Assembly: GCA_903941105.1 (NCBI GenBank) | Contig: CAJANL010000285.1 | Coordinates: 1-61,894, forward strand | From: an uncultured Rhodospirillaceae bacterium | GTDB lineage: Bacteria; Pseudomonadota; Alphaproteobacteria; Rhodospirillales; Magnetospirillaceae | Length of the DNA: 61,894 nucleotides | Direction of reading: 5' to 3' | In this document: piece after piece, positions 1 through 61,894 of the stretch | How positions within the stretch are numbered: the first letter of the stretch is position 1 | Layout of the letters: every line of letters begins with the position of its first letter | Notes under the pieces: generated by a model | Database searches by the model: none | What the model was told of the DNA's origin: nothing | Seen by the model: only the letters and a program-made list of their open reading frames with translations | Made by a program: the position numbers and the translations under genes

Positions 1-20
1 AATCTATTCTTTGGAAGTAG

Positions 21-113
21 TGGCGGAGGGGGCGGGATTCGAACCCGCGATACAGCTCGTCACCGTATACACACTTTCCAGGCGTGCGCCTTCAACCGCT
101 CGGCCACCCCTCC
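21..113 (-). tRNA. tRNA-Ser(GGA)
   Basis: Read on the minus strand, the sequence starts GGAGGGGTGGCCGAG and ends with the T arm GGTTCGAATCC, an acceptor strand that pairs with the 5' end, and an encoded CCA. The anticodon loop contains GGA, and there is a long variable arm as expected for a class II serine tRNA. The gene is complete, about 93 nt with CCA. Confidence 0.96.
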
Positions 114-291
114 GTCTCGCCGGGCGACCGGCGAAGGGCGAGAACCTACAATAGGGTTGGGCTGGGCGCAACCCCCTAGATTTGGCCGAATTTGACGCGT
201 GCTTTGTGGAAAAAGGTTGAATTTCAGGCCGGTTCGGGGCAGCCTTATCCAATTCGGTTAAAAAAACGCCAAACCCGACTGGGACTGCTGC

Positions 292-594
292 ATGTTTCTT
301 GGACGAATGACAGGCTGGCTGCTGATTGCGATCGCTGTGGTGATGGCGTCGGCCGATGCCGTTTTGGCGTTAAGCCCAATGGAATACGCCGGCATTGTCA
401 CCGCCGACGTGGTGACCTTGCTGTCGGGTCATACCCCCGAGACCATTGAGGTCGTCGGCTGGTCGGCCATGGATTCGCTGCGGGAATTCGTGCTCGACCT
501 GCCGGCGTGGACGGCGGTGGGCGCCATGGGCCTGTCGCTGTTGATCGCCTGCCGCCAGCGTCAACGCCGTTTCGTTTCCCGGCGCGGTCTTTAA
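292..594 (+). CDS. Small membrane protein, unknown function
   Basis: This is a 100-residue reading frame that I do not recognise. It begins with a hydrophobic stretch (about residues 7-27, signal peptide or anchor) and has a second hydrophobic segment near residues 73-87, followed by a short basic tail rich in Arg. A two-helix inner-membrane topology is therefore likely. It is flanked by tRNA-Ser on one side and the convergent Atm1-like exporter on the other. An 18-bp in-frame distance from its stop leads to a strong hairpin that may end its transcript. It could also be a secreted peptide with a C-terminal anchor. No function is proposed. Confidence 0.55.
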   Translation: MFLGRMTGWLLIAIAVVMASADAVLALSPMEYAGIVTADVVTLLSGHTPETIEVVGWSAMDSLREFVLDLPAWTAVGAMGLSLLIACRQRQRRFVSRRGL

Positions 595-611
595 CTCACA
601 CCGCCCAAGTC

Positions 612-650
612 ATACCCGTTTCGGGAAGTTCTGATTCCTGAAACGGGTAT
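612..650. terminator. Perfect 11-bp inverted repeat between convergent genes
   Basis: The arms at 612-622 and 640-650 are perfectly complementary over 11 bp around a 17-nt loop. The element lies just after the stop of the small membrane protein and before the stop of the convergent exporter gene. There is no T-run, so it is either a bidirectional terminator or the first stem of the dispersed repeat that continues at 652-706. Confidence 0.5.
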
Positions 651-706
651 CCAGCGCCCATTGAGGGCGCGGCCAAGGGCGCGGATGCGCCCGCCCGGCG
701 AGGGCC
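612..706. repeat. Dispersed hairpin repeat, copy A
   Basis: A 26-nt core at 652-677 and a 14-nt tail at 693-706 recur identically at 22796-22821 and 22836-22849. The core folds as GCGCCC-ATTGA-GGGCGC. The 15 nt between core and tail, and the stem upstream of the core, differ between copies; the upstream stem keeps its pairing. This copy lies downstream of the minus-strand exporter stop codon. Confidence 0.75.
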
Positions 707-747
707 TGAAAATTTCGACCACAGGTCCGAATTTTCTGGAAATGGTA

Positions 748-2601
748 TCACTCCGCCGCCCCTTCCAGCTCGCCCTCCAGGCGCTGTTGCAGGCGGGCGG
801 CTTCCTGCTGCTTGCGCCACATTTCGGCGTAGCGGCCATCGGCGGCCATCAGCTCGGCGTGGCGTCCGCGCTCCACCACCTGGCCCTGCTCCAGCACCAG
901 GATCTCGTCGGCATCCACCACCGTCGATAGACGGTGGGCGACCACCAGGGTGGTGCGGTCCTTGGAGACCTCGCGCAGGCTGACCTGGATTTCCTTCTCG
1001 GTGTGGGTGTCGAGCGCGCTGGTGGCCTCGTCGAACACCAGGATGCGGGGTCCCTTGAGGATGGTCCTGGCGATGGCCACCCGCTGCTTCTCGCCGCCCG
1101 ACAGCTTGAGGCCGCGCTCACCCACCCTCGTCTCATAGCCCAGCGGCAGGGTGGTCACGAAATCGTGGATGCGGGCCAGCCGGGCGGCGGCCTCGATCTC
1201 GTCCTGCGACGCGCCGGGGCGGCCATAGGCGATGTTGTAGCGGATGGTGTCGTTGAACAGCACGGTATCCTGGGGGACGATGCCGATGGCGGCGCGCAAG
1301 CTCGCCTGGGTGATGTCGCGGATATCCTGGCCGTCGATGGTCACCCGGCCGCCGGTGACGTCGTAGAAGCGGAACAGCAGGCGCGAGATGGTGGATTTTC
1401 CCGCCCCCGACGGCCCGACGATGGCGACGGTGCGGCCGGCCGGCACGGTGAAGCTCACATCCTTGAGGATCTCCCGCTCGGGCTGGTAGCCGAATCGCAC
1501 CGCCTCGAACGCCACCGTGCCGCCGGCCAGTTCCAGCGGACGGGCATGGGCGGCGTCCTCGATCTCGGCGTGCTCGGCCAGCAGGCGGAACATGTGCTCC
1601 ATGTCGGTCAGCGACTGCTTGATCTCGCGGTAGACGAAGCCGAGGAAGTTGAGCGGCAGGTACAACTGCACCAGATAGGCGTTGACCAGCACGAAGTCGC
1701 CAATGGTCATCGAGCCGTCGGCCACGCCATAGCCGGCCTTGATCATGATCAGGGTCAGCCCGATGGCGATCACCGCCCCCTGGCCGATATTGAGCATGGA
1801 CAAGGTGGTCTTGCTCTTGACCGCCGCCTGCTCGTAGCGCTCCAGGGCACGGTCGTAGCGGCTGGCCTCGTGGGCCTCGTTGCAGAAATACTTCACCGTC
1901 TCGAAGTTCAGCAGCGAGTCGATGGCCTTGGTGCTGGCCTCGGAATCGGTCTCGTTCATGCTGCGGCGGAACTGGGTCCGCCACTCGGTCACCGCCAGGG
2001 TATAGGCGATATAGGCGGCGATGGTGGCGACGGTGATCAAGGCGTACCAGGCGTCGTACAGCCCCCACAGCACCGCCGTCACCAGGGCGATCTCCAGCAG
2101 GGTCGGCAGGATGTTGAACAGCATGAAGTTCAGCAGGAACTCGATGCCCTTGGTGCCGCGCTCGACGGCGCGCGAGATGCCGCCGGTCTGGCGGTCGAGG
2201 TGGAAACGCAGCGACAGGCGGTGCAGGTGGCCGAACACCTGCAGCCCCACCGAGCGGATGGCGCGCTGGCCGACACGCGCGAAGACGATGTCGCGCAATT
2301 CGGCGAAGGAGGACGCCAGCACCCGGGCCAGGCCATAGGCGGCGAGGATGCCCACCGGCACCGCCACCACGGCGGCTGCCGTGGTGCCCAGGGCGTCCAC
2401 CGCCTGCTTGTAGAGCAGTGGCACGAACACGTTGACGCCCTTGGCCGCCACCAGCAGCAGGACCGCGGCAACGACGCGCAGGCGCAGCTCGGCTTCCCCC
2501 GTCGGCCACAGATAGGGCAGCAGGGTGCGGAGGGTATGCCAGTCGGCCCGTGGGCCTTGACCCCGGGAGCGGTCCCAGGTGGAGGGGAGACGGCGGCGCA
2601 T
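748..2601 (-). CDS. Atm1/HMT1-family ABC exporter, fused permease and ATPase
   Basis: This 617-residue half-transporter has an N-terminal six-helix membrane domain (about residues 40-330) and a C-terminal ATPase. Walker A (GPSGAGKST) is at 396-404, followed by the LSGGEKQR signature and a Walker B ending FDEATSALD. The NFETVKYFCNE segment near residues 232-242 matches the NYE-VKYF motif of mitochondrial Atm1 and bacterial heavy-metal/glutathione exporters. Family knowledge says these homodimers export glutathione-linked sulfur species or metal conjugates across the inner membrane. Its convergent and divergent neighbours (a nickel import operon lies immediately upstream, divergent) fit a metal or redox detoxification role, but the substrate cannot be read from sequence. 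Confidence 0.9.
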   Translation of the reverse strand: MRRRLPSTWDRSRGQGPRADWHTLRTLLPYLWPTGEAELRLRVVAAVLLLVAAKGVNVFVPLLYKQAVDALGTTAAAVVAVPVGILAAYGLARVLASSFAELRDIVFARVGQRAIRSVGLQVFGHLHRLSLRFHLDRQTGGISRAVERGTKGIEFLLNFMLFNILPTLLEIALVTAVLWGLYDAWYALITVATIAAYIAYTLAVTEWRTQFRRSMNETDSEASTKAIDSLLNFETVKYFCNEAHEASRYDRALERYEQAAVKSKTTLSMLNIGQGAVIAIGLTLIMIKAGYGVADGSMTIGDFVLVNAYLVQLYLPLNFLGFVYREIKQSLTDMEHMFRLLAEHAEIEDAAHARPLELAGGTVAFEAVRFGYQPEREILKDVSFTVPAGRTVAIVGPSGAGKSTISRLLFRFYDVTGGRVTIDGQDIRDITQASLRAAIGIVPQDTVLFNDTIRYNIAYGRPGASQDEIEAAARLARIHDFVTTLPLGYETRVGERGLKLSGGEKQRVAIARTILKGPRILVFDEATSALDTHTEKEIQVSLREVSKDRTTLVVAHRLSTVVDADEILVLEQGQVVERGRHAELMAADGRYAEMWRKQQEAARLQQRLEGELEGAAE

Positions 2602-2724
2602 TCCCCTAACATGGCGGTGCCGGGCACCGACCGCAACAACCTCCTTGGCTGCCGACGCAACCGCGCGTATGCTGCGTCAATCGCAAGTACCCAGTCGCAT
2701 AATCTTTTCGAGAGAGGAAACCTG

Positions 2725-3507
2725 ATGCCACCAGCCGCGGACCTCCGCCGCATTCTGCATGGCATCGGACTGGCGGTCGGGCTGGCCGCCACGCTGCCCG
2801 CCGCCGCCCTGGCACATTTCCAGGAACTGATCCCCTCCGAGGACGTGGTGTCGGAAGACTCGCGCATGGTGCGGCTGGAGATGACCTTCACCCATCCCAT
2901 GGAGCGCGGCCCGGTGATGGAGATGGGGACGCCGGTGCGCTTCGGCGTGCTGTCGCGCGGCAAGCGCGAGGACCTCAAGGACCGGCTGCAGAAGCGCAGC
3001 CTCGCCGGCAAGACCGCCTTCGAGGCCACCTACGATTTCAAGGTGCCGGGCGACTATGTGTTCTTCCTGGAGCCCGCCCCCTACTGGGAGCCGGCCGAGC
3101 GCAAGTGGATCATTCACTATACCAAGGTGGTGGTGGATTTCGGTGCCGGGCGCGGCTGGGACAAGCTGGTCGGCCTGCCGGTGGAGATCGAGCCGCGGGT
3201 GCGGCCCTACGGGCTGTGGACCGGCAACAGCTTCTCGGGCGTCGTGCGCCGCCACGGCAAGCCGGTGCCCCACGCTGCGGTGGAGGTGGAGTGGCGCAAC
3301 GACGGCAGCGTCAGGCCGCCCACCTTCGCCACCCAGGTGATCAAGGCCGACGAGCGCGGCGTCTTCAGTTACACCATGCCGCGCGCCGGCTGGTGGGGCT
3401 TCGCCGCCCTGGTGGACGGCGACCGCCACATGAAGGGTCCCGACGGCAAGTCCGCTCCGGTGGAGCTGGGCGGTGTCATCTGGGTCAAGACCATGGACAT
3501 GAAGTAG
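2725..3507 (+). CDS. nikK: Periplasmic nickel-uptake protein NikK (DUF4198)
   Basis: This 260-residue protein starts at an ATG preceded by GAGAGGAAA. A hydrophobic signal peptide runs to about residue 31, and the predicted mature protein begins at Ala-His. The rest is a DUF4198-type beta-sandwich domain rich in aromatic residues. In alphaproteobacteria DUF4198 proteins head ECF-type nickel operons and are thought to help deliver Ni(II) in the periplasm. The downstream gene starts 16 nt after its stop and encodes the NikM core component, so the assignment rests on both fold and context. The mature N-terminal His could be a metal ligand. Confidence 0.82.
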   Translation: MPPAADLRRILHGIGLAVGLAATLPAAALAHFQELIPSEDVVSEDSRMVRLEMTFTHPMERGPVMEMGTPVRFGVLSRGKREDLKDRLQKRSLAGKTAFEATYDFKVPGDYVFFLEPAPYWEPAERKWIIHYTKVVVDFGAGRGWDKLVGLPVEIEPRVRPYGLWTGNSFSGVVRRHGKPVPHAAVEVEWRNDGSVRPPTFATQVIKADERGVFSYTMPRAGWWGFAALVDGDRHMKGPDGKSAPVELGGVIWVKTMDMK

Positions 3508-3523
3508 CGGTGGCATAAGACGC

Positions 3524-4126
3524 ATGGCCCACATCCCCGATGGCGTGTTGTCGACCCCGGTGCTGCTGGCGGGAGCCATGGCGGCGGCGGCCGGCGTCGC
3601 CTGGGGCCTGCGGCGGTTGGAGCCGGTGCGCATTCCGCAGGTGGCAGTGCTGTCGGCGGTGTTCTTCGTTGCCTCCCTGGTGCACCTGCCGGCGGGGCCA
3701 TCCTCGGTCCACCTGATGCTGAACGGCTTGATGGGCATCGCGCTGGGGGCCGCCGCCTTCCCCGCCATCCTGGTGGCCCTGACGCTACAGGCGGTGCTGT
3801 TCGGCTTCGGCGGCTTGCTGGTGCTGGGGGTCAACGTCACCGATATGGCGGTTCCCGCCGTGCTGGCCGGCCTGCTGTTTCGTCTGCTGGCGGGGGGCGA
3901 GCCGCGTCGCGACGGCATCCTGGCCGGAGTGCTGTCGGCGGGCGCGGTTCTGCTGACCGCCTTGATGGTGGCCGGCGCCCTTTCCCTGTCGGGCAGTGAA
4001 TTCATCCCCGCCGCCCGGCTGGTGGTGGTGACGACCCTGCCGGTGGCGGTGGTCGAGGCGGTGTTCACCGCCGCCGCCATCGGACTGTTGGCCCGGGTGC
4101 GCCCCGGTATGCTGGTGGCGCGGTGA
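3524..4126 (+). CDS. nikM: ECF nickel transporter S component NikM (CbiM family)
   Basis: This 200-residue membrane protein has about six hydrophobic segments and the CbiM/NikM N-terminal signature, here MAHIPDG instead of the usual MHIPDG. In characterised NikM the N-terminal amine and His2 bind the metal along with a later His; His63 in SVHLMLNG is the likely partner. The extra Ala is discussed in the findings. The protein is the substrate-binding core of an energy-coupling-factor importer. The following gene begins 4 nt before its stop, so translation is coupled. NikM and cobalt-specific CbiM are close relatives; the NikK/NikL neighbours, and the lack of CbiN or cobalamin genes, favour nickel. 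Confidence 0.9.
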   Translation: MAHIPDGVLSTPVLLAGAMAAAAGVAWGLRRLEPVRIPQVAVLSAVFFVASLVHLPAGPSSVHLMLNGLMGIALGAAAFPAILVALTLQAVLFGFGGLLVLGVNVTDMAVPAVLAGLLFRLLAGGEPRRDGILAGVLSAGAVLLTALMVAGALSLSGSEFIPAARLVVVTTLPVAVVEAVFTAAAIGLLARVRPGMLVAR

Positions 4127-4662
4127 TGAGACGGACCGCCGCCCTCACCCTCGCCCTGCTGTTGGCCGCCTCGGCGGCTCAGGCGCATCGGTTGAAGCTG
4201 TTCGCCACGGTGGAGGGGGTGGCCATCCTCGGCCAGGCCTATTTCGCCGGTGGAGGTCCCGCCGCCGCTATTCCCGGCCGCCTGCTGGGTCCCGACGGTG
4301 CCACCGTCAGCGAATTCCGCACCGATGGCGAGGGCCGTTTCACCGTGACGGCGGCGGCCCGCCAGGACTACACCCTGGCGGTGGATGCCGGCGATGGCCA
4401 TGCCGCCACCTTCCGGGTCGGCGCCGACGAGCTGCCACACCAGTTGCCGGCAGGGGCCGCCTCGCCGGCGCCGCCCCCGATCACCCAGCCGCTCGGCCAA
4501 ATGGTGGAGGACGCGGTGGCCCGCCAGGTCCGGCCGCTGCGGGAACAGCTCGACGCCTACGAGGCCAAGGTGCGGCTGCATGACATCCTGGGCGGCATCG
4601 GCACCATCCTGGGAGTGTTCGGCATCGGCGCCTATCTCGCGTCACGACGGAGGTCGCCATGA
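4123..4662 (+). CDS. nikL: ECF nickel transporter accessory protein NikL
   Basis: This 179-residue protein has a signal peptide (residues 1-21, ending AQA), a mature start at His-Arg, a small Ig-like or carboxypeptidase-regulatory-like domain, a Pro-rich linker near residues 110-125, a short helical region and a C-terminal membrane helix (about 155-173) followed by RRR. That is the NikL layout: a periplasmic domain anchored in the inner membrane. It overlaps nikM and nikQ by 4 nt on each side. NikL replaces CbiN in nickel-type ECF systems. Confidence 0.82.
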   Translation: MMRRTAALTLALLLAASAAQAHRLKLFATVEGVAILGQAYFAGGGPAAAIPGRLLGPDGATVSEFRTDGEGRFTVTAAARQDYTLAVDAGDGHAATFRVGADELPHQLPAGAASPAPPPITQPLGQMVEDAVARQVRPLREQLDAYEAKVRLHDILGGIGTILGVFGIGAYLASRRRSP

Positions 4663-5366
4663 TGTCCCGTCTCGATGCCCGCACCCGCGTGATCCTCGCC
4701 CTGCTGTTCAGTGTGGCGGTGGTGGCCGAGGACCGGCTGGAGGCGCTGGTCGCCCTGCTGGGGCTGGCGATCGGACTGGCGGCGCTGGCCCGGCTACCGC
4801 TGAAGGGAACCGCCCGGCGACTGGTATCGCTGGAGGGATTCATGGTGGTGGTGCTGGCCATGCTGCCCTTCACCATGCCCGGCCGGCCACTGCTGGAGAT
4901 TGGGGGAATGGCGGCCTCGGCCGAGGGCCTTGCTCGCGCCGTCGCCATCGCGCTCAAGGCCAATGCCGCCGCGGTGGCGCTGCTGGCGCTGGTGGGCTCG
5001 CTCGATACGGTCGAGTTGGGGCGGGCGCTGGCGCGGCTGGGCGCCCCCGAGCGGCTGGTGCACCTGTTCCTCTTCACCGTGCGCTACCTGGAGGTGCCGG
5101 CCGCCGAATACCGCCGCCTGCGCATCGCCATGAAGGCGCGTGGCTTCCAGGCCTCCACCGGCCTCCACACCTGGCGCAGCCTGGGCTGCCTGTTCGGCAT
5201 GCTGCTGGTGCGGGCGATGGAGCGCGCCGAGCGTATCGATGCCGCCATGCGCTGCCGCGGCTTCGATGGCCGCTTCCACCTCGGCGATGAGGCCCGCCCC
5301 GGCGCGTTGGACTGGGGCTTCGCCACCGCCTCGGCCACGGCGGTGGCGCTGGTGATGATGCTGTGA
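4659..5366 (+). CDS. nikQ: ECF transporter T component NikQ (CbiQ family)
   Basis: This 235-residue membrane protein belongs to the EcfT/CbiQ family. It has four to five hydrophobic segments and a cytoplasmic region carrying the two conserved short Arg-Gly motifs that contact the ATPase, visible here as AMKARGFQA (about residues 157-165) and AMRCRGFDG (about 196-204). It couples ATP hydrolysis by NikO to substrate movement through NikM. It overlaps nikL by 4 nt, and the GTG start of nikO overlaps its stop. Confidence 0.9.
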   Translation: MMSRLDARTRVILALLFSVAVVAEDRLEALVALLGLAIGLAALARLPLKGTARRLVSLEGFMVVVLAMLPFTMPGRPLLEIGGMAASAEGLARAVAIALKANAAAVALLALVGSLDTVELGRALARLGAPERLVHLFLFTVRYLEVPAAEYRRLRIAMKARGFQASTGLHTWRSLGCLFGMLLVRAMERAERIDAAMRCRGFDGRFHLGDEARPGALDWGFATASATAVALVMML

Positions 5367-6016
5367 GTGCGCCGCTCATTCGACTTTCCGCCATCCGCTT
5401 CGGCTACCAGCCCGACCAACCGGTTTTGGATAACGCCGATTTCAGCCTGGCGGCGGGCGAGCGGGTGGCGGTGGACGGCCCCAACGGTGCCGGCAAGACC
5501 ACCCTGCTGCACGTCATGGTCGGACTGGCGCTGCCCCAGGCCGGCCGGATCGAGGCGTTCGGCTGCGAGCGCAGGCGCGAGGCCGACTTCCGCGAGGTGC
5601 GCCTCAAGGCTGGGCTGCTGTTCCAGGACCCCGACGACCAGCTGTTCTGCCCCACCGTCGCCGAGGATATCGCCTTCGGCCCGCTCAACATGGGCGCCTC
5701 CAAGGCCGAGGCGGCCCAGGCGGTCGGCGAGACCCTGACCATGCTCGGCCTGTCCGAGTTGCGGCACCGCGTCACCCACACCCTGTCGGGCGGCCAGCGC
5801 CGCATGGTGTCGCTGGCGGCGGTGCTGGCCATGCGGCCGCAGGCGCTGCTGCTGGACGAGCCCACCAACGCGCTGGACGAGCCGACGCGGGCTCGCCTGC
5901 TCGACATCCTGGCCGGCCTGCCCCAGGCCATGGTGGTGATCTCGCACGATCGCGAGGTGGTGGACCGCCTGGCTACCCGGCGGGTGCGGCTGGAGAACGG
6001 GACCATTCGCGACTGA
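5363..6016 (+). CDS. nikO: ECF transporter ATPase NikO (CbiO family)
   Basis: This 217-residue ABC ATPase starts at GTG within a GTGA overlap with nikQ. It shows Walker A (GPNGAGKTT, about residues 39-47), a Q-loop in FQDPDDQLF typical of CbiO proteins, the LSGGQRR signature, Walker B (LLLDEPT) and a switch His in ISHD. It is short for the family (usually 230-280 residues) and lacks the C-terminal extension. It powers nickel import with NikQ and NikM. It is the last transporter gene; the His-rich protein follows after 15 nt. Confidence 0.92.
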   Translation: MSAPLIRLSAIRFGYQPDQPVLDNADFSLAAGERVAVDGPNGAGKTTLLHVMVGLALPQAGRIEAFGCERRREADFREVRLKAGLLFQDPDDQLFCPTVAEDIAFGPLNMGASKAEAAQAVGETLTMLGLSELRHRVTHTLSGGQRRMVSLAAVLAMRPQALLLDEPTNALDEPTRARLLDILAGLPQAMVVISHDREVVDRLATRRVRLENGTIRD

Positions 6017-6031
6017 AGGAGGACAGGACTC

Positions 6032-6355
6032 ATGCACGGCAAACACGACGGCGGCGAGACGCAGCCGCACGACCATGCCCACGAGCACAAGCACCAGCAC
6101 GGGCACGAACACACCCACGTGCATGTTCACCCGCATGATCATGGGGAAGAGGGGGGCGCCGGCGCCGGGCCGCACAGCCACGCCCACGCCCACACCCACA
6201 GCCACGGCCACCTGCACCAGCACAGCCATCCCCACGGCCACGACGGCGAGGGCGAGGCTCACGACCACGGCCACGACCAGCCCAAGCACGCCTGGAAGCC
6301 GCATGAGCACCGTCACGAGGACGGCGAACTCGAAGGCCACGAGCACGAGCACTGA
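6032..6355 (+). CDS. Extremely histidine-rich metal-binding protein
   Basis: This 107-residue protein contains 37 His (about 35%), mostly as alternating HxH pairs with Asp, Glu, Gly and Ser, and almost no hydrophobic residues. It should be intrinsically disordered and cytoplasmic, with no signal peptide. The start is supported by GAAGGAGGA upstream. It begins 15 nt after nikO, so it is probably cotranscribed with the nickel importer and may store or buffer Ni(II), like Hpn or the His-rich stretches of HypB. It has no GTPase or other enzymatic domain, so it is not HypB or UreE itself. Binding of zinc, cobalt or copper is equally possible from sequence. Confidence 0.88.
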   Translation: MHGKHDGGETQPHDHAHEHKHQHGHEHTHVHVHPHDHGEEGGAGAGPHSHAHAHTHSHGHLHQHSHPHGHDGEGEAHDHGHDQPKHAWKPHEHRHEDGELEGHEHEH

Positions 6356-6376
6356 TGGAGTGCGCCCGCCGTCTCC

Positions 6377-6763
6377 CTAGCGGTTCAGAGCCAGGGCGCC
6401 GACATGGCCCAGCCATACGCCGATCAGGCACAGCGCCACCGACAGCATCACGTTGAGTCCGGCCGACACCCATTCGCCGTCCTGCGCCAGCTTCAGGGTC
6501 TGCAGGCTGAATGACGAGAAGGTGGTGTAGCCGCCGCACAGCCCCACCATGACGAACTGCCGCCATTCTCCCGGCACCAGCAACCGGCCGTCCGGCACCG
6601 TCAGGGTGGCGAACAGGCCGATGACGAACGAGCCGGTGACATTGACCACCAGGGTCCCCAGCGGGAATGTCTGGCCGGCCCCCAACGCGGCCACGCCCGC
6701 CAGCCAGTGACGCAACACTCCGCCGATGGCGCTGCCGACCGCGACAAGTACATAAGTCAACAT
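6377..6763 (-). CDS. crcB: Fluoride channel CrcB/Fluc
   Basis: This 128-residue protein has four hydrophobic helices and the family motifs GxxxRH near the N terminus (GGVLRHW) and GGYTTFSSFS near residues 77-86, which carries the Phe and Ser/Thr residues of the fluoride pore. CrcB forms a dual-topology dimer that exports fluoride. The start is supported by GGGGAGG 8 nt upstream. The gene is convergent with the His-rich gene. I looked for a fluoride riboswitch in the 123-nt upstream interval and did not see its consensus. Confidence 0.92.
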   Translation of the reverse strand: MLTYVLVAVGSAIGGVLRHWLAGVAALGAGQTFPLGTLVVNVTGSFVIGLFATLTVPDGRLLVPGEWRQFVMVGLCGGYTTFSSFSLQTLKLAQDGEWVSAGLNVMLSVALCLIGVWLGHVGALALNR

Positions 6764-6886
6764 CCGGCACCTCCCCGGGCGACTATGCCTTTCAGCCCAA
6801 GCGCCGGCAAAGGTGAAATCATCTTTGGTTCAGGTATTGCGCCGAGACCACGCCGATGGTACGACCCAATGGTGTAGGATGGAGCC

Positions 6887-8164
6887 ATGATCATGAATGA
6901 TCTCGACACGGCCAGTCTCGATGCGGTTCTGGAGCAAAGTCCCATCGGCGTGTCCATCTCGCGCCGAAACGACGGCGTCATCGTTTTCGCCAATACCACC
7001 TTCACCAAACTGATCGGGGTAGCCAAGGCCGAGTTCGTCGGCAAGAAGGCGCGCGACTGGTATGTGGACGACGAACAGCGCACTGCCGTGGTCAAACACC
7101 TCAAGCGTCACGGCAGCGTCGACCATGCCGAGGTTCAGTTCCGCCGCGCCGACGGCACTCCGTTCTGGACGCTGCTGACCATCCGGCCCGCCATCTTTCA
7201 CGGCCACGAGGTCAACCTGGCCTGGATCTACGACATCACCGACCGCAAGGCCGCCGAGGAGCGGCTGCAACTGGCGGCCAAGGTGGTCGAGACCGCCAAC
7301 GAAGGCATCATGATCACCAACACGCATGGTGTGATCGAGGCGATCAACGGCGCCTTCACCCGGATCACCGGTTACAACGCGGACGAGGTCATCGGCAACA
7401 AACCCTCGATCCTCAAGTCCAACCGCCACGACCCCGACTTCTATGACGCCATGTGGAAGGCCATCGCCACCACCGGCCAGTGGCAGGGCGAAATCTGGAA
7501 CCGCCGGAAAAGCGGCGAGGTCTTCGTGGAATGGCTGTCCATTGCCACGGTGCGCGACGGCCAGGGCAAGGTTTCCCACATGCTCGGCATCTTCGCCGAC
7601 ATCACCAGCCGCAAGGAGGACGAGGAGCAGGTCTGGCGCCAGGCCAACTACGATGCCCTGACCGGCCTGCCCAACCGTGCCCTGTTCCTCGACCGCCTCA
7701 CCCAGGCCGTCAAGGCGGCCAAGCGCGACCGTGTCCGCTTCGCCCTGCTGTTCGTCGACCTGGACGGATTCAAGGCCGTCAACGACACCTGGGGCCATGC
7801 CACCGGCGACCTGCTGCTCCAGGAGGCCGGCGCCCGCCTGGCGGCGACCATCCGCGCCAGCGACACGGTGGCGCGCCTGTCCGGCGACGAATTCACCATC
7901 ATCCTGCAGCACGTCAACGACCGCGACGACATCGCCGTCATTGCCGCCAAGATGGTCGCCCGCCTGGCCGAGCCCTTCGATCTCGACGGCCAAGTCGCCA
8001 ACGTCCGCGCCAGCATCGGCATCGCCATGTTCCCCGACGACGCCGACGACGCCGCCACCCTGATCAAGCTGGCCGACCAAGCCATGTATTCGGTCAAGCG
8101 CACCGGCAAGAACAACTACGGCTTCCACACCCCCCCCGAGCGGTTGATTTACCCGCTGCAGTGA
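6887..8164 (+). CDS. Diguanylate cyclase with two PAS domains
   Basis: This 425-residue soluble protein has a PAS domain at about residues 10-120, a second PAS/PAC at about 130-245 and a GGDEF domain at about 255-415. The active-site loop reads SGDEF (residues 332-336) instead of GGDEF. An RxxD product-inhibition site (RASD, 323-326) lies exactly five residues upstream, and the metal-binding FVDLDGFK segment is intact. It should therefore make c-di-GMP under feedback control, in response to a ligand or redox cue sensed by PAS. There is no membrane segment and no EAL domain. The first of two closely spaced ATGs was chosen; the second is two codons later. Confidence 0.9.
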   Translation: MIMNDLDTASLDAVLEQSPIGVSISRRNDGVIVFANTTFTKLIGVAKAEFVGKKARDWYVDDEQRTAVVKHLKRHGSVDHAEVQFRRADGTPFWTLLTIRPAIFHGHEVNLAWIYDITDRKAAEERLQLAAKVVETANEGIMITNTHGVIEAINGAFTRITGYNADEVIGNKPSILKSNRHDPDFYDAMWKAIATTGQWQGEIWNRRKSGEVFVEWLSIATVRDGQGKVSHMLGIFADITSRKEDEEQVWRQANYDALTGLPNRALFLDRLTQAVKAAKRDRVRFALLFVDLDGFKAVNDTWGHATGDLLLQEAGARLAATIRASDTVARLSGDEFTIILQHVNDRDDIAVIAAKMVARLAEPFDLDGQVANVRASIGIAMFPDDADDAATLIKLADQAMYSVKRTGKNNYGFHTPPERLIYPLQ

Positions 8165-8232
8165 GAGGAAGGCTGCCGCCGCGGAGAGTGGCGGCCCAAC
8201 CACGCCCGGACTCCACCTCAAACCGGCGGAGT

Positions 8233-8565
8233 TCAGCCCAGCTTATCCTTGAAGGCGAGCAGTTGCCGCTCGGCCGCATCGAAGGCCTCGCGCAGCGAGT
8301 CATAGGCGTCGGGGCTGGCGTACTTCTCGCGCACCCGGTGGGGCTCGTGGCTGATGGCCAAGGTGTCGCCGGGGACACCAAGCTCGATATGCACCTCGAA
8401 GATGTTACCCTTTCGATGCTGACGATGCGGCGCCTCTATGGCGACGCGGCAACTGGTCAGGCGCTCGTAGAGCCGGTCCAGCTTGGCCGCCCGCTCACGG
8501 GCCAGCGCCTCCAGCGGAGCGGAGGCATCGAGGTTATGGAAGCGTATTTCAAATGGGACATCCAT
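8233..8565 (-). CDS. HPF/RaiA-like ribosome-associated protein
   Basis: This 110-residue protein matches the sigma-54 modulation/ribosome hibernation factor fold: an N-terminal beta strand (VPFEIRFHNLD), a helix with ALARERAAKLDRLYERLTSC, strands ending in FEVHIELGVPG, and a C-terminal helix (DSLREAFDAAERQLLAFKDKL). It has the length of short HPF and lacks the long-form C-terminal domain. Such proteins bind the 30S subunit and inactivate ribosomes in stationary phase. It is convergent with the diguanylate cyclase. It is more diverged than canonical HPF, so a paralogue role is possible. Confidence 0.75.
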   Translation of the reverse strand: MDVPFEIRFHNLDASAPLEALARERAAKLDRLYERLTSCRVAIEAPHRQHRKGNIFEVHIELGVPGDTLAISHEPHRVREKYASPDAYDSLREAFDAAERQLLAFKDKLG

Positions 8566-8662
8566 GCTGCTTCTCGCGTTGTGGCGACCACGGATGCGGG
8601 TCTATGGTCTAAATTTATGCCGGCAGCGGACAAATGAAAGGGGCGAGAGCAAAGGGGCGGCC

Positions 8663-10282
8663 ATGCGCAATCAGCAAAATGTGAATTTGAGCCAGGCTTT
8701 CCAAAGAGCCATGCAGGCCTATCAAGAGGGTAAGCCCGCCGAAGCGCGCCAGCTTGCCCGGCAGATCGTCGAGGTGCGTCGCGAGTTCGGCGGCGCCCAC
8801 TACCTGTTGGGCCTGCTGGCTCTTGACGCCGGGCAGGGCAAGTCGGCGGCCGATAATCTGGCGCAGGCGGTGGCGCTGGATCCCGATCAGACCGCCCCGC
8901 GTCTCGCCATGGGCCGGGCGCACGAGGTCATGGGCAAGACCAACGGTGCCATTTTGCACTACCGCTCGGTTCTGGAACGCGATCCCCATCACGCCGAGGC
9001 CCATGCCCGCCTGGGCGAGCTGATGCGCCGAGCCAGCAAGACCTCCGCCGCCATCGAGCACTGCCGCGCCGCCATCGCCGCCAACCCCCGCCACGCCGAG
9101 GCGCTCAACACCCTTGGCGCCCTCCTGCACGAACAGGGCGAGCACGCCGAAGCGAAATCGCTGCTGCACCGTGTCCTGGGAATGCGGCCCGACTGGCCGG
9201 TGGCCCTCAACAATTACGGCACCGTCCTGCGTGCCCTGGGACGGCCGGCCGACGCCGTCACCATCCTGGCCGGTGCCGCCGAACTGCGCGACTGCCACGC
9301 TGCAACCCAGGCCAATCTGGCGGGGGCGCTCCGTGAGGCCGGCCGCCTGACCGAAGCCCGTGCCGTTGCCGAGGCCGCCACCCGCAAGGATTCCCGCTGT
9401 GCCGAGGCCTGGCTGGAGTTGGGGCTGGTGCGTATGAGCGAGGATCATCCAGAGGGAGCGGCGGCGGCGTTCGAACGCGCGGTGGCGGTAGCCCCCGGGC
9501 TGACGCAGGCGCGATGGTGTCTGGCCGATGCCTGCCGCCTGCTCGGCCAGCCCGCCCGCGCCGCGAAGCATTACCGCAAATGCCTTGATCTCGATCCCGC
9601 CGATCGCCACGGTGCCGCCCTGGGCCTGGCTCTGGTCGGCGGCGCCCCCGTTCCCGACCGGGCGCCCGAGGCCTATGTGCGTCAGCTGTTCGATGACTAT
9701 GCCGACACCTTCGACACCGCGCTGGTGGAAAAGCTCGACTACCGCGCCCCCGCCCTGCTGGCCGACGCCCTCAACCGGGTGCTGGGCAATACCCACGGTC
9801 TGGTGGTGATGGATGCCGGCTGCGGCACCGGCTTGATGGCGCCGGTGCTGCGCGGCTCCGCCTCACGCCTGGACGGTGTCGACCTATCGCCGGCCATGGT
9901 GGCCAAGGCCGAGGCGCGCGGGCTCTACGACGATCTCCGGGTGGGCGAGCTGACGGCGGCGCTGGTCGCACGGCCTGCCCTCTATGATGTGGTGGTGGCG
10001 GCCGACGTGCTGGTCTATCTCGGCGCCCTCGACGGCGTGCTGGGGGCCACCGCCACCGCCCTGAAGCCGGGCGGCGCCTTCGCCTTCACGGTCGAGCGGG
10101 CCGACGACATCGCCTCCTACATGCTCGGCGCCAAAAGCCGTTACGCCCATGCGCCGGCCTATGTGCGCCGCATGGCCGAGGCGGCGGGCTTCGCCGTGGC
10201 GCTGGCCGAGCCGTCCGTTACCCGCCTTGACGCCGGCGAGGATGTTCCCGGCCTGGTGATGGTGCTGAAGAAACTGGCCTGA
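8663..10282 (+). CDS. TPR-repeat protein fused to a class I methyltransferase
   Basis: The ATG at 8663 was chosen over upstream in-frame starts because GCAAAGGGGCGG precedes it and upstream codons overlap the divergent HPF-like gene. The 539-residue product has about nine tetratricopeptide repeats (residues 10-340), then a SAM-dependent methyltransferase domain (about 375-530) with motif I DAGCGTGLM near residue 382 and GVDLSP as the acidic motif II. The fusion resembles the DREV/UbiE-like methyltransferases attached to TPR arrays in Magnetospirillum-type genomes. The substrate is unknown; the TPR part probably recruits a protein partner. Confidence 0.85.
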   Translation: MRNQQNVNLSQAFQRAMQAYQEGKPAEARQLARQIVEVRREFGGAHYLLGLLALDAGQGKSAADNLAQAVALDPDQTAPRLAMGRAHEVMGKTNGAILHYRSVLERDPHHAEAHARLGELMRRASKTSAAIEHCRAAIAANPRHAEALNTLGALLHEQGEHAEAKSLLHRVLGMRPDWPVALNNYGTVLRALGRPADAVTILAGAAELRDCHAATQANLAGALREAGRLTEARAVAEAATRKDSRCAEAWLELGLVRMSEDHPEGAAAAFERAVAVAPGLTQARWCLADACRLLGQPARAAKHYRKCLDLDPADRHGAALGLALVGGAPVPDRAPEAYVRQLFDDYADTFDTALVEKLDYRAPALLADALNRVLGNTHGLVVMDAGCGTGLMAPVLRGSASRLDGVDLSPAMVAKAEARGLYDDLRVGELTAALVARPALYDVVVAADVLVYLGALDGVLGATATALKPGGAFAFTVERADDIASYMLGAKSRYAHAPAYVRRMAEAAGFAVALAEPSVTRLDAGEDVPGLVMVLKKLA

Positions 10283-10342
10283 GTTTCCCGCCCCACGGGG
10301 AGAGGGAGTGACAGCAGGCCATACTCGCGGCATGATCGGTGG

Positions 10343-11590
10343 ATGTTCCTCGCCGTCGACCCCCTTGCCGAAGACATCGACCTCATCGCCGAGATGACAG
10401 GTGATTTCGCCCGCTCGCGAGATATCGAGGCGACGCTGCGCCATGGGCTGATGCGTATCACCAACCGGCTGGGCGCCGAAGCCGCCTCGCTGTTCCTGAT
10501 GGACGAGGCCACCGGCGAACTGGTCTGCCGCGCCTGCGTCGGCCCCGCCGACGTCACCGGCCTGCGGTTGCCCAAGGGGGCCGGCATCGTCTGGCGCACG
10601 GTGATGGAAAACACCCCCCAGATGGTCGAGGACACCCGGTCCGACCCCGATTTTGCCGCCGTGGTCGACCGCTCCACCGGCTTCATCACCCGCAGCATCC
10701 TGTGCGCCCCCCTGTCGGTGCGCGACGACCGGCTGGGGGCCATCGAGCTGTTCAACAAGCACCAGGCCCGCAGCTTCTCGGCCGGCGATCGCCAACTGTT
10801 GCAGGCGTTGTCGTCGTCGGCGGCGCTGGCGCTGGTCAATGCCCACATGGCCGCCGCCATGGCCGAGCAGGAGGCACTGAAGCGCGAGCTGGCCCTGGCC
10901 GCCGACATCCAGCGCGCCATGCTGCCCAAACCGCAGCAGCCGGAGTCACCCATCCACGGCATCAACCTGCCGGCCCGCGGCGTCTCGGGCGACTTCTACG
11001 AGATCATGCCCCTGGTCGACGGCCGTATCGCCTTCGCCATCGCCGACGTCTCGGGCAAGGGCATGAACGCCTCGCTACTGATGGCCAAGACCGCCAGCCT
11101 GTTCCGCTGCCTCGCCAAGCGCATCGAGGGGCCGGGGCCGCTGCTCGCCGCCATCGACGCCGAGTTGCTGGAGACCGGCCATGCCGGCATGTTCGTCACC
11201 ATGGTGGCCGGTGTGCTCGATCCCGCCGGCGGCCGGGTGGTGCTGGCCAATGCCGGCCACGAGCCGCCGCTGCTGGCCCGCGACGGCCGCTTCGAGGCGA
11301 TCCTTGGCACTATGCCTCCGTTGGGCGTCTTGCCGGGCCTATTCGCCGACGGTTGCCCCGAGAACACCATCGACCTCGCCGGGGGAACGCTCTATTTGTT
11401 CACCGACGGCCTGACCGAGGCGCGCACGTGCGATGGCGCCATGCTGGGCGGCGCCGGGGTCGAGCATCTGCTGACCGCCAACGCCCACCGCCCGGCTGCC
11501 GAGCGCCTGACCGCCCTGGTGACGGCGGTGGACCAGGGCGGCGGATTGCGGGACGACGTCACCATTCTTCTGGTGGAGGACAGGCGGTGA
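10343..11590 (+). CDS. GAF-domain SpoIIE/RsbU-type serine phosphatase
   Basis: This 415-residue protein has a GAF domain (about residues 25-175), a short linking helix, and a PP2C-type SpoIIE phosphatase domain (about 190-415). Visible metal-site motifs include SGDFYE, DVSGKG and the C-terminal DDVTILLV. Such enzymes dephosphorylate a STAS anti-anti-sigma factor, and the GAF domain would sense a small ligand. The GTG start of the RsbW-like kinase overlaps its stop by 4 nt, and the STAS gene follows, so all three parts of a partner switch are adjacent. Confidence 0.9.
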   Translation: MFLAVDPLAEDIDLIAEMTGDFARSRDIEATLRHGLMRITNRLGAEAASLFLMDEATGELVCRACVGPADVTGLRLPKGAGIVWRTVMENTPQMVEDTRSDPDFAAVVDRSTGFITRSILCAPLSVRDDRLGAIELFNKHQARSFSAGDRQLLQALSSSAALALVNAHMAAAMAEQEALKRELALAADIQRAMLPKPQQPESPIHGINLPARGVSGDFYEIMPLVDGRIAFAIADVSGKGMNASLLMAKTASLFRCLAKRIEGPGPLLAAIDAELLETGHAGMFVTMVAGVLDPAGGRVVLANAGHEPPLLARDGRFEAILGTMPPLGVLPGLFADGCPENTIDLAGGTLYLFTDGLTEARTCDGAMLGGAGVEHLLTANAHRPAAERLTALVTAVDQGGGLRDDVTILLVEDRR

Positions 11591-11991
11591 TCGAGAGACG
11601 CTTTCCCGCCCGCCCGGAGCATCTGGCCAATATTCGCGCCGTGGTGACCGGGACGCTGCAAGGCTTCGGCTGCAGCTCGGACACGCTTCAGGATGTGGTG
11701 CTGGCGGTTGATGAGGCTTGCCAGAATATCATCCGCCATGCCTACTGCGGTGTCGACGGCGACATCGTGCTGCAACTCGCCCGGCGTGACGGGTATCTGG
11801 TGGTGCGGCTGATCGATTTCGCCCCGCCGGTGGACACCACCCGCATTGCGCCGCGCGACCTGAATGTGCTGCGTCCCGGCGGGCTGGGCACCCATCTTAT
11901 GCGCGAGGTGATGGATGCCGTCACCTTCCTCGACCCGCCGGCTGGCGCCGGCAACCTGCTTGAAATGACCAAACGGATCGGCATGCCATGA
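11587..11991 (+). CDS. RsbW-type serine kinase (anti-sigma-like, GHKL ATPase)
   Basis: This 134-residue single-domain GHKL ATPase starts at GTG inside a GTGA overlap. The N-box is DEACQNIIRHAY (about residues 42-53), and the G1/G2 boxes are seen as LIDFAPP and PGGLGTHLM. This domain phosphorylates STAS antagonists and may bind a sigma factor or other target. It is translationally coupled to the phosphatase before it and to the STAS gene after it (4-nt overlap). No sigma factor is encoded nearby, so the final output is not visible. Confidence 0.88.
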   Translation: MIERRFPARPEHLANIRAVVTGTLQGFGCSSDTLQDVVLAVDEACQNIIRHAYCGVDGDIVLQLARRDGYLVVRLIDFAPPVDTTRIAPRDLNVLRPGGLGTHLMREVMDAVTFLDPPAGAGNLLEMTKRIGMP

Positions 11992-12314
11992 ACATCGATA
12001 TCCGCGAACTCGAAGGTGCCGTCGTGGTGGCGCTGTCCGGCGAGGTGGACCTGCAACACAGTCCCCGCCTGCGCAAGACGCTGATGGACCTGATGTTCGA
12101 GCAGCGCCACGTGCTGGTCGACATGGCCGGCGTCGGCTATATCGACAGTTCCGGCGTGGCCAGCCTGGTCGAGGCCTACCAGATGGCGCGCCGGAACAAC
12201 ACCCGCTTCCTGCTGGCGGCACTCAGCGATCCGGCGCGCCGCGTCTTTCAACTGGCCCGCCTCGACCGTGTCTTCGCCATCGTCGACAGCGTCGAGGCGG
12301 GATTGAAGGAATGA
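11988..12314 (+). CDS. STAS-domain anti-sigma factor antagonist
   Basis: This 108-residue protein is a lone STAS domain. The phosphorylatable loop reads YIDSSGVASL (about residues 46-55), so a Ser is present at the site used in SpoIIAA and RsbV. It closes the phosphatase/kinase/STAS triad. The Mla-type permease gene starts 85 nt later on the same strand. In gammaproteobacteria MlaB, the STAS partner of MlaF, sits in the same operon, so this protein could serve either or both roles. Confidence 0.88.
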   Translation: MNIDIRELEGAVVVALSGEVDLQHSPRLRKTLMDLMFEQRHVLVDMAGVGYIDSSGVASLVEAYQMARRNNTRFLLAALSDPARRVFQLARLDRVFAIVDSVEAGLKE

Positions 12315-12399
12315 TGTTTGGGCTGTCGATAGAACCCACCGCGGGGCCCTCGCCCGGCTGCGCCAGGGGAGATAGCCACCCGCGCTTGAGGCTGTTGCC

Positions 12400-13188
12400 A
12401 TGCTGACCGGCCTCGAACGCCTGGGGCGCTATGCCGTCCGGGGGCTGGCGGAGTTCGGCTTCGGTGCGGCGCTGTTGGGCGAAAGCCTGTACTGGCTGGT
12501 AATGGGGCGCCGTCGCCGCCAGCCGGTGCGGCTGGCCGCCATTGTCGCCCAGGCCATGGAAATCGGCATCCACGCCCTGCCTATCGTCACCGTGCTGGCC
12601 GGCACCATCGGCATCATGCTGGCTATCCAGGGCATCTACACCCTGAGGACCTTCGGCGCCGAATCGCGGGTGACGCTGGGCATCGCGCTGTCCATCGTCC
12701 GCGAGTTCTCGCCCCTGATCACCGGCATCCTGGTGGCGGGCCGCTCGGGCTCGGCACTGGCCGCCCGGCTGGGCACCATGCGCATCAGCCAGGAGGTGGA
12801 CGCGCTGACCGTCATGGGTATTTCGCCGGTGCGCTTCCTGGTGGTGCCCTCGCTGGTGGCCATGGTGGTGATGCTGCCATTGCTCACCCTGTGGGGCGAC
12901 CTGGTGGCGCTGTTCGCCGCCGGACTTTACGTGGCGCCGCAACTGGGCTCGACCGTGGCGGCCTATGTGGACGAGGTGATCTCGCTGCTGAAGCTCAACG
13001 ACATGCTGCACGGCCTGGCCAAGAGCGGCATCTTCGCCGTGCTGGTGACCATCATCGGGGTGCTGAACGGCGCCTCGGTCACCGGCGGCGCCGAGGGTGT
13101 TGGCCGTATGACCACGCGCTCGGTGGTGCACGCCATTTCGGCCATCGTGGTCACCGACATGGTGTTCGTGTTCATGGTGACGCGATGA
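12400..13188 (+). CDS. mlaE: Mla-type phospholipid ABC transporter permease MlaE
   Basis: This 262-residue MlaE-family permease has five to six hydrophobic segments and the conserved GILVAGRSGSALAA-LGTMR-QEVDAL region (about residues 108-136), which contacts the ATPase. It overlaps the ATPase gene by 4 nt, and the MCE-domain gene follows. By family, it moves lipids between the inner and outer membrane. The leftmost start codon at 12400 places a charged segment before the first helix, as in homologues. Confidence 0.93.
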   Translation: MLTGLERLGRYAVRGLAEFGFGAALLGESLYWLVMGRRRRQPVRLAAIVAQAMEIGIHALPIVTVLAGTIGIMLAIQGIYTLRTFGAESRVTLGIALSIVREFSPLITGILVAGRSGSALAARLGTMRISQEVDALTVMGISPVRFLVVPSLVAMVVMLPLLTLWGDLVALFAAGLYVAPQLGSTVAAYVDEVISLLKLNDMLHGLAKSGIFAVLVTIIGVLNGASVTGGAEGVGRMTTRSVVHAISAIVVTDMVFVFMVTR

Positions 13189-14018
13189 CCGCCACCGTCC
13201 GCCCCGCCAGCATCGAGGTCGCCAACCTCGTCACCCATTACGGCGATCGCCAGATCCTCAAGGGGGTCAGCCTCGAGGTGCGCGAGGGCGAGATCATGGT
13301 GATCATGGGCGGTTCGGGCTCGGGTAAGACGACGCTGCTCAATCACCTGCTCGGCCTGATCCAGCCAACCTCGGGAACGGTGCGGGTGCTGGGCAGGGAC
13401 ATCAACCGCCTGCCGCCGCTCGACCTGCAGGAACTGCGCACCAAGACCGGCGTCGCCTTCCAGTCCGGCGCCCTATTCAGCTCGCTGTCGGTGGGCGAGA
13501 ACATCGCCCTGCCGCTGCGCGAGCACACCCGCCTCGACGCCACCACCATCGGCATCATGACCCGGCTCAAGCTGGAGGTGGTCAGCCTGGCCGGATTCGA
13601 AAATCTGATGCCGGCCGAGCTGTCGGGCGGCATGATCAAGCGTGCCGCCCTGGCGCGGGCCATCGTCATGGACCCCCGGCTGCTGTTCTGCGACGAGCCC
13701 TCGGCCGGGTTGGACCCGGTGGTGGCCTCGGCCATCGACGACCTGATCCTGCGGCTGCGCGACGCCATGGGCATGAGCATCGTGGTGGTGACGCACGATC
13801 TCGACTCGGCCTTCAAGATCGCCGACCGCATCTGTGTGCTCGACAAGGGCGAGGTTTTAGCGCTCGATTCGGTGGATGCCATCCGCGCCAGCCCCAACCC
13901 GCGGATACAAAACCTGCTCAACCGCAGGACCGAGGAAGCCGAGCTCGACCCCGACGCCTATCTGCGCCGGCTGCTCGGCGAAAAAGAAAAACAGGGAGAC
14001 GGGAAGCCGCGCCTATGA
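13185..14018 (+). CDS. mlaF: Mla-type lipid transporter ATPase MlaF
   Basis: The ATG at 13185 overlaps the mlaE stop as ATGA. The 277-residue ABC ATPase has Walker A GGSGSGKTT (about residues 43-51), a signature read as LSGGMIKRAALARA, typical of MlaF rather than LSGGQ, Walker B LLFCDEPSAGLDP, and the switch His in VVTHDL. The C-terminal tail after residue 255 is charged. It overlaps mlaD by 4 nt. It drives the MlaE permease with the MlaD substrate-binding protein. Confidence 0.93.
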   Translation: MTATVRPASIEVANLVTHYGDRQILKGVSLEVREGEIMVIMGGSGSGKTTLLNHLLGLIQPTSGTVRVLGRDINRLPPLDLQELRTKTGVAFQSGALFSSLSVGENIALPLREHTRLDATTIGIMTRLKLEVVSLAGFENLMPAELSGGMIKRAALARAIVMDPRLLFCDEPSAGLDPVVASAIDDLILRLRDAMGMSIVVVTHDLDSAFKIADRICVLDKGEVLALDSVDAIRASPNPRIQNLLNRRTEEAELDPDAYLRRLLGEKEKQGDGKPRL

Positions 14019-14944
14019 GGGATGCCAAATTCAACTATATCGTCGTGGGGGCCTTCGTCCTGACCATGCTGGTGGCCCTGGTGGCGACCGTGGCAGTGCT
14101 CACGGGCCGCACCGGCAACACCGACGCCTACTACACCCACCTGCCCAATGTGAGCGGCCTGAAATACGGCACCAAGGTCACCTACGAGGGGTTTCCTGTG
14201 GGCCAGGTCGACGACATCGAGCCGCAGCGCTCGCAGGGCAAGACCAGCTTCCGCGTCAAGCTGGTGGTCAACCATGGCTGGCTGATCCCGCTCGACTCCA
14301 CCGCCCGGGTGGCGGCCTCGGGGTTGCTGGCGGCGGTGGCGGTGGACATCAAGGGCGGCGTCTCCGACGACTTCCTGGCGCCCGGCTCCGAGATCCCCAG
14401 CGGACCGGCGGCCAACATCTTCGCGGTGATGAACGACGTCGCCGGCCAGGTCACCGACTTGTCGCAGAACGCCCTCAAGCCGCTGCTGGGGACGTTGAAC
14501 GAGCGCATCGACGTGGTTGGCCGCCTGCTGGAGAAGCAGGCGCCCGACATCCTGGCCAACCTCGTGGCGGTGACCTCCGACGTCCACCGCATGACCGGCA
14601 CCCTGTCGGAGAAGGTGGTCAACGACGCCAACGCCAAGCGCATCACCGAGACCCTCGACAACATGTCGGTGCTCAGCCGCGGCCTGTCCGACAGCCGCCA
14701 CAAGGTGGACTCGGTGCTGGTGTCGCTCGACAAGGTGGTGGCCGGCAACCGCGACAGCGTCGACCAGAGCCTCAAGGACCTCCGCCATACCCTGCAGACG
14801 GTGGCGCGAAACATCGACTCGGTGACCTACAACCTGGACGGCACCACCCGCAACCTCAACGAATTCAGCCGCCAACTGCGCGAAAACCCCGGTGTCCTGC
14901 TGGGCGGCACCAAGCGCGGCGAGGACGGGCCGGGACGACGGTAG
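14015..14944 (+). CDS. mlaD: Mla-type MCE-domain lipid-binding protein MlaD
   Basis: This 309-residue protein has one N-terminal membrane helix (about residues 9-30) and an MCE domain (about 38-115, LPNVSGLKYGTKVTYEGFPVG). A long helical periplasmic region follows, to about residue 290, and could form a hexameric tunnel. It is longer than E. coli MlaD (183 residues), nearer to PqiB/YebT or alphaproteobacterial MCE proteins. The lipoprotein gene follows 134 nt later and probably belongs to the same system. Confidence 0.92.
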   Translation: MRDAKFNYIVVGAFVLTMLVALVATVAVLTGRTGNTDAYYTHLPNVSGLKYGTKVTYEGFPVGQVDDIEPQRSQGKTSFRVKLVVNHGWLIPLDSTARVAASGLLAAVAVDIKGGVSDDFLAPGSEIPSGPAANIFAVMNDVAGQVTDLSQNALKPLLGTLNERIDVVGRLLEKQAPDILANLVAVTSDVHRMTGTLSEKVVNDANAKRITETLDNMSVLSRGLSDSRHKVDSVLVSLDKVVAGNRDSVDQSLKDLRHTLQTVARNIDSVTYNLDGTTRNLNEFSRQLRENPGVLLGGTKRGEDGPGRR

Positions 14945-15078
14945 GCGGAGTGCCATAACACACGAATGCCCGCTGGCCGGGCCACTGATAATACGGATGA
15001 AAATATTGCAAGCCGCCTCCCTGTGGGTTTGCTGAAGGATTTTGCAAAGCCTCGGCTTGAGTTGCGAAGGGTATTACC

Positions 15079-15714
15079 TTGACTAATTCCTATCCATGGT
15101 CATCCGTGTCCATCCGTGTCGGAATCCTGACTGCGGCCGGTCTGATGTTGCTTTCCGCCTGTGCCGGCCCGCCGCCGCCCAAGGATCAGTATTTTCGCCT
15201 TGCCGTGGCCCCGCCGGCACAGACCTTCCAGCGGCCCGCCCTCCCCGGCGTCCTCGAAGTGGATCGGCTGGAGACCGACGGTGTGGTTTCCGAGCGCGCC
15301 CTGGCGTTCCAGACCCGACCCGGCGGCCCGCTCGGGCGCTACAGCTACGACTATTGGAGCGAGCCGCCCGGCATCATGCTGCAGGGGCGGGTGGTGGATT
15401 ACCTCAAGGCCGCCAACGCCGCCGACCGGGTGGTGACGCCCGACCTGCGGGTGCCCTCCGACTGGACCCTGCGCGGCAAGCTCCGGCGCTTCGAACAGGT
15501 CACCGGCGCCGGGCGCGTCGCGGTCGAGGTGCAGATGGCGGTGGTCAGCGCCCGCGACGGCACCCTGGTGCTGCAGGAGACCTACGCCGCCGAACTGCCC
15601 GCCGAGGGCGACAAGGTGGAGGCGGTGGTCACGGCCATCGGCCGCGCCACCTCGGAGATTCTCGCCCGCTTTGCCGCCGACCTCGGTCGCGTCAAGCTCG
15701 CCGAGCGGCGATGA
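15079..15714 (+). CDS. ABC-transport auxiliary lipoprotein (PqiC-like)
   Basis: This 211-residue protein is preceded by GAAGGG seven nt before a TTG start. It has a signal peptide and a lipobox LLSAC with Cys28, so it should be lipidated. The remainder matches the ABC_trans_aux family (PqiC/YmbA), with the segment DQYFRLAVAPP early in the mature part. These lipoproteins sit in the outer membrane and pair with MCE transporters, which fits the mlaEFD genes just upstream. A GTG ten codons later could be an alternative start. It overlaps the next gene by 4 nt. Confidence 0.85.
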   Translation: MTNSYPWSSVSIRVGILTAAGLMLLSACAGPPPPKDQYFRLAVAPPAQTFQRPALPGVLEVDRLETDGVVSERALAFQTRPGGPLGRYSYDYWSEPPGIMLQGRVVDYLKAANAADRVVTPDLRVPSDWTLRGKLRRFEQVTGAGRVAVEVQMAVVSARDGTLVLQETYAAELPAEGDKVEAVVTAIGRATSEILARFAADLGRVKLAERR

Positions 15715-17021
15715 GGACGCGGCGGACGCCGTCGCGCAAGGCCCGTGCCGCCCAGCCGGCGGCGCGCACCGTCGAGTTGATCATCGAGCAGGTGGGGGCG
15801 CGCGGCGACGGGCTGGCGCGGCTGGGTGATGACGCGGTGTTCGTGCCGTTCACCGTGGCGGGGGATCGGGTGCTGGCGCGTATCGAGGGCAAGCGCGGCG
15901 ACGGTCTGGCCGCCACGCTGATCGAGGTCGTCGAGCCGGGTCCCGGCCGCGAGGTGCCGCCCTGTGCCCATTTCGGCCGCTGCGGCGGCTGCGCCGTGCA
16001 GCATCTCGACGACGACACCTACGACGAGTGGAAGACGGCGCTGCTGACCGCTCAGTTGGCCCGCGCCGGACTGGGAGGCATCGCCGTGACACCGCTGGTG
16101 CGGATTCCCCCTGCCAGCCGGCGTCGTGCCGCCTTCGCCTTCCAGCGGCGCAAGGGCGCGGCGCTGGTGGGGTTCAACGCCCGTGCCAGCCACGCCGTCA
16201 TCGACATCGAGCGCTGCCCGCTGCTGGAGCCGGCCCTGGCCGCCCTGCTGCCCGCCCTGCGCGCCATGCTGGCCGAGGTGGTGGCCGAGGGCGAGGACGG
16301 CGATTGCGTCGTCACCCTGACCGAGGGCGGCCTCGATCTGCTGGTGGAGGCCGAGGCCCGCCTCGACCTGTTCGACCGCGAGCGGCTGGCCGCCTTCGCC
16401 GAGACCGCCGACCTGGCGCGGCTGACCTGGCGTCGCCCCGGCGTCGGCTTCGCCGAACCCATCGCCCGGCGCCGCGCGGCGGTGGTGTGCTTCGCCGGCA
16501 TCGCCGTCGAACCGCCGCCCGGCGCCTTCCTGCAGCCGACGCGGGGCGGCGAGCTGGCCATCGCCGAACTGGTGCTGCGGGCGGTGGGCACGGCAGCGCC
16601 GTTGCTCGACCTGTACGCCGGCTGCGGCAGTTTCACCGTGCCCTTGGCCCTGCGCGGCCGGGTGCACGCGGTGGAGGGTGAACAGGCGCCGCTGCTGGCG
16701 CTCGATGCCGCCGCCCACCGTGACGGGCTCGCCATCACCACCGAGGTGCGCGACCTCGCCCGCCGGCCGCTGCTGGCGCACGAGTTGAAACCCTACAAGG
16801 CGGTGGTGTTCGACCCGCCGCGCGCCGGCGCCGCCGCCCAATGCGCCGAACTCGCCGCCGCCGGCCCGCCGCTGGTGGTGGCGGTGTCGTGCAACCCGAC
16901 CACCCTGGCCCGTGACCTACGCACCCTGGTGGCGGGCGGCTATGCCGTCGAGGCGATCACCCCCATCGACCAGTTCCCCTGGTCACCCCATCTGGAAGCG
17001 GTGACGGTGCTGAAAAGGTAG
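15711..17021 (+). CDS. TrmA/RlmD-family RNA uracil-C5 methyltransferase
   Basis: This 436-residue enzyme has a TRAM domain (about residues 18-75) and an iron-sulfur motif with Cys85, Cys91 and Cys94 (CAHFGRCGGC) plus a later Cys near 160 (ERCPLLEP). A SAM-binding domain follows with DLYAGCGSFTVPLA. The catalytic Cys lies in VSCNPTTLARD and the DPPR motif is present. It methylates uracil-C5 in 23S rRNA (RlmC/RlmD-type sites) or tRNA; sequence alone does not tell which. The ATG overlaps the lipoprotein stop by 4 nt, although the functions are unrelated. Confidence 0.92.
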   Translation: MRTRRTPSRKARAAQPAARTVELIIEQVGARGDGLARLGDDAVFVPFTVAGDRVLARIEGKRGDGLAATLIEVVEPGPGREVPPCAHFGRCGGCAVQHLDDDTYDEWKTALLTAQLARAGLGGIAVTPLVRIPPASRRRAAFAFQRRKGAALVGFNARASHAVIDIERCPLLEPALAALLPALRAMLAEVVAEGEDGDCVVTLTEGGLDLLVEAEARLDLFDRERLAAFAETADLARLTWRRPGVGFAEPIARRRAAVVCFAGIAVEPPPGAFLQPTRGGELAIAELVLRAVGTAAPLLDLYAGCGSFTVPLALRGRVHAVEGEQAPLLALDAAAHRDGLAITTEVRDLARRPLLAHELKPYKAVVFDPPRAGAAAQCAELAAAGPPLVVAVSCNPTTLARDLRTLVAGGYAVEAITPIDQFPWSPHLEAVTVLKR

Positions 17022-17128
17022 CCGCCTCGCCCCATGCCCGATGGAGAAGCCATCGCGGATCGGCCTTAAATCACCTCACCCCAACCTTCTTCCGCCGGAA
17101 GAGGGTATTTGCTGTCCGGTGACGAGCC

Positions 17129-18238
17129 ATGCGCTTTTCCGTCCTTGATGGCTGGCGGGGGGTGTGCGCCCTGGTGGTGGCGCTGCATCACCTGCATGCC
17201 GACAGCCACCTGTTCCCGCTGCCCTTCCTGCGGCATTCGTGGATGTTCGTCGACTTCTTCTTCGTGCTGTCGGGCTTCGTCATCGCCCATGCCTATGGCA
17301 AGCGGCTGGCGGGGTGGCCCGACATGGGCCGCTTCGTGCGGCGGCGCTTCGCCCGGCTGTGGCCGCTGCACGCCGCCGTGCTGGGGGCCATGGTGGCGCT
17401 GGAGGGGGCCAAGGCGCTGGCCATGAGCCAGGCCGGCATCGCCGCCAACAACCCACCGTTCTCGGGCGAGACCTCGTGGCCGGCGGTGGCGAGCAACCTG
17501 CTGCTGATCCATGCCCTCGGGCTGCACGACATGGCCACCTGGAACTTCCCCAGCTGGTCCATCAGCACCGAGTTCAACACTTACCTCCTGTTCGGGCTGG
17601 TGGGGTTGGCCGGGTTGGCGCGGCGCGGGTCGATCCTGCTGGCGGTCTCGCTGGCCGGCTTTGGCGTGGTGGCCGTCTTCTCGCGCGAATATCTCCACAC
17701 CATCGAGGATTTCAGCCTGTTCCGCTGCATCTACGGCTTCTTCCTCGGCGCGCTGGTTCATCACCTCGTCCATCCGCGCCTGGGCTGGCGGCTGCCGGGG
17801 GCGGGTCTGCTGGAGGCCGGCGTGGTGGTGCTGGTGGCGGTCTTCATCACCGCCGTCGACCGCGAGCCGCCGTCCCTGGCGGCGCCGCTGGTGTTCGCCG
17901 CCGTGGTGGCGGTGTTCGCCTTCGAGCAGGGGCCGCTCTCTCGCCTGTTGAACTGCGGCGCCGCCCAGGCGCTGGGCCGGTGGTCGTATTCCATCTACAT
18001 GATCCACACCTTGATGCTGGTGGCGCTGGGGCGGGCGGTGAACATGGCGGAAAAGCTGCTGTATACCCCGTTCACCGCTCCCTTTGAGGTCAACGGCCAA
18101 ACCCGGGTGCTGCTGGTGCTGATCGGGCCGTGGGGCGGTGATGCCCTGGCCCTGGTCTATCTTGCCGCCGTGGTCGGGCTGTCGGCCCTGACCTACCGCT
18201 GGGTGGAGATGCCGGGACGGCGGTTGGGCGGAAGATGA
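17129..18238 (+). CDS. Acyltransferase 3 family membrane protein (OafA/YrhL-like)
   Basis: This 369-residue protein has about ten hydrophobic segments. It opens with LDGWRGVCALVVALHH, carrying the R and H residues conserved in acyltransferase-3 proteins, followed by FFVLSGFVI and later SWSISTEF. The family transfers acetyl or other acyl groups to surface polysaccharides or peptidoglycan from the inner membrane. No polysaccharide operon is nearby, so the substrate is unknown. A short palindrome at about 17087-17102 lies upstream. Confidence 0.9.
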   Translation: MRFSVLDGWRGVCALVVALHHLHADSHLFPLPFLRHSWMFVDFFFVLSGFVIAHAYGKRLAGWPDMGRFVRRRFARLWPLHAAVLGAMVALEGAKALAMSQAGIAANNPPFSGETSWPAVASNLLLIHALGLHDMATWNFPSWSISTEFNTYLLFGLVGLAGLARRGSILLAVSLAGFGVVAVFSREYLHTIEDFSLFRCIYGFFLGALVHHLVHPRLGWRLPGAGLLEAGVVVLVAVFITAVDREPPSLAAPLVFAAVVAVFAFEQGPLSRLLNCGAAQALGRWSYSIYMIHTLMLVALGRAVNMAEKLLYTPFTAPFEVNGQTRVLLVLIGPWGGDALALVYLAAVVGLSALTYRWVEMPGRRLGGR

Positions 18239-18287
18239 TGCAGCCGCCGACGATGCCGATTCCGGCCGTGACCAGCAGGACACTGGC

Positions 18288-18401
18288 GTGGGTCTTGCCG
18301 CCGCCATCCTGCTGGAGCGGAACGACGAATGGGCCGTCCAGCGTGCCCCCTACATCACCGTGAACGCCATCGCCCCCGTGCGCGACGATCCCCTTGATTG
18401 G
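18288..18401 (+). pseudogene. Remnant of an IS256-family transposase C terminus
   Basis: The frame from 18288 encodes about 38 residues with LLERNDEWAVQRAPY and a trailing IAPVRDDPL. This resembles the C-terminal LLEQNDEWAVQRARYM and IAPLSDDPL segment I recall from IS256/mutator transposases. No catalytic DDE region, start region or terminal inverted repeats are visible; the upstream frame runs into the acyltransferase stop. It is therefore a degenerate fragment. The identification rests on this short match only. Confidence 0.5.
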
Positions 18402-18430
18402 ACGGCCCGTTCAGCCCTGACCACAGACCA

Positions 18431-19138
18431 TCAATGGAGCAGCAAATCGCGCGCCTGGTTCAGCCGGGCGGCGATCCAGGTCGAGCCGCCGGCATCGGGA
18501 TGGGCGAGGCGCATCAAGCGGCGGTGGGCCTCACGGATATCATCCGGGGAAGCCCCCGGGGCGAGGCCCAGCACCTCGTAGGCCTCGGCGAGGGTCATGG
18601 CGGCGGAAGGGATTGGTGCCTCGGGCGAGCCGGCACGCCAGTCGGGCCACAGGCGGTCGAGCCAGGCTTCCAGCACCTGGACCGAAGGCGGGTCGGCCTG
18701 CACCTGCCGCCACAGATCCACCGCCTGTTGCAGCGACAGCTGCGACAGCCGGGCGCCACGGAAGGGGCCGTCCAGTACCTCGCCGTCGAGGGCGCCGCTG
18801 TCGTGGTCGAGCTTCATGCGCAGGAATGGGGTTTCCACGTCACTGGTGCCACCGGCGGTGGCGGTGCCGCCCCCCAGCCGCACGCCGAACTGACGCAGCA
18901 TGCGATAGAACGCGTGTAGCCGCATCCCCCGGGCGATCCAGGGGGCGAGACCGGCCAGCACGGCGAAGATGCCGGCCAGCTTGCCGGTCAGCACCAGGAA
19001 CAGCCCGATGGCCACCAGCAGCCCCAGGCCGATGCGCTTGGCCATCCGGGCCACCTGCGCCGGGTTGGTGTGGGCGAACCAGCCGAAGGCCAGCCACACC
19101 AGGGCCGCCGCCGTCAAACCAAGCCCGAGAGTCAACAT
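18431..19138 (-). CDS. Membrane-anchored DnaJ-domain protein
   Basis: This 235-residue protein starts at an ATG that overlaps the stop of the VWA gene by 1 nt (TGATG). Two or three hydrophobic segments occupy residues 1-75, then a cytoplasmic linker, and a J domain at about 175-235 with the HPD tripeptide intact (LAHPDAGGS). The J domain is C-terminal, as in Tim14/DjlC-like proteins. It should recruit DnaK to the inner membrane. It is cotranscribed with the upstream VWA gene, suggesting a joint but unknown function. The J domain is short after HPD but ends with the expected final helix. Confidence 0.85.
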   Translation of the reverse strand: MLTLGLGLTAAALVWLAFGWFAHTNPAQVARMAKRIGLGLLVAIGLFLVLTGKLAGIFAVLAGLAPWIARGMRLHAFYRMLRQFGVRLGGGTATAGGTSDVETPFLRMKLDHDSGALDGEVLDGPFRGARLSQLSLQQAVDLWRQVQADPPSVQVLEAWLDRLWPDWRAGSPEAPIPSAAMTLAEAYEVLGLAPGASPDDIREAHRRLMRLAHPDAGGSTWIAARLNQARDLLLH

Positions 19139-19833
19139 CAGCCCCCCATCTGCCGCGTAAGCTGCAGCACCGTGCCGCCCTGTCTGCGGCCATAGTCCAT
19201 CAAGGCGGCGCGGCCGCCGGCAGCGAACACCGCCACCGCCGACAACAACGCCCGCAGTTGCGCGGCGCTTCCGGCATCGAAACGACAGTAGGCGCCGCCC
19301 GACAGTTTGGCCATCTGGCGGAAGGCGTTCTCCGCCACCGCATCTGTGCCCTCTTGGAACAGGAACAGCGGCACCCCCAGCACGCCGAGCTCGCCGGCCA
19401 GCCGGCACAGGTGGTCGACCTCCTCCTCCATGGCGTCGCCGACGAAGACGCAGGCGTTGACGCGGGCCTTGCGGGTGTCGTCGAGGACGTGGCGCAGCAC
19501 CTTGGCAATCTGGGTCTCGCCGCCGACGCAGTCGACCCGCCCGAGTTGGCCCAGCAGGGCATCGGCGCTGGCGGTCCACGGGCCGGCGGAGAATTCGGCC
19601 AGGCCGCGATACCACATCAGCTGGATGTCGAGCTGGCCCACCGCGGCGGCGGCGGCGAACATGTCGCCCTGGATGGCTCGGGCGGTCTTCCAGGTGCCCT
19701 CGCGGCTGGCGGTGGCGTCCATGGCGAAGGCCAGTCGGCCGCGCCCGGTGCGCGCCGGCACCGCCTTCACCTTGGCCAGGAAGGCGTCCACTTGCGACTG
19801 ACCGGACGAGGTGGGTAGTTTGCTGTTGGGCAT
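19138..19833 (-). CDS. von Willebrand factor A-domain protein
   Basis: The start at MPNSKL gives 231 residues without a signal peptide. The VWA fold starts near residue 35 with a MIDAS-like DATAS motif (D-x-T-x-S) and continues with a later [10 protein letters not shown] segment and [10 protein letters not shown]. It is a cytoplasmic metal-ion-dependent adhesion-type domain, usually used to assemble protein complexes. The membrane DnaJ gene follows directly. I know VWA-plus-J-domain pairs from alphaproteobacteria only as uncharacterised neighbours, and no function is assigned here. Confidence 0.85.
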
Positions 19834-19932
19834 CTCTCGCAGAATGTACTGCCGCCGCGCGTGGTGCAACGCTTGGCGGCATTGCCGGTTTCTGGAATAG
19901 ATGGGGGCCACGAAAAAAATCGGGAGGGTTTG

Positions 19933-21870
<1,938 letters not shown>

Positions 21871-21874
21871 TACC

Positions 21875-22009
21875 AAGCCTCGATGAACCAGATCATCGAG
21901 GCTTGATCGGCCGCGACTGCGGCCGCGCGCCTCGTGGCGCGGCAGGCAAGGGATTCGGAGAATCCCGCCCGGCGCCTGAGGGCTTCGCTGATCGGTTGCG
22001 ATCAGCGAA
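21875..22009 (+). repeat. Hairpin array downstream of acetoacetyl-CoA synthetase
   Basis: Several inverted repeats follow the stop codon. The first has perfect 12-bp arms at 21875-21886 and 21893-21904. The last has perfect 11-bp arms at 21984-21994 and 21999-22009. Shorter GC palindromes lie between them (about 21908-21920, 21921-21935, 21950-21966). There is no T-run. It may stop transcription between two convergent genes or be a compound repetitive element related to the repeat at 612-706. Confidence 0.7.
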
Positions 22010-22033
22010 ATATGGGACAAGCCCCACCATGCC

Positions 22034-22672
22034 CTACGGCCCGGCCGTCCGCTTTGCTTCGTCGCGGCGAGCGGCCATGCGGTCGGTCTGGGCGTCGGCG
22101 CCTTCTTCGACCACCAGATCGTGACGGGGATCGGGGCAATTGGCGGCCGCGCGGCGAATGCTCTCCACCGCCGCCTCGTACTTGACCAGGGCGGCGCGCA
22201 TGCCCTCCTCCGCCGCCGTGTCCTTGAGGCGACCGGTGAAGGCACCCAGGTCCTCGGCCAGCCTCCCCATCAGCAGCAGGTGGTCGGCGACGCTGCGGGG
22301 CCGCCGCACGAAGGTGCGGTGATTGGTGCGGATGATCCGGATGAAAAAGTTCAGTAGCCCCCGGATGAACTTGTCGGTCTCGGCCAGCTTGCGGTCGAAC
22401 ATGTCCTTGGGGATGCGGGTGACCATGGTGGGGCTCGCCGCCACCGCCGCAGCCATGCGCAGCCCGCCGTCAATGGCCGCCATCTCGCCGAAGATTTCGC
22501 CGGGGCCGATGGCGCCGAGTTCCACCCGCATGCCGTCGAGATGGTGATAGATGGTGACCTGGCCGCTTTCCACGAGATATGCGCAGTCGCCCAGGTCGCC
22601 TTGGCCGAAGATCTCACGGCCTGCGGCGTAGCTTCGCCGCTCCATGCGCGGTTCGATATGGCTGCTAACCAT
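22034..22672 (-). CDS. Cyclic nucleotide-binding domain protein without HTH
   Basis: This 212-residue protein has a cNMP-binding/Crp-like beta-roll at about residues 5-115 (GQGDLGDCAYLVESGQV, GEIFGEMAAIDGG). The phosphate-binding cassette Arg is replaced: the stretch reads GGLRMAAA. A helical C-terminal region (about 120-195) follows, with no helix-turn-helix. It is probably a ligand-sensing adaptor rather than a DNA-binding regulator. It is transcribed away from dnaA and faces acetoacetyl-CoA synthetase. Confidence 0.8.
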   Translation of the reverse strand: MVSSHIEPRMERRSYAAGREIFGQGDLGDCAYLVESGQVTIYHHLDGMRVELGAIGPGEIFGEMAAIDGGLRMAAAVAASPTMVTRIPKDMFDRKLAETDKFIRGLLNFFIRIIRTNHRTFVRRPRSVADHLLLMGRLAEDLGAFTGRLKDTAAEEGMRAALVKYEAAVESIRRAAANCPDPRHDLVVEEGADAQTDRMAARRDEAKRTAGP

Positions 22673-22768
22673 GGCTCCCCCCTTCCAAGTCCCTAAGGAC
22701 TAGACATAGGGAGCCACTGTCGCGGGCGGGATATGACTTACGGTTTAGCCGCCCACCGGGGCCGCCGA

Positions 22769-22849
22769 GCCGCGAAGTATGAAACGCGGCGGCGTCAGCG
22801 CCCATTGAGGGCGCGGCCAAGCGAGCGGAGCGAGCGCCCGGCGAGGGCC
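22769..22849. repeat. Dispersed hairpin repeat, copy B
   Basis: The 26-nt core at 22796-22821 and the 14-nt tail at 22836-22849 are identical to those at 652-677 and 693-706. The upstream stem (arms 22769-22774 and 22785-22790) differs in sequence from copy A but still pairs. It sits just downstream of the dnaA stop codon, the same relation to a minus-strand gene as copy A. Confidence 0.75.
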
Positions 22850-22870
22850 ATTTCTTTCTAAGTGCCGGTT

Positions 22871-24277
22871 TCAGCTCTGCAGCATGCGCCGCAGCAGTTC
22901 GACATCCTCGGCGAAGTTGACGTCGGACTCCCGGATCTCCTCGACCTTCTTCACCGCATGCATGACGGTGGTGTGGTCGCGGCCGCCGAACTTGCGGCCG
23001 ATCTCAGGCAGGCTGCGGCTGGTCAGCTGCTTGGCCAGGTACATGGCCACCTGCCGCGGCCGCGCCACCTGCCGTGAGCGCCGTGCCGAGGACATCTCGG
23101 CCAGCTTGATGTTGAAATGCTCCGCCACCTTCTTCTGGATCTCCTCGATGGAAATCCGGCGGTCCGAGGCGCGCAGCAGGTCGTGCAGCACCTCCTGGGT
23201 CGACTCCAGGGTGATGGCGCGGCCCACCAGCTGGGAATGGGCGACGACGCGGTTCAGCGCGCCTTCCAGCTCGCGGACGTTGGCGGCAATCTTGTGGGCA
23301 AGGAACTCCATCACCTTCTGCGGCACGATGGCACCCATCTGCTCGGCCTTGGAATGAAGGATGCCCAGGCGCAGCTCGTAGGTGGTGGCGTGGATATCGG
23401 CCACCAGGCCGCAGCCCAGCCGCGAGCGCAGCCGCTCCTCCATGCCTTCCAGGTCCGAGGGCGACTTGTCAGCCGAGATGACGATCTGGCGGCCCTGGTC
23501 GACCAGGGCGTTGAAGGTGTGGAAGAACTCCTCCTGGGTGGCATCCTTGCCGGCGATGAACTGGACATCGTCGATCATCAGCACGTCCACCGAGCGGAAC
23601 TGCTCCTTGAACGCCATGGTGTCCTGATGCCGCAGCGCCCGGATGAAGCGGTACATGAACTTCTCGGCCGAGAGGTACAGCACCGTGCGCGCCGGATTGC
23701 GCTCGCGGATGTGGTGGGCGATGGCGTGCATCAGATGAGTCTTGCCCAGGCCGACGCCGCCGTAGAGGAACAGCGGGTTGAACGACACCAGATCGGAATC
23801 GGCCACCCGGTGGGCGGCGGCATAGGCGAATTCGTTGGGTTTGCCGACCACGAAATTGGTGAAGGTGAAGCGCGGGTCGAGTTGTGCTCCGATATCGTCG
23901 GACCCATCCGGCACGGCGCCGGGAGCGCAGGGGCCGCCGGCAGGACGGCTGGCGGCCGTCGGGGCCTTGGCGCTGGACGGAGCGGCCTTGACGCGGGCGG
24001 GAGCCACCTTGGGGGTGGCGGCAATTGCCACGGCGACGCTGCCGACGACGATCTCGACCTGCTGCACGTTGGGGTCCTCGGCCCCCCAAAGGGCCCGGAT
24101 GCGCTCGCCGTAATGGGTGGCGACCCAATCGCGCATGAAGCGCGTCGGCAGGGCCAAACGCACCTGGCCGTCGGTCACCCCGTGTACGGTGATCGGCCGC
24201 AGCCAGCTGCGATAGGCGGCGTCACCCACCTCATCCCGCAGCCTGACCTTGACGCGATCCCAATCCCCATTGGCCAT
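22871..24277 (-). CDS. dnaA: Chromosomal replication initiator DnaA
   Basis: The start at 24277 (MANGDWDRVKVRL) was chosen because AGAGGA lies six nt upstream and it matches the usual DnaA N terminus; an upstream in-frame ATG is less likely. The 468-residue protein has domain I (1-75), a Pro/Ala-rich linker (about 80-125), the AAA+ domain with GGVGLGKTHL and a Walker B MIDDVQF, and domain IV with the DnaA-box-binding signature GRDHTTVMHAVKK. It opens oriC. rpsT lies 514 nt upstream on the same strand, a common alphaproteobacterial order. Confidence 0.97.
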   Translation of the reverse strand: MANGDWDRVKVRLRDEVGDAAYRSWLRPITVHGVTDGQVRLALPTRFMRDWVATHYGERIRALWGAEDPNVQQVEIVVGSVAVAIAATPKVAPARVKAAPSSAKAPTAASRPAGGPCAPGAVPDGSDDIGAQLDPRFTFTNFVVGKPNEFAYAAAHRVADSDLVSFNPLFLYGGVGLGKTHLMHAIAHHIRERNPARTVLYLSAEKFMYRFIRALRHQDTMAFKEQFRSVDVLMIDDVQFIAGKDATQEEFFHTFNALVDQGRQIVISADKSPSDLEGMEERLRSRLGCGLVADIHATTYELRLGILHSKAEQMGAIVPQKVMEFLAHKIAANVRELEGALNRVVAHSQLVGRAITLESTQEVLHDLLRASDRRISIEEIQKKVAEHFNIKLAEMSSARRSRQVARPRQVAMYLAKQLTSRSLPEIGRKFGGRDHTTVMHAVKKVEEIRESDVNFAEDVELLRRMLQS

Positions 24278-24791
24278 CTGAATTCCTCTGGCTCCATCAC
24301 CCACTATAATCCGCTGCCGCGATTACTACGGCGGCGAATCTCCCCATTGATATGGGGGGCCCAATGCGCGTTTTGACTTTTCCGCGGTCAGTGGCTGACG
24401 CGCCCCACCCGCCATCATGCCCACCCCGTTCCCGATCCGACCGAAGACCTATGACCCTCCCCACCAGCTGTAAATATGCCGCATGAGGGGATTGATCGCG
24501 GGTATTCAGTCAAATTAAATAAAAAATGATGTTCCCCTGAATTCCGGAAAGTATTTTGCGCGGATATATCTATGAATTCCATCTGGCAACTATATTCCGG
24601 CCAGCGAGGGTGCGACTCTAGCCATGGCCCGGCAGGCTGGCAACGAGATCGGAACGGGAACAGTCAAAATTTTTAAGTTGCTTTTCGGGATTCGGCAGAC
24701 TCACTGGAGAGTCACGATTCCGCAACAAACAAAAGGGCCGCCCCCATAGGGAGCGGCCCTTGAAACCTAATAAAACCGCGACTTTGGCCGT
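24278..24791. other. dnaA-rpsT intergenic region, AT-rich
   Basis: This 514-nt interval is the longest gene-free stretch before 37 kb. It contains an AT-rich block around 24510-24535 and 24550-24600, unlike the GC-rich surroundings, and the rpsT terminator at its right end. It presumably holds the dnaA promoter(s). I searched by eye for TTATCCACA-like DnaA boxes and saw no convincing one, so it is not called an origin. Confidence 0.6.
24727..24763 (-). terminator. Rho-independent terminator of rpsT
   Basis: On the minus strand an AAGGGCCGC/GCGGCCCTT stem (9 bp) with a short loop is followed by TTGTTTGTTG. It lies about 30 nt downstream of the rpsT stop codon, so it should end the rpsT transcript before dnaA. 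Confidence 0.85.
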
Positions 24792-25064
24792 TCAGCCCAG
24801 CGGCTTCATGTCCTTGACGCGGGCGGCCAGGCGCGAGACCTTGCGCGACGCGGTGTTCTTGTGAAGCACGCCTGCCTGCACGCCCTTCATCATCTGAGGC
24901 TCTGCGGCGGAAAGGGCGCTCTTGGCGGCGGCAGCATCGCCGCTGGCGATGGCGAGTTCGACCTTCTTGACGAAGGTACGGATGCGGCTGACGCGAGCGC
25001 CATTGACCTCGGTACGACGCACGGTCTGGCGGATGCGCTTCTTCGCCGACTTATGATGGGCCAT
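24792..25064 (-). CDS. rpsT: 30S ribosomal protein S20
   Basis: This 90-residue basic protein begins [14 protein letters not shown], the S20 signature, and is helical throughout with the C-terminal [14 protein letters not shown] segment. It binds 16S rRNA early in 30S assembly. A strong terminator follows. It stands alone between rppH and dnaA. Confidence 0.97.
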
Positions 25065-25133
25065 GGATAAAAACCTTGGGTACAGTTGGCTTTCAATTCG
25101 AAGGCGCGTTTATATGGTGCGGAGCGGGCAGCG

Positions 25134-25649
25134 TCAAGGATGGAATCGGCTCACTGATCCCTCCCGCCCCGCCAGCGGCAAAAATTCGGCCACGACCGCC
25201 TCGTAGAGGTCGCGCTTGAAGGGCACGATCAGTGCCGGAACCTCGGCCAGCGGCATCCAGCGCCAGCGCGAGAATTCCGGATGGCGGGTCGCGATATCGA
25301 TGTCGCTGTCACGGCCGATGAAGCGGGCGGCGAACCATTTCTGCGTCTGGCCGCGGAACCGCCCCTTCCAACAGGCGTCGGCCACCTCGCGCGGCAGGTC
25401 GTAGGAGATCCAGGCGGCGGTCTCGGCGATGATCTCGGCCTTGGCGGTGCCGGTCTCCTCCTCCAGCTCGCGCAGCGCCGCCTGACGCGGGGTCTCGCCC
25501 TCGTCGATGCCGCCCTGGGGGAACTGCCAGGCCGGCTCGCGGCTGTCGATGCGCTGGGCGGTGAAGGCCAGCCCCTCGGCGTTCAGCAGCACGAGGCCGA
25601 CGCCCCGGCGATAGGGACGGTCCTCGAACGGCACTAGAGTCCGGCTCAT
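25134..25649 (-). CDS. rppH: RNA pyrophosphohydrolase RppH (Nudix)
   Basis: The start at 25649 (MSRTLVPFEDRPYRRGVG) gives 171 residues, close to E. coli RppH (176). The Nudix box is complete: GGIDEGE, seven residues, then RELEEETG. The GVGLVLLN and QFPQGGI segments are also typical of RppH/IalA. It removes pyrophosphate from 5'-triphosphorylated mRNA. Its ATG overlaps the stop of the upstream deacetylase-like gene by 4 nt; it is the last gene of the gpmI-envC-ctpA operon. Confidence 0.93.
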   Translation of the reverse strand: MSRTLVPFEDRPYRRGVGLVLLNAEGLAFTAQRIDSREPAWQFPQGGIDEGETPRQAALRELEEETGTAKAEIIAETAAWISYDLPREVADACWKGRFRGQTQKWFAARFIGRDSDIDIATRHPEFSRWRWMPLAEVPALIVPFKRDLYEAVVAEFLPLAGREGSVSRFHP

Positions 25650-27088
25650 GACTTGCCTCCAACGGCGGCGAGCGGCGGCGGCTGCACCACCGCCGAGGCG
25701 GGGGCGGCCACCACGCCCTGGTCGGACAGGCGGTTCATCCACGCCACCAGGCGATCCAGCGTCACCGGGCGCGCCCCGGCGATGGCAACGGCGCGGCCCT
25801 TGTCGCGGGCGGCGGCGGCGACGACGGCCAGCCTCTCCTCGATGGCCTCGCGGTAGAGGTCGCGGTCGATCACCGTGGTGATGCCGGCATAGGGGGGCGT
25901 GCGGTCGCCACCGGAGGCACCGTCACCGATATAGAGCAGGCCACGCTCCCTCAGCGCCGCCAGCACCGGCGCCAACTGACCGGACGAACCGGTGAAGCGG
26001 GTGCCCAGCGCCACCACCCCGGTATAGCCGCCGGCCTTGGCCAGCACGGTTTCGAGCCGGGTCAGGTTGTCCTCCGGCGACAGGGACAGCATCAAGGCCA
26101 GCGGTCCGGGGTCGCGGGCGGGGAAACCGGCCGGCTCGCTGGGCAGGCCGATCAGCACCTCGTGGCCGGAGTCGCGGGCCTTCTTGATCCACTTGGCGAG
26201 ATCGGTGGCATAGGGGCTGAAGGCAAGCGTCACCTCGGCAGGCAGCTTGGCGATGGCCGCCTCGGTGGCGGCCTTGTCGAGCCCGAGATCGGTCACCACC
26301 ACCGCCACCCGCGGACGGTCCACCGCCTCCTTGAAGGGGCGCGCATAGAGTTGCCAGGACTGGCGGCCGTCAGGCGCCACCACCGGCAGGGGGCCGATGC
26401 GGGTGTCGCGCAGCAATTCCTTGACCGGAGCGGCGGGCAGCGCCACCACCTCGGTGCGTGCCGGCAGGTTTCCGAAACTGGGCATCATGTCGGCCGGCCG
26501 CGCCGAAGGCATCAGTATCTCTTCGCCGCCGGGGCCGCCCATCGCCGTCACCGGTGCCTTCTTGCCGATCTTGATCTCCGGCTCGGGTCCGTCGACGACG
26601 GCCGGCGGGGTCGCTGCGGCCAGCGGGGGCGTCACCTCCGGCGGAGCCGCTATGGCCGGCACGGCCGGCTTGACCACGGCCGGCGGTTCCTCGGGCAGGA
26701 CCGGCAGCACCGTCGGCGGATCGCCGTCGCCGGCGCCGGGCGGGGTGATCAGCGAGCCGCGCCGTCCGCCGCCATCCGGCCCGGGCAGTTGCATGGACAG
26801 CTTGGGAGCACGGTCCGCCACATCCAGCAGGCCGATGATGTCGCGCAGGTCGACGCTGCTCAGCACATAGGCGCCGGTCCCCAGGCCGCCGCCCAACACC
26901 AGCACCAGCAGCCCCATCAGCACCGGCCGCAGGTTGATCGAGCGGCGCTGTGGAAAATCCTCGACGATGGGCAACGGCGGATCGTCGTCATCGTCGCGCT
27001 GGAACGAGGACGCGACAGGGGCGGGCGAGGAATATTCCTCACCCGCCGCGTCCGCGTTCTTCTTCTTGCGCTTGAGGAAGGAGAACAT
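25646..27088 (-). CDS. Divergent polysaccharide deacetylase family protein (YibQ-like)
   Basis: This 480-residue protein has a cytoplasmic Lys-rich N terminus, one membrane helix (about residues 57-78), a long Pro/Ala/Val-rich periplasmic linker (about 105-235) and a C-terminal divergent deacetylase (DUF610/YibQ) domain (about 255-465) with VAVVVTDLGLDKAATEAAI. The family is almost always linked to envC and ctpA and is assumed to act on the cell wall, but its activity is not established. It follows ctpA after 21 nt. Confidence 0.88.
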   Translation of the reverse strand: MFSFLKRKKKNADAAGEEYSSPAPVASSFQRDDDDDPPLPIVEDFPQRRSINLRPVLMGLLVLVLGGGLGTGAYVLSSVDLRDIIGLLDVADRAPKLSMQLPGPDGGGRRGSLITPPGAGDGDPPTVLPVLPEEPPAVVKPAVPAIAAPPEVTPPLAAATPPAVVDGPEPEIKIGKKAPVTAMGGPGGEEILMPSARPADMMPSFGNLPARTEVVALPAAPVKELLRDTRIGPLPVVAPDGRQSWQLYARPFKEAVDRPRVAVVVTDLGLDKAATEAAIAKLPAEVTLAFSPYATDLAKWIKKARDSGHEVLIGLPSEPAGFPARDPGPLALMLSLSPEDNLTRLETVLAKAGGYTGVVALGTRFTGSSGQLAPVLAALRERGLLYIGDGASGGDRTPPYAGITTVIDRDLYREAIEERLAVVAAAARDKGRAVAIAGARPVTLDRLVAWMNRLSDQGVVAAPASAVVQPPPLAAVGGKS

Positions 27089-27109
27089 CGCCTCCGCCCC
27101 CTTGTTCGA

Positions 27110-28501
27110 CTACCGCGCCGAGGTGCGGTAGATGGACACGCCCCGCAGCAGGTCGAGTGCCCGGGCCATTTGATAGTCCTGCGCCGGATCGCCCATCTTG
27201 ATGGCGGCCAGCGCCGCCGTGCCGGTGGCGGGCGCGGCCGTCGTGCCGGTGGCGGGCGCGGCTGGAGCGGCCGGCGGGACCTCGGGGGCCTTCACCCCGG
27301 AATGCGGCACGGGCGCCACCTTGTCCTTGTCCTTGCCGTCCTTGGCCGGGTTGGGCAGGGCCCGGCGCAGGGATGCCTCGCTGCGACGGTCGCGTTCCGG
27401 AATCTGGATGGCCTCGACCTTGGACTGCAACACCTTGATGTCGGGCTCGATCCCCACCGCCTGGATGGAACGGCCCGACGGAGTGTAGTAGCGGGCGGTG
27501 GTCAGGCGCATGGAGCCATGGCCGGGCAACTGGATCAGCGTCTGCACCGACCCCTTGCCGAACGAGCGGGTGCCCAGCACGATGGCGCGGTGGTGGTCCT
27601 GCAGCGCGCCGGCGACGATCTCGGAGGCCGAGGCGGAGCCGTCGTTGATCAGCACCACGATGGGCAGGCCCTCGGCGATGTCGCCGGGCCGCGAGTTGAA
27701 GCGCTGGGTCTCCTCGGGCCGCCGCGAGCGGGTCGAGACGATTTCGCCCTTCTCCAGGAAGTCATCGGACACCGCCACCGCCTGGTCCAGCAATCCGCCG
27801 GGGTTGTTGCGCAGGTCGACCACGAAGCCCAGCAGGTTCTTGCCGACATCCTTCTTGATCTGGGTGACGTGCTTGAGCAGGTCGTTGTGGGTGGTGGCGC
27901 TGAACTGGCTGATGCGGACATAGCCGATGTTGCCCTCGACCTGGCTCTTCACCGTCTGCACCTTGATCACGGCGCGGGTCAGCTTGACGTCGAACGGCTC
28001 GGCCGCGGCGCGGCGGATGGTCAGGCGGATGTCGCTGTTGGCCAGCCCGCGCATGCGGTCGACCGCCTCGGAGAGGGTCAGTCCCTGCACCGGTTCGCCG
28101 TCGAGATGGGTGACGAAGTCGCCCGGCTGCAGGCCGGCGCGATAGGCCGGGGTGTCGTCGATGGGCGACACCACCTTGACCCAGCCCTGCTCCATGGTGA
28201 CTTCGATGCCCAAGCCGCCGAACTCGCCCTTGGTCTGGATATCCATGTCCTTCGAGCTTTTCTGGTTGAGATAGCTCGAATGCGGATCCAGCGAGGTCAG
28301 CATGCCGTTGAGCGCGGCCTCGATCAGCTCATCGTCGTTGACCGGCTCGACGTATTCGCCACGAATCTTGTCGAAGACCTCGGCGAACAGTTCGAGCAGC
28401 CGGTAGGTTTCCTTGCGCTCGGCCGCTGCGGCGGGAGCGGGGGAGAACGTCGTCGCCAGCAGAGCAATTGCGCTTGCCGCGAGCAGGGTGTTGCGAATCA
28501 T
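27110..28501 (-). CDS. ctpA: S41 carboxyl-terminal processing protease CtpA
   Basis: This 463-residue protein has a signal peptide (1-25), an N-terminal helical region, a PDZ domain (about 90-170) and the S41 protease core, with the catalytic Ser in GSASASE (about residue 290) and the Lys in RSFGKGS about 25 residues later. It trims periplasmic substrates, including cell-wall hydrolases. The C-terminal tail is low complexity, with a duplicated VPVAGAA-type DNA repeat. It overlaps envC by 4 nt; EnvC activates amidases, so the operon appears to control peptidoglycan cleavage. Confidence 0.93.
   Translation of the reverse strand: MIRNTLLAASAIALLATTFSPAPAAAAERKETYRLLELFAEVFDKIRGEYVEPVNDDELIEAALNGMLTSLDPHSSYLNQKSSKDMDIQTKGEFGGLGIEVTMEQGWVKVVSPIDDTPAYRAGLQPGDFVTHLDGEPVQGLTLSEAVDRMRGLANSDIRLTIRRAAAEPFDVKLTRAVIKVQTVKSQVEGNIGYVRISQFSATTHNDLLKHVTQIKKDVGKNLLGFVVDLRNNPGGLLDQAVAVSDDFLEKGEIVSTRSRRPEETQRFNSRPGDIAEGLPIVVLINDGSASASEIVAGALQDHHRAIVLGTRSFGKGSVQTLIQLPGHGSMRLTTARYYTPSGRSIQAVGIEPDIKVLQSKVEAIQIPERDRRSEASLRRALPNPAKDGKDKDKVAPVPHSGVKAPEVPPAAPAAPATGTTAAPATGTAALAAIKMGDPAQDYQMARALDLLRGVSIYRTSAR
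27218..27262. repeat. 21-nt direct repeat inside ctpA
   Basis: The 21-nt unit at 27218-27238 is repeated exactly at 27242-27262 (24-nt period). It encodes the Ala/Pro/Thr-rich tail of CtpA, outside the catalytic core, so the unit number may vary between strains. Confidence 0.85.
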
Positions 28502-30078
28502 CCACTGACCTTACTTTTCTGTGCCGTGAGCCAAGGCAACGGGTTGATGGGCTGGCCGTTCTGGCGCAGCTCGACATAAAGATTGGGCTTGGTGTCGTCG
28601 TGGCCCATCACTCCGACCGGCTCTCCCCCCAGCAACCGCTGGCCGACGCCGCAATCGATCTGGGCCATTCCCGCAAGCAACGTATGATAGCCTTCGCCGT
28701 GTTCGATGATCAAGAGCAGCCCATATCCCCGGAACGGCCCGGAGAATACAACCTGCCCGTCATAGGGTGCCACCACTTGAGCGCCTTTGCGCGTTTCGAT
28801 GTTGACCCCCTTCAGGACATGGCCGACGTCGTTGGTCGAGCCAAAGCGAGCCGCCACGCGGCCTCGGGCGGGATAGGGCAGCTTGCCGTGGGCGCTGCTG
28901 AACGGCTTGTCGGCGCGCACCGGGCGCGCGGCGGCGGCCTCGCGTGAGGCGCGCTCGGCCTCGCGGGTAGCCTTCTGCGCCGCCAGCTCCTTCTCTTTCG
29001 CCTGTTCCTGCGCCTTGAGTTCGGCCTCGCGGGCGAGCCGGGCCTGGGCCTGGACCACCAATTCCTTCTCGCGCGCCTCGGCCTGGGCCTTGGCCTGCGC
29101 CTCGCGCTGGCTTTTCAGTTCGGCCTCGCGGGCGGTGCGGGCCTGAGCCGCTTCGCGATCGAGCGCCGCCTGGTGTTCGGCAGCCTCGCGATCGCGGCGC
29201 TCGCGCTCGACACGCTGGGCCGCCAGTTCGGCTTCGCGCGCCGCCTTCTGCGCCGCGACCTCGGCTTCGTGGGCGGCCTTGCGGGCGGCAAGCTCGGCCT
29301 CGCGCGCCGCCTTCTCGGCGGCGGCCTTGATGGCGGCCTCGGCGAGACGGCGCTGGCGCTCCTCCTCCAGGCGAGCCAGCAGGTCGCGCAGATCCTCGGC
29401 CTCGCCGGCCAGGGCACGGACGCGGCGCTCGGCGGCGATGCCTTCCTGCTCGGTGGCTTCCCGCATCTGGTTCTTGCGCTCGAACAGCGTCTTGATGCGC
29501 GAATGCTCGCTCTCAAGCCGTCCTGCGGTGGCGGCGATCTTCTTGCGCTGCTCGCCGATGTCGCCCCTGAGGCGGGTCAGCATGTCGATCTCGCCCTTGA
29601 GGTCGCGGGCCGACTGCTCGATCTGCGGCACCGCCGCGCGCAGCAGGATGGCCGAGCGCACCGTGTCGGCGGGGCTCTGCGGCTGGGCGATGAGGGCTTC
29701 GGTGGGGCGCCATGCCAGGCGCTGCAGCGCGGTCAGCACGCCGGTCATCTGCTGCGAGCGGCGCTTCAAGGCCCCGGCCTTGTCGCCTTCGAGCACCTTG
29801 AGATCGTCCAACTGGACCTCAAGCTCGGAGAGCAGTTCCTCGCTCTCCTGGGCGGCGCGGGCGGCGGCCACGGTATCGGAGCGCAGGCGTTGCAGCTCAC
29901 CGGCCAGTTCCTTGGCCTTGTGCTTGATCTCGTCGCTGTCGGCGCGGCTCTTGCGAAGCTGGTCCTCCAGCTCCTTCAGGCGCCGGTCGACGTCGACCGG
30001 CTGGGCATACGCCGAAGGCAGCGCCAGCAGCGAAAAAAGGATGGCGGCGAGCAGGCTAACCCGTCGCACCGGCCTCAC
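28498..30078 (-). CDS. envC: Murein hydrolase activator EnvC
   Basis: This 526-residue protein has a signal peptide (about 1-25), a long coiled coil, and a C-terminal LytM/M23 domain (about 405-520). The zinc-binding residues are missing: the usual HxxxD reads HVLKGVN and the HxH becomes LYVEL. That is the EnvC type, which activates amidases instead of cutting peptidoglycan. The coiled coil is expanded by an Ala/Glu/Arg repeat region (about 235-385), so the protein is about 100 residues longer than E. coli EnvC. The ATG lies 23 nt inside gpmI; a downstream GTG is an alternative start. Confidence 0.9.
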   Translation of the reverse strand: MRPVRRVSLLAAILFSLLALPSAYAQPVDVDRRLKELEDQLRKSRADSDEIKHKAKELAGELQRLRSDTVAAARAAQESEELLSELEVQLDDLKVLEGDKAGALKRRSQQMTGVLTALQRLAWRPTEALIAQPQSPADTVRSAILLRAAVPQIEQSARDLKGEIDMLTRLRGDIGEQRKKIAATAGRLESEHSRIKTLFERKNQMREATEQEGIAAERRVRALAGEAEDLRDLLARLEEERQRRLAEAAIKAAAEKAAREAELAARKAAHEAEVAAQKAAREAELAAQRVERERRDREAAEHQAALDREAAQARTAREAELKSQREAQAKAQAEAREKELVVQAQARLAREAELKAQEQAKEKELAAQKATREAERASREAAAARPVRADKPFSSAHGKLPYPARGRVAARFGSTNDVGHVLKGVNIETRKGAQVVAPYDGQVVFSGPFRGYGLLLIIEHGEGYHTLLAGMAQIDCGVGQRLLGGEPVGVMGHDDTKPNLYVELRQNGQPINPLPWLTAQKSKVSG

Positions 30079-31621
30079 CCAGCAGTGAATGCCCGGTCAT
30101 CTCGCCCGGCTGCGACACCCCCAGCATGTGCAGCATGGTGGGGGCAACGTCGGCCAGGCGGCCGTCGGCGATGGCGGCGACGCCCGGCGGCGGGTTGACC
30201 AGCACCAGCGGCACCGGCGTGATGGTGTGGGCGGTGTGGGGCTGGCCGGTATCGGGATCGCGCATCTGCTCGGCATTGCCGTGGTCGGCGGTGACCAGCA
30301 TGGCGCCGCCGGTGGCCTTCACCGCCGCCTCGACGCGGCCGATGCAGGCATCGACGGTCTCGGCGGCCTGAATGGCGGCAGCCAGAATGCCGGTGTGCCC
30401 CACCATGTCGCCGTTGGCGTAGTTGGCGATGATCACATCGTACTTGCCCGACAGGATGGCCTCCACCAGCCGGTCGGTGACCTCGGGGGCCGACATGGCG
30501 GGTTGCAGGTCGTAGGTGGCGACCTTGGGGCTGGGCACCAGGATGCGGTCCTCGCCGGGGAAAACCTGCTCGCGGCCGCCGTTGAAAAAGAAGGTGACGT
30601 GGGCGTATTTCTCGGTCTCGGCGATGCGCAGCTGAGTCATCTCGGCCCGGCACAGCACCTCGCCCAGGATGTTGGTCAGCGGCTCGGCCGGGAACAGGGC
30701 GCCGAGGAAGGCGTTGAGGTCCTTGGAATACTCGGTCAGTCCCAGACGGGCGGAGAACGTCACCACCCGACCACGGGCGAAGCCGTCGAAGCCGGGGTCG
30801 ACCAGCGCCGCCAGGATCTCCCGGGCACGGTCGGCGCGATAGTTGCCCATCAGCAGCCCGTCGCCGTCGCGCATTCCCGAATAGCCGGCGATGACCGCCG
30901 GCAGCATGAACTCGTCGGTCTTGCCGGCGGCGTAGGAGGCGTCGATGGCCGACAGGGCATCCGACCCCCCCTCACCCGCGCCGGCCACCATGGCGTCGCA
31001 GGCGAGCTGCACCCGGTCCCACCGCTTGTCGCGATCCATGGCGTAGTAGCGCCCGGAGACCGTCGCCACCGTGACGTCATGACCGGCGACGTCGGCGAGG
31101 AATCTGGCCATGTAGTCCTTGGCCGACGATGGTGGCGTGTCGCGGCCGTCAAGGAAGGCGTGCACCTTCACCGGCACCCCCGCCTTGGAGACGGCACGGG
31201 CCAGCGCCGCCAGGTGATCCTGGTGCGAATGAACCCCGCCGGGGCTCATCAGGCCCATCAGGTGGACGGCGCCCCCGGCGGCCTTGACCCGTGCAATCAG
31301 GTCGAGCAGCCCCGGATTCCTCGCCAGCGAGCCGTCGGCCACCGCCTGGTCGATGCGTGGCAGGTCCTGCATCACCACCCGGCCGGCGCCGAGATTCATG
31401 TGCCCCACTTCGGAATTGCCCATCTGGCCGTCGGGCAGGCCCACCTGGAGCCCGGAGGTATGCAGGAAGGCGTGCGGATATTCGCGCACGAAGCGGTCCC
31501 AGTTGGGGGTGTCGGCCAGCGCGATGGCGTTGTCGGCCTGTTCGGCACGCCAGCCCCAGCCATCGAGGATGCACAGCACGACGGGGCGGGGGCGAAGGGT
31601 GTTGGCGATGGGATCGGTCAT
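30056..31621 (-). CDS. gpmI: Phosphoglycerate mutase, cofactor-independent
   Basis: This 521-residue alkaline-phosphatase-superfamily enzyme has the metal ligands Asp20 (ILDGWG) and the nucleophile Ser70 (GNSEVGH), the HSHQDH segment, and the C-terminal TADHGNAE motif. It interconverts 2- and 3-phosphoglycerate. It heads the operon that continues with envC, ctpA, the YibQ-like gene and rppH. Its 3' end overlaps envC by 23 nt, so translational coupling is likely. Confidence 0.95.
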   Translation of the reverse strand: MTDPIANTLRPRPVVLCILDGWGWRAEQADNAIALADTPNWDRFVREYPHAFLHTSGLQVGLPDGQMGNSEVGHMNLGAGRVVMQDLPRIDQAVADGSLARNPGLLDLIARVKAAGGAVHLMGLMSPGGVHSHQDHLAALARAVSKAGVPVKVHAFLDGRDTPPSSAKDYMARFLADVAGHDVTVATVSGRYYAMDRDKRWDRVQLACDAMVAGAGEGGSDALSAIDASYAAGKTDEFMLPAVIAGYSGMRDGDGLLMGNYRADRAREILAALVDPGFDGFARGRVVTFSARLGLTEYSKDLNAFLGALFPAEPLTNILGEVLCRAEMTQLRIAETEKYAHVTFFFNGGREQVFPGEDRILVPSPKVATYDLQPAMSAPEVTDRLVEAILSGKYDVIIANYANGDMVGHTGILAAAIQAAETVDACIGRVEAAVKATGGAMLVTADHGNAEQMRDPDTGQPHTAHTITPVPLVLVNPPPGVAAIADGRLADVAPTMLHMLGVSQPGEMTGHSLLGEAGATG

Positions 31622-31663
31622 GTACGCTCTATACGGCAGAACGGGGGGGGAATTCCAGGGGAG

Positions 31664-32668
31664 TCAAGCGCTTACCGTTACGATTTCGGTGGCCCGCGCC
31701 ATCCGTTCGATGCCGACCACGGCCAGATGGCCGCGCCGCGCTTCGCCGACACAGGCCAGCCGGGTGTCGCGGCACAGAATGGGCGGCGCCAGCCAGGCGA
31801 AATCGTCGCCGCCGTCGAGACGCTCCAGCATGGCATCGTGGCGAGCGAGGCTGCCGCGGCTGTAGCGTGTCAGCCGGTCCAGGCGCACCGTCAGCGGTGC
31901 CGCTTTGCCGCGCAGCCCGGGGAAGCGCCAATGGTTGGTTACCGCCAGGGCTCCGCCGTGGATGTGGGCGCTGTGGATGTGGGCGCTGTCGGGCCACCGC
32001 TCGATGACGCAACCCTCGCCGGGACGGGCGCCGGCCACCGAGAAGAACACCGGCAGGCACACCGGCACGGTCGCCAGCAGCTCGACGGCGGTGGCGTAGT
32101 CGCGGGTCTCCTCGCAGGCGCGGCGCAGCAGATGGGCCGGCGGCACTGCGGTCGAGCGCAGCATGGCCAGCCGCGAGACTGGCCATTCCATCACGCGGGT
32201 GAAGCGGCCGTGCCAGTTCTTGGCCTGGTTGATGGCCACCGCGAATCGCCCCGGCGCCACCGCCGTCATCACTCCGGCGAAGCCCGGCCAGCTCACCGAC
32301 CAATAGGCGCCGGCCGGGCCGCGCGTCTTCAGCACCGCCACATGGCGCCCCAATCCGTCGAACGGCCAGTCGAGGGTGCGCAGCAGGCGGGCCCCTCCGG
32401 CGTCGATGCCGGTGGTGCAGCCCCACTCATAGGACAGGTTCAGCATGTACAGCCCCGGCTTGCCCAGCACCGAGGCGAGCCCGTCCAGCTCGGCCAGATA
32501 GGGGTTGCCGCTGCGCTCCAGCCAGTCGCGGGAGATGCGGTCGGCCAGCCGCACGCCCCGAGAGGTATAGCGCCGCTCCGCCTCGGCCAGCAGGGCATGC
32601 GCCGCCGGCAGTCCCTGGCTCAACAGATCGCGGGTCGTGCCGGTGACGACGGGGATGGTCGGAAGCAT
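31664..32668 (-). CDS. Acid-ceramidase/NAAA-like Ntn hydrolase
   Basis: The start at 32668 (MLPTIPVVTG) gives 334 residues. Residues about 85-108 carry a Cys-Thr-Thr-Gly motif followed by RTLDWP, resembling the CTSI...RNLD nucleophile region of acid ceramidase and NAAA-type N-terminal-nucleophile amidases. Later segments (FAVAINQAKNW, VTNHW) fit the same fold. In that family a propeptide is removed to expose Cys. No signal peptide is obvious, so the protein is probably cytoplasmic. It lies upstream of gpmI on the same strand with 42 nt between them. Substrate unknown; a bile-salt or N-acyl amide hydrolase is only a guess. Confidence 0.65.
   Translation of the reverse strand: MLPTIPVVTGTTRDLLSQGLPAAHALLAEAERRYTSRGVRLADRISRDWLERSGNPYLAELDGLASVLGKPGLYMLNLSYEWGCTTGIDAGGARLLRTLDWPFDGLGRHVAVLKTRGPAGAYWSVSWPGFAGVMTAVAPGRFAVAINQAKNWHGRFTRVMEWPVSRLAMLRSTAVPPAHLLRRACEETRDYATAVELLATVPVCLPVFFSVAGARPGEGCVIERWPDSAHIHSAHIHGGALAVTNHWRFPGLRGKAAPLTVRLDRLTRYSRGSLARHDAMLERLDGGDDFAWLAPPILCRDTRLACVGEARRGHLAVVGIERMARATEIVTVSA
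31958..31987. repeat. 15-nt tandem duplication in the Ntn hydrolase-like gene
   Basis: The 15-nt unit at 31958-31972 is repeated exactly at 31973-31987. It adds a second SAHIH pentapeptide to the protein (SAHIHSAHIHGG), keeping the frame. Confidence 0.9.
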
Positions 32669-32897
32669 GGGGCGATTATAGGGCAAGTCGGCGCAGGCGT
32701 CCCTCGCCCTTAATGGTGTGGTGGCAGCACCGGGGCATACGGGGGAGCCGTTGACCCGACTTGCCTGTTCGCCCCTCGCCGGCCGGGCGCGTCCGGCCCC
32801 CTTGGTGGCCGCCGCAATGATGGCGGCTTGTAGGTGTTCACGCCGCGGCATTCTGTGCTAAAGCTTGCCGCCTCTTGATCGGGAAGCAGTTTTGGGA

Positions 32898-33878
32898 ATG
32901 GTGAAACGCTGGTTGCCTTGGGTGCTGAAGGGCGGTCTTTCGGCCGGGCTGATCTGGTTCGTATTCAGCAAGGTCGACATGGATTCCGCTTGGCGGCAGG
33001 CCAAGGAGATCGACCTGTTGATGCTGGCGATGTCGTTCGGGCTGATGTTCGCGCAGATCCTGCTGGGCGGGGTGCGCTGGGACTTCGTCCTCAAGGCGCT
33101 GGACGCTCCCATCCGCTTCACCCGCGCCCTTGCCATCTTCTACATCAGCATTTTCTTCAGCTTGGTGCTGCCCGGAGCGGTGGGCGGCGACGCCGTCCGC
33201 ATGTGGAAGGCGCGGCGCGAGGGCTTGTCGCTGGCGGTTTCCATCAACAGTGTGATGCTGGAGCGCCTCGTCACCGTGTTCGCCCTGGTTCTGCTGGTGG
33301 CGGTAACGCAACCGATCCTGCTGGCGCGGGTTCCCGACCTGCCCGGCTCCTGGGTGTTTCCGGTACTGACCCTGGCCGGACTGTTCGGCACCGCGCTGCT
33401 CACTCAGCTCGACCGCCTGCCGCAGTCGATGTTTCGCTGGCGCGCGGTGCGCGGACTGGCGCAACTGGCTGCCGATACCCGCCGGCTGCTCTACAATCCC
33501 CGCTTCGGCCTGCCGACCCTGGTGGTGGCGCTGATTGGGCACGCCAACCTGTCCTTTGCGGTCTATGTGCTGGCCCGCGGCCTCGACATCGACGTGGATG
33601 TGGTGGACTGCCTGGTTCTGGTGCCGCCGGTGATCCTGATCATGACGCTGCCCATCTCCATCGCCGGCTGGGGATTGCGCGAAACGGCGATCGTCACCGC
33701 CTTCGGCTTCGTCGGAGTGGAAAATCACGCGGCGTTCGTGCTCTCGGTGATCTTCGGCCTCGTCACCATGGCGTCGGCCTTGCCGGGCGGGGTGGTCTGG
33801 CTGCTGTCGGGCGACACGCTCAAGCGCGACGAAATCGAGGCGACCGAACAGGAAGCCGAAAAGACAATGGCGTCGTGA
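32898..33878 (+). CDS. Lysylphosphatidylglycerol-synthase/flippase-like membrane protein
   Basis: The ATG at 32898 (MVKRWLPW) was chosen; an in-frame TTG eleven codons earlier is less likely. The 326-residue protein has about seven to eight hydrophobic segments and matches the UPF0104/AglD/MprF N-terminal flippase domain: LPGAVGGDAVRMW (about residues 94-106) and the C-terminal LPGGVVWLLSG. MprF-like proteins of this type lack the aminoacyl-transferase domain and may translocate lipids. The ABC-F gene follows after 5 nt. Confidence 0.82.
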   Translation: MVKRWLPWVLKGGLSAGLIWFVFSKVDMDSAWRQAKEIDLLMLAMSFGLMFAQILLGGVRWDFVLKALDAPIRFTRALAIFYISIFFSLVLPGAVGGDAVRMWKARREGLSLAVSINSVMLERLVTVFALVLLVAVTQPILLARVPDLPGSWVFPVLTLAGLFGTALLTQLDRLPQSMFRWRAVRGLAQLAADTRRLLYNPRFGLPTLVVALIGHANLSFAVYVLARGLDIDVDVVDCLVLVPPVILIMTLPISIAGWGLRETAIVTAFGFVGVENHAAFVLSVIFGLVTMASALPGGVVWLLSGDTLKRDEIEATEQEAEKTMAS

Positions 33879-33883
33879 TCTGA

Positions 33884-35773
33884 ATGCTGCACATCAATGA
33901 CCTGACTTTCCGCTACGGCGGCCGCGTGTTGCTCGACCGCGCCACCGTCCACATCTCCGCCGGCCAGAAGGTGGGGTTGGTGGGGCGAAACGGCTCGGGC
34001 ACGTCGACGCTGTTCAAACTGATCGTGGGCGAACTGCACACCGACGGCGGCGACATAGTGGTGCGCCCGCGCTCCCGTCTCGGCCGGGTGGCGCAAGAGG
34101 CTCCCGAGGGCGAGACCTCGCTGGTCGACTGCGTGCTGGCGGCGGATACCGAACGCGCCGCCCTGCTGGTCGAGGCCGAGACCGCGGAAGACCCCCACCG
34201 CATCGGCGAGATCCACGAACGCCTCGTTGCCATCGATGCCCACTCGGCACCGGCCCGCGCCGCCACCATCCTGTCCGGCCTGGGCTTCGGCGCCGACGCT
34301 CAGGCGCGGCCGGTATCGTCGTTCTCGGGCGGCTGGCGCATGCGCGTCGCCCTGGCCGCCGCCCTGTTCGCCCAGCCCGAGCTGCTGCTGCTGGACGAGC
34401 CCACCAACCACCTCGACCTCGAAGCCACCCTGTGGCTGCAGGCCTACCTCGCCACCTATCCCGGCACGCTGGTGGTGATCAGCCATGACCGCGAGCTGCT
34501 GAACGAGGTGGCCAACCGCATCGTCCATCTCGACGGCGGCAAGCTGGTGGCCTATGGCGGCAACTACGACAACTTCGAGCGCACCCGGCGCGAGAAGATG
34601 GAGCTGGCGAGCAAGGCCGCCTCCAAGCAGTTGGAGCAGCGCAAGAAGATCCAGTCGTTCATCGACCGCTTCCGGGCCAAGGCCACCAAGGCCGCTCAGG
34701 CGCAAAGCCGCATCAAGATGCTGGAGCGCATGGGACCGGTGGTCTCGGTCATCGAGGAGCGTTCCATCAGCTTCGACTTTCCCGATCCCGAGCAGTTGGC
34801 GCCGCCGATCATCGCCATCGAGGGCGGTATCGCCGGCTATGGCGACACCGAGGTGCTGCGCAACGTCGAGTTGCGCATCGACATGGACGACCGCATCGCC
34901 CTGTTGGGCGCTAACGGCAACGGCAAGTCCACCCTGGCCAAGATCCTGTCGGGGCGACTCGAGCTGCTGTCCGGCTCGTATCGCAAGCCGTCCAAGCTGA
35001 AGGTGGGCTATTTCGCCCAGCACCAGACCGAGGAACTCCGGCTCGAGCGCACCGCCTTCGAGCACATGGCCGAGTTGATGAAGAACGCCGCGCCCTCCAA
35101 GGTGCGGGCGCAACTCGGCCGCTTCGGCTTCGAGCAGGAACGCGCCGACGTCAAGGTGGCCAACCTGTCGGGCGGCGAGAAGGCCCGGCTGCTGTTCGCC
35201 CTGATGAGCCGCGACGCGCCCCACCTGATGATCCTCGACGAGCCCACCAACCACCTCGACATCGATGCCCGCGAGGCGCTGGTGGCGGCGCTCAATGCCT
35301 ATGACGGCGCCGTGGTGCTGATCAGCCACGATCCGCACCTGATCGAATTGACGGCCGACCGGCTGTGGCTGGTGCACAACGGAGCGGTGCGGGCCTTCGA
35401 CGGCGATCTCGCCGCCTATCGCAAGCTGTTGCTGGAACAGGCGCGCGACAGCCGCCGTGGCGACCGTGGCGACGGCAAGGGCGATGCCGCCAGCCGACGG
35501 GAAGGGCGCCGCGCCGCCGCCGAAGCCCGCGCCCAGCTCGCGCCCTTGCGGCATGCGGTGGCGAAGGCCGAAAAGACGCTGGCCAGCCTGCACAAGAAGC
35601 AAACCGATCTGCGCACCACCCTGGAGGATCCCACCCTCTACCAGCGTTCGCCGACCATCGTGTCCGAGTTGCAGCGGCAGTTGGGCGAGGCCGCCCGCGC
35701 CGTCGAATTGGCGGAGGCCGACTGGCTGAAGGCGCAGGATGCGCTGGAGGCGGCCGAGGCACTCTCGGCCTGA
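33884..35773 (+). CDS. ABC-F family ATPase with altered first Walker A
   Basis: This 629-residue protein has two ABC ATPase domains joined by an ABC-F linker, and a charged C-terminal extension (about 545-629) predicted to form a coiled coil. NBD2 has intact Walker A GANGNGKST, signature LSGGEKARL and Walker B. NBD1 has GRNGSGTST: Thr40 replaces the lysine that contacts the ATP phosphates, while its signature (FSGGWRMR) and Walker B remain. ABC-F proteins act on ribosomes (EttA, Uup, YheS). The closest layout here is Uup/YheS. It is coupled to the upstream flippase-like gene. Confidence 0.92.
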   Translation: MLHINDLTFRYGGRVLLDRATVHISAGQKVGLVGRNGSGTSTLFKLIVGELHTDGGDIVVRPRSRLGRVAQEAPEGETSLVDCVLAADTERAALLVEAETAEDPHRIGEIHERLVAIDAHSAPARAATILSGLGFGADAQARPVSSFSGGWRMRVALAAALFAQPELLLLDEPTNHLDLEATLWLQAYLATYPGTLVVISHDRELLNEVANRIVHLDGGKLVAYGGNYDNFERTRREKMELASKAASKQLEQRKKIQSFIDRFRAKATKAAQAQSRIKMLERMGPVVSVIEERSISFDFPDPEQLAPPIIAIEGGIAGYGDTEVLRNVELRIDMDDRIALLGANGNGKSTLAKILSGRLELLSGSYRKPSKLKVGYFAQHQTEELRLERTAFEHMAELMKNAAPSKVRAQLGRFGFEQERADVKVANLSGGEKARLLFALMSRDAPHLMILDEPTNHLDIDAREALVAALNAYDGAVVLISHDPHLIELTADRLWLVHNGAVRAFDGDLAAYRKLLLEQARDSRRGDRGDGKGDAASRREGRRAAAEARAQLAPLRHAVAKAEKTLASLHKKQTDLRTTLEDPTLYQRSPTIVSELQRQLGEAARAVELAEADWLKAQDALEAAEALSA

Positions 35774-35864
35774 GGCGCACCGCCGGTCCACTTTCAACTC
35801 ACGTCTTCCCTCGAATGGGACCGCGCGGTAGGCTGATGCCGCTGACCGAGGGGGTTGCAAGAAC

Positions 35865-37634
35865 ATGACCGACTCGTCCACCGTTAAGCCCGCCTTCGCC
35901 ATCCGCCGCGTCCTGCTGCTGCTGGTGACCCTGGTGGCATCGGTGCTGGTGGCGTCGGCCGTGGTTTTCCTGGTCCACCTGCGCAATCTTCTGATCGAGG
36001 ACGCTTCGCGGCGGGTGATGGATACGGCGCGCCTGCTGCAGGAACATGTCGGCCGCACCCTGGGGGCAACCAACTTCGTGGTGGGCCGGGTGGTCGAACT
36101 GGCCAAGCGGCACAGTGTCGACGAATTGGCCAACTCGGCCGAGGTGCACCGCCAGATAAGTGCCCTGACCGCCGGCTTGCCGGAACGGGGCAGCCTGTGG
36201 CTGTTCGGCCCCGACGGCCAACTGCTGGCCAGCTCCATCGAGTTCCCCCTGAAGCGGAGGACCTCCGCCACCGACCGTATCTGGTACAAATCCCTCCAGG
36301 CCGGTGCGGATCGGGTGGTGGGGCCGTTGATGATGGGCCGCTACGACATCCGTCTCGTCTTCACCTACAACCGTCGCATCGTGGACGCCGACGGCAGTTT
36401 CCGCGGCACCGCTTCGGCCGGTCTCGACGCCACCTATTTTACCGATTTCTACCGCTCGTTCGGGCTTGGCGCCAACGGCAATACCGTCGTCGCCGACCTG
36501 GAGGGCAGGGTGATGCTGCGGCAGCCCGATCCCGGGCGCTGGCTGGAAACGTCCATCGCCAATGGCCCGCTGATGCGGGCGCAGCGCGAGAGCCCCGAGG
36601 GCATCATCCGGGCGGCCTCGCCGCTCGACGATATCGAGCGCCTTGTCGGCTATCGCACCCTGCCGGAATACGGACTGGTGGTGGCCTCGGGCATCGCCGT
36701 GTCCGACGTTCTGGAAGAGTGGCGCAAGACCGCGTTGGGCATAGCGCTGCTTCTGGCCGTCGCCCTGGGGGCTTTGGCTGGGCTCACTGTTCTGGCACTG
36801 CGCGGTCTGACGCGCGAGCACCGCATCCTGCTGGGGCTGGAGGAGGTGGTGCAGAAGCGCACCGAGGAGGCGCGCGAGCAGGCTGAGCAGGCCCGATTGG
36901 CCAACGACAGCAAGACCCGCTTTCTTGCCGCCGCCAGCCACGACCTGCGCCAGCCGCTGCAGGCCGCAGGCATGTTCACCGAGGCGCTGGCGGTGAGGGT
37001 GCAGGATCCCGGACAGCTTGTGATGGTGGATAAGCTGCGCCAGAGCATCGAGGCCACCAACACCCTGTTGACGACGCTGCTCGACGTTTCCGCACTGGAG
37101 GCGGCACGGTTGAAACCCGCCTTCACCACCTTCGCCATCTGGCCGCTGTTGTCGGGCTTGGCCGGTCAGTACGAGCCCGAGGCGGCGGCGCGCGGGCTGG
37201 AAATCCGGGTGGTGCCGAACCGGGCGCGCATTGTCAGTGATCCGGTCCTGCTCGAACGCCTGCTGCGCAACCTGCTGGTCAACGCCCTGCGCTATACCGA
37301 TAGCGGCCGCGTGCTGCTGGGCTGCCGCCGTCATGGCGACCAACTGGCGGTGGTGGTGGCCGATTCGGGCATCGGCATCTCGGCGGACAAGCTGGACCTC
37401 ATCTTCGAGGACTTCACCCGCATCGACGTCCCCGGCCGCAACACCAACATGTCCAAGGGCCTTGGCCTGGGCCTGGGCGTGGTCCGCCGCATGGGGGCCT
37501 TGTTGGGGCATCCGTTGATGGTCCGCTCTCACCCGGGCACGGGGTCGGTTTTCGGCGTCATCGTGCCAGTGGTGGAGGGGGGGGAGAAAAGGCGGGAGCC
37601 GTCATACGAGACCGGCGAACTTGCGCAGTTCTGA
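35865..37634 (+). CDS. Membrane sensor histidine kinase
   Basis: This 589-residue protein has an N-terminal helix (about 14-37), a periplasmic dCACHE-like sensor (about 40-285), a second helix (about 286-309), a coiled coil, a HisKA dimerisation domain with the H box ASHDLRQPLQA (about 353-363), and a HATPase domain with N box LLVNALRYT and G boxes GIGIS and GLGLG. It lacks a receiver domain. No response regulator is next to it in the window, so it is an orphan here. The H box style (HDLRQPL) belongs to hybrid-type kinases. Confidence 0.9.
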   Translation: MTDSSTVKPAFAIRRVLLLLVTLVASVLVASAVVFLVHLRNLLIEDASRRVMDTARLLQEHVGRTLGATNFVVGRVVELAKRHSVDELANSAEVHRQISALTAGLPERGSLWLFGPDGQLLASSIEFPLKRRTSATDRIWYKSLQAGADRVVGPLMMGRYDIRLVFTYNRRIVDADGSFRGTASAGLDATYFTDFYRSFGLGANGNTVVADLEGRVMLRQPDPGRWLETSIANGPLMRAQRESPEGIIRAASPLDDIERLVGYRTLPEYGLVVASGIAVSDVLEEWRKTALGIALLLAVALGALAGLTVLALRGLTREHRILLGLEEVVQKRTEEAREQAEQARLANDSKTRFLAAASHDLRQPLQAAGMFTEALAVRVQDPGQLVMVDKLRQSIEATNTLLTTLLDVSALEAARLKPAFTTFAIWPLLSGLAGQYEPEAAARGLEIRVVPNRARIVSDPVLLERLLRNLLVNALRYTDSGRVLLGCRRHGDQLAVVVADSGIGISADKLDLIFEDFTRIDVPGRNTNMSKGLGLGLGVVRRMGALLGHPLMVRSHPGTGSVFGVIVPVVEGGEKRREPSYETGELAQF

Positions 37635-37886
37635 GCCGAACCCCGCACCTGTTCCTCCCCCCTCCGCCCCGCGCTTGGTTACGGTCCACCGTCCCTTTGA
37701 CCGTCTTGCCCGCGTCGTCGCCTGACGGATCAACCAGCGTGTACTGAAGACATGAGTGCCGATGCGGCTACGCCAAGCCGCTTCGCGGGAGATTGCCGGA
37801 TGCCGGGGGATCTGGCAATTTTGGCAATAAAGGTGGCGAGGCCCTTGCCAGCGGTCTCGCCACCCCCTTATATTCTGCGCTCCGGC
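37635..37886. other. Intergenic region before the tRNA-Gly scar
   Basis: No gene or convincing reading frame is visible between the kinase stop and the broken tRNA. The interval holds a direct GGCAA repeat near 37813-37826 and, at its right end, the tRNA-type promoter described below. Its base composition is lower in GC than the flanking genes. Confidence 0.5.
37845..37874 (+). promoter_or_regulatory. Sigma-70-like promoter for the tRNA-Gly 5' half
   Basis: TTGCCA at 37845-37850 and TATATT at 37869-37874 are separated by 18 nt. The broken tRNA begins 12 nt after the -10 box, as expected for a tRNA promoter. It would now drive the integrase fragment. Confidence 0.65.
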
Positions 37887-37924
37887 GCGGGTGTAGCTCA
37901 ATGGTAGAGCAGAAGATTCCAAGC
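37887..37924 (+). pseudogene. tRNA-Gly 5' half, broken in the anticodon arm
   Basis: The first 29 nt (37887-37915) are identical to the 5' end of the intact tRNA-Gly(CCC) at 38954-38982. The next nine nt resemble its anticodon loop with two changes (ATTCCAAGC versus CTTCCCAAGC). After 37924 all similarity ends and no 3' half follows on this strand. It is a tRNA pseudogene and looks like one end of an old integration event. Confidence 0.85.
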
Positions 37925-38045
37925 AAAACCTAAAGTTGTAATTTTCCTTCAGCGATATCAATGACTTAGCCCTGGACTGAAAGCCAAGGCAGAGTTATTT
38001 CGACCGTCTTTACCACTCTGACGAGTAAAGAGGCGGCGAAACGGT

Positions 38046-38384
38046 ATGGCAAACATCCGCAAGCGTGGCGATAGCTGGCAAGCCAAGGTTCAACGCAAAG
38101 GCATGCCGGTTCTTTACCAAACCTTCGCCAAAAAATCCGACGCGGCAGTTTGGGCACGGCAGCTTGAAGCGTCCATTGACCGTGGTGAAACGCCCGACGA
38201 GGTCGGGCCGATGGCGACCACCACGTTTGGCGAACTGATTGCCCGCTGCCAAGCGGAAGTGACAGTCACGAAGCGAAGTGCCCGGCAGGAGAATTACCGC
38301 ATGAAGCGGTTCCTGGCCCACCCCATGAGCAAGCTTCACCTGAAGGATTTGACCACCGGTGTCTTTGCGGGATACCGAACTTGA
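38046..38384 (+). pseudogene. Tyrosine-recombinase (integrase) N-terminal fragment 1
   Basis: The 112-residue frame begins MANIRKRGDSWQAKV, the arm-type DNA-binding domain of phage/ICE integrases, and continues into the start of the core-binding domain, ending ...LTTGVFAGYRT. A full integrase of this type has about 330-400 residues; the catalytic domain with the R-H-R-Y tetrad is absent. It lies about 120 nt after the broken tRNA-Gly. It is homologous to fragment 2 at 39147-39530, which stops at nearly the same position. Possibly it could act as a DNA-binding peptide, but the simplest reading is decay. Confidence 0.8.
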
Positions 38385-38799
38385 CCAGGGCCGGCTTCGG
38401 CCTCCAGGAAGCCGGAACACGCCGTTCCCGGTCAGTTGCTGTTCGGGCTCGCCCTTCAGTCGGTGCGATCAAGCTCCACCTCCCGAAAAGCAGCAGGCCA
38501 AACAAGGATGCGGCCCAATATGTGACGACCTTGCTTCATTGGCATGCATCTGAACGGCTGGACGGCCATGGAACGTCGTCTTTCAGCCTCTGCAAACTGG
38601 TGGATGTACCCGGCGGGGTCATTCATGACGCCCCAAAGGCGATGACCCGCCGCCGTACCGACATTGAAGCGGCTTGCCAAGAAATAGCTATTCTGTGGCC
38701 CCACCTGTAGGAAACTGCTGAACCTTCCCGGAAAATTGAAAGGCACAGTCGCACGGTCGGTTAAGCCCAGCGTGGCCGAAACCGTCTTCTTGCCACGAT
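38385..38799. other. Degenerate integrative-element DNA
   Basis: No gene can be confidently called. A plus-strand TTG frame (38381-38710, 109 codons) and a minus-strand ATG frame (38456-38746, 96 codons) overlap almost completely; neither resembles a family I know and at most one can be real. The stretch is less GC-rich than its surroundings, which fits transferred DNA. Confidence 0.45.
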
Positions 38800-38838
38800 T
38801 GGGGCGGGGGAAGGGAATCTAACCCTCGGCGGAAGCTT
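38800..38838 (-). pseudogene. Inverted, degenerate tRNA-Gly 3' half
   Basis: Read on the minus strand, this 39-nt stretch matches the last 39 nt of the intact tRNA-Gly(CCC), including the T arm and CCA, at 34 of 39 positions. It is in inverted orientation relative to that gene, 115 nt upstream of it. One of the five changes alters the acceptor stem and one alters the T loop, so it is not functional. It is probably an attachment-site remnant. Confidence 0.8.
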
Positions 38839-38877
38839 AAAAAAGCCGCCACTCTTCTGCCACTCCGAATGCCGGAC

Positions 38878-38905
38878 TTGCCTAAAAACGGGCATCTGGC
38901 ATAAT
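38878..38905 (+). promoter_or_regulatory. Promoter of the intact tRNA-Gly(CCC)
   Basis: TTGCCT at 38878-38883 and CATAAT at 38900-38905 are 16 nt apart. The expected transcript would start near 38912 and carry a leader of about 42 nt, which includes the hairpin at 38921-38944. Confidence 0.5.
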
Positions 38906-38920
38906 GCCGGTCCCCACGCA

Positions 38921-38944
38921 GAAATGGCTGTTTTCAGCCATTTC
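38921..38944. repeat. Perfect 10-bp palindrome in the tRNA-Gly leader
   Basis: GAAATGGCTG and CAGCCATTTC flank a TTTT loop, ten nt before the tRNA start. It could help 5' processing of the tRNA or be part of an attachment site. Confidence 0.7.
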
Positions 38945-38953
38945 CATGATAGG

Positions 38954-39027
38954 GCGGGTGTAGCTCAATGGTAGAGCAGAAGCTTCCCAAGCTTACGACG
39001 AGGGTTCGATTCCCTTCACCCGCTCCA
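38954..39027 (+). tRNA. tRNA-Gly(CCC)
   Basis: The 74-nt gene (with encoded CCA) starts GCGGGTGTAGC and ends CACCCGCTCCA with full acceptor pairing. The anticodon loop TTCCCAA gives CCC. The T loop GGTTCGATTCC is intact. It is immediately followed by integrase fragment 2 and preceded by the inverted half copy, showing that this gene has been used as an integration target. Confidence 0.95.
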
Positions 39028-39146
39028 AGCCCATCTCCTAACGTTTTCAACACGTTAGTGAGCCAGCCTCTCGGGCGTTAAGCCGCCAAAAACCCCTGAA
39101 TCAGCCGCTTTGTCACAGTTTTGGCACAGCGAGGGCTGATTCAACC

Positions 39147-39530
39147 TTGGCAAGCATCAGAAAACGCTCGGGAAATTGGCAGGCTCAAATTCGCCGTGCC
39201 GATCAAAAAACGCTTTCGAGAACGTTCTTGAGGAAGGCGGATGCGGTCGCCTGGGCGCGCGCCAAGGAGGCTGAACTCGACGTAGCGGAGGAATCCGCGC
39301 ATGTGGTCGAACTGGCTTCAACCACGCTTGCCGACCTGATTGAACGGTATCGGGACACGGTCACCCCCACGAAGAAGAGCGCCTACCAAGAGCGGTATCG
39401 GCTCAACAGGTTGCTGCGGCATCCCGTCTGCAAACTCACCCTGGATCGGCTGACCACTGGCGCCTTTGCCCGCTACCGTGATGAAAGGCTTCAAAGCGTT
39501 GGTTCGCCGGGATGCACCACCGCTCTCTAA
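39147..39530 (+). pseudogene. Tyrosine-recombinase (integrase) N-terminal fragment 2
   Basis: The frame starts at TTG (MASIRKRSGNWQAQI) and encodes 127 residues. It aligns with fragment 1 along its whole length (SIRKR/NIRKR, TLADLIERY/TFGELIARC, KLTLDRLTTGAFARYRD/KLHLKDLTTGVFAGYRT), then leaves the family sequence about ten residues later. The catalytic domain is missing. It begins 120 nt after the intact tRNA-Gly, the standard position for an integrase whose element used that tRNA. Confidence 0.8.
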
Positions 39531-39611
39531 GGCGACGGCGCCATATTTGTCGGCAACACGGCTTTCCCCATGGGTTGTCTGGCGTGGTCGCGGACGTAGG
39601 GCCCGGTCACG

Positions 39612-39636
39612 GTCCCCGCCTTGATACGGCGGGGAC
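39612..39636. terminator. Hairpin after the hypothetical gene of the pyr operon
   Basis: The 9-bp arms GTCCCCGCC and GGCGGGGAC are perfect around a 7-nt loop, just downstream of the minus-strand gene stop at 39641. There is no T-run, so termination is not certain. Confidence 0.5.
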
Positions 39637-39640
39637 AACG

Positions 39641-39955
39641 CTAATCCGCCGTGTCGAGATAATCGGCCAAGGCATTCAGCGTTGCGGCGAGAAGGCGGTG
39701 GTCGCCGCCGGCCACCACGGGGCGGAGCATGGCAGCAGCCTCGTCGCCGAGCAGTTCCGCCGCCCGCAGCGCGGCGACGAAGCCGTCCGCCTCCAGCGCG
39801 ACGCTGGCCGGCCGCCAAAGCCGGTGCCGGCCGCCCTTGCCCTCGCGCTCGATGCAGTCGGCCAGGGCCTCCTCGGCGGGGCGCTTGCGATGGATCTCGA
39901 ACGCCAGGGCGCGGATGAAGCGCACCTTTTCGGAGGAATTATCGTTTCGGCTCAT
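39641..39955 (-). CDS. Hypothetical protein, last gene of pyr-plsY operon
   Basis: This 104-residue soluble, mostly helical protein (MSRNDNSSEKVRFIRAL...) is not recognised. It overlaps the cupin gene by 4 nt (ATGA), so it belongs to the pyrB-pyrC'-plsY-cupin transcript. It contains no Cys and no membrane segment. The degenerate integrase region begins about 110 nt downstream, so this gene marks the border of the core genome. Confidence 0.7.
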   Translation of the reverse strand: MSRNDNSSEKVRFIRALAFEIHRKRPAEEALADCIEREGKGGRHRLWRPASVALEADGFVAALRAAELLGDEAAAMLRPVVAGGDHRLLAATLNALADYLDTAD

Positions 39956-40308
39956 GGTGATCCTTCAGACGTTTGCGGCTCGGCATGCAACGCCAGCCAT
40001 ACCGTAGGCTGATCCGCCACGGTCCATTCGACCCGGTGACGGCAGTGGGCCGGCAGCAGCAGCCAGTCACCGGGAACCAGCGCGCGCGCGTTCGCCTCGC
40101 CGTCGATGAGGACCTTGGCGGCGCCTTGCAGGACGACCACCCACTCGTTCTCGGCCTGATCGTACCACTGCCCCGGCGGGGTCGCCTGACCGGTGGAGAC
40201 GATGCGCAGCAATCGGAAGCGCCCACCCGCCAGCAGCTCGTCGAAGCGCTCGTCGGGCAACCGGGTGGGAAGGTCGGCGAACAGGCTGCCGCCCGAGGGG
40301 GTGCTCAC
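39952..40308 (-). CDS. Cupin-domain protein
   Basis: The GTG start at 40308 lies in a GTGA overlap with plsY and gives 118 residues. The central part is a small cupin barrel: GQWYDQAENEWVVVLQG, VLIDGE and PGDWLLLPAHCRHRVEW, which supply the two cupin motifs. In motif 1 the usual His pair is replaced (WYDQAENEW), so metal binding may be weakened; His residues remain in motif 2. Function unknown. Its place after plsY is conserved-looking operon context only. Confidence 0.78.
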   Translation of the reverse strand: MSTPSGGSLFADLPTRLPDERFDELLAGGRFRLLRIVSTGQATPPGQWYDQAENEWVVVLQGAAKVLIDGEANARALVPGDWLLLPAHCRHRVEWTVADQPTVWLALHAEPQTSEGSP

Positions 40309-40891
40309 CCCGTCTTGCCCCCGATGCGCGGCTCCTCGCCCCGGATCAGGCGGATGATGTTGGCCTTGTGGCGGATGAAGCCGAGGATGGCGAGGCCGGC
40401 GGCCATCAGGGCGTATTGGGGGCCGGCGAAGTACAGGGCGAACCCCGGCGACAGCGCCAGCGCCACCAGCGCCGACAGCGACGAGATGCGGAACACCGCC
40501 GCCACCGCCAGCCAGGTGCCGACGCAGGCCAGCCCCACCGGCCACGACACCGCGAACAGGGTGCCCAGCGTGGTGGCGACGCCCTTGCCGCCCTTGAACC
40601 CCAGCCAGACGGGGAAATTGTGGCCGAGCACGGCGGCGAAGCCCGCCACCAGCATGCCGGCCTCGTCCGCCAGCACGAGGGCCAGCAGGGCGGCGGCGGC
40701 GCCCTTGCCGCCGTCCAGCAGCAGGGTGGCCAGCGCCAGACCCTTGTGGCCGGTGCGCAGCACGTTGGTGGCGCCGATGTTGCCCGAGCCGATGGCGCGG
40801 ATATCGCCCAGCCCGGCCGCCTTGGTCAGCACCAGACCGAACGGCACCGAGCCCAGCAGGTAGCCGGCGATGGCGGCCAACAGCAAGATGA

Positions 40892-40895
<4 letters not shown>
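40305..40895 (-). CDS. plsY: Glycerol-3-phosphate acyltransferase PlsY
   Basis: This 196-residue membrane protein has five hydrophobic segments and all three PlsY motifs: GSVPFGL, GSGNIGATNVLR (about residues 36-47) and GGKGVATTLG (about 103-112). It transfers acyl from acyl-phosphate to glycerol-3-phosphate. It overlaps pyrC' and the cupin gene by 4 nt each. The pairing of plsY with pyr genes is common in alphaproteobacteria. Confidence 0.95.
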
Positions 40896-42192
<1,297 letters not shown>

Positions 42193-42193
<1 letters not shown>

Positions 42194-43146
42194 CAGACGG
42201 CCTCCCCGCTGCGGGGAATGTGGCGGGTGAGCAGGTCGAGGCAGGCCATGCGCACCGCCACTCCCATCTCCACCTGCTCGCGGATCAGCGAGCGTTCCAC
42301 GTCGTCGGCCACGTCGGAGTCGATCTCGACGCCGCGGTTCATGGGACCCGGGTGCATGATCACCGCGTCTGGCTTGGCCATGGCCAGCTTCTCGCGATCG
42401 AGGCCGAAGAAGTGGAAATATTCGCGGATCGACGGGATGAAGTTGCCGCGCATGCGCTCGTTCTGGATGCGCAGCATCATGATGACGTCCACCTCGGCCA
42501 AGCCCTTGCGCATGTCGTGGAACACCTCGACCCCCAGGCGGTCGATGGCGGTGGGCACCAGGGTGCGCGGCCCGATCACCCGCACCCGTGCCCCCATGGC
42601 GTTCAGCAGATAGATGTTCGAGCGGGCCACCCGGCTGTGCAGCACGTCGCCGCAGATGGCCACCGTCAGCCCCGACAGCGCCCCCTTGCGGCGGCGGATG
42701 GTGAGCGCGTCGAGCAGGGCCTGGGTGGGATGCTCGTGGCTGCCGTCGCCGCCGTTGATGACGGCGCAGTTGACCTTCTCCGACAGCAGCTTGACCGCGC
42801 CCGAGTCGGGGTGGCGCACCACCAGCACGTCGAGGTGCATGGCGTTCAGCGTCATGGCGGTGTCGATCAGGGTCTCGCCCTTCTGCACCGACGAGGCCGC
42901 CGCCTGCATGTTGATGACGTCGGCGCCCAGCCTTTTCCCCGCCAGCTCGAACGAGGTGCGGGTGCGCGTCGAGTTCTCGAAGAACAGGTTGATGACGGTG
43001 CGACCGCGCAGCAGGTTCTTGCGCTTGTCGAGGGAGCGGTTCTGCAGGACATAGCCTTCGGCCAGGTCGAGCAGGGCGGTGATCTCCTCGGGGCCCAGGC
43101 CCTGGATGCCGAGGAGATGACGGTGCGGAAAGCAGTCTTGGGTCAT
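42193..43146 (-). CDS. pyrB: Aspartate carbamoyltransferase catalytic subunit
   Basis: This 317-residue ATCase has the carbamoyl-phosphate loop [11 protein letters not shown] (about residues 53-63) and the HPTQALLDA motif near 137-145. It catalyses the first committed pyrimidine step. It begins [12 protein letters not shown]. The start has no ribosome-binding site and lies only 8 nt after a -10 box, so the mRNA is probably leaderless. No regulatory pyrI gene is next to it; the PyrC' partner is translationally coupled. Confidence 0.96.
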
Positions 43147-43154
43147 GAGGGGGC

Positions 43155-43183
43155 ACTATATGTTGCGCGCCTCCCGCCCGCAA
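43155..43183 (-). promoter_or_regulatory. pyrB promoter, probable leaderless mRNA
   Basis: On the minus strand TTGCGG and TATAGT are 17 nt apart (43183-43178 and 43160-43155). The -10 box ends 8 nt before the pyrB ATG, so transcription should start at or within a few nt of the ATG. The intervening bases are a C-run. Confidence 0.7.
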
Positions 43184-43211
43184 GGTGGCGCACGGGGGGG
43201 ATTGATAGCCC

Positions 43212-43240
43212 CTGACAATCCCGCCGCATTCCGCTATTGC
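43212..43240 (+). promoter_or_regulatory. ubiA promoter, probable leaderless mRNA
   Basis: CTGACA (43212-43217) and TATTGC (43235-43240) are 17 nt apart. The -10 box ends 8 nt before the ubiA ATG, the same geometry as the divergent pyrB promoter. No ribosome-binding site precedes the ATG. Confidence 0.6.
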
Positions 43241-43248
43241 TGATACCC

Positions 43249-44163
43249 ATGAGCACCGCCTCCTCCCTCAGCGGCGACATTCCCGTCGGCAACTGGATCG
43301 ACCGCCGGGTGCCGGCGTGCGTCCGGCCCTATCTGCGGCTGATGCGGCTCGACCGGCCCATCGGGACCTGGCTGCTGTTGTTCCCCGGCTGGTGGAGCAT
43401 GGCGCTGGCCTCGGAGGGGCTGCCCAGCCCGTGGCTGTTCCTGCTGTTCGCCATCGGTGCTGTGGTGATGCGCGGCGCCGGCTGCACCTTCAACGACTGG
43501 GCCGACCGCGATTTCGACGGCCGTGTCGCCCGCACCGCCTCGCGTCCCATCCCCTCGGGCGAGGTCAGCCCCATGCGGGCGCTGGCGTTCCTGGGGCTGC
43601 AATTGGCGGTGGGTCTGCTGGTGCTGCTGCAACTGAACGGCTTCGCCATCATGGTGGGGACGGCCTCGCTGTTGCTGGTGTTCCCCTATCCCTTCATGAA
43701 GCGCATCACCTATTGGCCGCAGGCCTGGCTGGGGCTGACCTTCAATTGGGGCGCCTTGCTGGGCTGGGCGGCGGTGACCGGCGAGTTGGCGCTGCCGCCG
43801 CTGCTGCTGTACGCCGCCGGGCTGTTCTGGACCCTGGGCTATGACACCATCTATGCCCATCAGGACAAGGAGGACGACGCCCTGATCGGGGTGAAGTCCA
43901 CCGCGCTGGCCCTGGGCGCCGCCACGCCCAGGTGGCTATGGCGGTTCTATGGGCTGGCCCTGGCGCTGATCGCCGCCGCCGGAGCCCTGGCGGGGCTGTC
44001 CTGGCCGTTCTGGCCCCTCCTGGCGCTGGCGGCTGGCCAACTGGCCTGGCAGGCGGCGACGGTGGATTGCGACGACGGCGCCGACTGCCTGAGAAAGTTC
44101 AAGTCCAACCGCTGGTTCGGCTGGCTGTTGCTGGCGGCCATCGTGGCGGGGCGGCTGGGGTGA
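43249..44163 (+). CDS. ubiA: 4-hydroxybenzoate polyprenyltransferase UbiA
   Basis: This 304-residue membrane protein has about eight hydrophobic segments and both Asp-rich prenyl-diphosphate motifs: NDWADRDFDGRVART (about residues 84-98) and DTIYAHQDKEDD (about 200-211). It joins the polyprenyl tail to 4-hydroxybenzoate in ubiquinone synthesis. The ATG at 43249 was preferred over an upstream TTG. The following methyltransferase starts at GTG within a GTGA overlap. Confidence 0.94.
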   Translation: MSTASSLSGDIPVGNWIDRRVPACVRPYLRLMRLDRPIGTWLLLFPGWWSMALASEGLPSPWLFLLFAIGAVVMRGAGCTFNDWADRDFDGRVARTASRPIPSGEVSPMRALAFLGLQLAVGLLVLLQLNGFAIMVGTASLLLVFPYPFMKRITYWPQAWLGLTFNWGALLGWAAVTGELALPPLLLYAAGLFWTLGYDTIYAHQDKEDDALIGVKSTALALGAATPRWLWRFYGLALALIAAAGALAGLSWPFWPLLALAAGQLAWQAATVDCDDGADCLRKFKSNRWFGWLLLAAIVAGRLG

Positions 44164-44807
44164 GCACCGACCACGCCGCCTTCATCCGCGCCAACGCAGC
44201 GAAATCGTGCGCGCCCGCCTGCCCCGAGGTCAAGCTGTGGCTGGCCACCGAGGTGACGCCGCTGTGGCAGGCCACCGAGGCGGTATTGGAGCAGAACAAC
44301 CTGCCGCCGCCCTATTGGGCCTTCTGCTGGGCCGGCGGGCAGGCGCTGACCCGCTATGTGCTCGACACGCCGGGGCTGGTGGAGGGATTGCGGGTGCTCG
44401 ACTTCGCCGCCGGCTGCGGTTCCAGCGCGGTGGCGGCGGCGATGCGCGGCGCCGCCCGGGTCGAGGCGGCCGAGATCGATGATTTCGCGGTGGCGGCGAT
44501 CCAGCTCAATGCCGGACTCAATGGCGTGGCGGTGGCAGCGGCCTGCGGCGATGTGGTGGGGCAGCCCAATCGCTGGGACGTGGTGGTGGCCGGTGACGTC
44601 TGCTACGAGCGTCCCATGACCGAGCATATCTGGCCGTGGCTGAAGCGGATGGCGGCCGAGGGCGCCACCGTGCTGATGGCCGATCCCGGCCGCGCCTACC
44701 TGCCCAGGCACGGCCTGCTCAAGCTGGCTGCCTATACCGTCGCCACCAGTCTCGACCTCGAAGACCGCACCAGCCGCGAGGTGGGCATCTACCGCATCGT
44801 CGGGTAG
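44160..44807 (+). CDS. ETF-beta lysine methyltransferase homologue
   Basis: This 215-residue class I SAM methyltransferase resembles METTL20/ETFBKMT over its length: PPYWAFCWAGGQALTRYVL, motif I VLDFAAGCGSSAVAA (about residues 80-94), EIDDFAVAAIQLN, GDVCYERPM and ADPGRAYLPRHGL. Alphaproteobacterial members are known to methylate lysines on the electron transfer flavoprotein beta subunit. It is coupled to ubiA by a 4-nt overlap. The ETF accepts electrons from the acyl-CoA dehydrogenases encoded 7-11 kb away. Confidence 0.82.
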   Translation: MSTDHAAFIRANAAKSCAPACPEVKLWLATEVTPLWQATEAVLEQNNLPPPYWAFCWAGGQALTRYVLDTPGLVEGLRVLDFAAGCGSSAVAAAMRGAARVEAAEIDDFAVAAIQLNAGLNGVAVAAACGDVVGQPNRWDVVVAGDVCYERPMTEHIWPWLKRMAAEGATVLMADPGRAYLPRHGLLKLAAYTVATSLDLEDRTSREVGIYRIVG

Positions 44808-44822
44808 ATGCCCGGTGCAATT

Positions 44823-45320
44823 TTACTTTGCGGCGGCGAGGGCGGCGTCGTAGTCGGGCTCGTCGGCGATCTCGGGAACCAGTTGGGTGTAGGCCACGGT
44901 GCCGTCCTTGATCACCACCACGGCGCGAGCCAACAGGCCGGCCAGCGGGCCGTCCACCACCGTGACGCCGTAGCGGGCGCCGAACGCCCTGTCGCGCAGG
45001 TCGGAGACGCTTTGCACCTTGTCGACACCCTCGGCGGCGCAGAAGCGCTTATGGGCGAAGGGCAGGTCGGCCGAGGCGCACAGCACCGTGACGCCGGACA
45101 GCTTGGACAGCTCGACATTGAAGCGGCGCACCGAGGCGGCGCAGGTGGGGGTGTCGACGCTGGGGAAAATGTTCAGCACCACCGTCTTGCCGGCGAAGTC
45201 GGCCAGCGACACCTGGCCCAGATCCACGGTCACCAGCTTGAAGTCGGGGGCCTTGGACCCCACGGTCGGCAGGTTGCCATTGGTATTGATGGGATTGCCC
45301 TTGAGGGTGATGGAAGCCAT
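44823..45320 (-). CDS. tpx: Thiol peroxidase Tpx
   Basis: This 165-residue atypical 2-Cys peroxiredoxin has the peroxidatic Cys60 in [12 protein letters not shown] and the resolving Cys94 in HKRFCAAEG, matching the C61/C95 layout of E. coli Tpx. It reduces peroxides with thioredoxin. It lies downstream of the carboxymuconolactone-type gene with 24 nt between, so both may belong to one stress operon with the Usp gene. Confidence 0.96.
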
Positions 45321-45344
45321 GGGATTATTCTCCGTGGTTGGGGC

Positions 45345-45917
45345 TCAGCGACTCATGGCGTGGTACTCGGGATTGGGCATCATGTCCAGCCCATGCGCCA
45401 TGCGGTTGGTGTAGTTGAAGAAGGCGGCAACGTCCGAAATGTCGAAGATGTCGGCGTCCGAGAAGCCAACATCGCGCAAGGCCTGACGGTTGCTCTCGCC
45501 GATATCGTGCGGCGCCGTGGTCAGCGTCCAGGCAAAGTCGAGCATGGTGCGCTGGCGGCCTTCAAGCTCGGCGACGCGGTAGTTCATCGCCATCATCTCG
45601 CCCAACTGCGGGTCACCCGACAGCTCACGCACCGCCTGACCGTGCGCCACCAGGCAGTAGTAGCAGCGGTTGGCCGACGAGACGACCACGGCGATCATCT
45701 CGCGCTCCAGCTTGGACAGCCCCGACTCGCCCAGCATCAGCTGGTTGTAGAAGCGGCTGAAGGTGCGAAATTTCTCGGGGCGGCCGGTATAGGCCAGCAG
45801 CACATAGGGCCGCAGCCCCAGCTTGTCGTCGCATTTGGCGAGATAGGCCTGAAGGTCGTCCTCCAGCCCCTCGGCCTCGGGCAGCGGGATGCGGACGATG
45901 TGGGCGGGCTGCGGCAT
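45345..45917 (-). CDS. AhpD-like peroxidase-related protein
   Basis: This 190-residue protein belongs to the carboxymuconolactone decarboxylase/AhpD superfamily, peroxidase-related type. The active-site pair is Cys85 and Cys88 in NRCYYCLVAHG, with His92. Its start overlaps the stop of the Usp gene by 1 nt. Likely a thiol-based oxidoreductase; tpx follows downstream. Confidence 0.88.
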   Translation of the reverse strand: MPQPAHIVRIPLPEAEGLEDDLQAYLAKCDDKLGLRPYVLLAYTGRPEKFRTFSRFYNQLMLGESGLSKLEREMIAVVVSSANRCYYCLVAHGQAVRELSGDPQLGEMMAMNYRVAELEGRQRTMLDFAWTLTTAPHDIGESNRQALRDVGFSDADIFDISDVAAFFNYTNRMAHGLDMMPNPEYHAMSR

Positions 45918-46726
45918 CAGTGCGACATCAGAACCGGCAGCGTCATGTGCTTGAGCACATACCGGGTGCCCGAACTGCGCAGCATGGAGGAGGGGCCGTG
46001 GCCGCCCATCACCAACAGGTCGGCGCCGATGTCGCAGACTCGTGACAGCAGCATGTCCATCTTGCCGATGTCCTCGCCCGACAGGCGCTCGCCCGCCACC
46101 GCGATGCCGTATTCGGCCAGATGTTCCAGGATATCCACCGGTGGCAGGCTGGCCACGGCGGCGGCATCGTCGTTCTGCGGGTTGCGCAGGCTGATGACGG
46201 TAACCGCCTTGGCATGGGCCAGCAGCGGCAGGGCGTCGTGCACGGCGCGGGTGGCCTCGCGGCTGGCATTCCACGCCACGGCGACGCGCTCGCAACGGTG
46301 GCTGAACTGGCCGGAATAGGGCACCACCAGCACGGGGCGGCCGGAGTTGAGCACCACCTGCTCCACCAGATCCTCGGGAACCTCGGTCGCCTTGGGCTCG
46401 GTCTGGCCCATCACCACCAGGTCGAAATAGCGCGAGCAGAACACGGTTTCCGAGGTGACATGATCGGGCTCGCCGTGCGGCAGCTTCCACCAGCGGGAGG
46501 CGAGGCCGGAGGTCTCGATCAGGCCGTGGAACAGCTCGGCGGCCTCGGCGGCGGTGCGGAGCAGGCCGTCGCTGGGCATGCGCGCCACGGCGCTGGGGCG
46601 GTGGCTCTCCACCTGGGCGAACAGACCCGTCAGGCGCGAGCCAAAGCGCTTGGCCAGCTTGATGGCAACCTCGATGCGGGCGCGCGAGCGCTGGCCGCCA
46701 TCGACGTGAACCAGGATTTCCTTCAT
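45917..46726 (-). CDS. Universal stress protein UspA family, tandem domain
   Basis: This 269-residue cytoplasmic protein has two Usp domains. The N-terminal one starts [17 protein letters not shown]; the C-terminal one carries the ATP-binding motif [16 protein letters not shown] (about residues 241-256). It overlaps HMG-CoA lyase by 4 nt and the AhpD-like gene by 1 nt, so leucine catabolism and oxidative-stress genes are in one transcript. Confidence 0.92.
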
Positions 46727-47643
46727 GACGCCCCTCCTTCGCTGCCCGCCCTGCCGCGAGCCTGCGCAACCCTTGACCCCGTATCGCGCCCGAGATGGGC
46801 CGAGATGAATGCACCGGCGGTAATGAGCCCGTCCAGGTCGACCCCGGTGGCGATGCCCAGACCGTCCAGCATGTACAGTACGTCCTCGCTGGCGACGTTG
46901 CCGCTCGCTCCCCTTGCATAAGGGCAGCCGCCCAATCCGGCAACCGACGAATCCACAACCCCCACCCCGCGTTCGAGCACGGCCAGGATGTTGGCCAACG
47001 CCTGACCGTAGGTGTCGTGGAAATGGGCTGCCAGCCGCTCCACCGGAACACGCGCCGCCACCGCCTCGATCACGGCCTGGGCGCGGCCGGGAGTGCCGAC
47101 GCCGATGGTGTCGCCGAGCGAGATTTCGCTGCAGCCCAACTCCATCAGGCGTGCCGCCACTTCGGCCACCCGCTCGGGCGCCACCGCGCCCTCATAGGGG
47201 CAGCCCAGCACGCAGGAGACGTAGCCTCTTATCGTCATCCCCCGCGCCATCGCCGCCACCGCCACCGGGCCGACCCGGCCGAAGCTGTCGTCGATGGAGC
47301 AGTTGATGTTGCGGTGTGAAAAGCTCTCCGAGGCGGCGACGAACACCGCCACCTGGTCCACTCCGGCCGCCGCCGCCGCCTCCAGCCCCGGCAGATTGGG
47401 CACCAGCACGGGATAGGACGTACCCGGCCGCCGCCGGATGCCGGCCAGCACCAGGGCTGTGTCGGCCATCTGTGGCACCCATTTCGGGCTGACGAAGCTG
47501 CCGGCCTCGATCACCGGCAGTCCGGCGGCGCTCAGGCGGTCGATCAGCTCGATCTTGACCGCCGTCGGCACCGGCACGGCCTCGTTCTGCAATCCGTCGC
47601 GGGGGCCGACCTCGACCAGTTTGACGCGGCTGGGCAGCCTCAT
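46723..47643 (-). CDS. Hydroxymethylglutaryl-CoA lyase
   Basis: This 306-residue protein starts [21 protein letters not shown]; the DGLQNE segment is the HMG-CoA lyase metal site. The catalytic Cys lies in [14 protein letters not shown] (about residues 257-270), with a preceding [10 protein letters not shown]. It splits HMG-CoA into acetyl-CoA and acetoacetate, the last leucine-specific step. It overlaps the biotin carboxylase subunit by 4 nt. Confidence 0.95.
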
Positions 47644-49643
47644 TCCGCCGCCTCCGCCTCGAATGAAATCAACTCGACCCCTTCCGAGACCGGATCGCCT
47701 ACCGCGAAATGGACGCTGGCGACGGTGCCGTCGGCCGGGGCCTTGATGGTGTGCTCCATCTTCATGGCCTCGACCACCATCAGGGCGGCGCCGCGCTCGA
47801 CCTTGGCGCCGGCCGCCACCAGCACCTGGACCACGGTGCCCGGCATGGGCGCCATCAGGTGGCCGCCGCCGGCATCCTGGGCGGCGGCACGCACCGAGGG
47901 ATCGTCCACCGCCAGACGCCAGGCATCGCCCTCGCACAGGATGGTGAGCTCGCCGTCGCCGGCCACCACCGCGGCGCGCCGCCGTGTGCCGGCGATTTCG
48001 GCGGTGAGGGTGCCGTCGGCGAGGCCGGCGTGGCGGGCGGTGAGGTCGCAGCCATCCACCTGCAGCAGCCAGCCGTGGGGACGGAAATGCACCGCCACCT
48101 CGCGCGCCGTGCCGTTGTCGAGGAACCGGAAGTCGTGGTGGTTGTCGTCGTTGAGGCGCCAGCCGGTGGTCAGGTGCCAGGGTGAGTGGACGTCGCCCGA
48201 TGCCCGGGCCGCCCGTCCGGCCTCGGCCTCACGCTCCAGCAACAGGGCCAGGGTGGCGAAGGCGAGACCGATGGCCGGCACCGGCAGTTGTTCAGGGAAC
48301 AGCTCGGCCTTGTGGCGCTCGATGAAGCCGGTGTCGACCTCCAGGGCGGCGAAGGCGGGGTGGGCGGCGATACGGCCGAGGAAGCCGATATTGTTCGCCA
48401 CCCCGGCCAGCTCGTAGTCGGCCAGGGCGCGCTTGAGGCGCAGTAGGGCGGCGTCGCGGCTCTCGTCCCACACGATCAGCTTGGCGATCATCGGATCATA
48501 GAACATGGAGACGCTGTCGCCCTCGCGCACCCCGGTATCGACGCGCACATGACGGTTCTCGGCCGGCGGGCGCAGGCGCTTGAGCTGGCCGATGGCCGGC
48601 AGGAAGTCGCGCGCCGGGTCCTCGGCATAGAGTCGGGCCTCGAAGGCGTGACCGTGGCGGGTGAGTTGCTCCTGGGCCAGCGGCAAGGTTTGACCTCGCG
48701 CCACCCGCAGCTGCCACTCCACCAGATCGAGGCCGGTGATCATCTCGGTGACCGGGTGCTCGACCTGAAGGCGGGTGTTCATCTCGATGAAGAAGAAGCC
48801 GCCGTCCTGGGTGAGGAACTCCACCGTGCCGGCGCCGACATAATCCACCGCCTTGGCCGCCGCCACAGCCGCTTCGCCCATGGCGCGGCGCACGCCGTCG
48901 GGCAGGGCGGGGGCGGGGGCCTCCTCGATCACCTTCTGGTGGCGTCGCTGAATGGAGCAGTCGCGCTCGAACAGATAGACGGCGTTGCCGTGGCTGTCGG
49001 CGAACACCTGAATCTCCACATGACGCGGCCGTTCCAGGTACTTCTCGATCAGCAGGGTGTCGTCGCCGAAGGCCGCCTTGGCCTCGCGCCGGGCGCCGGC
49101 GATGGCTTCGGCGAGGCCGCCCGGCTCGCGCACCACCCGCATGCCCTTGCCGCCGCCGCCGGCCGAAGCCTTGACCAGCACTGGATAGCCGATGGACTTC
49201 GCCGCCACCGTCAACGCCGCATCGGACTGGTCGGCGCCGTGATAGCCCGGCACCAGCGGCACCCCAGCCTTTTCCATCAGGCGCTTGGACTCCGACTTGG
49301 AGCCCATGGCCTGGATGGCGCCCACCGGCGGACCGATGAACACCACGCCGTTCGTGGCGCAGGCCTCGGCGAAGCCGGCGTTCTCGGACAGGAAGCCGTA
49401 GCCGGGATGGATGGCCTGCGCCCCCGACGCCTTGGCGGCCGCCAGCACGGCGTCAGCCTTGAGGTAGCTTTCGGCAGCCGGCGCCGGGCCGATCAGGGTG
49501 GCCTCGTCGGCCATGGCCACATGCAGGGCACCGGCGTCGGCCTCGGAATAGACCGCGACAGTGCGGATGCCCAGACGCCGCGCGGTGCGGATGACCCGGC
49601 AGGCGATCTCGCCGCGATTGGCGATCAGGATTTTATCGAACAT
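47640..49643 (-). CDS. Methylcrotonyl-CoA carboxylase biotin-containing subunit
   Basis: This 667-residue protein has an ATP-grasp biotin carboxylase domain (about 1-445, starting [20 protein letters not shown]), a linker domain, and a C-terminal biotinyl domain with [10 protein letters not shown] (Lys near residue 633). The layout fits 3-methylcrotonyl-CoA carboxylase alpha. The beta subunit gene lies upstream, and HMG-CoA lyase downstream, supporting the leucine route over acetyl- or propionyl-CoA carboxylase. Confidence 0.93.
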
Positions 49644-49670
49644 GCGAACCCCCGGCCGTTTCCTTCAAGC

Positions 49671-49754
49671 GTCATTCCCGCGAAAGCGGGAATCCATGCC
49701 GGGTGCCGCTTTTTGTCCGGCGCCATGGACCCCCGCTTTCGCGGGGGTGACGAG
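49671..49754. repeat. Intergenic inverted repeat between the two carboxylase genes
   Basis: The arm ATTCCCGCGAAAGCGGGAAT is itself a hairpin, and a similar hairpin (CCCCCGCTTTCGCGGGGG) closes the element; the two ends are nearly complementary over about 26 nt with paired changes. This is a widespread proteobacterial type of intergenic repeat. It may stabilise or attenuate the operon mRNA. Confidence 0.8.
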
Positions 49755-49779
49755 ACGTTGAGAGTGCGGTGAATCATCG

Positions 49780-51387
<1,608 letters not shown>

Positions 51388-51396
51388 GGAGTCGTC

Positions 51397-52533
51397 CTAT
51401 TCCGTCGCCAGGGCACGGGCGATGACCAGCCGCTGGATGTCGCTGGTGCCCTCGTAGATCTGGCAGACGCGCACGTCGCGATAGATGCGTTCCAGCGGGA
51501 ATTCGGCGAGATAGCCATAGCCGCCCAGGGTCTGGATCGCCGCCGAGCATACTGCCTCCGCCATCTCCGAGGCGAACAGCTTGGCCATGGAGGCTTCCTT
51601 GAGGCAGGGACGGCCGGCATCGCGCAGGGCGGCGACGTGCAGGACCATCTGCTCGGCGACCTCGATGCGCGTCGCCATGTCGGCGAGGCGGAAGCCCACC
51701 GCCTGATGCTCGAAGATGCGCTTGCCGAACTGGCGGCGTTCCTTCGCATAGGCCAGCGCGTGCTCGAAGGCGCCGCGCGCCATGCCCACCGACTGCGAGG
51801 CGATGCCGAGGCGGCCGCCCTCCAGATTGGCCAGGGCGATTTTCAAGCCGTCGCCCTCGGCCCCCAGCAGGGCGTCGGCGGGTAGTCGCATGTCCTCGAA
51901 CACCAGGGAACAGGTGTCCGACGAATGCTGCCCCAGCTTGTCCTCGACGCGGGCGACGGTGAAGCCGGGGGTATCGGTGGGCAGCACGAAGGCCGAGATG
52001 CCCTTCTTGCCGGCCGCCGGATCGGTCACCGCGAACAGGATGGCGACCTGGCCGTTCCTGGCCGTCGAAATGAATTGCTTGGCTCCGTTGACCGCCCAGC
52101 CGTTGCCATCCTTGCGGGCACGGGTCTTGATGGCGGCGGCGTCTGAGCCGGCCTCGGGCTCGGTGAGACAGAAGCAGCCGAGCATCTCGCCGCGCGCCAT
52201 GGGCCGCAGATAGCGTTCCTTCTGCGCCGCGCTGCCATAGTCGAGCAGCGGGCGGCAGCACACCGAATTGTGCACGCTCATGATGGTCGAGATGGGGCCG
52301 TCACCGGCGGCGATCTCCATCAGGGCGGCGGCGTAGGAGACGTAGTCGGTCCCCGCCCCATCCCACTCCGGCGGCACCACCATGCCGAGGAAGCCCAGCT
52401 CGCCCAGCTCCTTCAGCTCGGCCGCCGGGAAACGGTGCTCGCGGTCGCGCGCCGCGGCACCCGGCGCCAGCCGCTCGCGGGCGAACTGGCGGGCGGTGTC
52501 GCGGATCAATTGCTGTTCTTCGGACAGGATCAT
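51397..52533 (-). CDS. Acyl-CoA dehydrogenase, short/branched-chain type
   Basis: The start at 52533 gives 378 residues. FAD and substrate motifs are present: FCLTEPEAGSDAAAIKT (about 130-146), SVHNSVCC, and QTLGGYGYL. The catalytic Glu is at the standard short-chain position in IYEGTSDIQR (about residue 364). This differs from the isovaleryl-CoA type at 54412-55587. It overlaps thiolase by 4 nt. It could act on isobutyryl-, 2-methylbutyryl- or butyryl-CoA. Confidence 0.92.
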   Translation of the reverse strand: MILSEEQQLIRDTARQFARERLAPGAAARDREHRFPAAELKELGELGFLGMVVPPEWDGAGTDYVSYAAALMEIAAGDGPISTIMSVHNSVCCRPLLDYGSAAQKERYLRPMARGEMLGCFCLTEPEAGSDAAAIKTRARKDGNGWAVNGAKQFISTARNGQVAILFAVTDPAAGKKGISAFVLPTDTPGFTVARVEDKLGQHSSDTCSLVFEDMRLPADALLGAEGDGLKIALANLEGGRLGIASQSVGMARGAFEHALAYAKERRQFGKRIFEHQAVGFRLADMATRIEVAEQMVLHVAALRDAGRPCLKEASMAKLFASEMAEAVCSAAIQTLGGYGYLAEFPLERIYRDVRVCQIYEGTSDIQRLVIARALATE

Positions 52534-53702
52534 GCGATGCGCTCCACCGCCAGCGCGGTGGCCTCGCCGCCGCCGATGCACAACGAAGCGACGCCGCGCT
52601 TGAGGCCGTATTTCTCCAGCGCCGCCAGCAGGGTGACGATGATGCGGGCGCCCGAGGCGCCGATGGGATGGCCCAGGGCGCAGGCACCGCCGTGGATGTT
52701 GACGCGGTCGGCGGCGAGGTCGAGGTCGTGCATGGCCGCCATGGTGACCACCGCAAAGGCCTCGTTGATCTCGAACAGATCGACGTCCTTGAGGCTCCAG
52801 CCCACCTTGGCCGTCACCTTGCGCATGGCCTCGACCGGCGCGGTGGTGAACAGGGCCGGCGCCTGGGCGTGGGTGGCGTGGCCGAGGATGGTGGCCAGGG
52901 GCGCGAGGCCGCGCGCCTCGGCCTCGGTCCGGCGCATCAGCACCAGGGCGGCGGCGCCGTCCGAGATGGACGATGAATTGGCGGCGGTGACGGTACCGCC
53001 GTCGCGGAAGGCCGGCTTCAGGGTGGGAATCTTGTCGAGGTTGGCGGCCCTGGGCTGCTCGTCGATGGCGATGACCGTTTCGCCCTTGCGGGTCTTGACC
53101 GTCACCGGGGCGATCTCGGCGGAGAAATCGGCGGCCTGGGCGCGCTGCAACGACCGGATGGCGAAGGCGTCCTGGGCCTCGCGGCTGAACTGGTAGCTTT
53201 GGGCGCAGTCCTCGGCATAGGTGCCCATCAGGCGGCCCTTGTCGTAGGCATCCTCCAGCCCGTCGAGGAACATGTGGTCGAGCACCCGGCCATGCCCCAG
53301 GCGATAGCCGCCGCGCGCCCGGTCGAGCAGATAGGGGGCGTTGGACATGCTCTCCATGCCGCCCGCCACCATCACCCGGTTGGTGCCGGCCAGCAGCAGG
53401 TCATGCGCCAGCATGGCGGCCTTCATCCCCGAGCCGCAGACCTTGCTGATGGTGGTGCAGCCGGCCGATTGCGGCAGGCCGGCGCCCAACGAGGCCTGCC
53501 GCGCCGGAGCCTGGCCGACCCCGGCCGGCAGGACGCAGCCCATCAGCACCTCGTCCACCTGATCGGCGGCGATTCCCGCCCGCTCCAGCGCCGCCCGGAT
53601 GGCGACGGCGCCCAACTGCGGCCCGGTGAAGGACGCCAGCTCGCCCTGGAAGCCACCCATGGGCGTGCGGGCGCAGCCTACGATGACGATGGGATCGGTC
53701 AT
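52530..53702 (-). CDS. Acetyl-CoA acetyltransferase (thiolase)
   Basis: This 390-residue thiolase II has the nucleophile Cys89 (SKVCGSGMK), the NEAFAVV segment, the catalytic His in GGACALGHPIGASG and the C-terminal CIGGGEATA. It splits acetoacetyl-CoA to two acetyl-CoA or runs the reverse reaction. This completes conversion of leucine-derived acetoacetyl-CoA. The divergent mntA gene starts 50 nt away. Confidence 0.94.
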   Translation of the reverse strand: MTDPIVIVGCARTPMGGFQGELASFTGPQLGAVAIRAALERAGIAADQVDEVLMGCVLPAGVGQAPARQASLGAGLPQSAGCTTISKVCGSGMKAAMLAHDLLLAGTNRVMVAGGMESMSNAPYLLDRARGGYRLGHGRVLDHMFLDGLEDAYDKGRLMGTYAEDCAQSYQFSREAQDAFAIRSLQRAQAADFSAEIAPVTVKTRKGETVIAIDEQPRAANLDKIPTLKPAFRDGGTVTAANSSSISDGAAALVLMRRTEAEARGLAPLATILGHATHAQAPALFTTAPVEAMRKVTAKVGWSLKDVDLFEINEAFAVVTMAAMHDLDLAADRVNIHGGACALGHPIGASGARIIVTLLAALEKYGLKRGVASLCIGGGEATALAVERIA

Positions 53703-53752
53703 GCCGTGTGGTCCTTTGTCGGAGAGTGATGGTTGTAGTAGACTGCCGCCTC

Positions 53753-54061
53753 ATGGGACGCGCGCCGCAGCTCGACGAAGTCATCGCCCTCCTGAAGCAG
53801 CACGAAAGCTTCTTCCGGGAGAAGGGCATCACGCATCTGGCGGTGTTCGGCTCGGTGGCCCGGGGCGATGCCTCCGAGCATAGCGACATCGATCTGGTGA
53901 TCGAGGTGGACGAGACGAAAAAGTTCAGTCTGCTGGACCTGATCGGCCTGGAATTCGACGTCACCGATCGGATGGGCAAGAAGGTCGATGTGCTGACCTG
54001 GGGTTCGTTCGGACCTCGCACCGAGGCCCGCGTCCGGAAGGACGCCGTTCATGTCTTTTAG
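53753..54061 (+). CDS. mntA: MntA-type nucleotidyltransferase antitoxin
   Basis: The ATG at 53753 gives 102 residues; an upstream ATG at 53708 would overlap the divergent promoter zone. The minimal nucleotidyltransferase motif GSx10DxD is exact: Gly33-Ser34, ten residues, Asp45-Ile-Asp47. MNT proteins of this type AMPylate the HEPN toxin on a Tyr and neutralise it. The HEPN gene starts 11 nt before its stop. This places a toxin-antitoxin pair on the opposite strand of the leucine block. Confidence 0.9.
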   Translation: MGRAPQLDEVIALLKQHESFFREKGITHLAVFGSVARGDASEHSDIDLVIEVDETKKFSLLDLIGLEFDVTDRMGKKVDVLTWGSFGPRTEARVRKDAVHVF

Positions 54062-54410
54062 TGCCTTCGATCGGGCACTCACGCGCGTCGAGCATATCCT
54101 GGTCGCCATCGACGAGATCGAGGAATTCACGTTCGGGGTGACCGAGGCGGTGTTTCTGGCCGATCGCTTGCGCATGCATGCCGTCACGCGGTTGATAGAG
54201 ATCATTGGCGAGGCCGCTAAGCATCTCGCTCCCGGAGTCGAGGACAGGCAGCCAACCGTTCCTTGGCGATTGGTTCGCAGCATGCGCGACCGGATCGTCC
54301 ATGAATACGACAGGGTCGATCCCAAGCGGGTTTGGTCGGTCGCAACCGAGGACCTCGCCCCCCTGCGGGCCGCCATGCAGGCCGAGCGCCACTGGCTGGA
54401 AACCCGGTAG
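54051..54410 (+). CDS. hepT: HepT-type HEPN ribonuclease toxin
   Basis: This 119-residue helical protein has the HEPN catalytic motif Rx4HxY: Arg79, His84 and Tyr86 in RDRIVHEY. In characterised HepT/MntA pairs the Tyr of this motif is AMPylated by MntA. The start is supported by GGAAGGA and overlaps mntA. The gene ends one nt before the stop of the convergent isovaleryl-CoA dehydrogenase gene. Confidence 0.9.
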   Translation: MSFSAFDRALTRVEHILVAIDEIEEFTFGVTEAVFLADRLRMHAVTRLIEIIGEAAKHLAPGVEDRQPTVPWRLVRSMRDRIVHEYDRVDPKRVWSVATEDLAPLRAAMQAERHWLETR

Positions 54411-54411
54411 C

Positions 54412-55587
54412 TCACTTCGTCTCCTCGAACAATTCCCGGCCGATCAGCATGCGGCGGATTTCGCTGGTGCCGGCGCCGATCTCGTAGAGCTTGGCGTCGC
54501 GCAGCAGGCGGCCGGTGGGGTATTCGTTGATGTAGCCGTTGCCGCCCAGGCATTGCAGCGCCTCCAGCGCCATCCAGGTGGCCTTCTCGGCGCAATAGAG
54601 GATCACCCCGGCGGCGTCCTTGCGGGTGGTCTCGCCGCGGTCGCAGGCCTTGGCCACCATGTAGGCGTAGGCGCGGCAGGCGTTCATGGTGGTGTACATG
54701 TCGGCCAGCTTGCCCTGCATCAGCTGGAAGGTGCCGATGGGCTGGCCGAACTGCTCGCGGTCGTGCACGTAGGGTATCACCACATCCATGCAGGCCTGCA
54801 TGATGCCCAAGGGGCCGGCGGCCAGCACGGCGCGCTCGTAGTCGAGGCCGCTCATCAGCACGTTGACGCCGCGGCCCACCTGATTGAGCACATTCTCTTC
54901 CGGCACCTCGCAGTCCTGGAACACCAGTTCGCCGGTGTTCGAGCCGCGCATGCCCAGCTTGTCGAGCTTCTGCGCCACCGAAAAGCCCTTGAAGCCCTTC
55001 TGCACCAGGAAGGTGGTGAGGCCCTTGGAGCCGGCCGCCGGATCGGTCTTGGCATAGACCACCACCACGTCGGCGTCGGGGCCGTTGGTGATCCACATCT
55101 TGGTGCCGTTGAGGATGTAGCGGTCACCCTTTTTTTCGGCGCGCAACTTCATGGACACCACGTCCGAGCCGGCGTTGGGCTCGCTCATGGCCAGGGCGCC
55201 GATGTGCTCGCCGCTCATCAGCTTGGGCAGGAAGCGCTTGTGCTGATCGGCGTTGCCGTTGCGGCGGATCTGGTTGACGCACAGGTTCGAGTGGGCGCCG
55301 TAGGACAACCCCACCGAGGCCGAGGCGCGGCTGATCTCCTCCATGGCGATGACGTGTTCGAGATAGCCCATGCCCGAGCCGCCCAACTCCTCGGGCACGG
55401 TGATGCCGAGCAGCCCCATGTCACCGAACTTGCGCCACAGCTGGTTGGGGAACTCGTTGGAGCGGTCGATCTCGGCGGCCAGGGGCGCGATCTCGGCCTC
55501 GGCGAAGGCCGCGACCTGATCGCGCAGCATGTCGGCGGTCTCGCCGAGGTCGAAGTTCAGGCTGGGATAGCGGGTCGAGTTGCGCAT
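54412..55587 (-). CDS. ivd: Isovaleryl-CoA dehydrogenase
   Basis: This 391-residue acyl-CoA dehydrogenase has Glu251 in [13 protein letters not shown], the position of the catalytic base in isovaleryl-CoA dehydrogenase, while the short-chain position (YEIGAGTSE) has Gly instead of Glu. NPNAGSD and MWITNG motifs are normal. It converts isovaleryl-CoA to 3-methylcrotonyl-CoA, feeding the carboxylase. An upstream GTG (55596) overlapping the aldehyde dehydrogenase stop is an alternative start. Confidence 0.93.
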
Positions 55588-55592
55588 GATGC

Positions 55593-57086
55593 TCACAGCA
55601 TGTTGAAGATGATGGTCTTCTTGTGGGTGAAGTGTTCGAGCATGGACTCCAGCGAGGCCTCGCGGCCGATGCCCGAGGTCTTGGTGCCGCCATAGCTCAG
55701 GCCCGGCTGCACCACCAGGTTCTGGTTGACCTGGACGAAGCCGGCCTCCAGCCGCCGCGTCGCGTCCATGGCGGTGTGGAGGTCGCGGGTCCAGATGCTG
55801 GCGGCCAAGCCGTATTCGCTGTCGTTGGCCTGCGCGATCACCGTCTCGTAGTCGCTCCACTTGATGACGGCGCAGACCGGGCCGAAGATTTCCTCCTGGC
55901 ACAGGCGGTTGGAGTTCCGCATGCCGGTGAAGATGACCGGCTGGATGAACAGGCCCTTGGCCAGCCTGGGATCGTCGGGCATCTTCGAGCAGACATGCGC
56001 CTCGGCGCCCTTGGTCTCGCGGCCCAGCGCGATGTAGCTCTGGACGCGGTCGAACTGGCTGGTCGAGATGATGGTGCCGATGTCGGTCTTCTCGTCGAGC
56101 GGGTCGCCCATCACCATGGCGTCGACCTTGGCCTTGAGGCGGGCGACGAACTCGTCATGGATCGACTCGTGGACGAACAGGCGCGAGCTGGCGGTGCAGC
56201 TCTGGCCCTGGCGGGTGAAGCGCATGCCGGCCACCGCCCCCGCCACGGCGCGGTCGAGATCGGCGTCGGCGCAGACGATCATCGGGCTCTTGCCACCCAG
56301 TTCCAGGGTCACCGGGATCAGCTTCTCGGCGGCGGCCTTGTAGACGATGCGGCCGGTCTCCACCGAGCCGGTGAAGCTGACCTTCTTGACATCCGGGTGG
56401 GCCACCAGGGGCGCGCCGCATTCGGGACCGAAGCCGGATAGCATGTTGAAGACGCCGGGCGGCAGGACGCTGTTCATGATCTCGGCGACGCGCAGGACGG
56501 TCAGCGGCGATTCCTCGGCCGACTTGACCACCACGGCGTTGCCGGCCACCAGGGCGGCGGCGGCCTTCATGGCCATCAGCAGCAGGGGCACGTTCCACGG
56601 AATGATGCAGGCCACCACGCCGACCGGCTCGCGCATGGTCAGTGTCATCATGTCGGGATTGAAGGGGATGGTCTCGCCCTTCAGTTCGCTGCCCAGGCCG
56701 CCGAAGAAGACGAACATGTCGGCCAGCACCGAGGCCTCGACGCGGCTTTCGGTGCGCAGCGCCTTGCCGGTTTCGAGCGCGATCAGGCGGCCCAGCTCGT
56801 CCACATGGCCGGCCAGCACGCGGCCGCATTCGGCCACCAGCTTGCCGCGGCTGCGGGCGGCAAGCTTGGCCCAGCCCTTCTGCGCCGCCTTGGCGGCGGC
56901 CACCGCCGCATCGACGTCGGCGGCTTCGCCATAGGCCGCGGTGCCGATCTCGGCGCCGGTGGCGGGGTTGGCCACCGGGAAGGTCTTGCCGCCCTTGGCG
57001 GCCACGAAGGCGCCGTCGATCAGATGGCGGCCGGACAGGGCGCGGGCCAGCTTGAAGGGATCGCTCTCGATGGTGATGTCGGCCAT
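55593..57086 (-). CDS. Aldehyde dehydrogenase (NAD-dependent)
   Basis: The start at 57086 gives 497 residues. The catalytic Cys lies in [10 protein letters not shown] and the Glu in TLELGGKSP, with the Rossmann motif FTGSVETGR. It oxidises aldehydes to acids; with the CoA ligase 2 nt upstream and isovaleryl-CoA dehydrogenase overlapping downstream, a branched-chain or aromatic aldehyde is plausible. Exact substrate unknown. Confidence 0.9.
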
Positions 57087-57088
57087 GG

Positions 57089-58323
57089 TCAGTTTGCGCT
57101 CCTCAGATCTTCGATGACTTTGCCGTCGTTGGGCAGGCTGCCCGGCGGATGGAACATCACTGCGCCCTTGATTTTGCACAGGGTCTGCACCGACTGGGCG
57201 ATGGCGGCGGCCAGCGCCTCGTCGGGCTGAGCGGCCTCGACGTTGAGGGTCATGGCGTCGGTGCCCAGGGCGTTGTCCACCACCAGCCGGGCGCGGCCGA
57301 GGCCGGCGTGACGCTTCACCACCTCGGCCACCTGGCGTGGATGGACGAACATGCCCTTGACCTTGGTGGTCTGGTCGGCGCGGCCCATCCAGCCCTTGAG
57401 CCGCATATTGGTGCGGCCGCAGGGCGAGGCGCCGGCCAGCACCGCCGACAGGTCGCCGGTGCCGAAGCGGATCAGCGGATAGTCGGCGTTGAAGCTGGTC
57501 ACCACCACCTCGCCGACCTCGCCCTCGGGCACGGGATCGCCGGTGCCGGGGCGGACGATCTCGACGATGACGCCCTCGTCGACGATCAGCCCCTGGCGGG
57601 CCGGGCTTTCATAGGCGATCAGGCCGAGGTCGGCGGTGGCGTAGAACTGGCTCACCGCGACTCCGAGGTCGGCCAGGGCCTGACGCAGCGGCGGCAACAG
57701 CGCCTCGCCCGAGACGCAGGCCTTGGTCAGCGAGCGGTGGTCGAGCCCCATCTCGTCGGCCTTCTCCAGGATGGCCTTGAGGAACGACGGCGTGCCGGTA
57801 TAGGCGGCGGGTCTGAGGTCCGCCATGGCCTGGGCCTGCGCCTCGGTGTTGCCGACGCCGGCCGGGAACACCGGGCAGCCCAGGGCGTGGGCGGCGCTCT
57901 CCAGCATCATGCCGCCGGGGGTGAAGTGGTACGAAAAGCAGTTGTGCACCAGCTCGCCCTGGCGGAAACCGGCGGCATGCAGGCCGCGGGCGATGCGCCA
58001 CCAGTCGCGACCCCTGCCCTCGGGGTCGTAGATCGGGCCCGGCGAGGCGAACACCCGCAGCAGTTCTGCTGTGGCGGTGGCGGTGGTGCCGGCGAAGGGC
58101 GGCGCGGCCTGTTGCAGGTCGATCAAGTCGGACTTGCGCAGGACGGGCAGCCGCGCCAGCGCCTGGCGGCTGGTGACGGCGACGGCCTCGACCTCGGCCA
58201 GGGAGCGCGTGAAATGCGGCGCCTTGGCCTTGGCGTGGGCGATCTGCGCCGGCAGGGCGGCGAGCAGCGCCGCCTCGCGGGCCTCGGGCGAGCGGGTTTC
58301 GAGGGCGTCGTAGGACTCGGTCA

Positions 58324-58324
<1 letters not shown>
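57089..58324 (-). CDS. Phenylacetate-CoA ligase family AMP-forming enzyme
   Basis: This 411-residue ANL-family protein matches the PaaK type: VFASPGPIYDPEGRG as the divergent P-loop, a TGTPSFL segment, FYATADLGLIAYES, and the C-terminal GRADQTTKVKGMFVHPRQV. It activates an aryl or alkyl acid with CoA. It overlaps livF by 1 nt, in the layout seen for ABC importers of aromatic or branched-chain acids. Confidence 0.85.
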
Positions 58325-59148
<824 letters not shown>

Positions 59149-59166
59149 CAGAATACTCCACCGTCA

Positions 59167-59195
59167 CCCCCCTCTCCCGCGAGGGGAGAGGGGGG
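59167..59195. terminator. 12-bp intercistronic hairpin between the binding-protein gene and livF
   Basis: Perfect 12-bp arms at 59167-59178 and 59184-59195 with a 5-nt loop lie just after the binding-protein stop codon. There is no T-run. It could protect the upstream mRNA and give higher expression of the binding protein than of livF, as in other ABC operons. Confidence 0.75.
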
Positions 59196-59212
59196 CTTTC
59201 AAGGTCAGACCA

Positions 59213-60442
59213 TTACCAGCCGAGCCATTCCTTGCGGCGTTCGATGTCGGCGGTGAAGATCTTGTTCATGCCGATGGCGCCGCCCTTGGTCTTGGCCTGA
59301 TAGACCATGACCTTGGTGGTGCCGCGGTGGTCGCTGTCGGTCCAGGACGACGGCAGGCAGACGCCCTCCAGCCCGGCCGGCACCCAATCCTTCTTCGTGT
59401 ACATGGCGGCCTTGACGGCGGGGCCGGTGATGGGGCCGGCCTTGGCCGCCGCCTCCATGGCCTCCTTCATGTAGAACACCGAGCAGACGGCGCGGATGTA
59501 GTGCACCGGCCGGGCCTCGGTGCCCGACGGATCGGACAGCTTGGAGATCTCGCGCACCAGCTTCATGCCGGGCGTGTCGTCGTTCCAGGTGGCGGCGGCC
59601 ACCGTCCACACCATGCCGTCGGCGGCGTCGCCGGCGGTCTTGAGGCTGGGCTCGTCCATGCCCCAGATGTTGCCCATGAACTGGGCCGAGACGCCCACCG
59701 TCTCGCACGACTTCAGCAGCGAGATGGTCGAGCCCGAGGTGTTGGCGAGATAGGCGTAATTGGCGCCCGATTCCTTCAGCGACAGGCACTGCGCCTTGAA
59801 GTCGCCCGGCTTCAGCGAGTACTGGATTTCCTGCAGCACGTCGAAGCCCAGTTCCTTGGCGTAGGCGCCGCAGGCCTGCTTCGGAGCGTTGGGATAGGGG
59901 TGGTTGTCGCCCATGTGGACGAACTTGGCCTTGCCGGCCCCGCCCTTTTTCTTCCAGTCGGCGGCGGCCCACTGCACCAGGCCGCGGCAGCCGTCGGAAT
60001 AGCTCGGGCCGTAGAAGAAGTTGTACGGCGACGCCTTGGCCGAGGTCTTGCCCTGCGGGTCGGTGAGGTGGCCGGAATACGAGGCCGAGAAATAGGGGAT
60101 CATGTCCTTGGCCACCGTGGCGGTCAGCGCCTCGGTGTCGCTGGTGCCCCAGCCCTGGATCGCCACCACCTTCTGGTCGCTGGTCAGCTTCTTGTAGGTG
60201 GACATGGCGCGCGGCACTTCGTAGGCGTAGTCGACGGTCTCGAATTCGAACTTCTTGCCGGCGACGCCGCCATGGGCGTTGATGTATTTCATGGCGTCGG
60301 CGATGCCGGCACCATAGGGCTTGCCCACCGACGAGGTGGCGCCGGTCAGGTCGGCCAGGTGGCCGACGGGAATGCCATCCGCCGCCAGGACGGGAAGCGC
60401 CATCACGGTCAAGGCCGCGCCGGCCAAAAGGGTCTTCATCAT
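59213..60442 (-). CDS. ABC transporter periplasmic substrate-binding protein (LivJ-like)
   Basis: This 409-residue protein has AGGAGG nine nt before the ATG at 60442 and a signal peptide (cut after about residue 21, VLAADG). The mature part is a periplasmic type-1 binding domain with the segment GIPVGHLADLTGATSSVGKPYG. Cys residues occur in unusual number for this family. It binds a branched-chain amino acid or aromatic/amide ligand for LivHMF. The CoA ligase downstream suggests an acid. Confidence 0.92.
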   Translation of the reverse strand: MMKTLLAGAALTVMALPVLAADGIPVGHLADLTGATSSVGKPYGAGIADAMKYINAHGGVAGKKFEFETVDYAYEVPRAMSTYKKLTSDQKVVAIQGWGTSDTEALTATVAKDMIPYFSASYSGHLTDPQGKTSAKASPYNFFYGPSYSDGCRGLVQWAAADWKKKGGAGKAKFVHMGDNHPYPNAPKQACGAYAKELGFDVLQEIQYSLKPGDFKAQCLSLKESGANYAYLANTSGSTISLLKSCETVGVSAQFMGNIWGMDEPSLKTAGDAADGMVWTVAAATWNDDTPGMKLVREISKLSDPSGTEARPVHYIRAVCSVFYMKEAMEAAAKAGPITGPAVKAAMYTKKDWVPAGLEGVCLPSSWTDSDHRGTTKVMVYQAKTKGGAIGMNKIFTADIERRKEWLGW

Positions 60443-60480
60443 CTCGGGTTTCCTCCTAGAGTGTTGGGGTCTTGGCGCCC

Positions 60481-61551
60481 CTAATACGAGAACGGGTAAA
60501 GCTTCCAGTACGACTTGATCAGCTTCCAGCGGTGGACGAGTCCGTCCGGCTCGAAGATCAGGAACAGCACGATGGCCAGCCCGATGGAGGCTTCCTTCAG
60601 GTAGGCCAGCCCCTCGGTGACCTTGGGGATGTCGCCGACCATGAACTTGATGCCGGTGGCGATCGCCTCGGTGGCCTCGGGCAGCAGCACCATGAAGGTG
60701 CAGCCCATCAGGGTGCCCATCACCGAGCCCATGCCGCCGATGATGATCATCCCCAGGAACTGGATCGACAGCAGGATGGTGAAGCCCTCGGCCGAGACGA
60801 AGTTGAGGTAGTGGCCGTACAGCGCGCCGCCCAGTCCGGCGTAGAACGACGAGATGCCGAACGACAGGATGCGGTACTTGGTCAGGTTGATGCCCATCAC
60901 CTCGGCCGAGAGGTAATGGTCGCGCACCGCCACGAAGGCGCGGCCGTCGCGGGTCCGCAGCAGGTTGGCGCCCAGGACATAGGTCACCAGCACCCAGCCC
61001 AGCACCACGTAGAAATAGCCCTTGTCGCCGCCGACCTCGTAGCCGAACAGGGTCACCGGCCCGGCCATGGAGCCCGACGAGCCGCCGGTGAACCAGTTGG
61101 CGCGGGCGAAAAAGTCCTCCAGGATGAACTGCGAGGCGAAGGTGGCGATGGCGAGGTAAAGCCCCTTGAGGCGTCCGGCCGGGATGCCGAACAGCAGTCC
61201 GAGCGCGGTGGTCATCACCCCGGCCAGCGGCATGGCCAGCAGCACCGGCACGCCGTAGGTGTTGTTGAGCCAGGCCGAGGCGAAGGCGCCGAAGCCGAAG
61301 AAGCCGGCGTGGCCGAGGCTGATCTGCCCGGTGCAGCCCACCAGGATGTTGAGCCCCAGGGCGGCGATGCCGAGGTAGCCGATCTGGATCAGCAGGTTGA
61401 GGTGGTAGTTGCTCGCCACCGTCGGCACCGCCAGCAACAGCAGGATGCCGAAGATGACCCAGCCGCGCGATGCCGGCGTCGGGAAGATGGTGGTGTCCTT
61501 GGCATAGGACGTCTTGTACTGCCCGCACGGGATCAGGCTGGAGCCGATCAT
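60481..61551 (-). CDS. livM: Branched-chain amino acid ABC permease LivM
   Basis: This 356-residue permease has about nine hydrophobic segments and the LivM motif GRAFVAVRDHYLSAEVMGINLTKYR (about residues 179-203), the cytoplasmic loop contacting the ATPase. Also seen: GQISLGHAGFFGFGA. The N terminus begins MIGSSLIPCGQYKTSY. It is followed by the binding protein gene and preceded by livH. Confidence 0.94.
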   Translation of the reverse strand: MIGSSLIPCGQYKTSYAKDTTIFPTPASRGWVIFGILLLLAVPTVASNYHLNLLIQIGYLGIAALGLNILVGCTGQISLGHAGFFGFGAFASAWLNNTYGVPVLLAMPLAGVMTTALGLLFGIPAGRLKGLYLAIATFASQFILEDFFARANWFTGGSSGSMAGPVTLFGYEVGGDKGYFYVVLGWVLVTYVLGANLLRTRDGRAFVAVRDHYLSAEVMGINLTKYRILSFGISSFYAGLGGALYGHYLNFVSAEGFTILLSIQFLGMIIIGGMGSVMGTLMGCTFMVLLPEATEAIATGIKFMVGDIPKVTEGLAYLKEASIGLAIVLFLIFEPDGLVHRWKLIKSYWKLYPFSY

Positions 61552-61554
61552 CGC

Positions 61555-61894
61555 CTAGACCCTCTCGATGTTCTTGGTGCCGAACAGTCCGTACGGCTTG
61601 ATCATCAGGATGATCACCAGCACGTAGAACGGCGCCACCGTGTAGAGATTGCCCATGTGCAGCCACTGGCTGTCGACATACTCGGCCATGTTCTCCAGCA
61701 CGCCGACGATCAGCCCGCCGACGATGGCGCCGATCACCGAGTCGAGCCCGCCGACGATCACCGCCGGGAACACCTTGATGCCGAAGAACGACAGCGCCGA
61801 CGACACGCCGTTGACCATGCCCACCACCACGCCGGCCAGGGCCGAGACCATGGCCGAGATGGCCCAGGCCATGGCGAAGACGTTCTTCACCGAG
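61555..61894 (-). CDS. livH: Branched-chain amino acid ABC permease LivH, 3' part
   Basis: The window ends inside this gene. The visible about 112 C-terminal residues have four hydrophobic segments and the LivH signature VIVGGLDSVIGAIVGGLIVGV. The reading frame stays open to the window edge; a full LivH has about 290 residues. It ends three nt before livM. Confidence 0.93.
   Translation of the reverse strand, partial: SVKNVFAMAWAISAMVSALAGVVVGMVNGVSSALSFFGIKVFPAVIVGGLDSVIGAIVGGLIVGVLENMAEYVDSQWLHMGNLYTVAPFYVLVIILMIKPYGLFGTKNIERV

Follow-up and report, generated by a model that had tools for sequence, protein, structure and literature searches.

What history leaves three pieces of one tRNA gene and two integrase remnants within 1.6 kb of DNA? 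The window analysed here is a 61,894-nucleotide contig of an uncultured Rhodospirillaceae bacterium. A first-pass annotation had reported a broken, an inverted and an intact copy of tRNA-Gly(CCC) together with two integrase fragments. ARAGORN, Rfam and our alignments find all of these parts (Table 1). The wider context is how integrative elements come to target either the 5′ or the 3′ half of a tRNA gene. Judged by its sequence, this locus is what remains of a tyrosine-integrase element belonging to the rare kind in which a tRNA 5′ half is displaced. We consider it likely, with a probability of about 0.6, that this element left the 5′ half behind on the left and that its right end carries an intact tRNA preceded by another, predicted promoter. 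The inverted 3′ half that it carries would then be the attachment half used before a switch of sides. The second integrase fragment probably comes from a 3′-type element that lay beyond the tRNA, on its far side.

Table 1. Features of the tRNA-Gly(CCC) locus, in coordinates of the window
Feature	Position	Strand	Basis
Predicted native tRNA promoter, TTGCCA-18-TATATT	37845..37874	+	Consensus match only; now precedes broken half and first integrase remnant
Displaced tRNA-Gly(CCC) 5′ half, putative left attachment site, ending in anticodon loop	37887..37920	+	97% identical to nt 1-34
Integrase 1 (5′-type), N-terminal remnant	38046..38384	+	DNA and protein match to P. caucaseum
Cargo remnant, sign of internal deletion	38378..38459	+	82 nt at 95% identity to G045 element cargo (L104:7148-7229)
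Element right arm, part outside inverted copy	38723..38799	+	Alignable with both G045 copies, G024 and G044; column identity of the window to these 75-83%
Inverted degenerate tRNA-Gly 3′ half (nt 36-74), built into element right end	38800..38838	-	34/39 identical
Putatively captured host-type tRNA-Gly upstream segment, right arm	38858..38953	+	Likeness of same segment in relatives to G179 upstream DNA
Predicted element-borne promoter of restored tRNA, TTGCCT-16-CATAAT	38878..38905	+	Consensus match only
Intact, apparently restored tRNA-Gly(CCC), putative right attachment site	38954..39027	+	ARAGORN; Rfam RF00005, 69.3 bits
Integrase 2 N-terminal remnant, probable 3′-type element on other tRNA side	39147..39530	+	DNA identity to I. 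peregrinum and G023

The broken and intact tRNA copies share their first 29 nt, at a spacing of 1067 nt. The likeness of the inverted stretch to the tRNA, on which the annotation had staked its reading, held on alignment (E=1e-7). Its Smith-Waterman score of 58 was reached by none of 300 shuffles (mean 15.9, maximum 26). Pfam scores neither integrase fragment by itself. The intact relatives of both are PF00589 proteins (E=1.8e-26 for that of integrase 1). The integrase 1 fragment is 88% identical to the intact integrase of Paramagnetospirillum caucaseum over residues 1-125, with one stop. For the integrase 2 fragment, DNA identity is 86% to Insolitispirillum peregrinum (L109:9888-10359) and 84% to G023. 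This remnant starts 119 nt past the tRNA; in P. caucaseum, the intact relative follows the same tRNA at a distance of 114 nt. A displaced 3′ fragment further downstream was not found within the window.

We searched this stretch of the window against 41 genomes, comprising its own and 40 relatives. P. caucaseum SO-1 (G024) gave two long matches 4.1 kb apart. The left end of the window element (37864-38377, 514 bp) is 96% identical to positions 6111-6624 of the SO-1 locus L034. There, the 5′ half at 6134 is followed by an intact integrase gene (6293-7276) and, 4.8 kb from the half, by the tRNA at 10957. The complete series starts with a chromosomal promoter region and the 5′ half (nt 1-37) and continues through int1, cargo, inverted 3′ half and promoter to tRNA-Gly(CCC) and int2. 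Both integrases are intact PF00589 proteins, of 327 and 329 aa respectively. In the single-contig genome G045 the same two ends are 22.8 kb apart and enclose hsdM, hsdS and hsdR, which encode a type I restriction-modification system. A 73-residue piece in SO-1 matches the end of the G045 HsdR when compared by eye. The G045 int1 is interrupted by an insertion sequence, which we take to be of the IS66 type. Directly 5′ of the G045 5′ half lies a second right arm. The resulting order of right arm, 5′ half and int is an attP-like junction, as in a tandem array. The match to the 5′ half spans nt 1-37 at 100% identity in SO-1 and G045, and nt 1-40 at 100% in G002.

Strains with a fuller element between the tRNA copies, which the annotation had proposed to look for, therefore exist, and its view of the direct repeats as att-like is supported. 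The search for a syntenic empty site gave no such locus. A search for the gene plsY succeeded in 53 of 55 family genomes, and among the 30 plsY loci compared with 1.5 kb flanks a tRNA was present only in the window's own. Measured against its longer relatives, the window locus is a deletion derivative that has kept the left end, 82 bp of cargo and the right arm. Deletion has removed the greater part of the element, the catalytic portion of the integrase with it.

The 246-bp right arm was searched against 317 genomes of the order, and seven matched. Besides the window's genome, full arms occur in G024, G044 and, twice, G045, making five copies in four genomes; matches in G179, G023 and G146 were partial or short. 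All five full arms contain the inverted 3′ half, 100-115 nt 5′ of the tRNA or of the 5′ half. Right past the inverted copy, a likeness to the DNA upstream of another tRNA-Gly(CCC) begins. In G024, G044 and one G045 arm (G045a), the segment between inverted copy and tRNA aligns over 87-93 nt, at 72-73% identity, with the DNA that precedes tRNA-Gly(CCC) in G179 (L106; E 2e-11 to 3e-12). That G179 upstream DNA has no recognisable inverted copy of its own (z 1.4). At the other end of the element, the flank to the left of the broken half in G024 resembles the upstream DNA of intact tRNA-Gly(CCC) genes, at 79% to L084 and 73% to L020. The window's left flank aligns weakly with the L084 upstream DNA (69% over 102 nt, E=9e-5). 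A promoter scan of 1.45 kb returned exactly two promoter-like sites, those of Table 1 (shuffle mean 0.5). Both hexamers and the spacing of the element-borne site are kept in all five right arms. Taken together, the likenesses to upstream DNA at the two ends suggest an exchange: the native predicted promoter appears to stay with the broken half, and a captured predicted promoter appears to serve the intact tRNA.

The same arrangement recurs at a second target, tRNA-Arg(CCG). Relatives of integrase 1 were sought in the 55 family genomes, of which 27 match at 1e-40. One clade of these integrases lies behind a tRNA-Arg(CCG) 5′ half, in G044, G006 (two), G052 and G003. The five loci with the half upstream of int are L078/L201, L079/L200, L080, L081 and L082, and the L081 integrase is a PF00589 protein. 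Distances from the 5′ half to an intact tRNA-Arg are 7.2 kb in G044, 11.6 kb in G006, 7.3 kb in G018, 1.1 kb in G057, 1.2 kb in G063 and 2.7 kb in G062. A whole or partial integrase of the family lies between the halves in G044, G006 and G018, that of G018 being an N-terminal piece of 83 residues (64%). No integrase is left between the halves in G057, G062 and G063. An inverted tRNA-Arg copy precedes the tRNA in G044, G006 and G057; it is weak in G018, a trace in G062 and absent from G063. The copies range from nt 15-76, the longest, to nt 40-75. Searching with the G006 right arm gave matches in 31 of the 317 genomes, many of them at the tRNA letters only. Matches over most of the arm were also seen in G059, G057, G024, G018, G058, G065 and the window's own genome (G000:C181).

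Across both targets, nine loci have an intact tRNA with a 5′ fragment in the same orientation upstream. Three are tRNA-Gly loci (window, G024, G045) and six are tRNA-Arg loci (G044, G006, G057, G018, G063, G062). An inverted copy is present in all six that keep a family integrase (window, G024, G045, G044, G006 and, weakly, G018). The three without an integrase comprise one clear inverted copy, one trace and one locus with none. As a control we scored 151 distinct tRNA/upstream pairs, taken from the fetched loci and hence not a random sample, for inverted matches to the tRNA 3′ part. Every one of the top 13 (z 19.7 to 4.9) is a tRNA-Gly(CCC) or tRNA-Arg(CCG) gene with one of these right arms. 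Next, at z 4.3, come an unrelated tRNA-Val and the G057 inverted copy itself, read as a tRNA. The anatomy of the element is firm, and the sequences also show its conservation and recurrence.

Between the tRNA copies lies a tyrosine integrase, recognised as PF00589 in L034 and L081 and as N-terminal pieces in the window and G018. The crossover would fall at the anticodon: the 5′ pieces end at nt 34-42, and the 3′ pieces of tRNA-Gly elements start at nt 28-38 (L069-L072, L074, L077). On these features, the window element can be placed among the tRNA-integrated tyrosine-integrase islands, in the 5′ fragment class.

We built a tree of 81 integrases and sorted them by position relative to the tRNA. 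Fifty-one follow either an intact tRNA or a 3′ piece on the same strand, seven are of the 5′-type, and six have an inverted 3′ half before int. A further one lies before a tRNA 5′ end, 15 layouts are unreadable and one is ambiguous. The 5′-type requires two changes in the tree, a number forced by well-supported branches, and these are two gains only if the root is outside both 5′-type clades. Integrase 1 is sister to the tRNA-Gly integrases of the integrase 2 type (100/97). The integrases of these sister clades are 51% identical; on the same tRNA-Gly, and about the same anticodon loop, one clade uses the 5′ half and the other the 3′ half. Three other loci bear on how sides might be exchanged. 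At L133 (tRNA-Ala), L157 (tRNA-Arg CCT) and L122 (tRNA-Phe), int adjoins the displaced 3′ half and reads back, with the intact tRNA at the opposite end. Seen from int, the order is reversed 3′ half, core, int. This layout resembles that of the 5′-type inverted copy, with a promoter and a 5′ half inserted beside it. The nearest relatives of integrase 1, however, are 3′-type elements of the int-proximal and not the int-distal kind, which counts against a switch. The only hint in the tree of an int-distal neighbour is L122, near integrase 1 (90/90), whose integrase has two stops.

How might the 5′-type have arisen? Crossover would occur in the anticodon loop, and in the circular element a promoter and 5′ half would lie across the core from int. 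Integration would then place the host promoter and 5′ half ahead of int, followed by the cargo and by the inverted 3′ half, the element promoter and an intact tRNA. We infer that this state resulted from a switch of sides, and that the integrase binds the inverted copy. The ancestor would have been a 3′-type element whose 3′ half ran opposite to int; members of the same integrase family do show this layout. It may have entered a tRNA gene reversed because the anticodon-stem core is nearly palindromic. After reversed entry, int would have followed the host promoter and 5′ half on the left side. Imprecise excision could then have joined the old half to DNA upstream of the promoter in closing the circle, thereby capturing the host promoter and 5′ half. 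The outcome would be a 5′-type attachment site with the old 3′ half as a built-in inverted copy, which may persist because the integrase still binds there. In its full form, this account has one integrase family switching tRNA sides by reversed entry, capturing a promoter and 5′ half, and driving the host tRNA from the element's promoter. The inverted copy would be at once the old attachment half, a working integrase site and a marker of the switch. We hold this larger claim tentatively, at somewhat less than even odds.

If true, a mobile element takes over the promoter of a tRNA gene. This would help to explain the scrambled look of tRNA-Gly(CCC) and tRNA-Arg(CCG) loci in these bacteria. The inverted 3′ half, at the same place at both targets, would also offer a sequence mark for finding and testing side switches.

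Alternatively, the inverted half could be a binding site for integrase or excisionase that arose or was recruited as such and never served as an attachment half. The 5′-type would need such a site since its ordinary arm sites are separated from the core by the tRNA half and promoter. Of all long blocks in the right arm, the inverted one is the most conserved, as would be expected both here and of a retained attachment half, and all 38 columns are the same in the window, G024 and one G045 arm (G045b). Among the five arms, which are related to one another, 6 of 38 columns vary in the block against 76 of 191 elsewhere (Fisher p=0.005). This is suggestive of stronger conservation of the block than of the remaining arm. 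The inverted copy also occurs in both 5′-type clades and, by eye, is flanked by short repeats of the kind found before int. However, a binding site has no need to cover the T arm and acceptor stem. The G033 genome has a 5′-type element at tRNA-Gly, with an unrelated integrase of 412 aa, that lacks the inverted copy (score 14, reached by 261 of 300 shuffles). The G063 remnant likewise has none and G062 only the trace. We regard a binding site of independent origin as unlikely, if worth serious consideration.

The state of the inverted copies themselves also bears on their role. Their loop letters differ, by eye, from those of the target, which makes present recombination there unlikely. An apparent tracking of the host tRNA allele by the inverted copy, seen in G044 and G006, was dropped when 15 tRNA-Arg loci were compared. 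The inverted tRNA-Arg copies mostly have one T-stem allele while the host tRNAs vary. Such constancy, judged by eye, is as expected of a relic and speaks against any role requiring a match to the present tRNA.

A further possibility is that a template switch during replication copied the tRNA 3′ part and its flank, inverted, upstream of the gene, and that the element picked up this snap-back duplication later. Duplications of this sort are found near these integrases. In the sister clade, downstream of the tRNA, inverted repeats of 3′ half and arm span 448 bp in G179 (99.8%) and 112 bp in I. peregrinum (95%), and P. caucaseum has a 56-bp inverted arm at a contig end. Such copies may point to another origin or process. 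Some inverted tRNA-Arg copies also extend past the core, to about nt 15, but ordinary 3′ att copies elsewhere likewise begin at nt 13-38. Moreover, two independent events would be needed at two tRNAs, each caught by a 5′-type element. Among the loci compared, arm DNA outside the inverted copy has no match beyond the same right arms, which also argues against duplication. We judge this origin distinctly improbable.

We give still less credence to the view that the inverted copy is what remains of an element-borne tRNA gene complementing a split host tRNA. Phages with such tRNAs exist, according to a study of tRNA-dependent lysogeny (PMC10865867), and ARAGORN does call the G057 inverted copy (L259:10192-10266) a tRNA-Arg(cct). 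Yet a covariance search with Rfam at E up to 5 called no inverted copy a tRNA at 18 loci, the 5′ part is barely recognisable by eye in the tRNA-Gly copies, and the attachment site itself rebuilds the host tRNA. These phages carry a tRNA sequence of the target's isotype, as the element does here; unlike here, that tRNA is complete and functional, and the host tRNA is not rebuilt (PMC10865867). Finally, several integrations followed by a local inversion of the tRNA 3′ half in the window's genome would account for three tRNA pieces and two integrase remnants within 1.6 kb, but this is scarcely credible, since the inverted copy at the same spot in five arms of four genomes (G024, G045 twice and G044 besides the window) must have arrived with the element and no local inversion is needed. 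Where the annotation had invoked more than one integration plus an inversion or deletion, two elements and a deletion are retained and the inversion is given up.

One published element is reportedly found at the 5′ side of its target. In the Islander catalogue, passages of the report state that 159 of 3919 islands displace a 5′ tRNA fragment (PMC4383910). Passages on the pTN3-like archaeal integrases describe the tRNA 5′ half as the attachment site and a restored tRNA that uses the integrase promoter, an arrangement said there to occur seldom in bacteria (PMC8371274). The annotation's premise that known elements duplicate the 3′ part of a tRNA was, by these two accounts, mistaken. The Islander 5′ fragment islands share with the window a tyrosine integrase, a tRNA target and a 5′ fragment upstream of the intact tRNA, and crossover centred on the anticodon is one of their classes; an inverted fragment, in contrast, is not described in those passages (PMC4383910). 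The Islander pipeline, as outlined there, discards fragments in the opposite orientation (PMC4383910). If side switches are real, a catalogue that does so loses the record of them. The pTN3-like integrases resemble the window element in using the 5′ half, but are archaeal, and the passages make no mention of an inverted tRNA copy (PMC8371274). In ICEKp1, the host tRNA-Asn promoter is stated to drive int (PMC13023037). As in the window element, the integrated int lies downstream of a host tRNA promoter, whereas an exchange of tRNA promoters is not described in the abstract (PMC13023037). By these accounts, displacement of a 5′ tRNA fragment and the driving of int by a host tRNA promoter are both known already. 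Our literature search, limited to abstracts and passages, recognised no description of an inverted tRNA copy in an attachment arm.

Close relatives of integrase 1 were also sought on plasmids and in viral contigs. Of 2168 plasmid records that match integrase 1, none does so at 60% identity or more. Among 80 of 143 viral contig loci, the closest to integrase 1 is 39% identical. For the tRNA-Arg integrase, the viral contigs gave two loci, at 42% and 27%.

The element in the single-contig genome G045 is a longer relative of that in the window, spanning 22.8 kb from the tRNA-Gly 5′ half to the intact tRNA-Gly. Within this span the type I restriction-modification genes are complete and the integrase is interrupted by an insertion sequence. 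A second right arm lies in front, as in a tandem array.

In the window's own genome, tRNA-Arg(CCG) is also preceded by a right arm with the inverted copy of the tRNA 3′ half. Hence, the arm is present at both targets, tRNA-Gly(CCC) and tRNA-Arg(CCG), within one strain. No tRNA-Arg 5′ half was found to the left within the 1.7 kb examined. At the tRNA-Arg(CCG) loci L258-L275, inspection by eye showed an almost constant 5′ half, while in the 3′ half relatives carry several T-stem alleles. The pattern looks as if the 3′ half had been replaced repeatedly by 3′-type elements.

An independent 5′-type element occupies tRNA-Gly(CCC) in G033. Its tRNA 5′ halves are identical over 40 nt, its integrase (412 aa) is unrelated and an inverted copy, looked for here, was absent.

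In G179, from the sister clade of integrase 1, an inverted repeat (448 bp, 99.8% identity) comprises the tRNA-Gly 3′ half, the arm and the integrase start. By eye, genes resembling a HigBA/ImmA toxin-antitoxin module lie between the copies and a serine resolvase-like gene lies outside.

Related integrases at L139, L143, L144, L146-L148 and L152 form one well-supported clade; no tRNA was found in front of them. These may be shufflon-type recombinases. G304 shows a fourth integrase/tRNA layout: an intact tRNA-Ser lies on the opposite strand, and 99 nt separate its 5′ end from the start of the integrase.

Coordinates of the loci described and of a tRNA right at the window's start
Feature	Location	Positions	Strand
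tRNA-Ser(GGA)	window	21-113	minus
Long element (L076 + L104)	G045:C1	3128039-3150869	
tRNA-Arg(CCG) (L263)	G000:C181	1734-1810	
5′-type element (L066)	G033:C163	4015-9030	
Inverted repeat (L106)	G179:C136	1520-1967, 4234-4681	
Integrase beside tRNA-Ser (L210)	G304:C17	10040-11202
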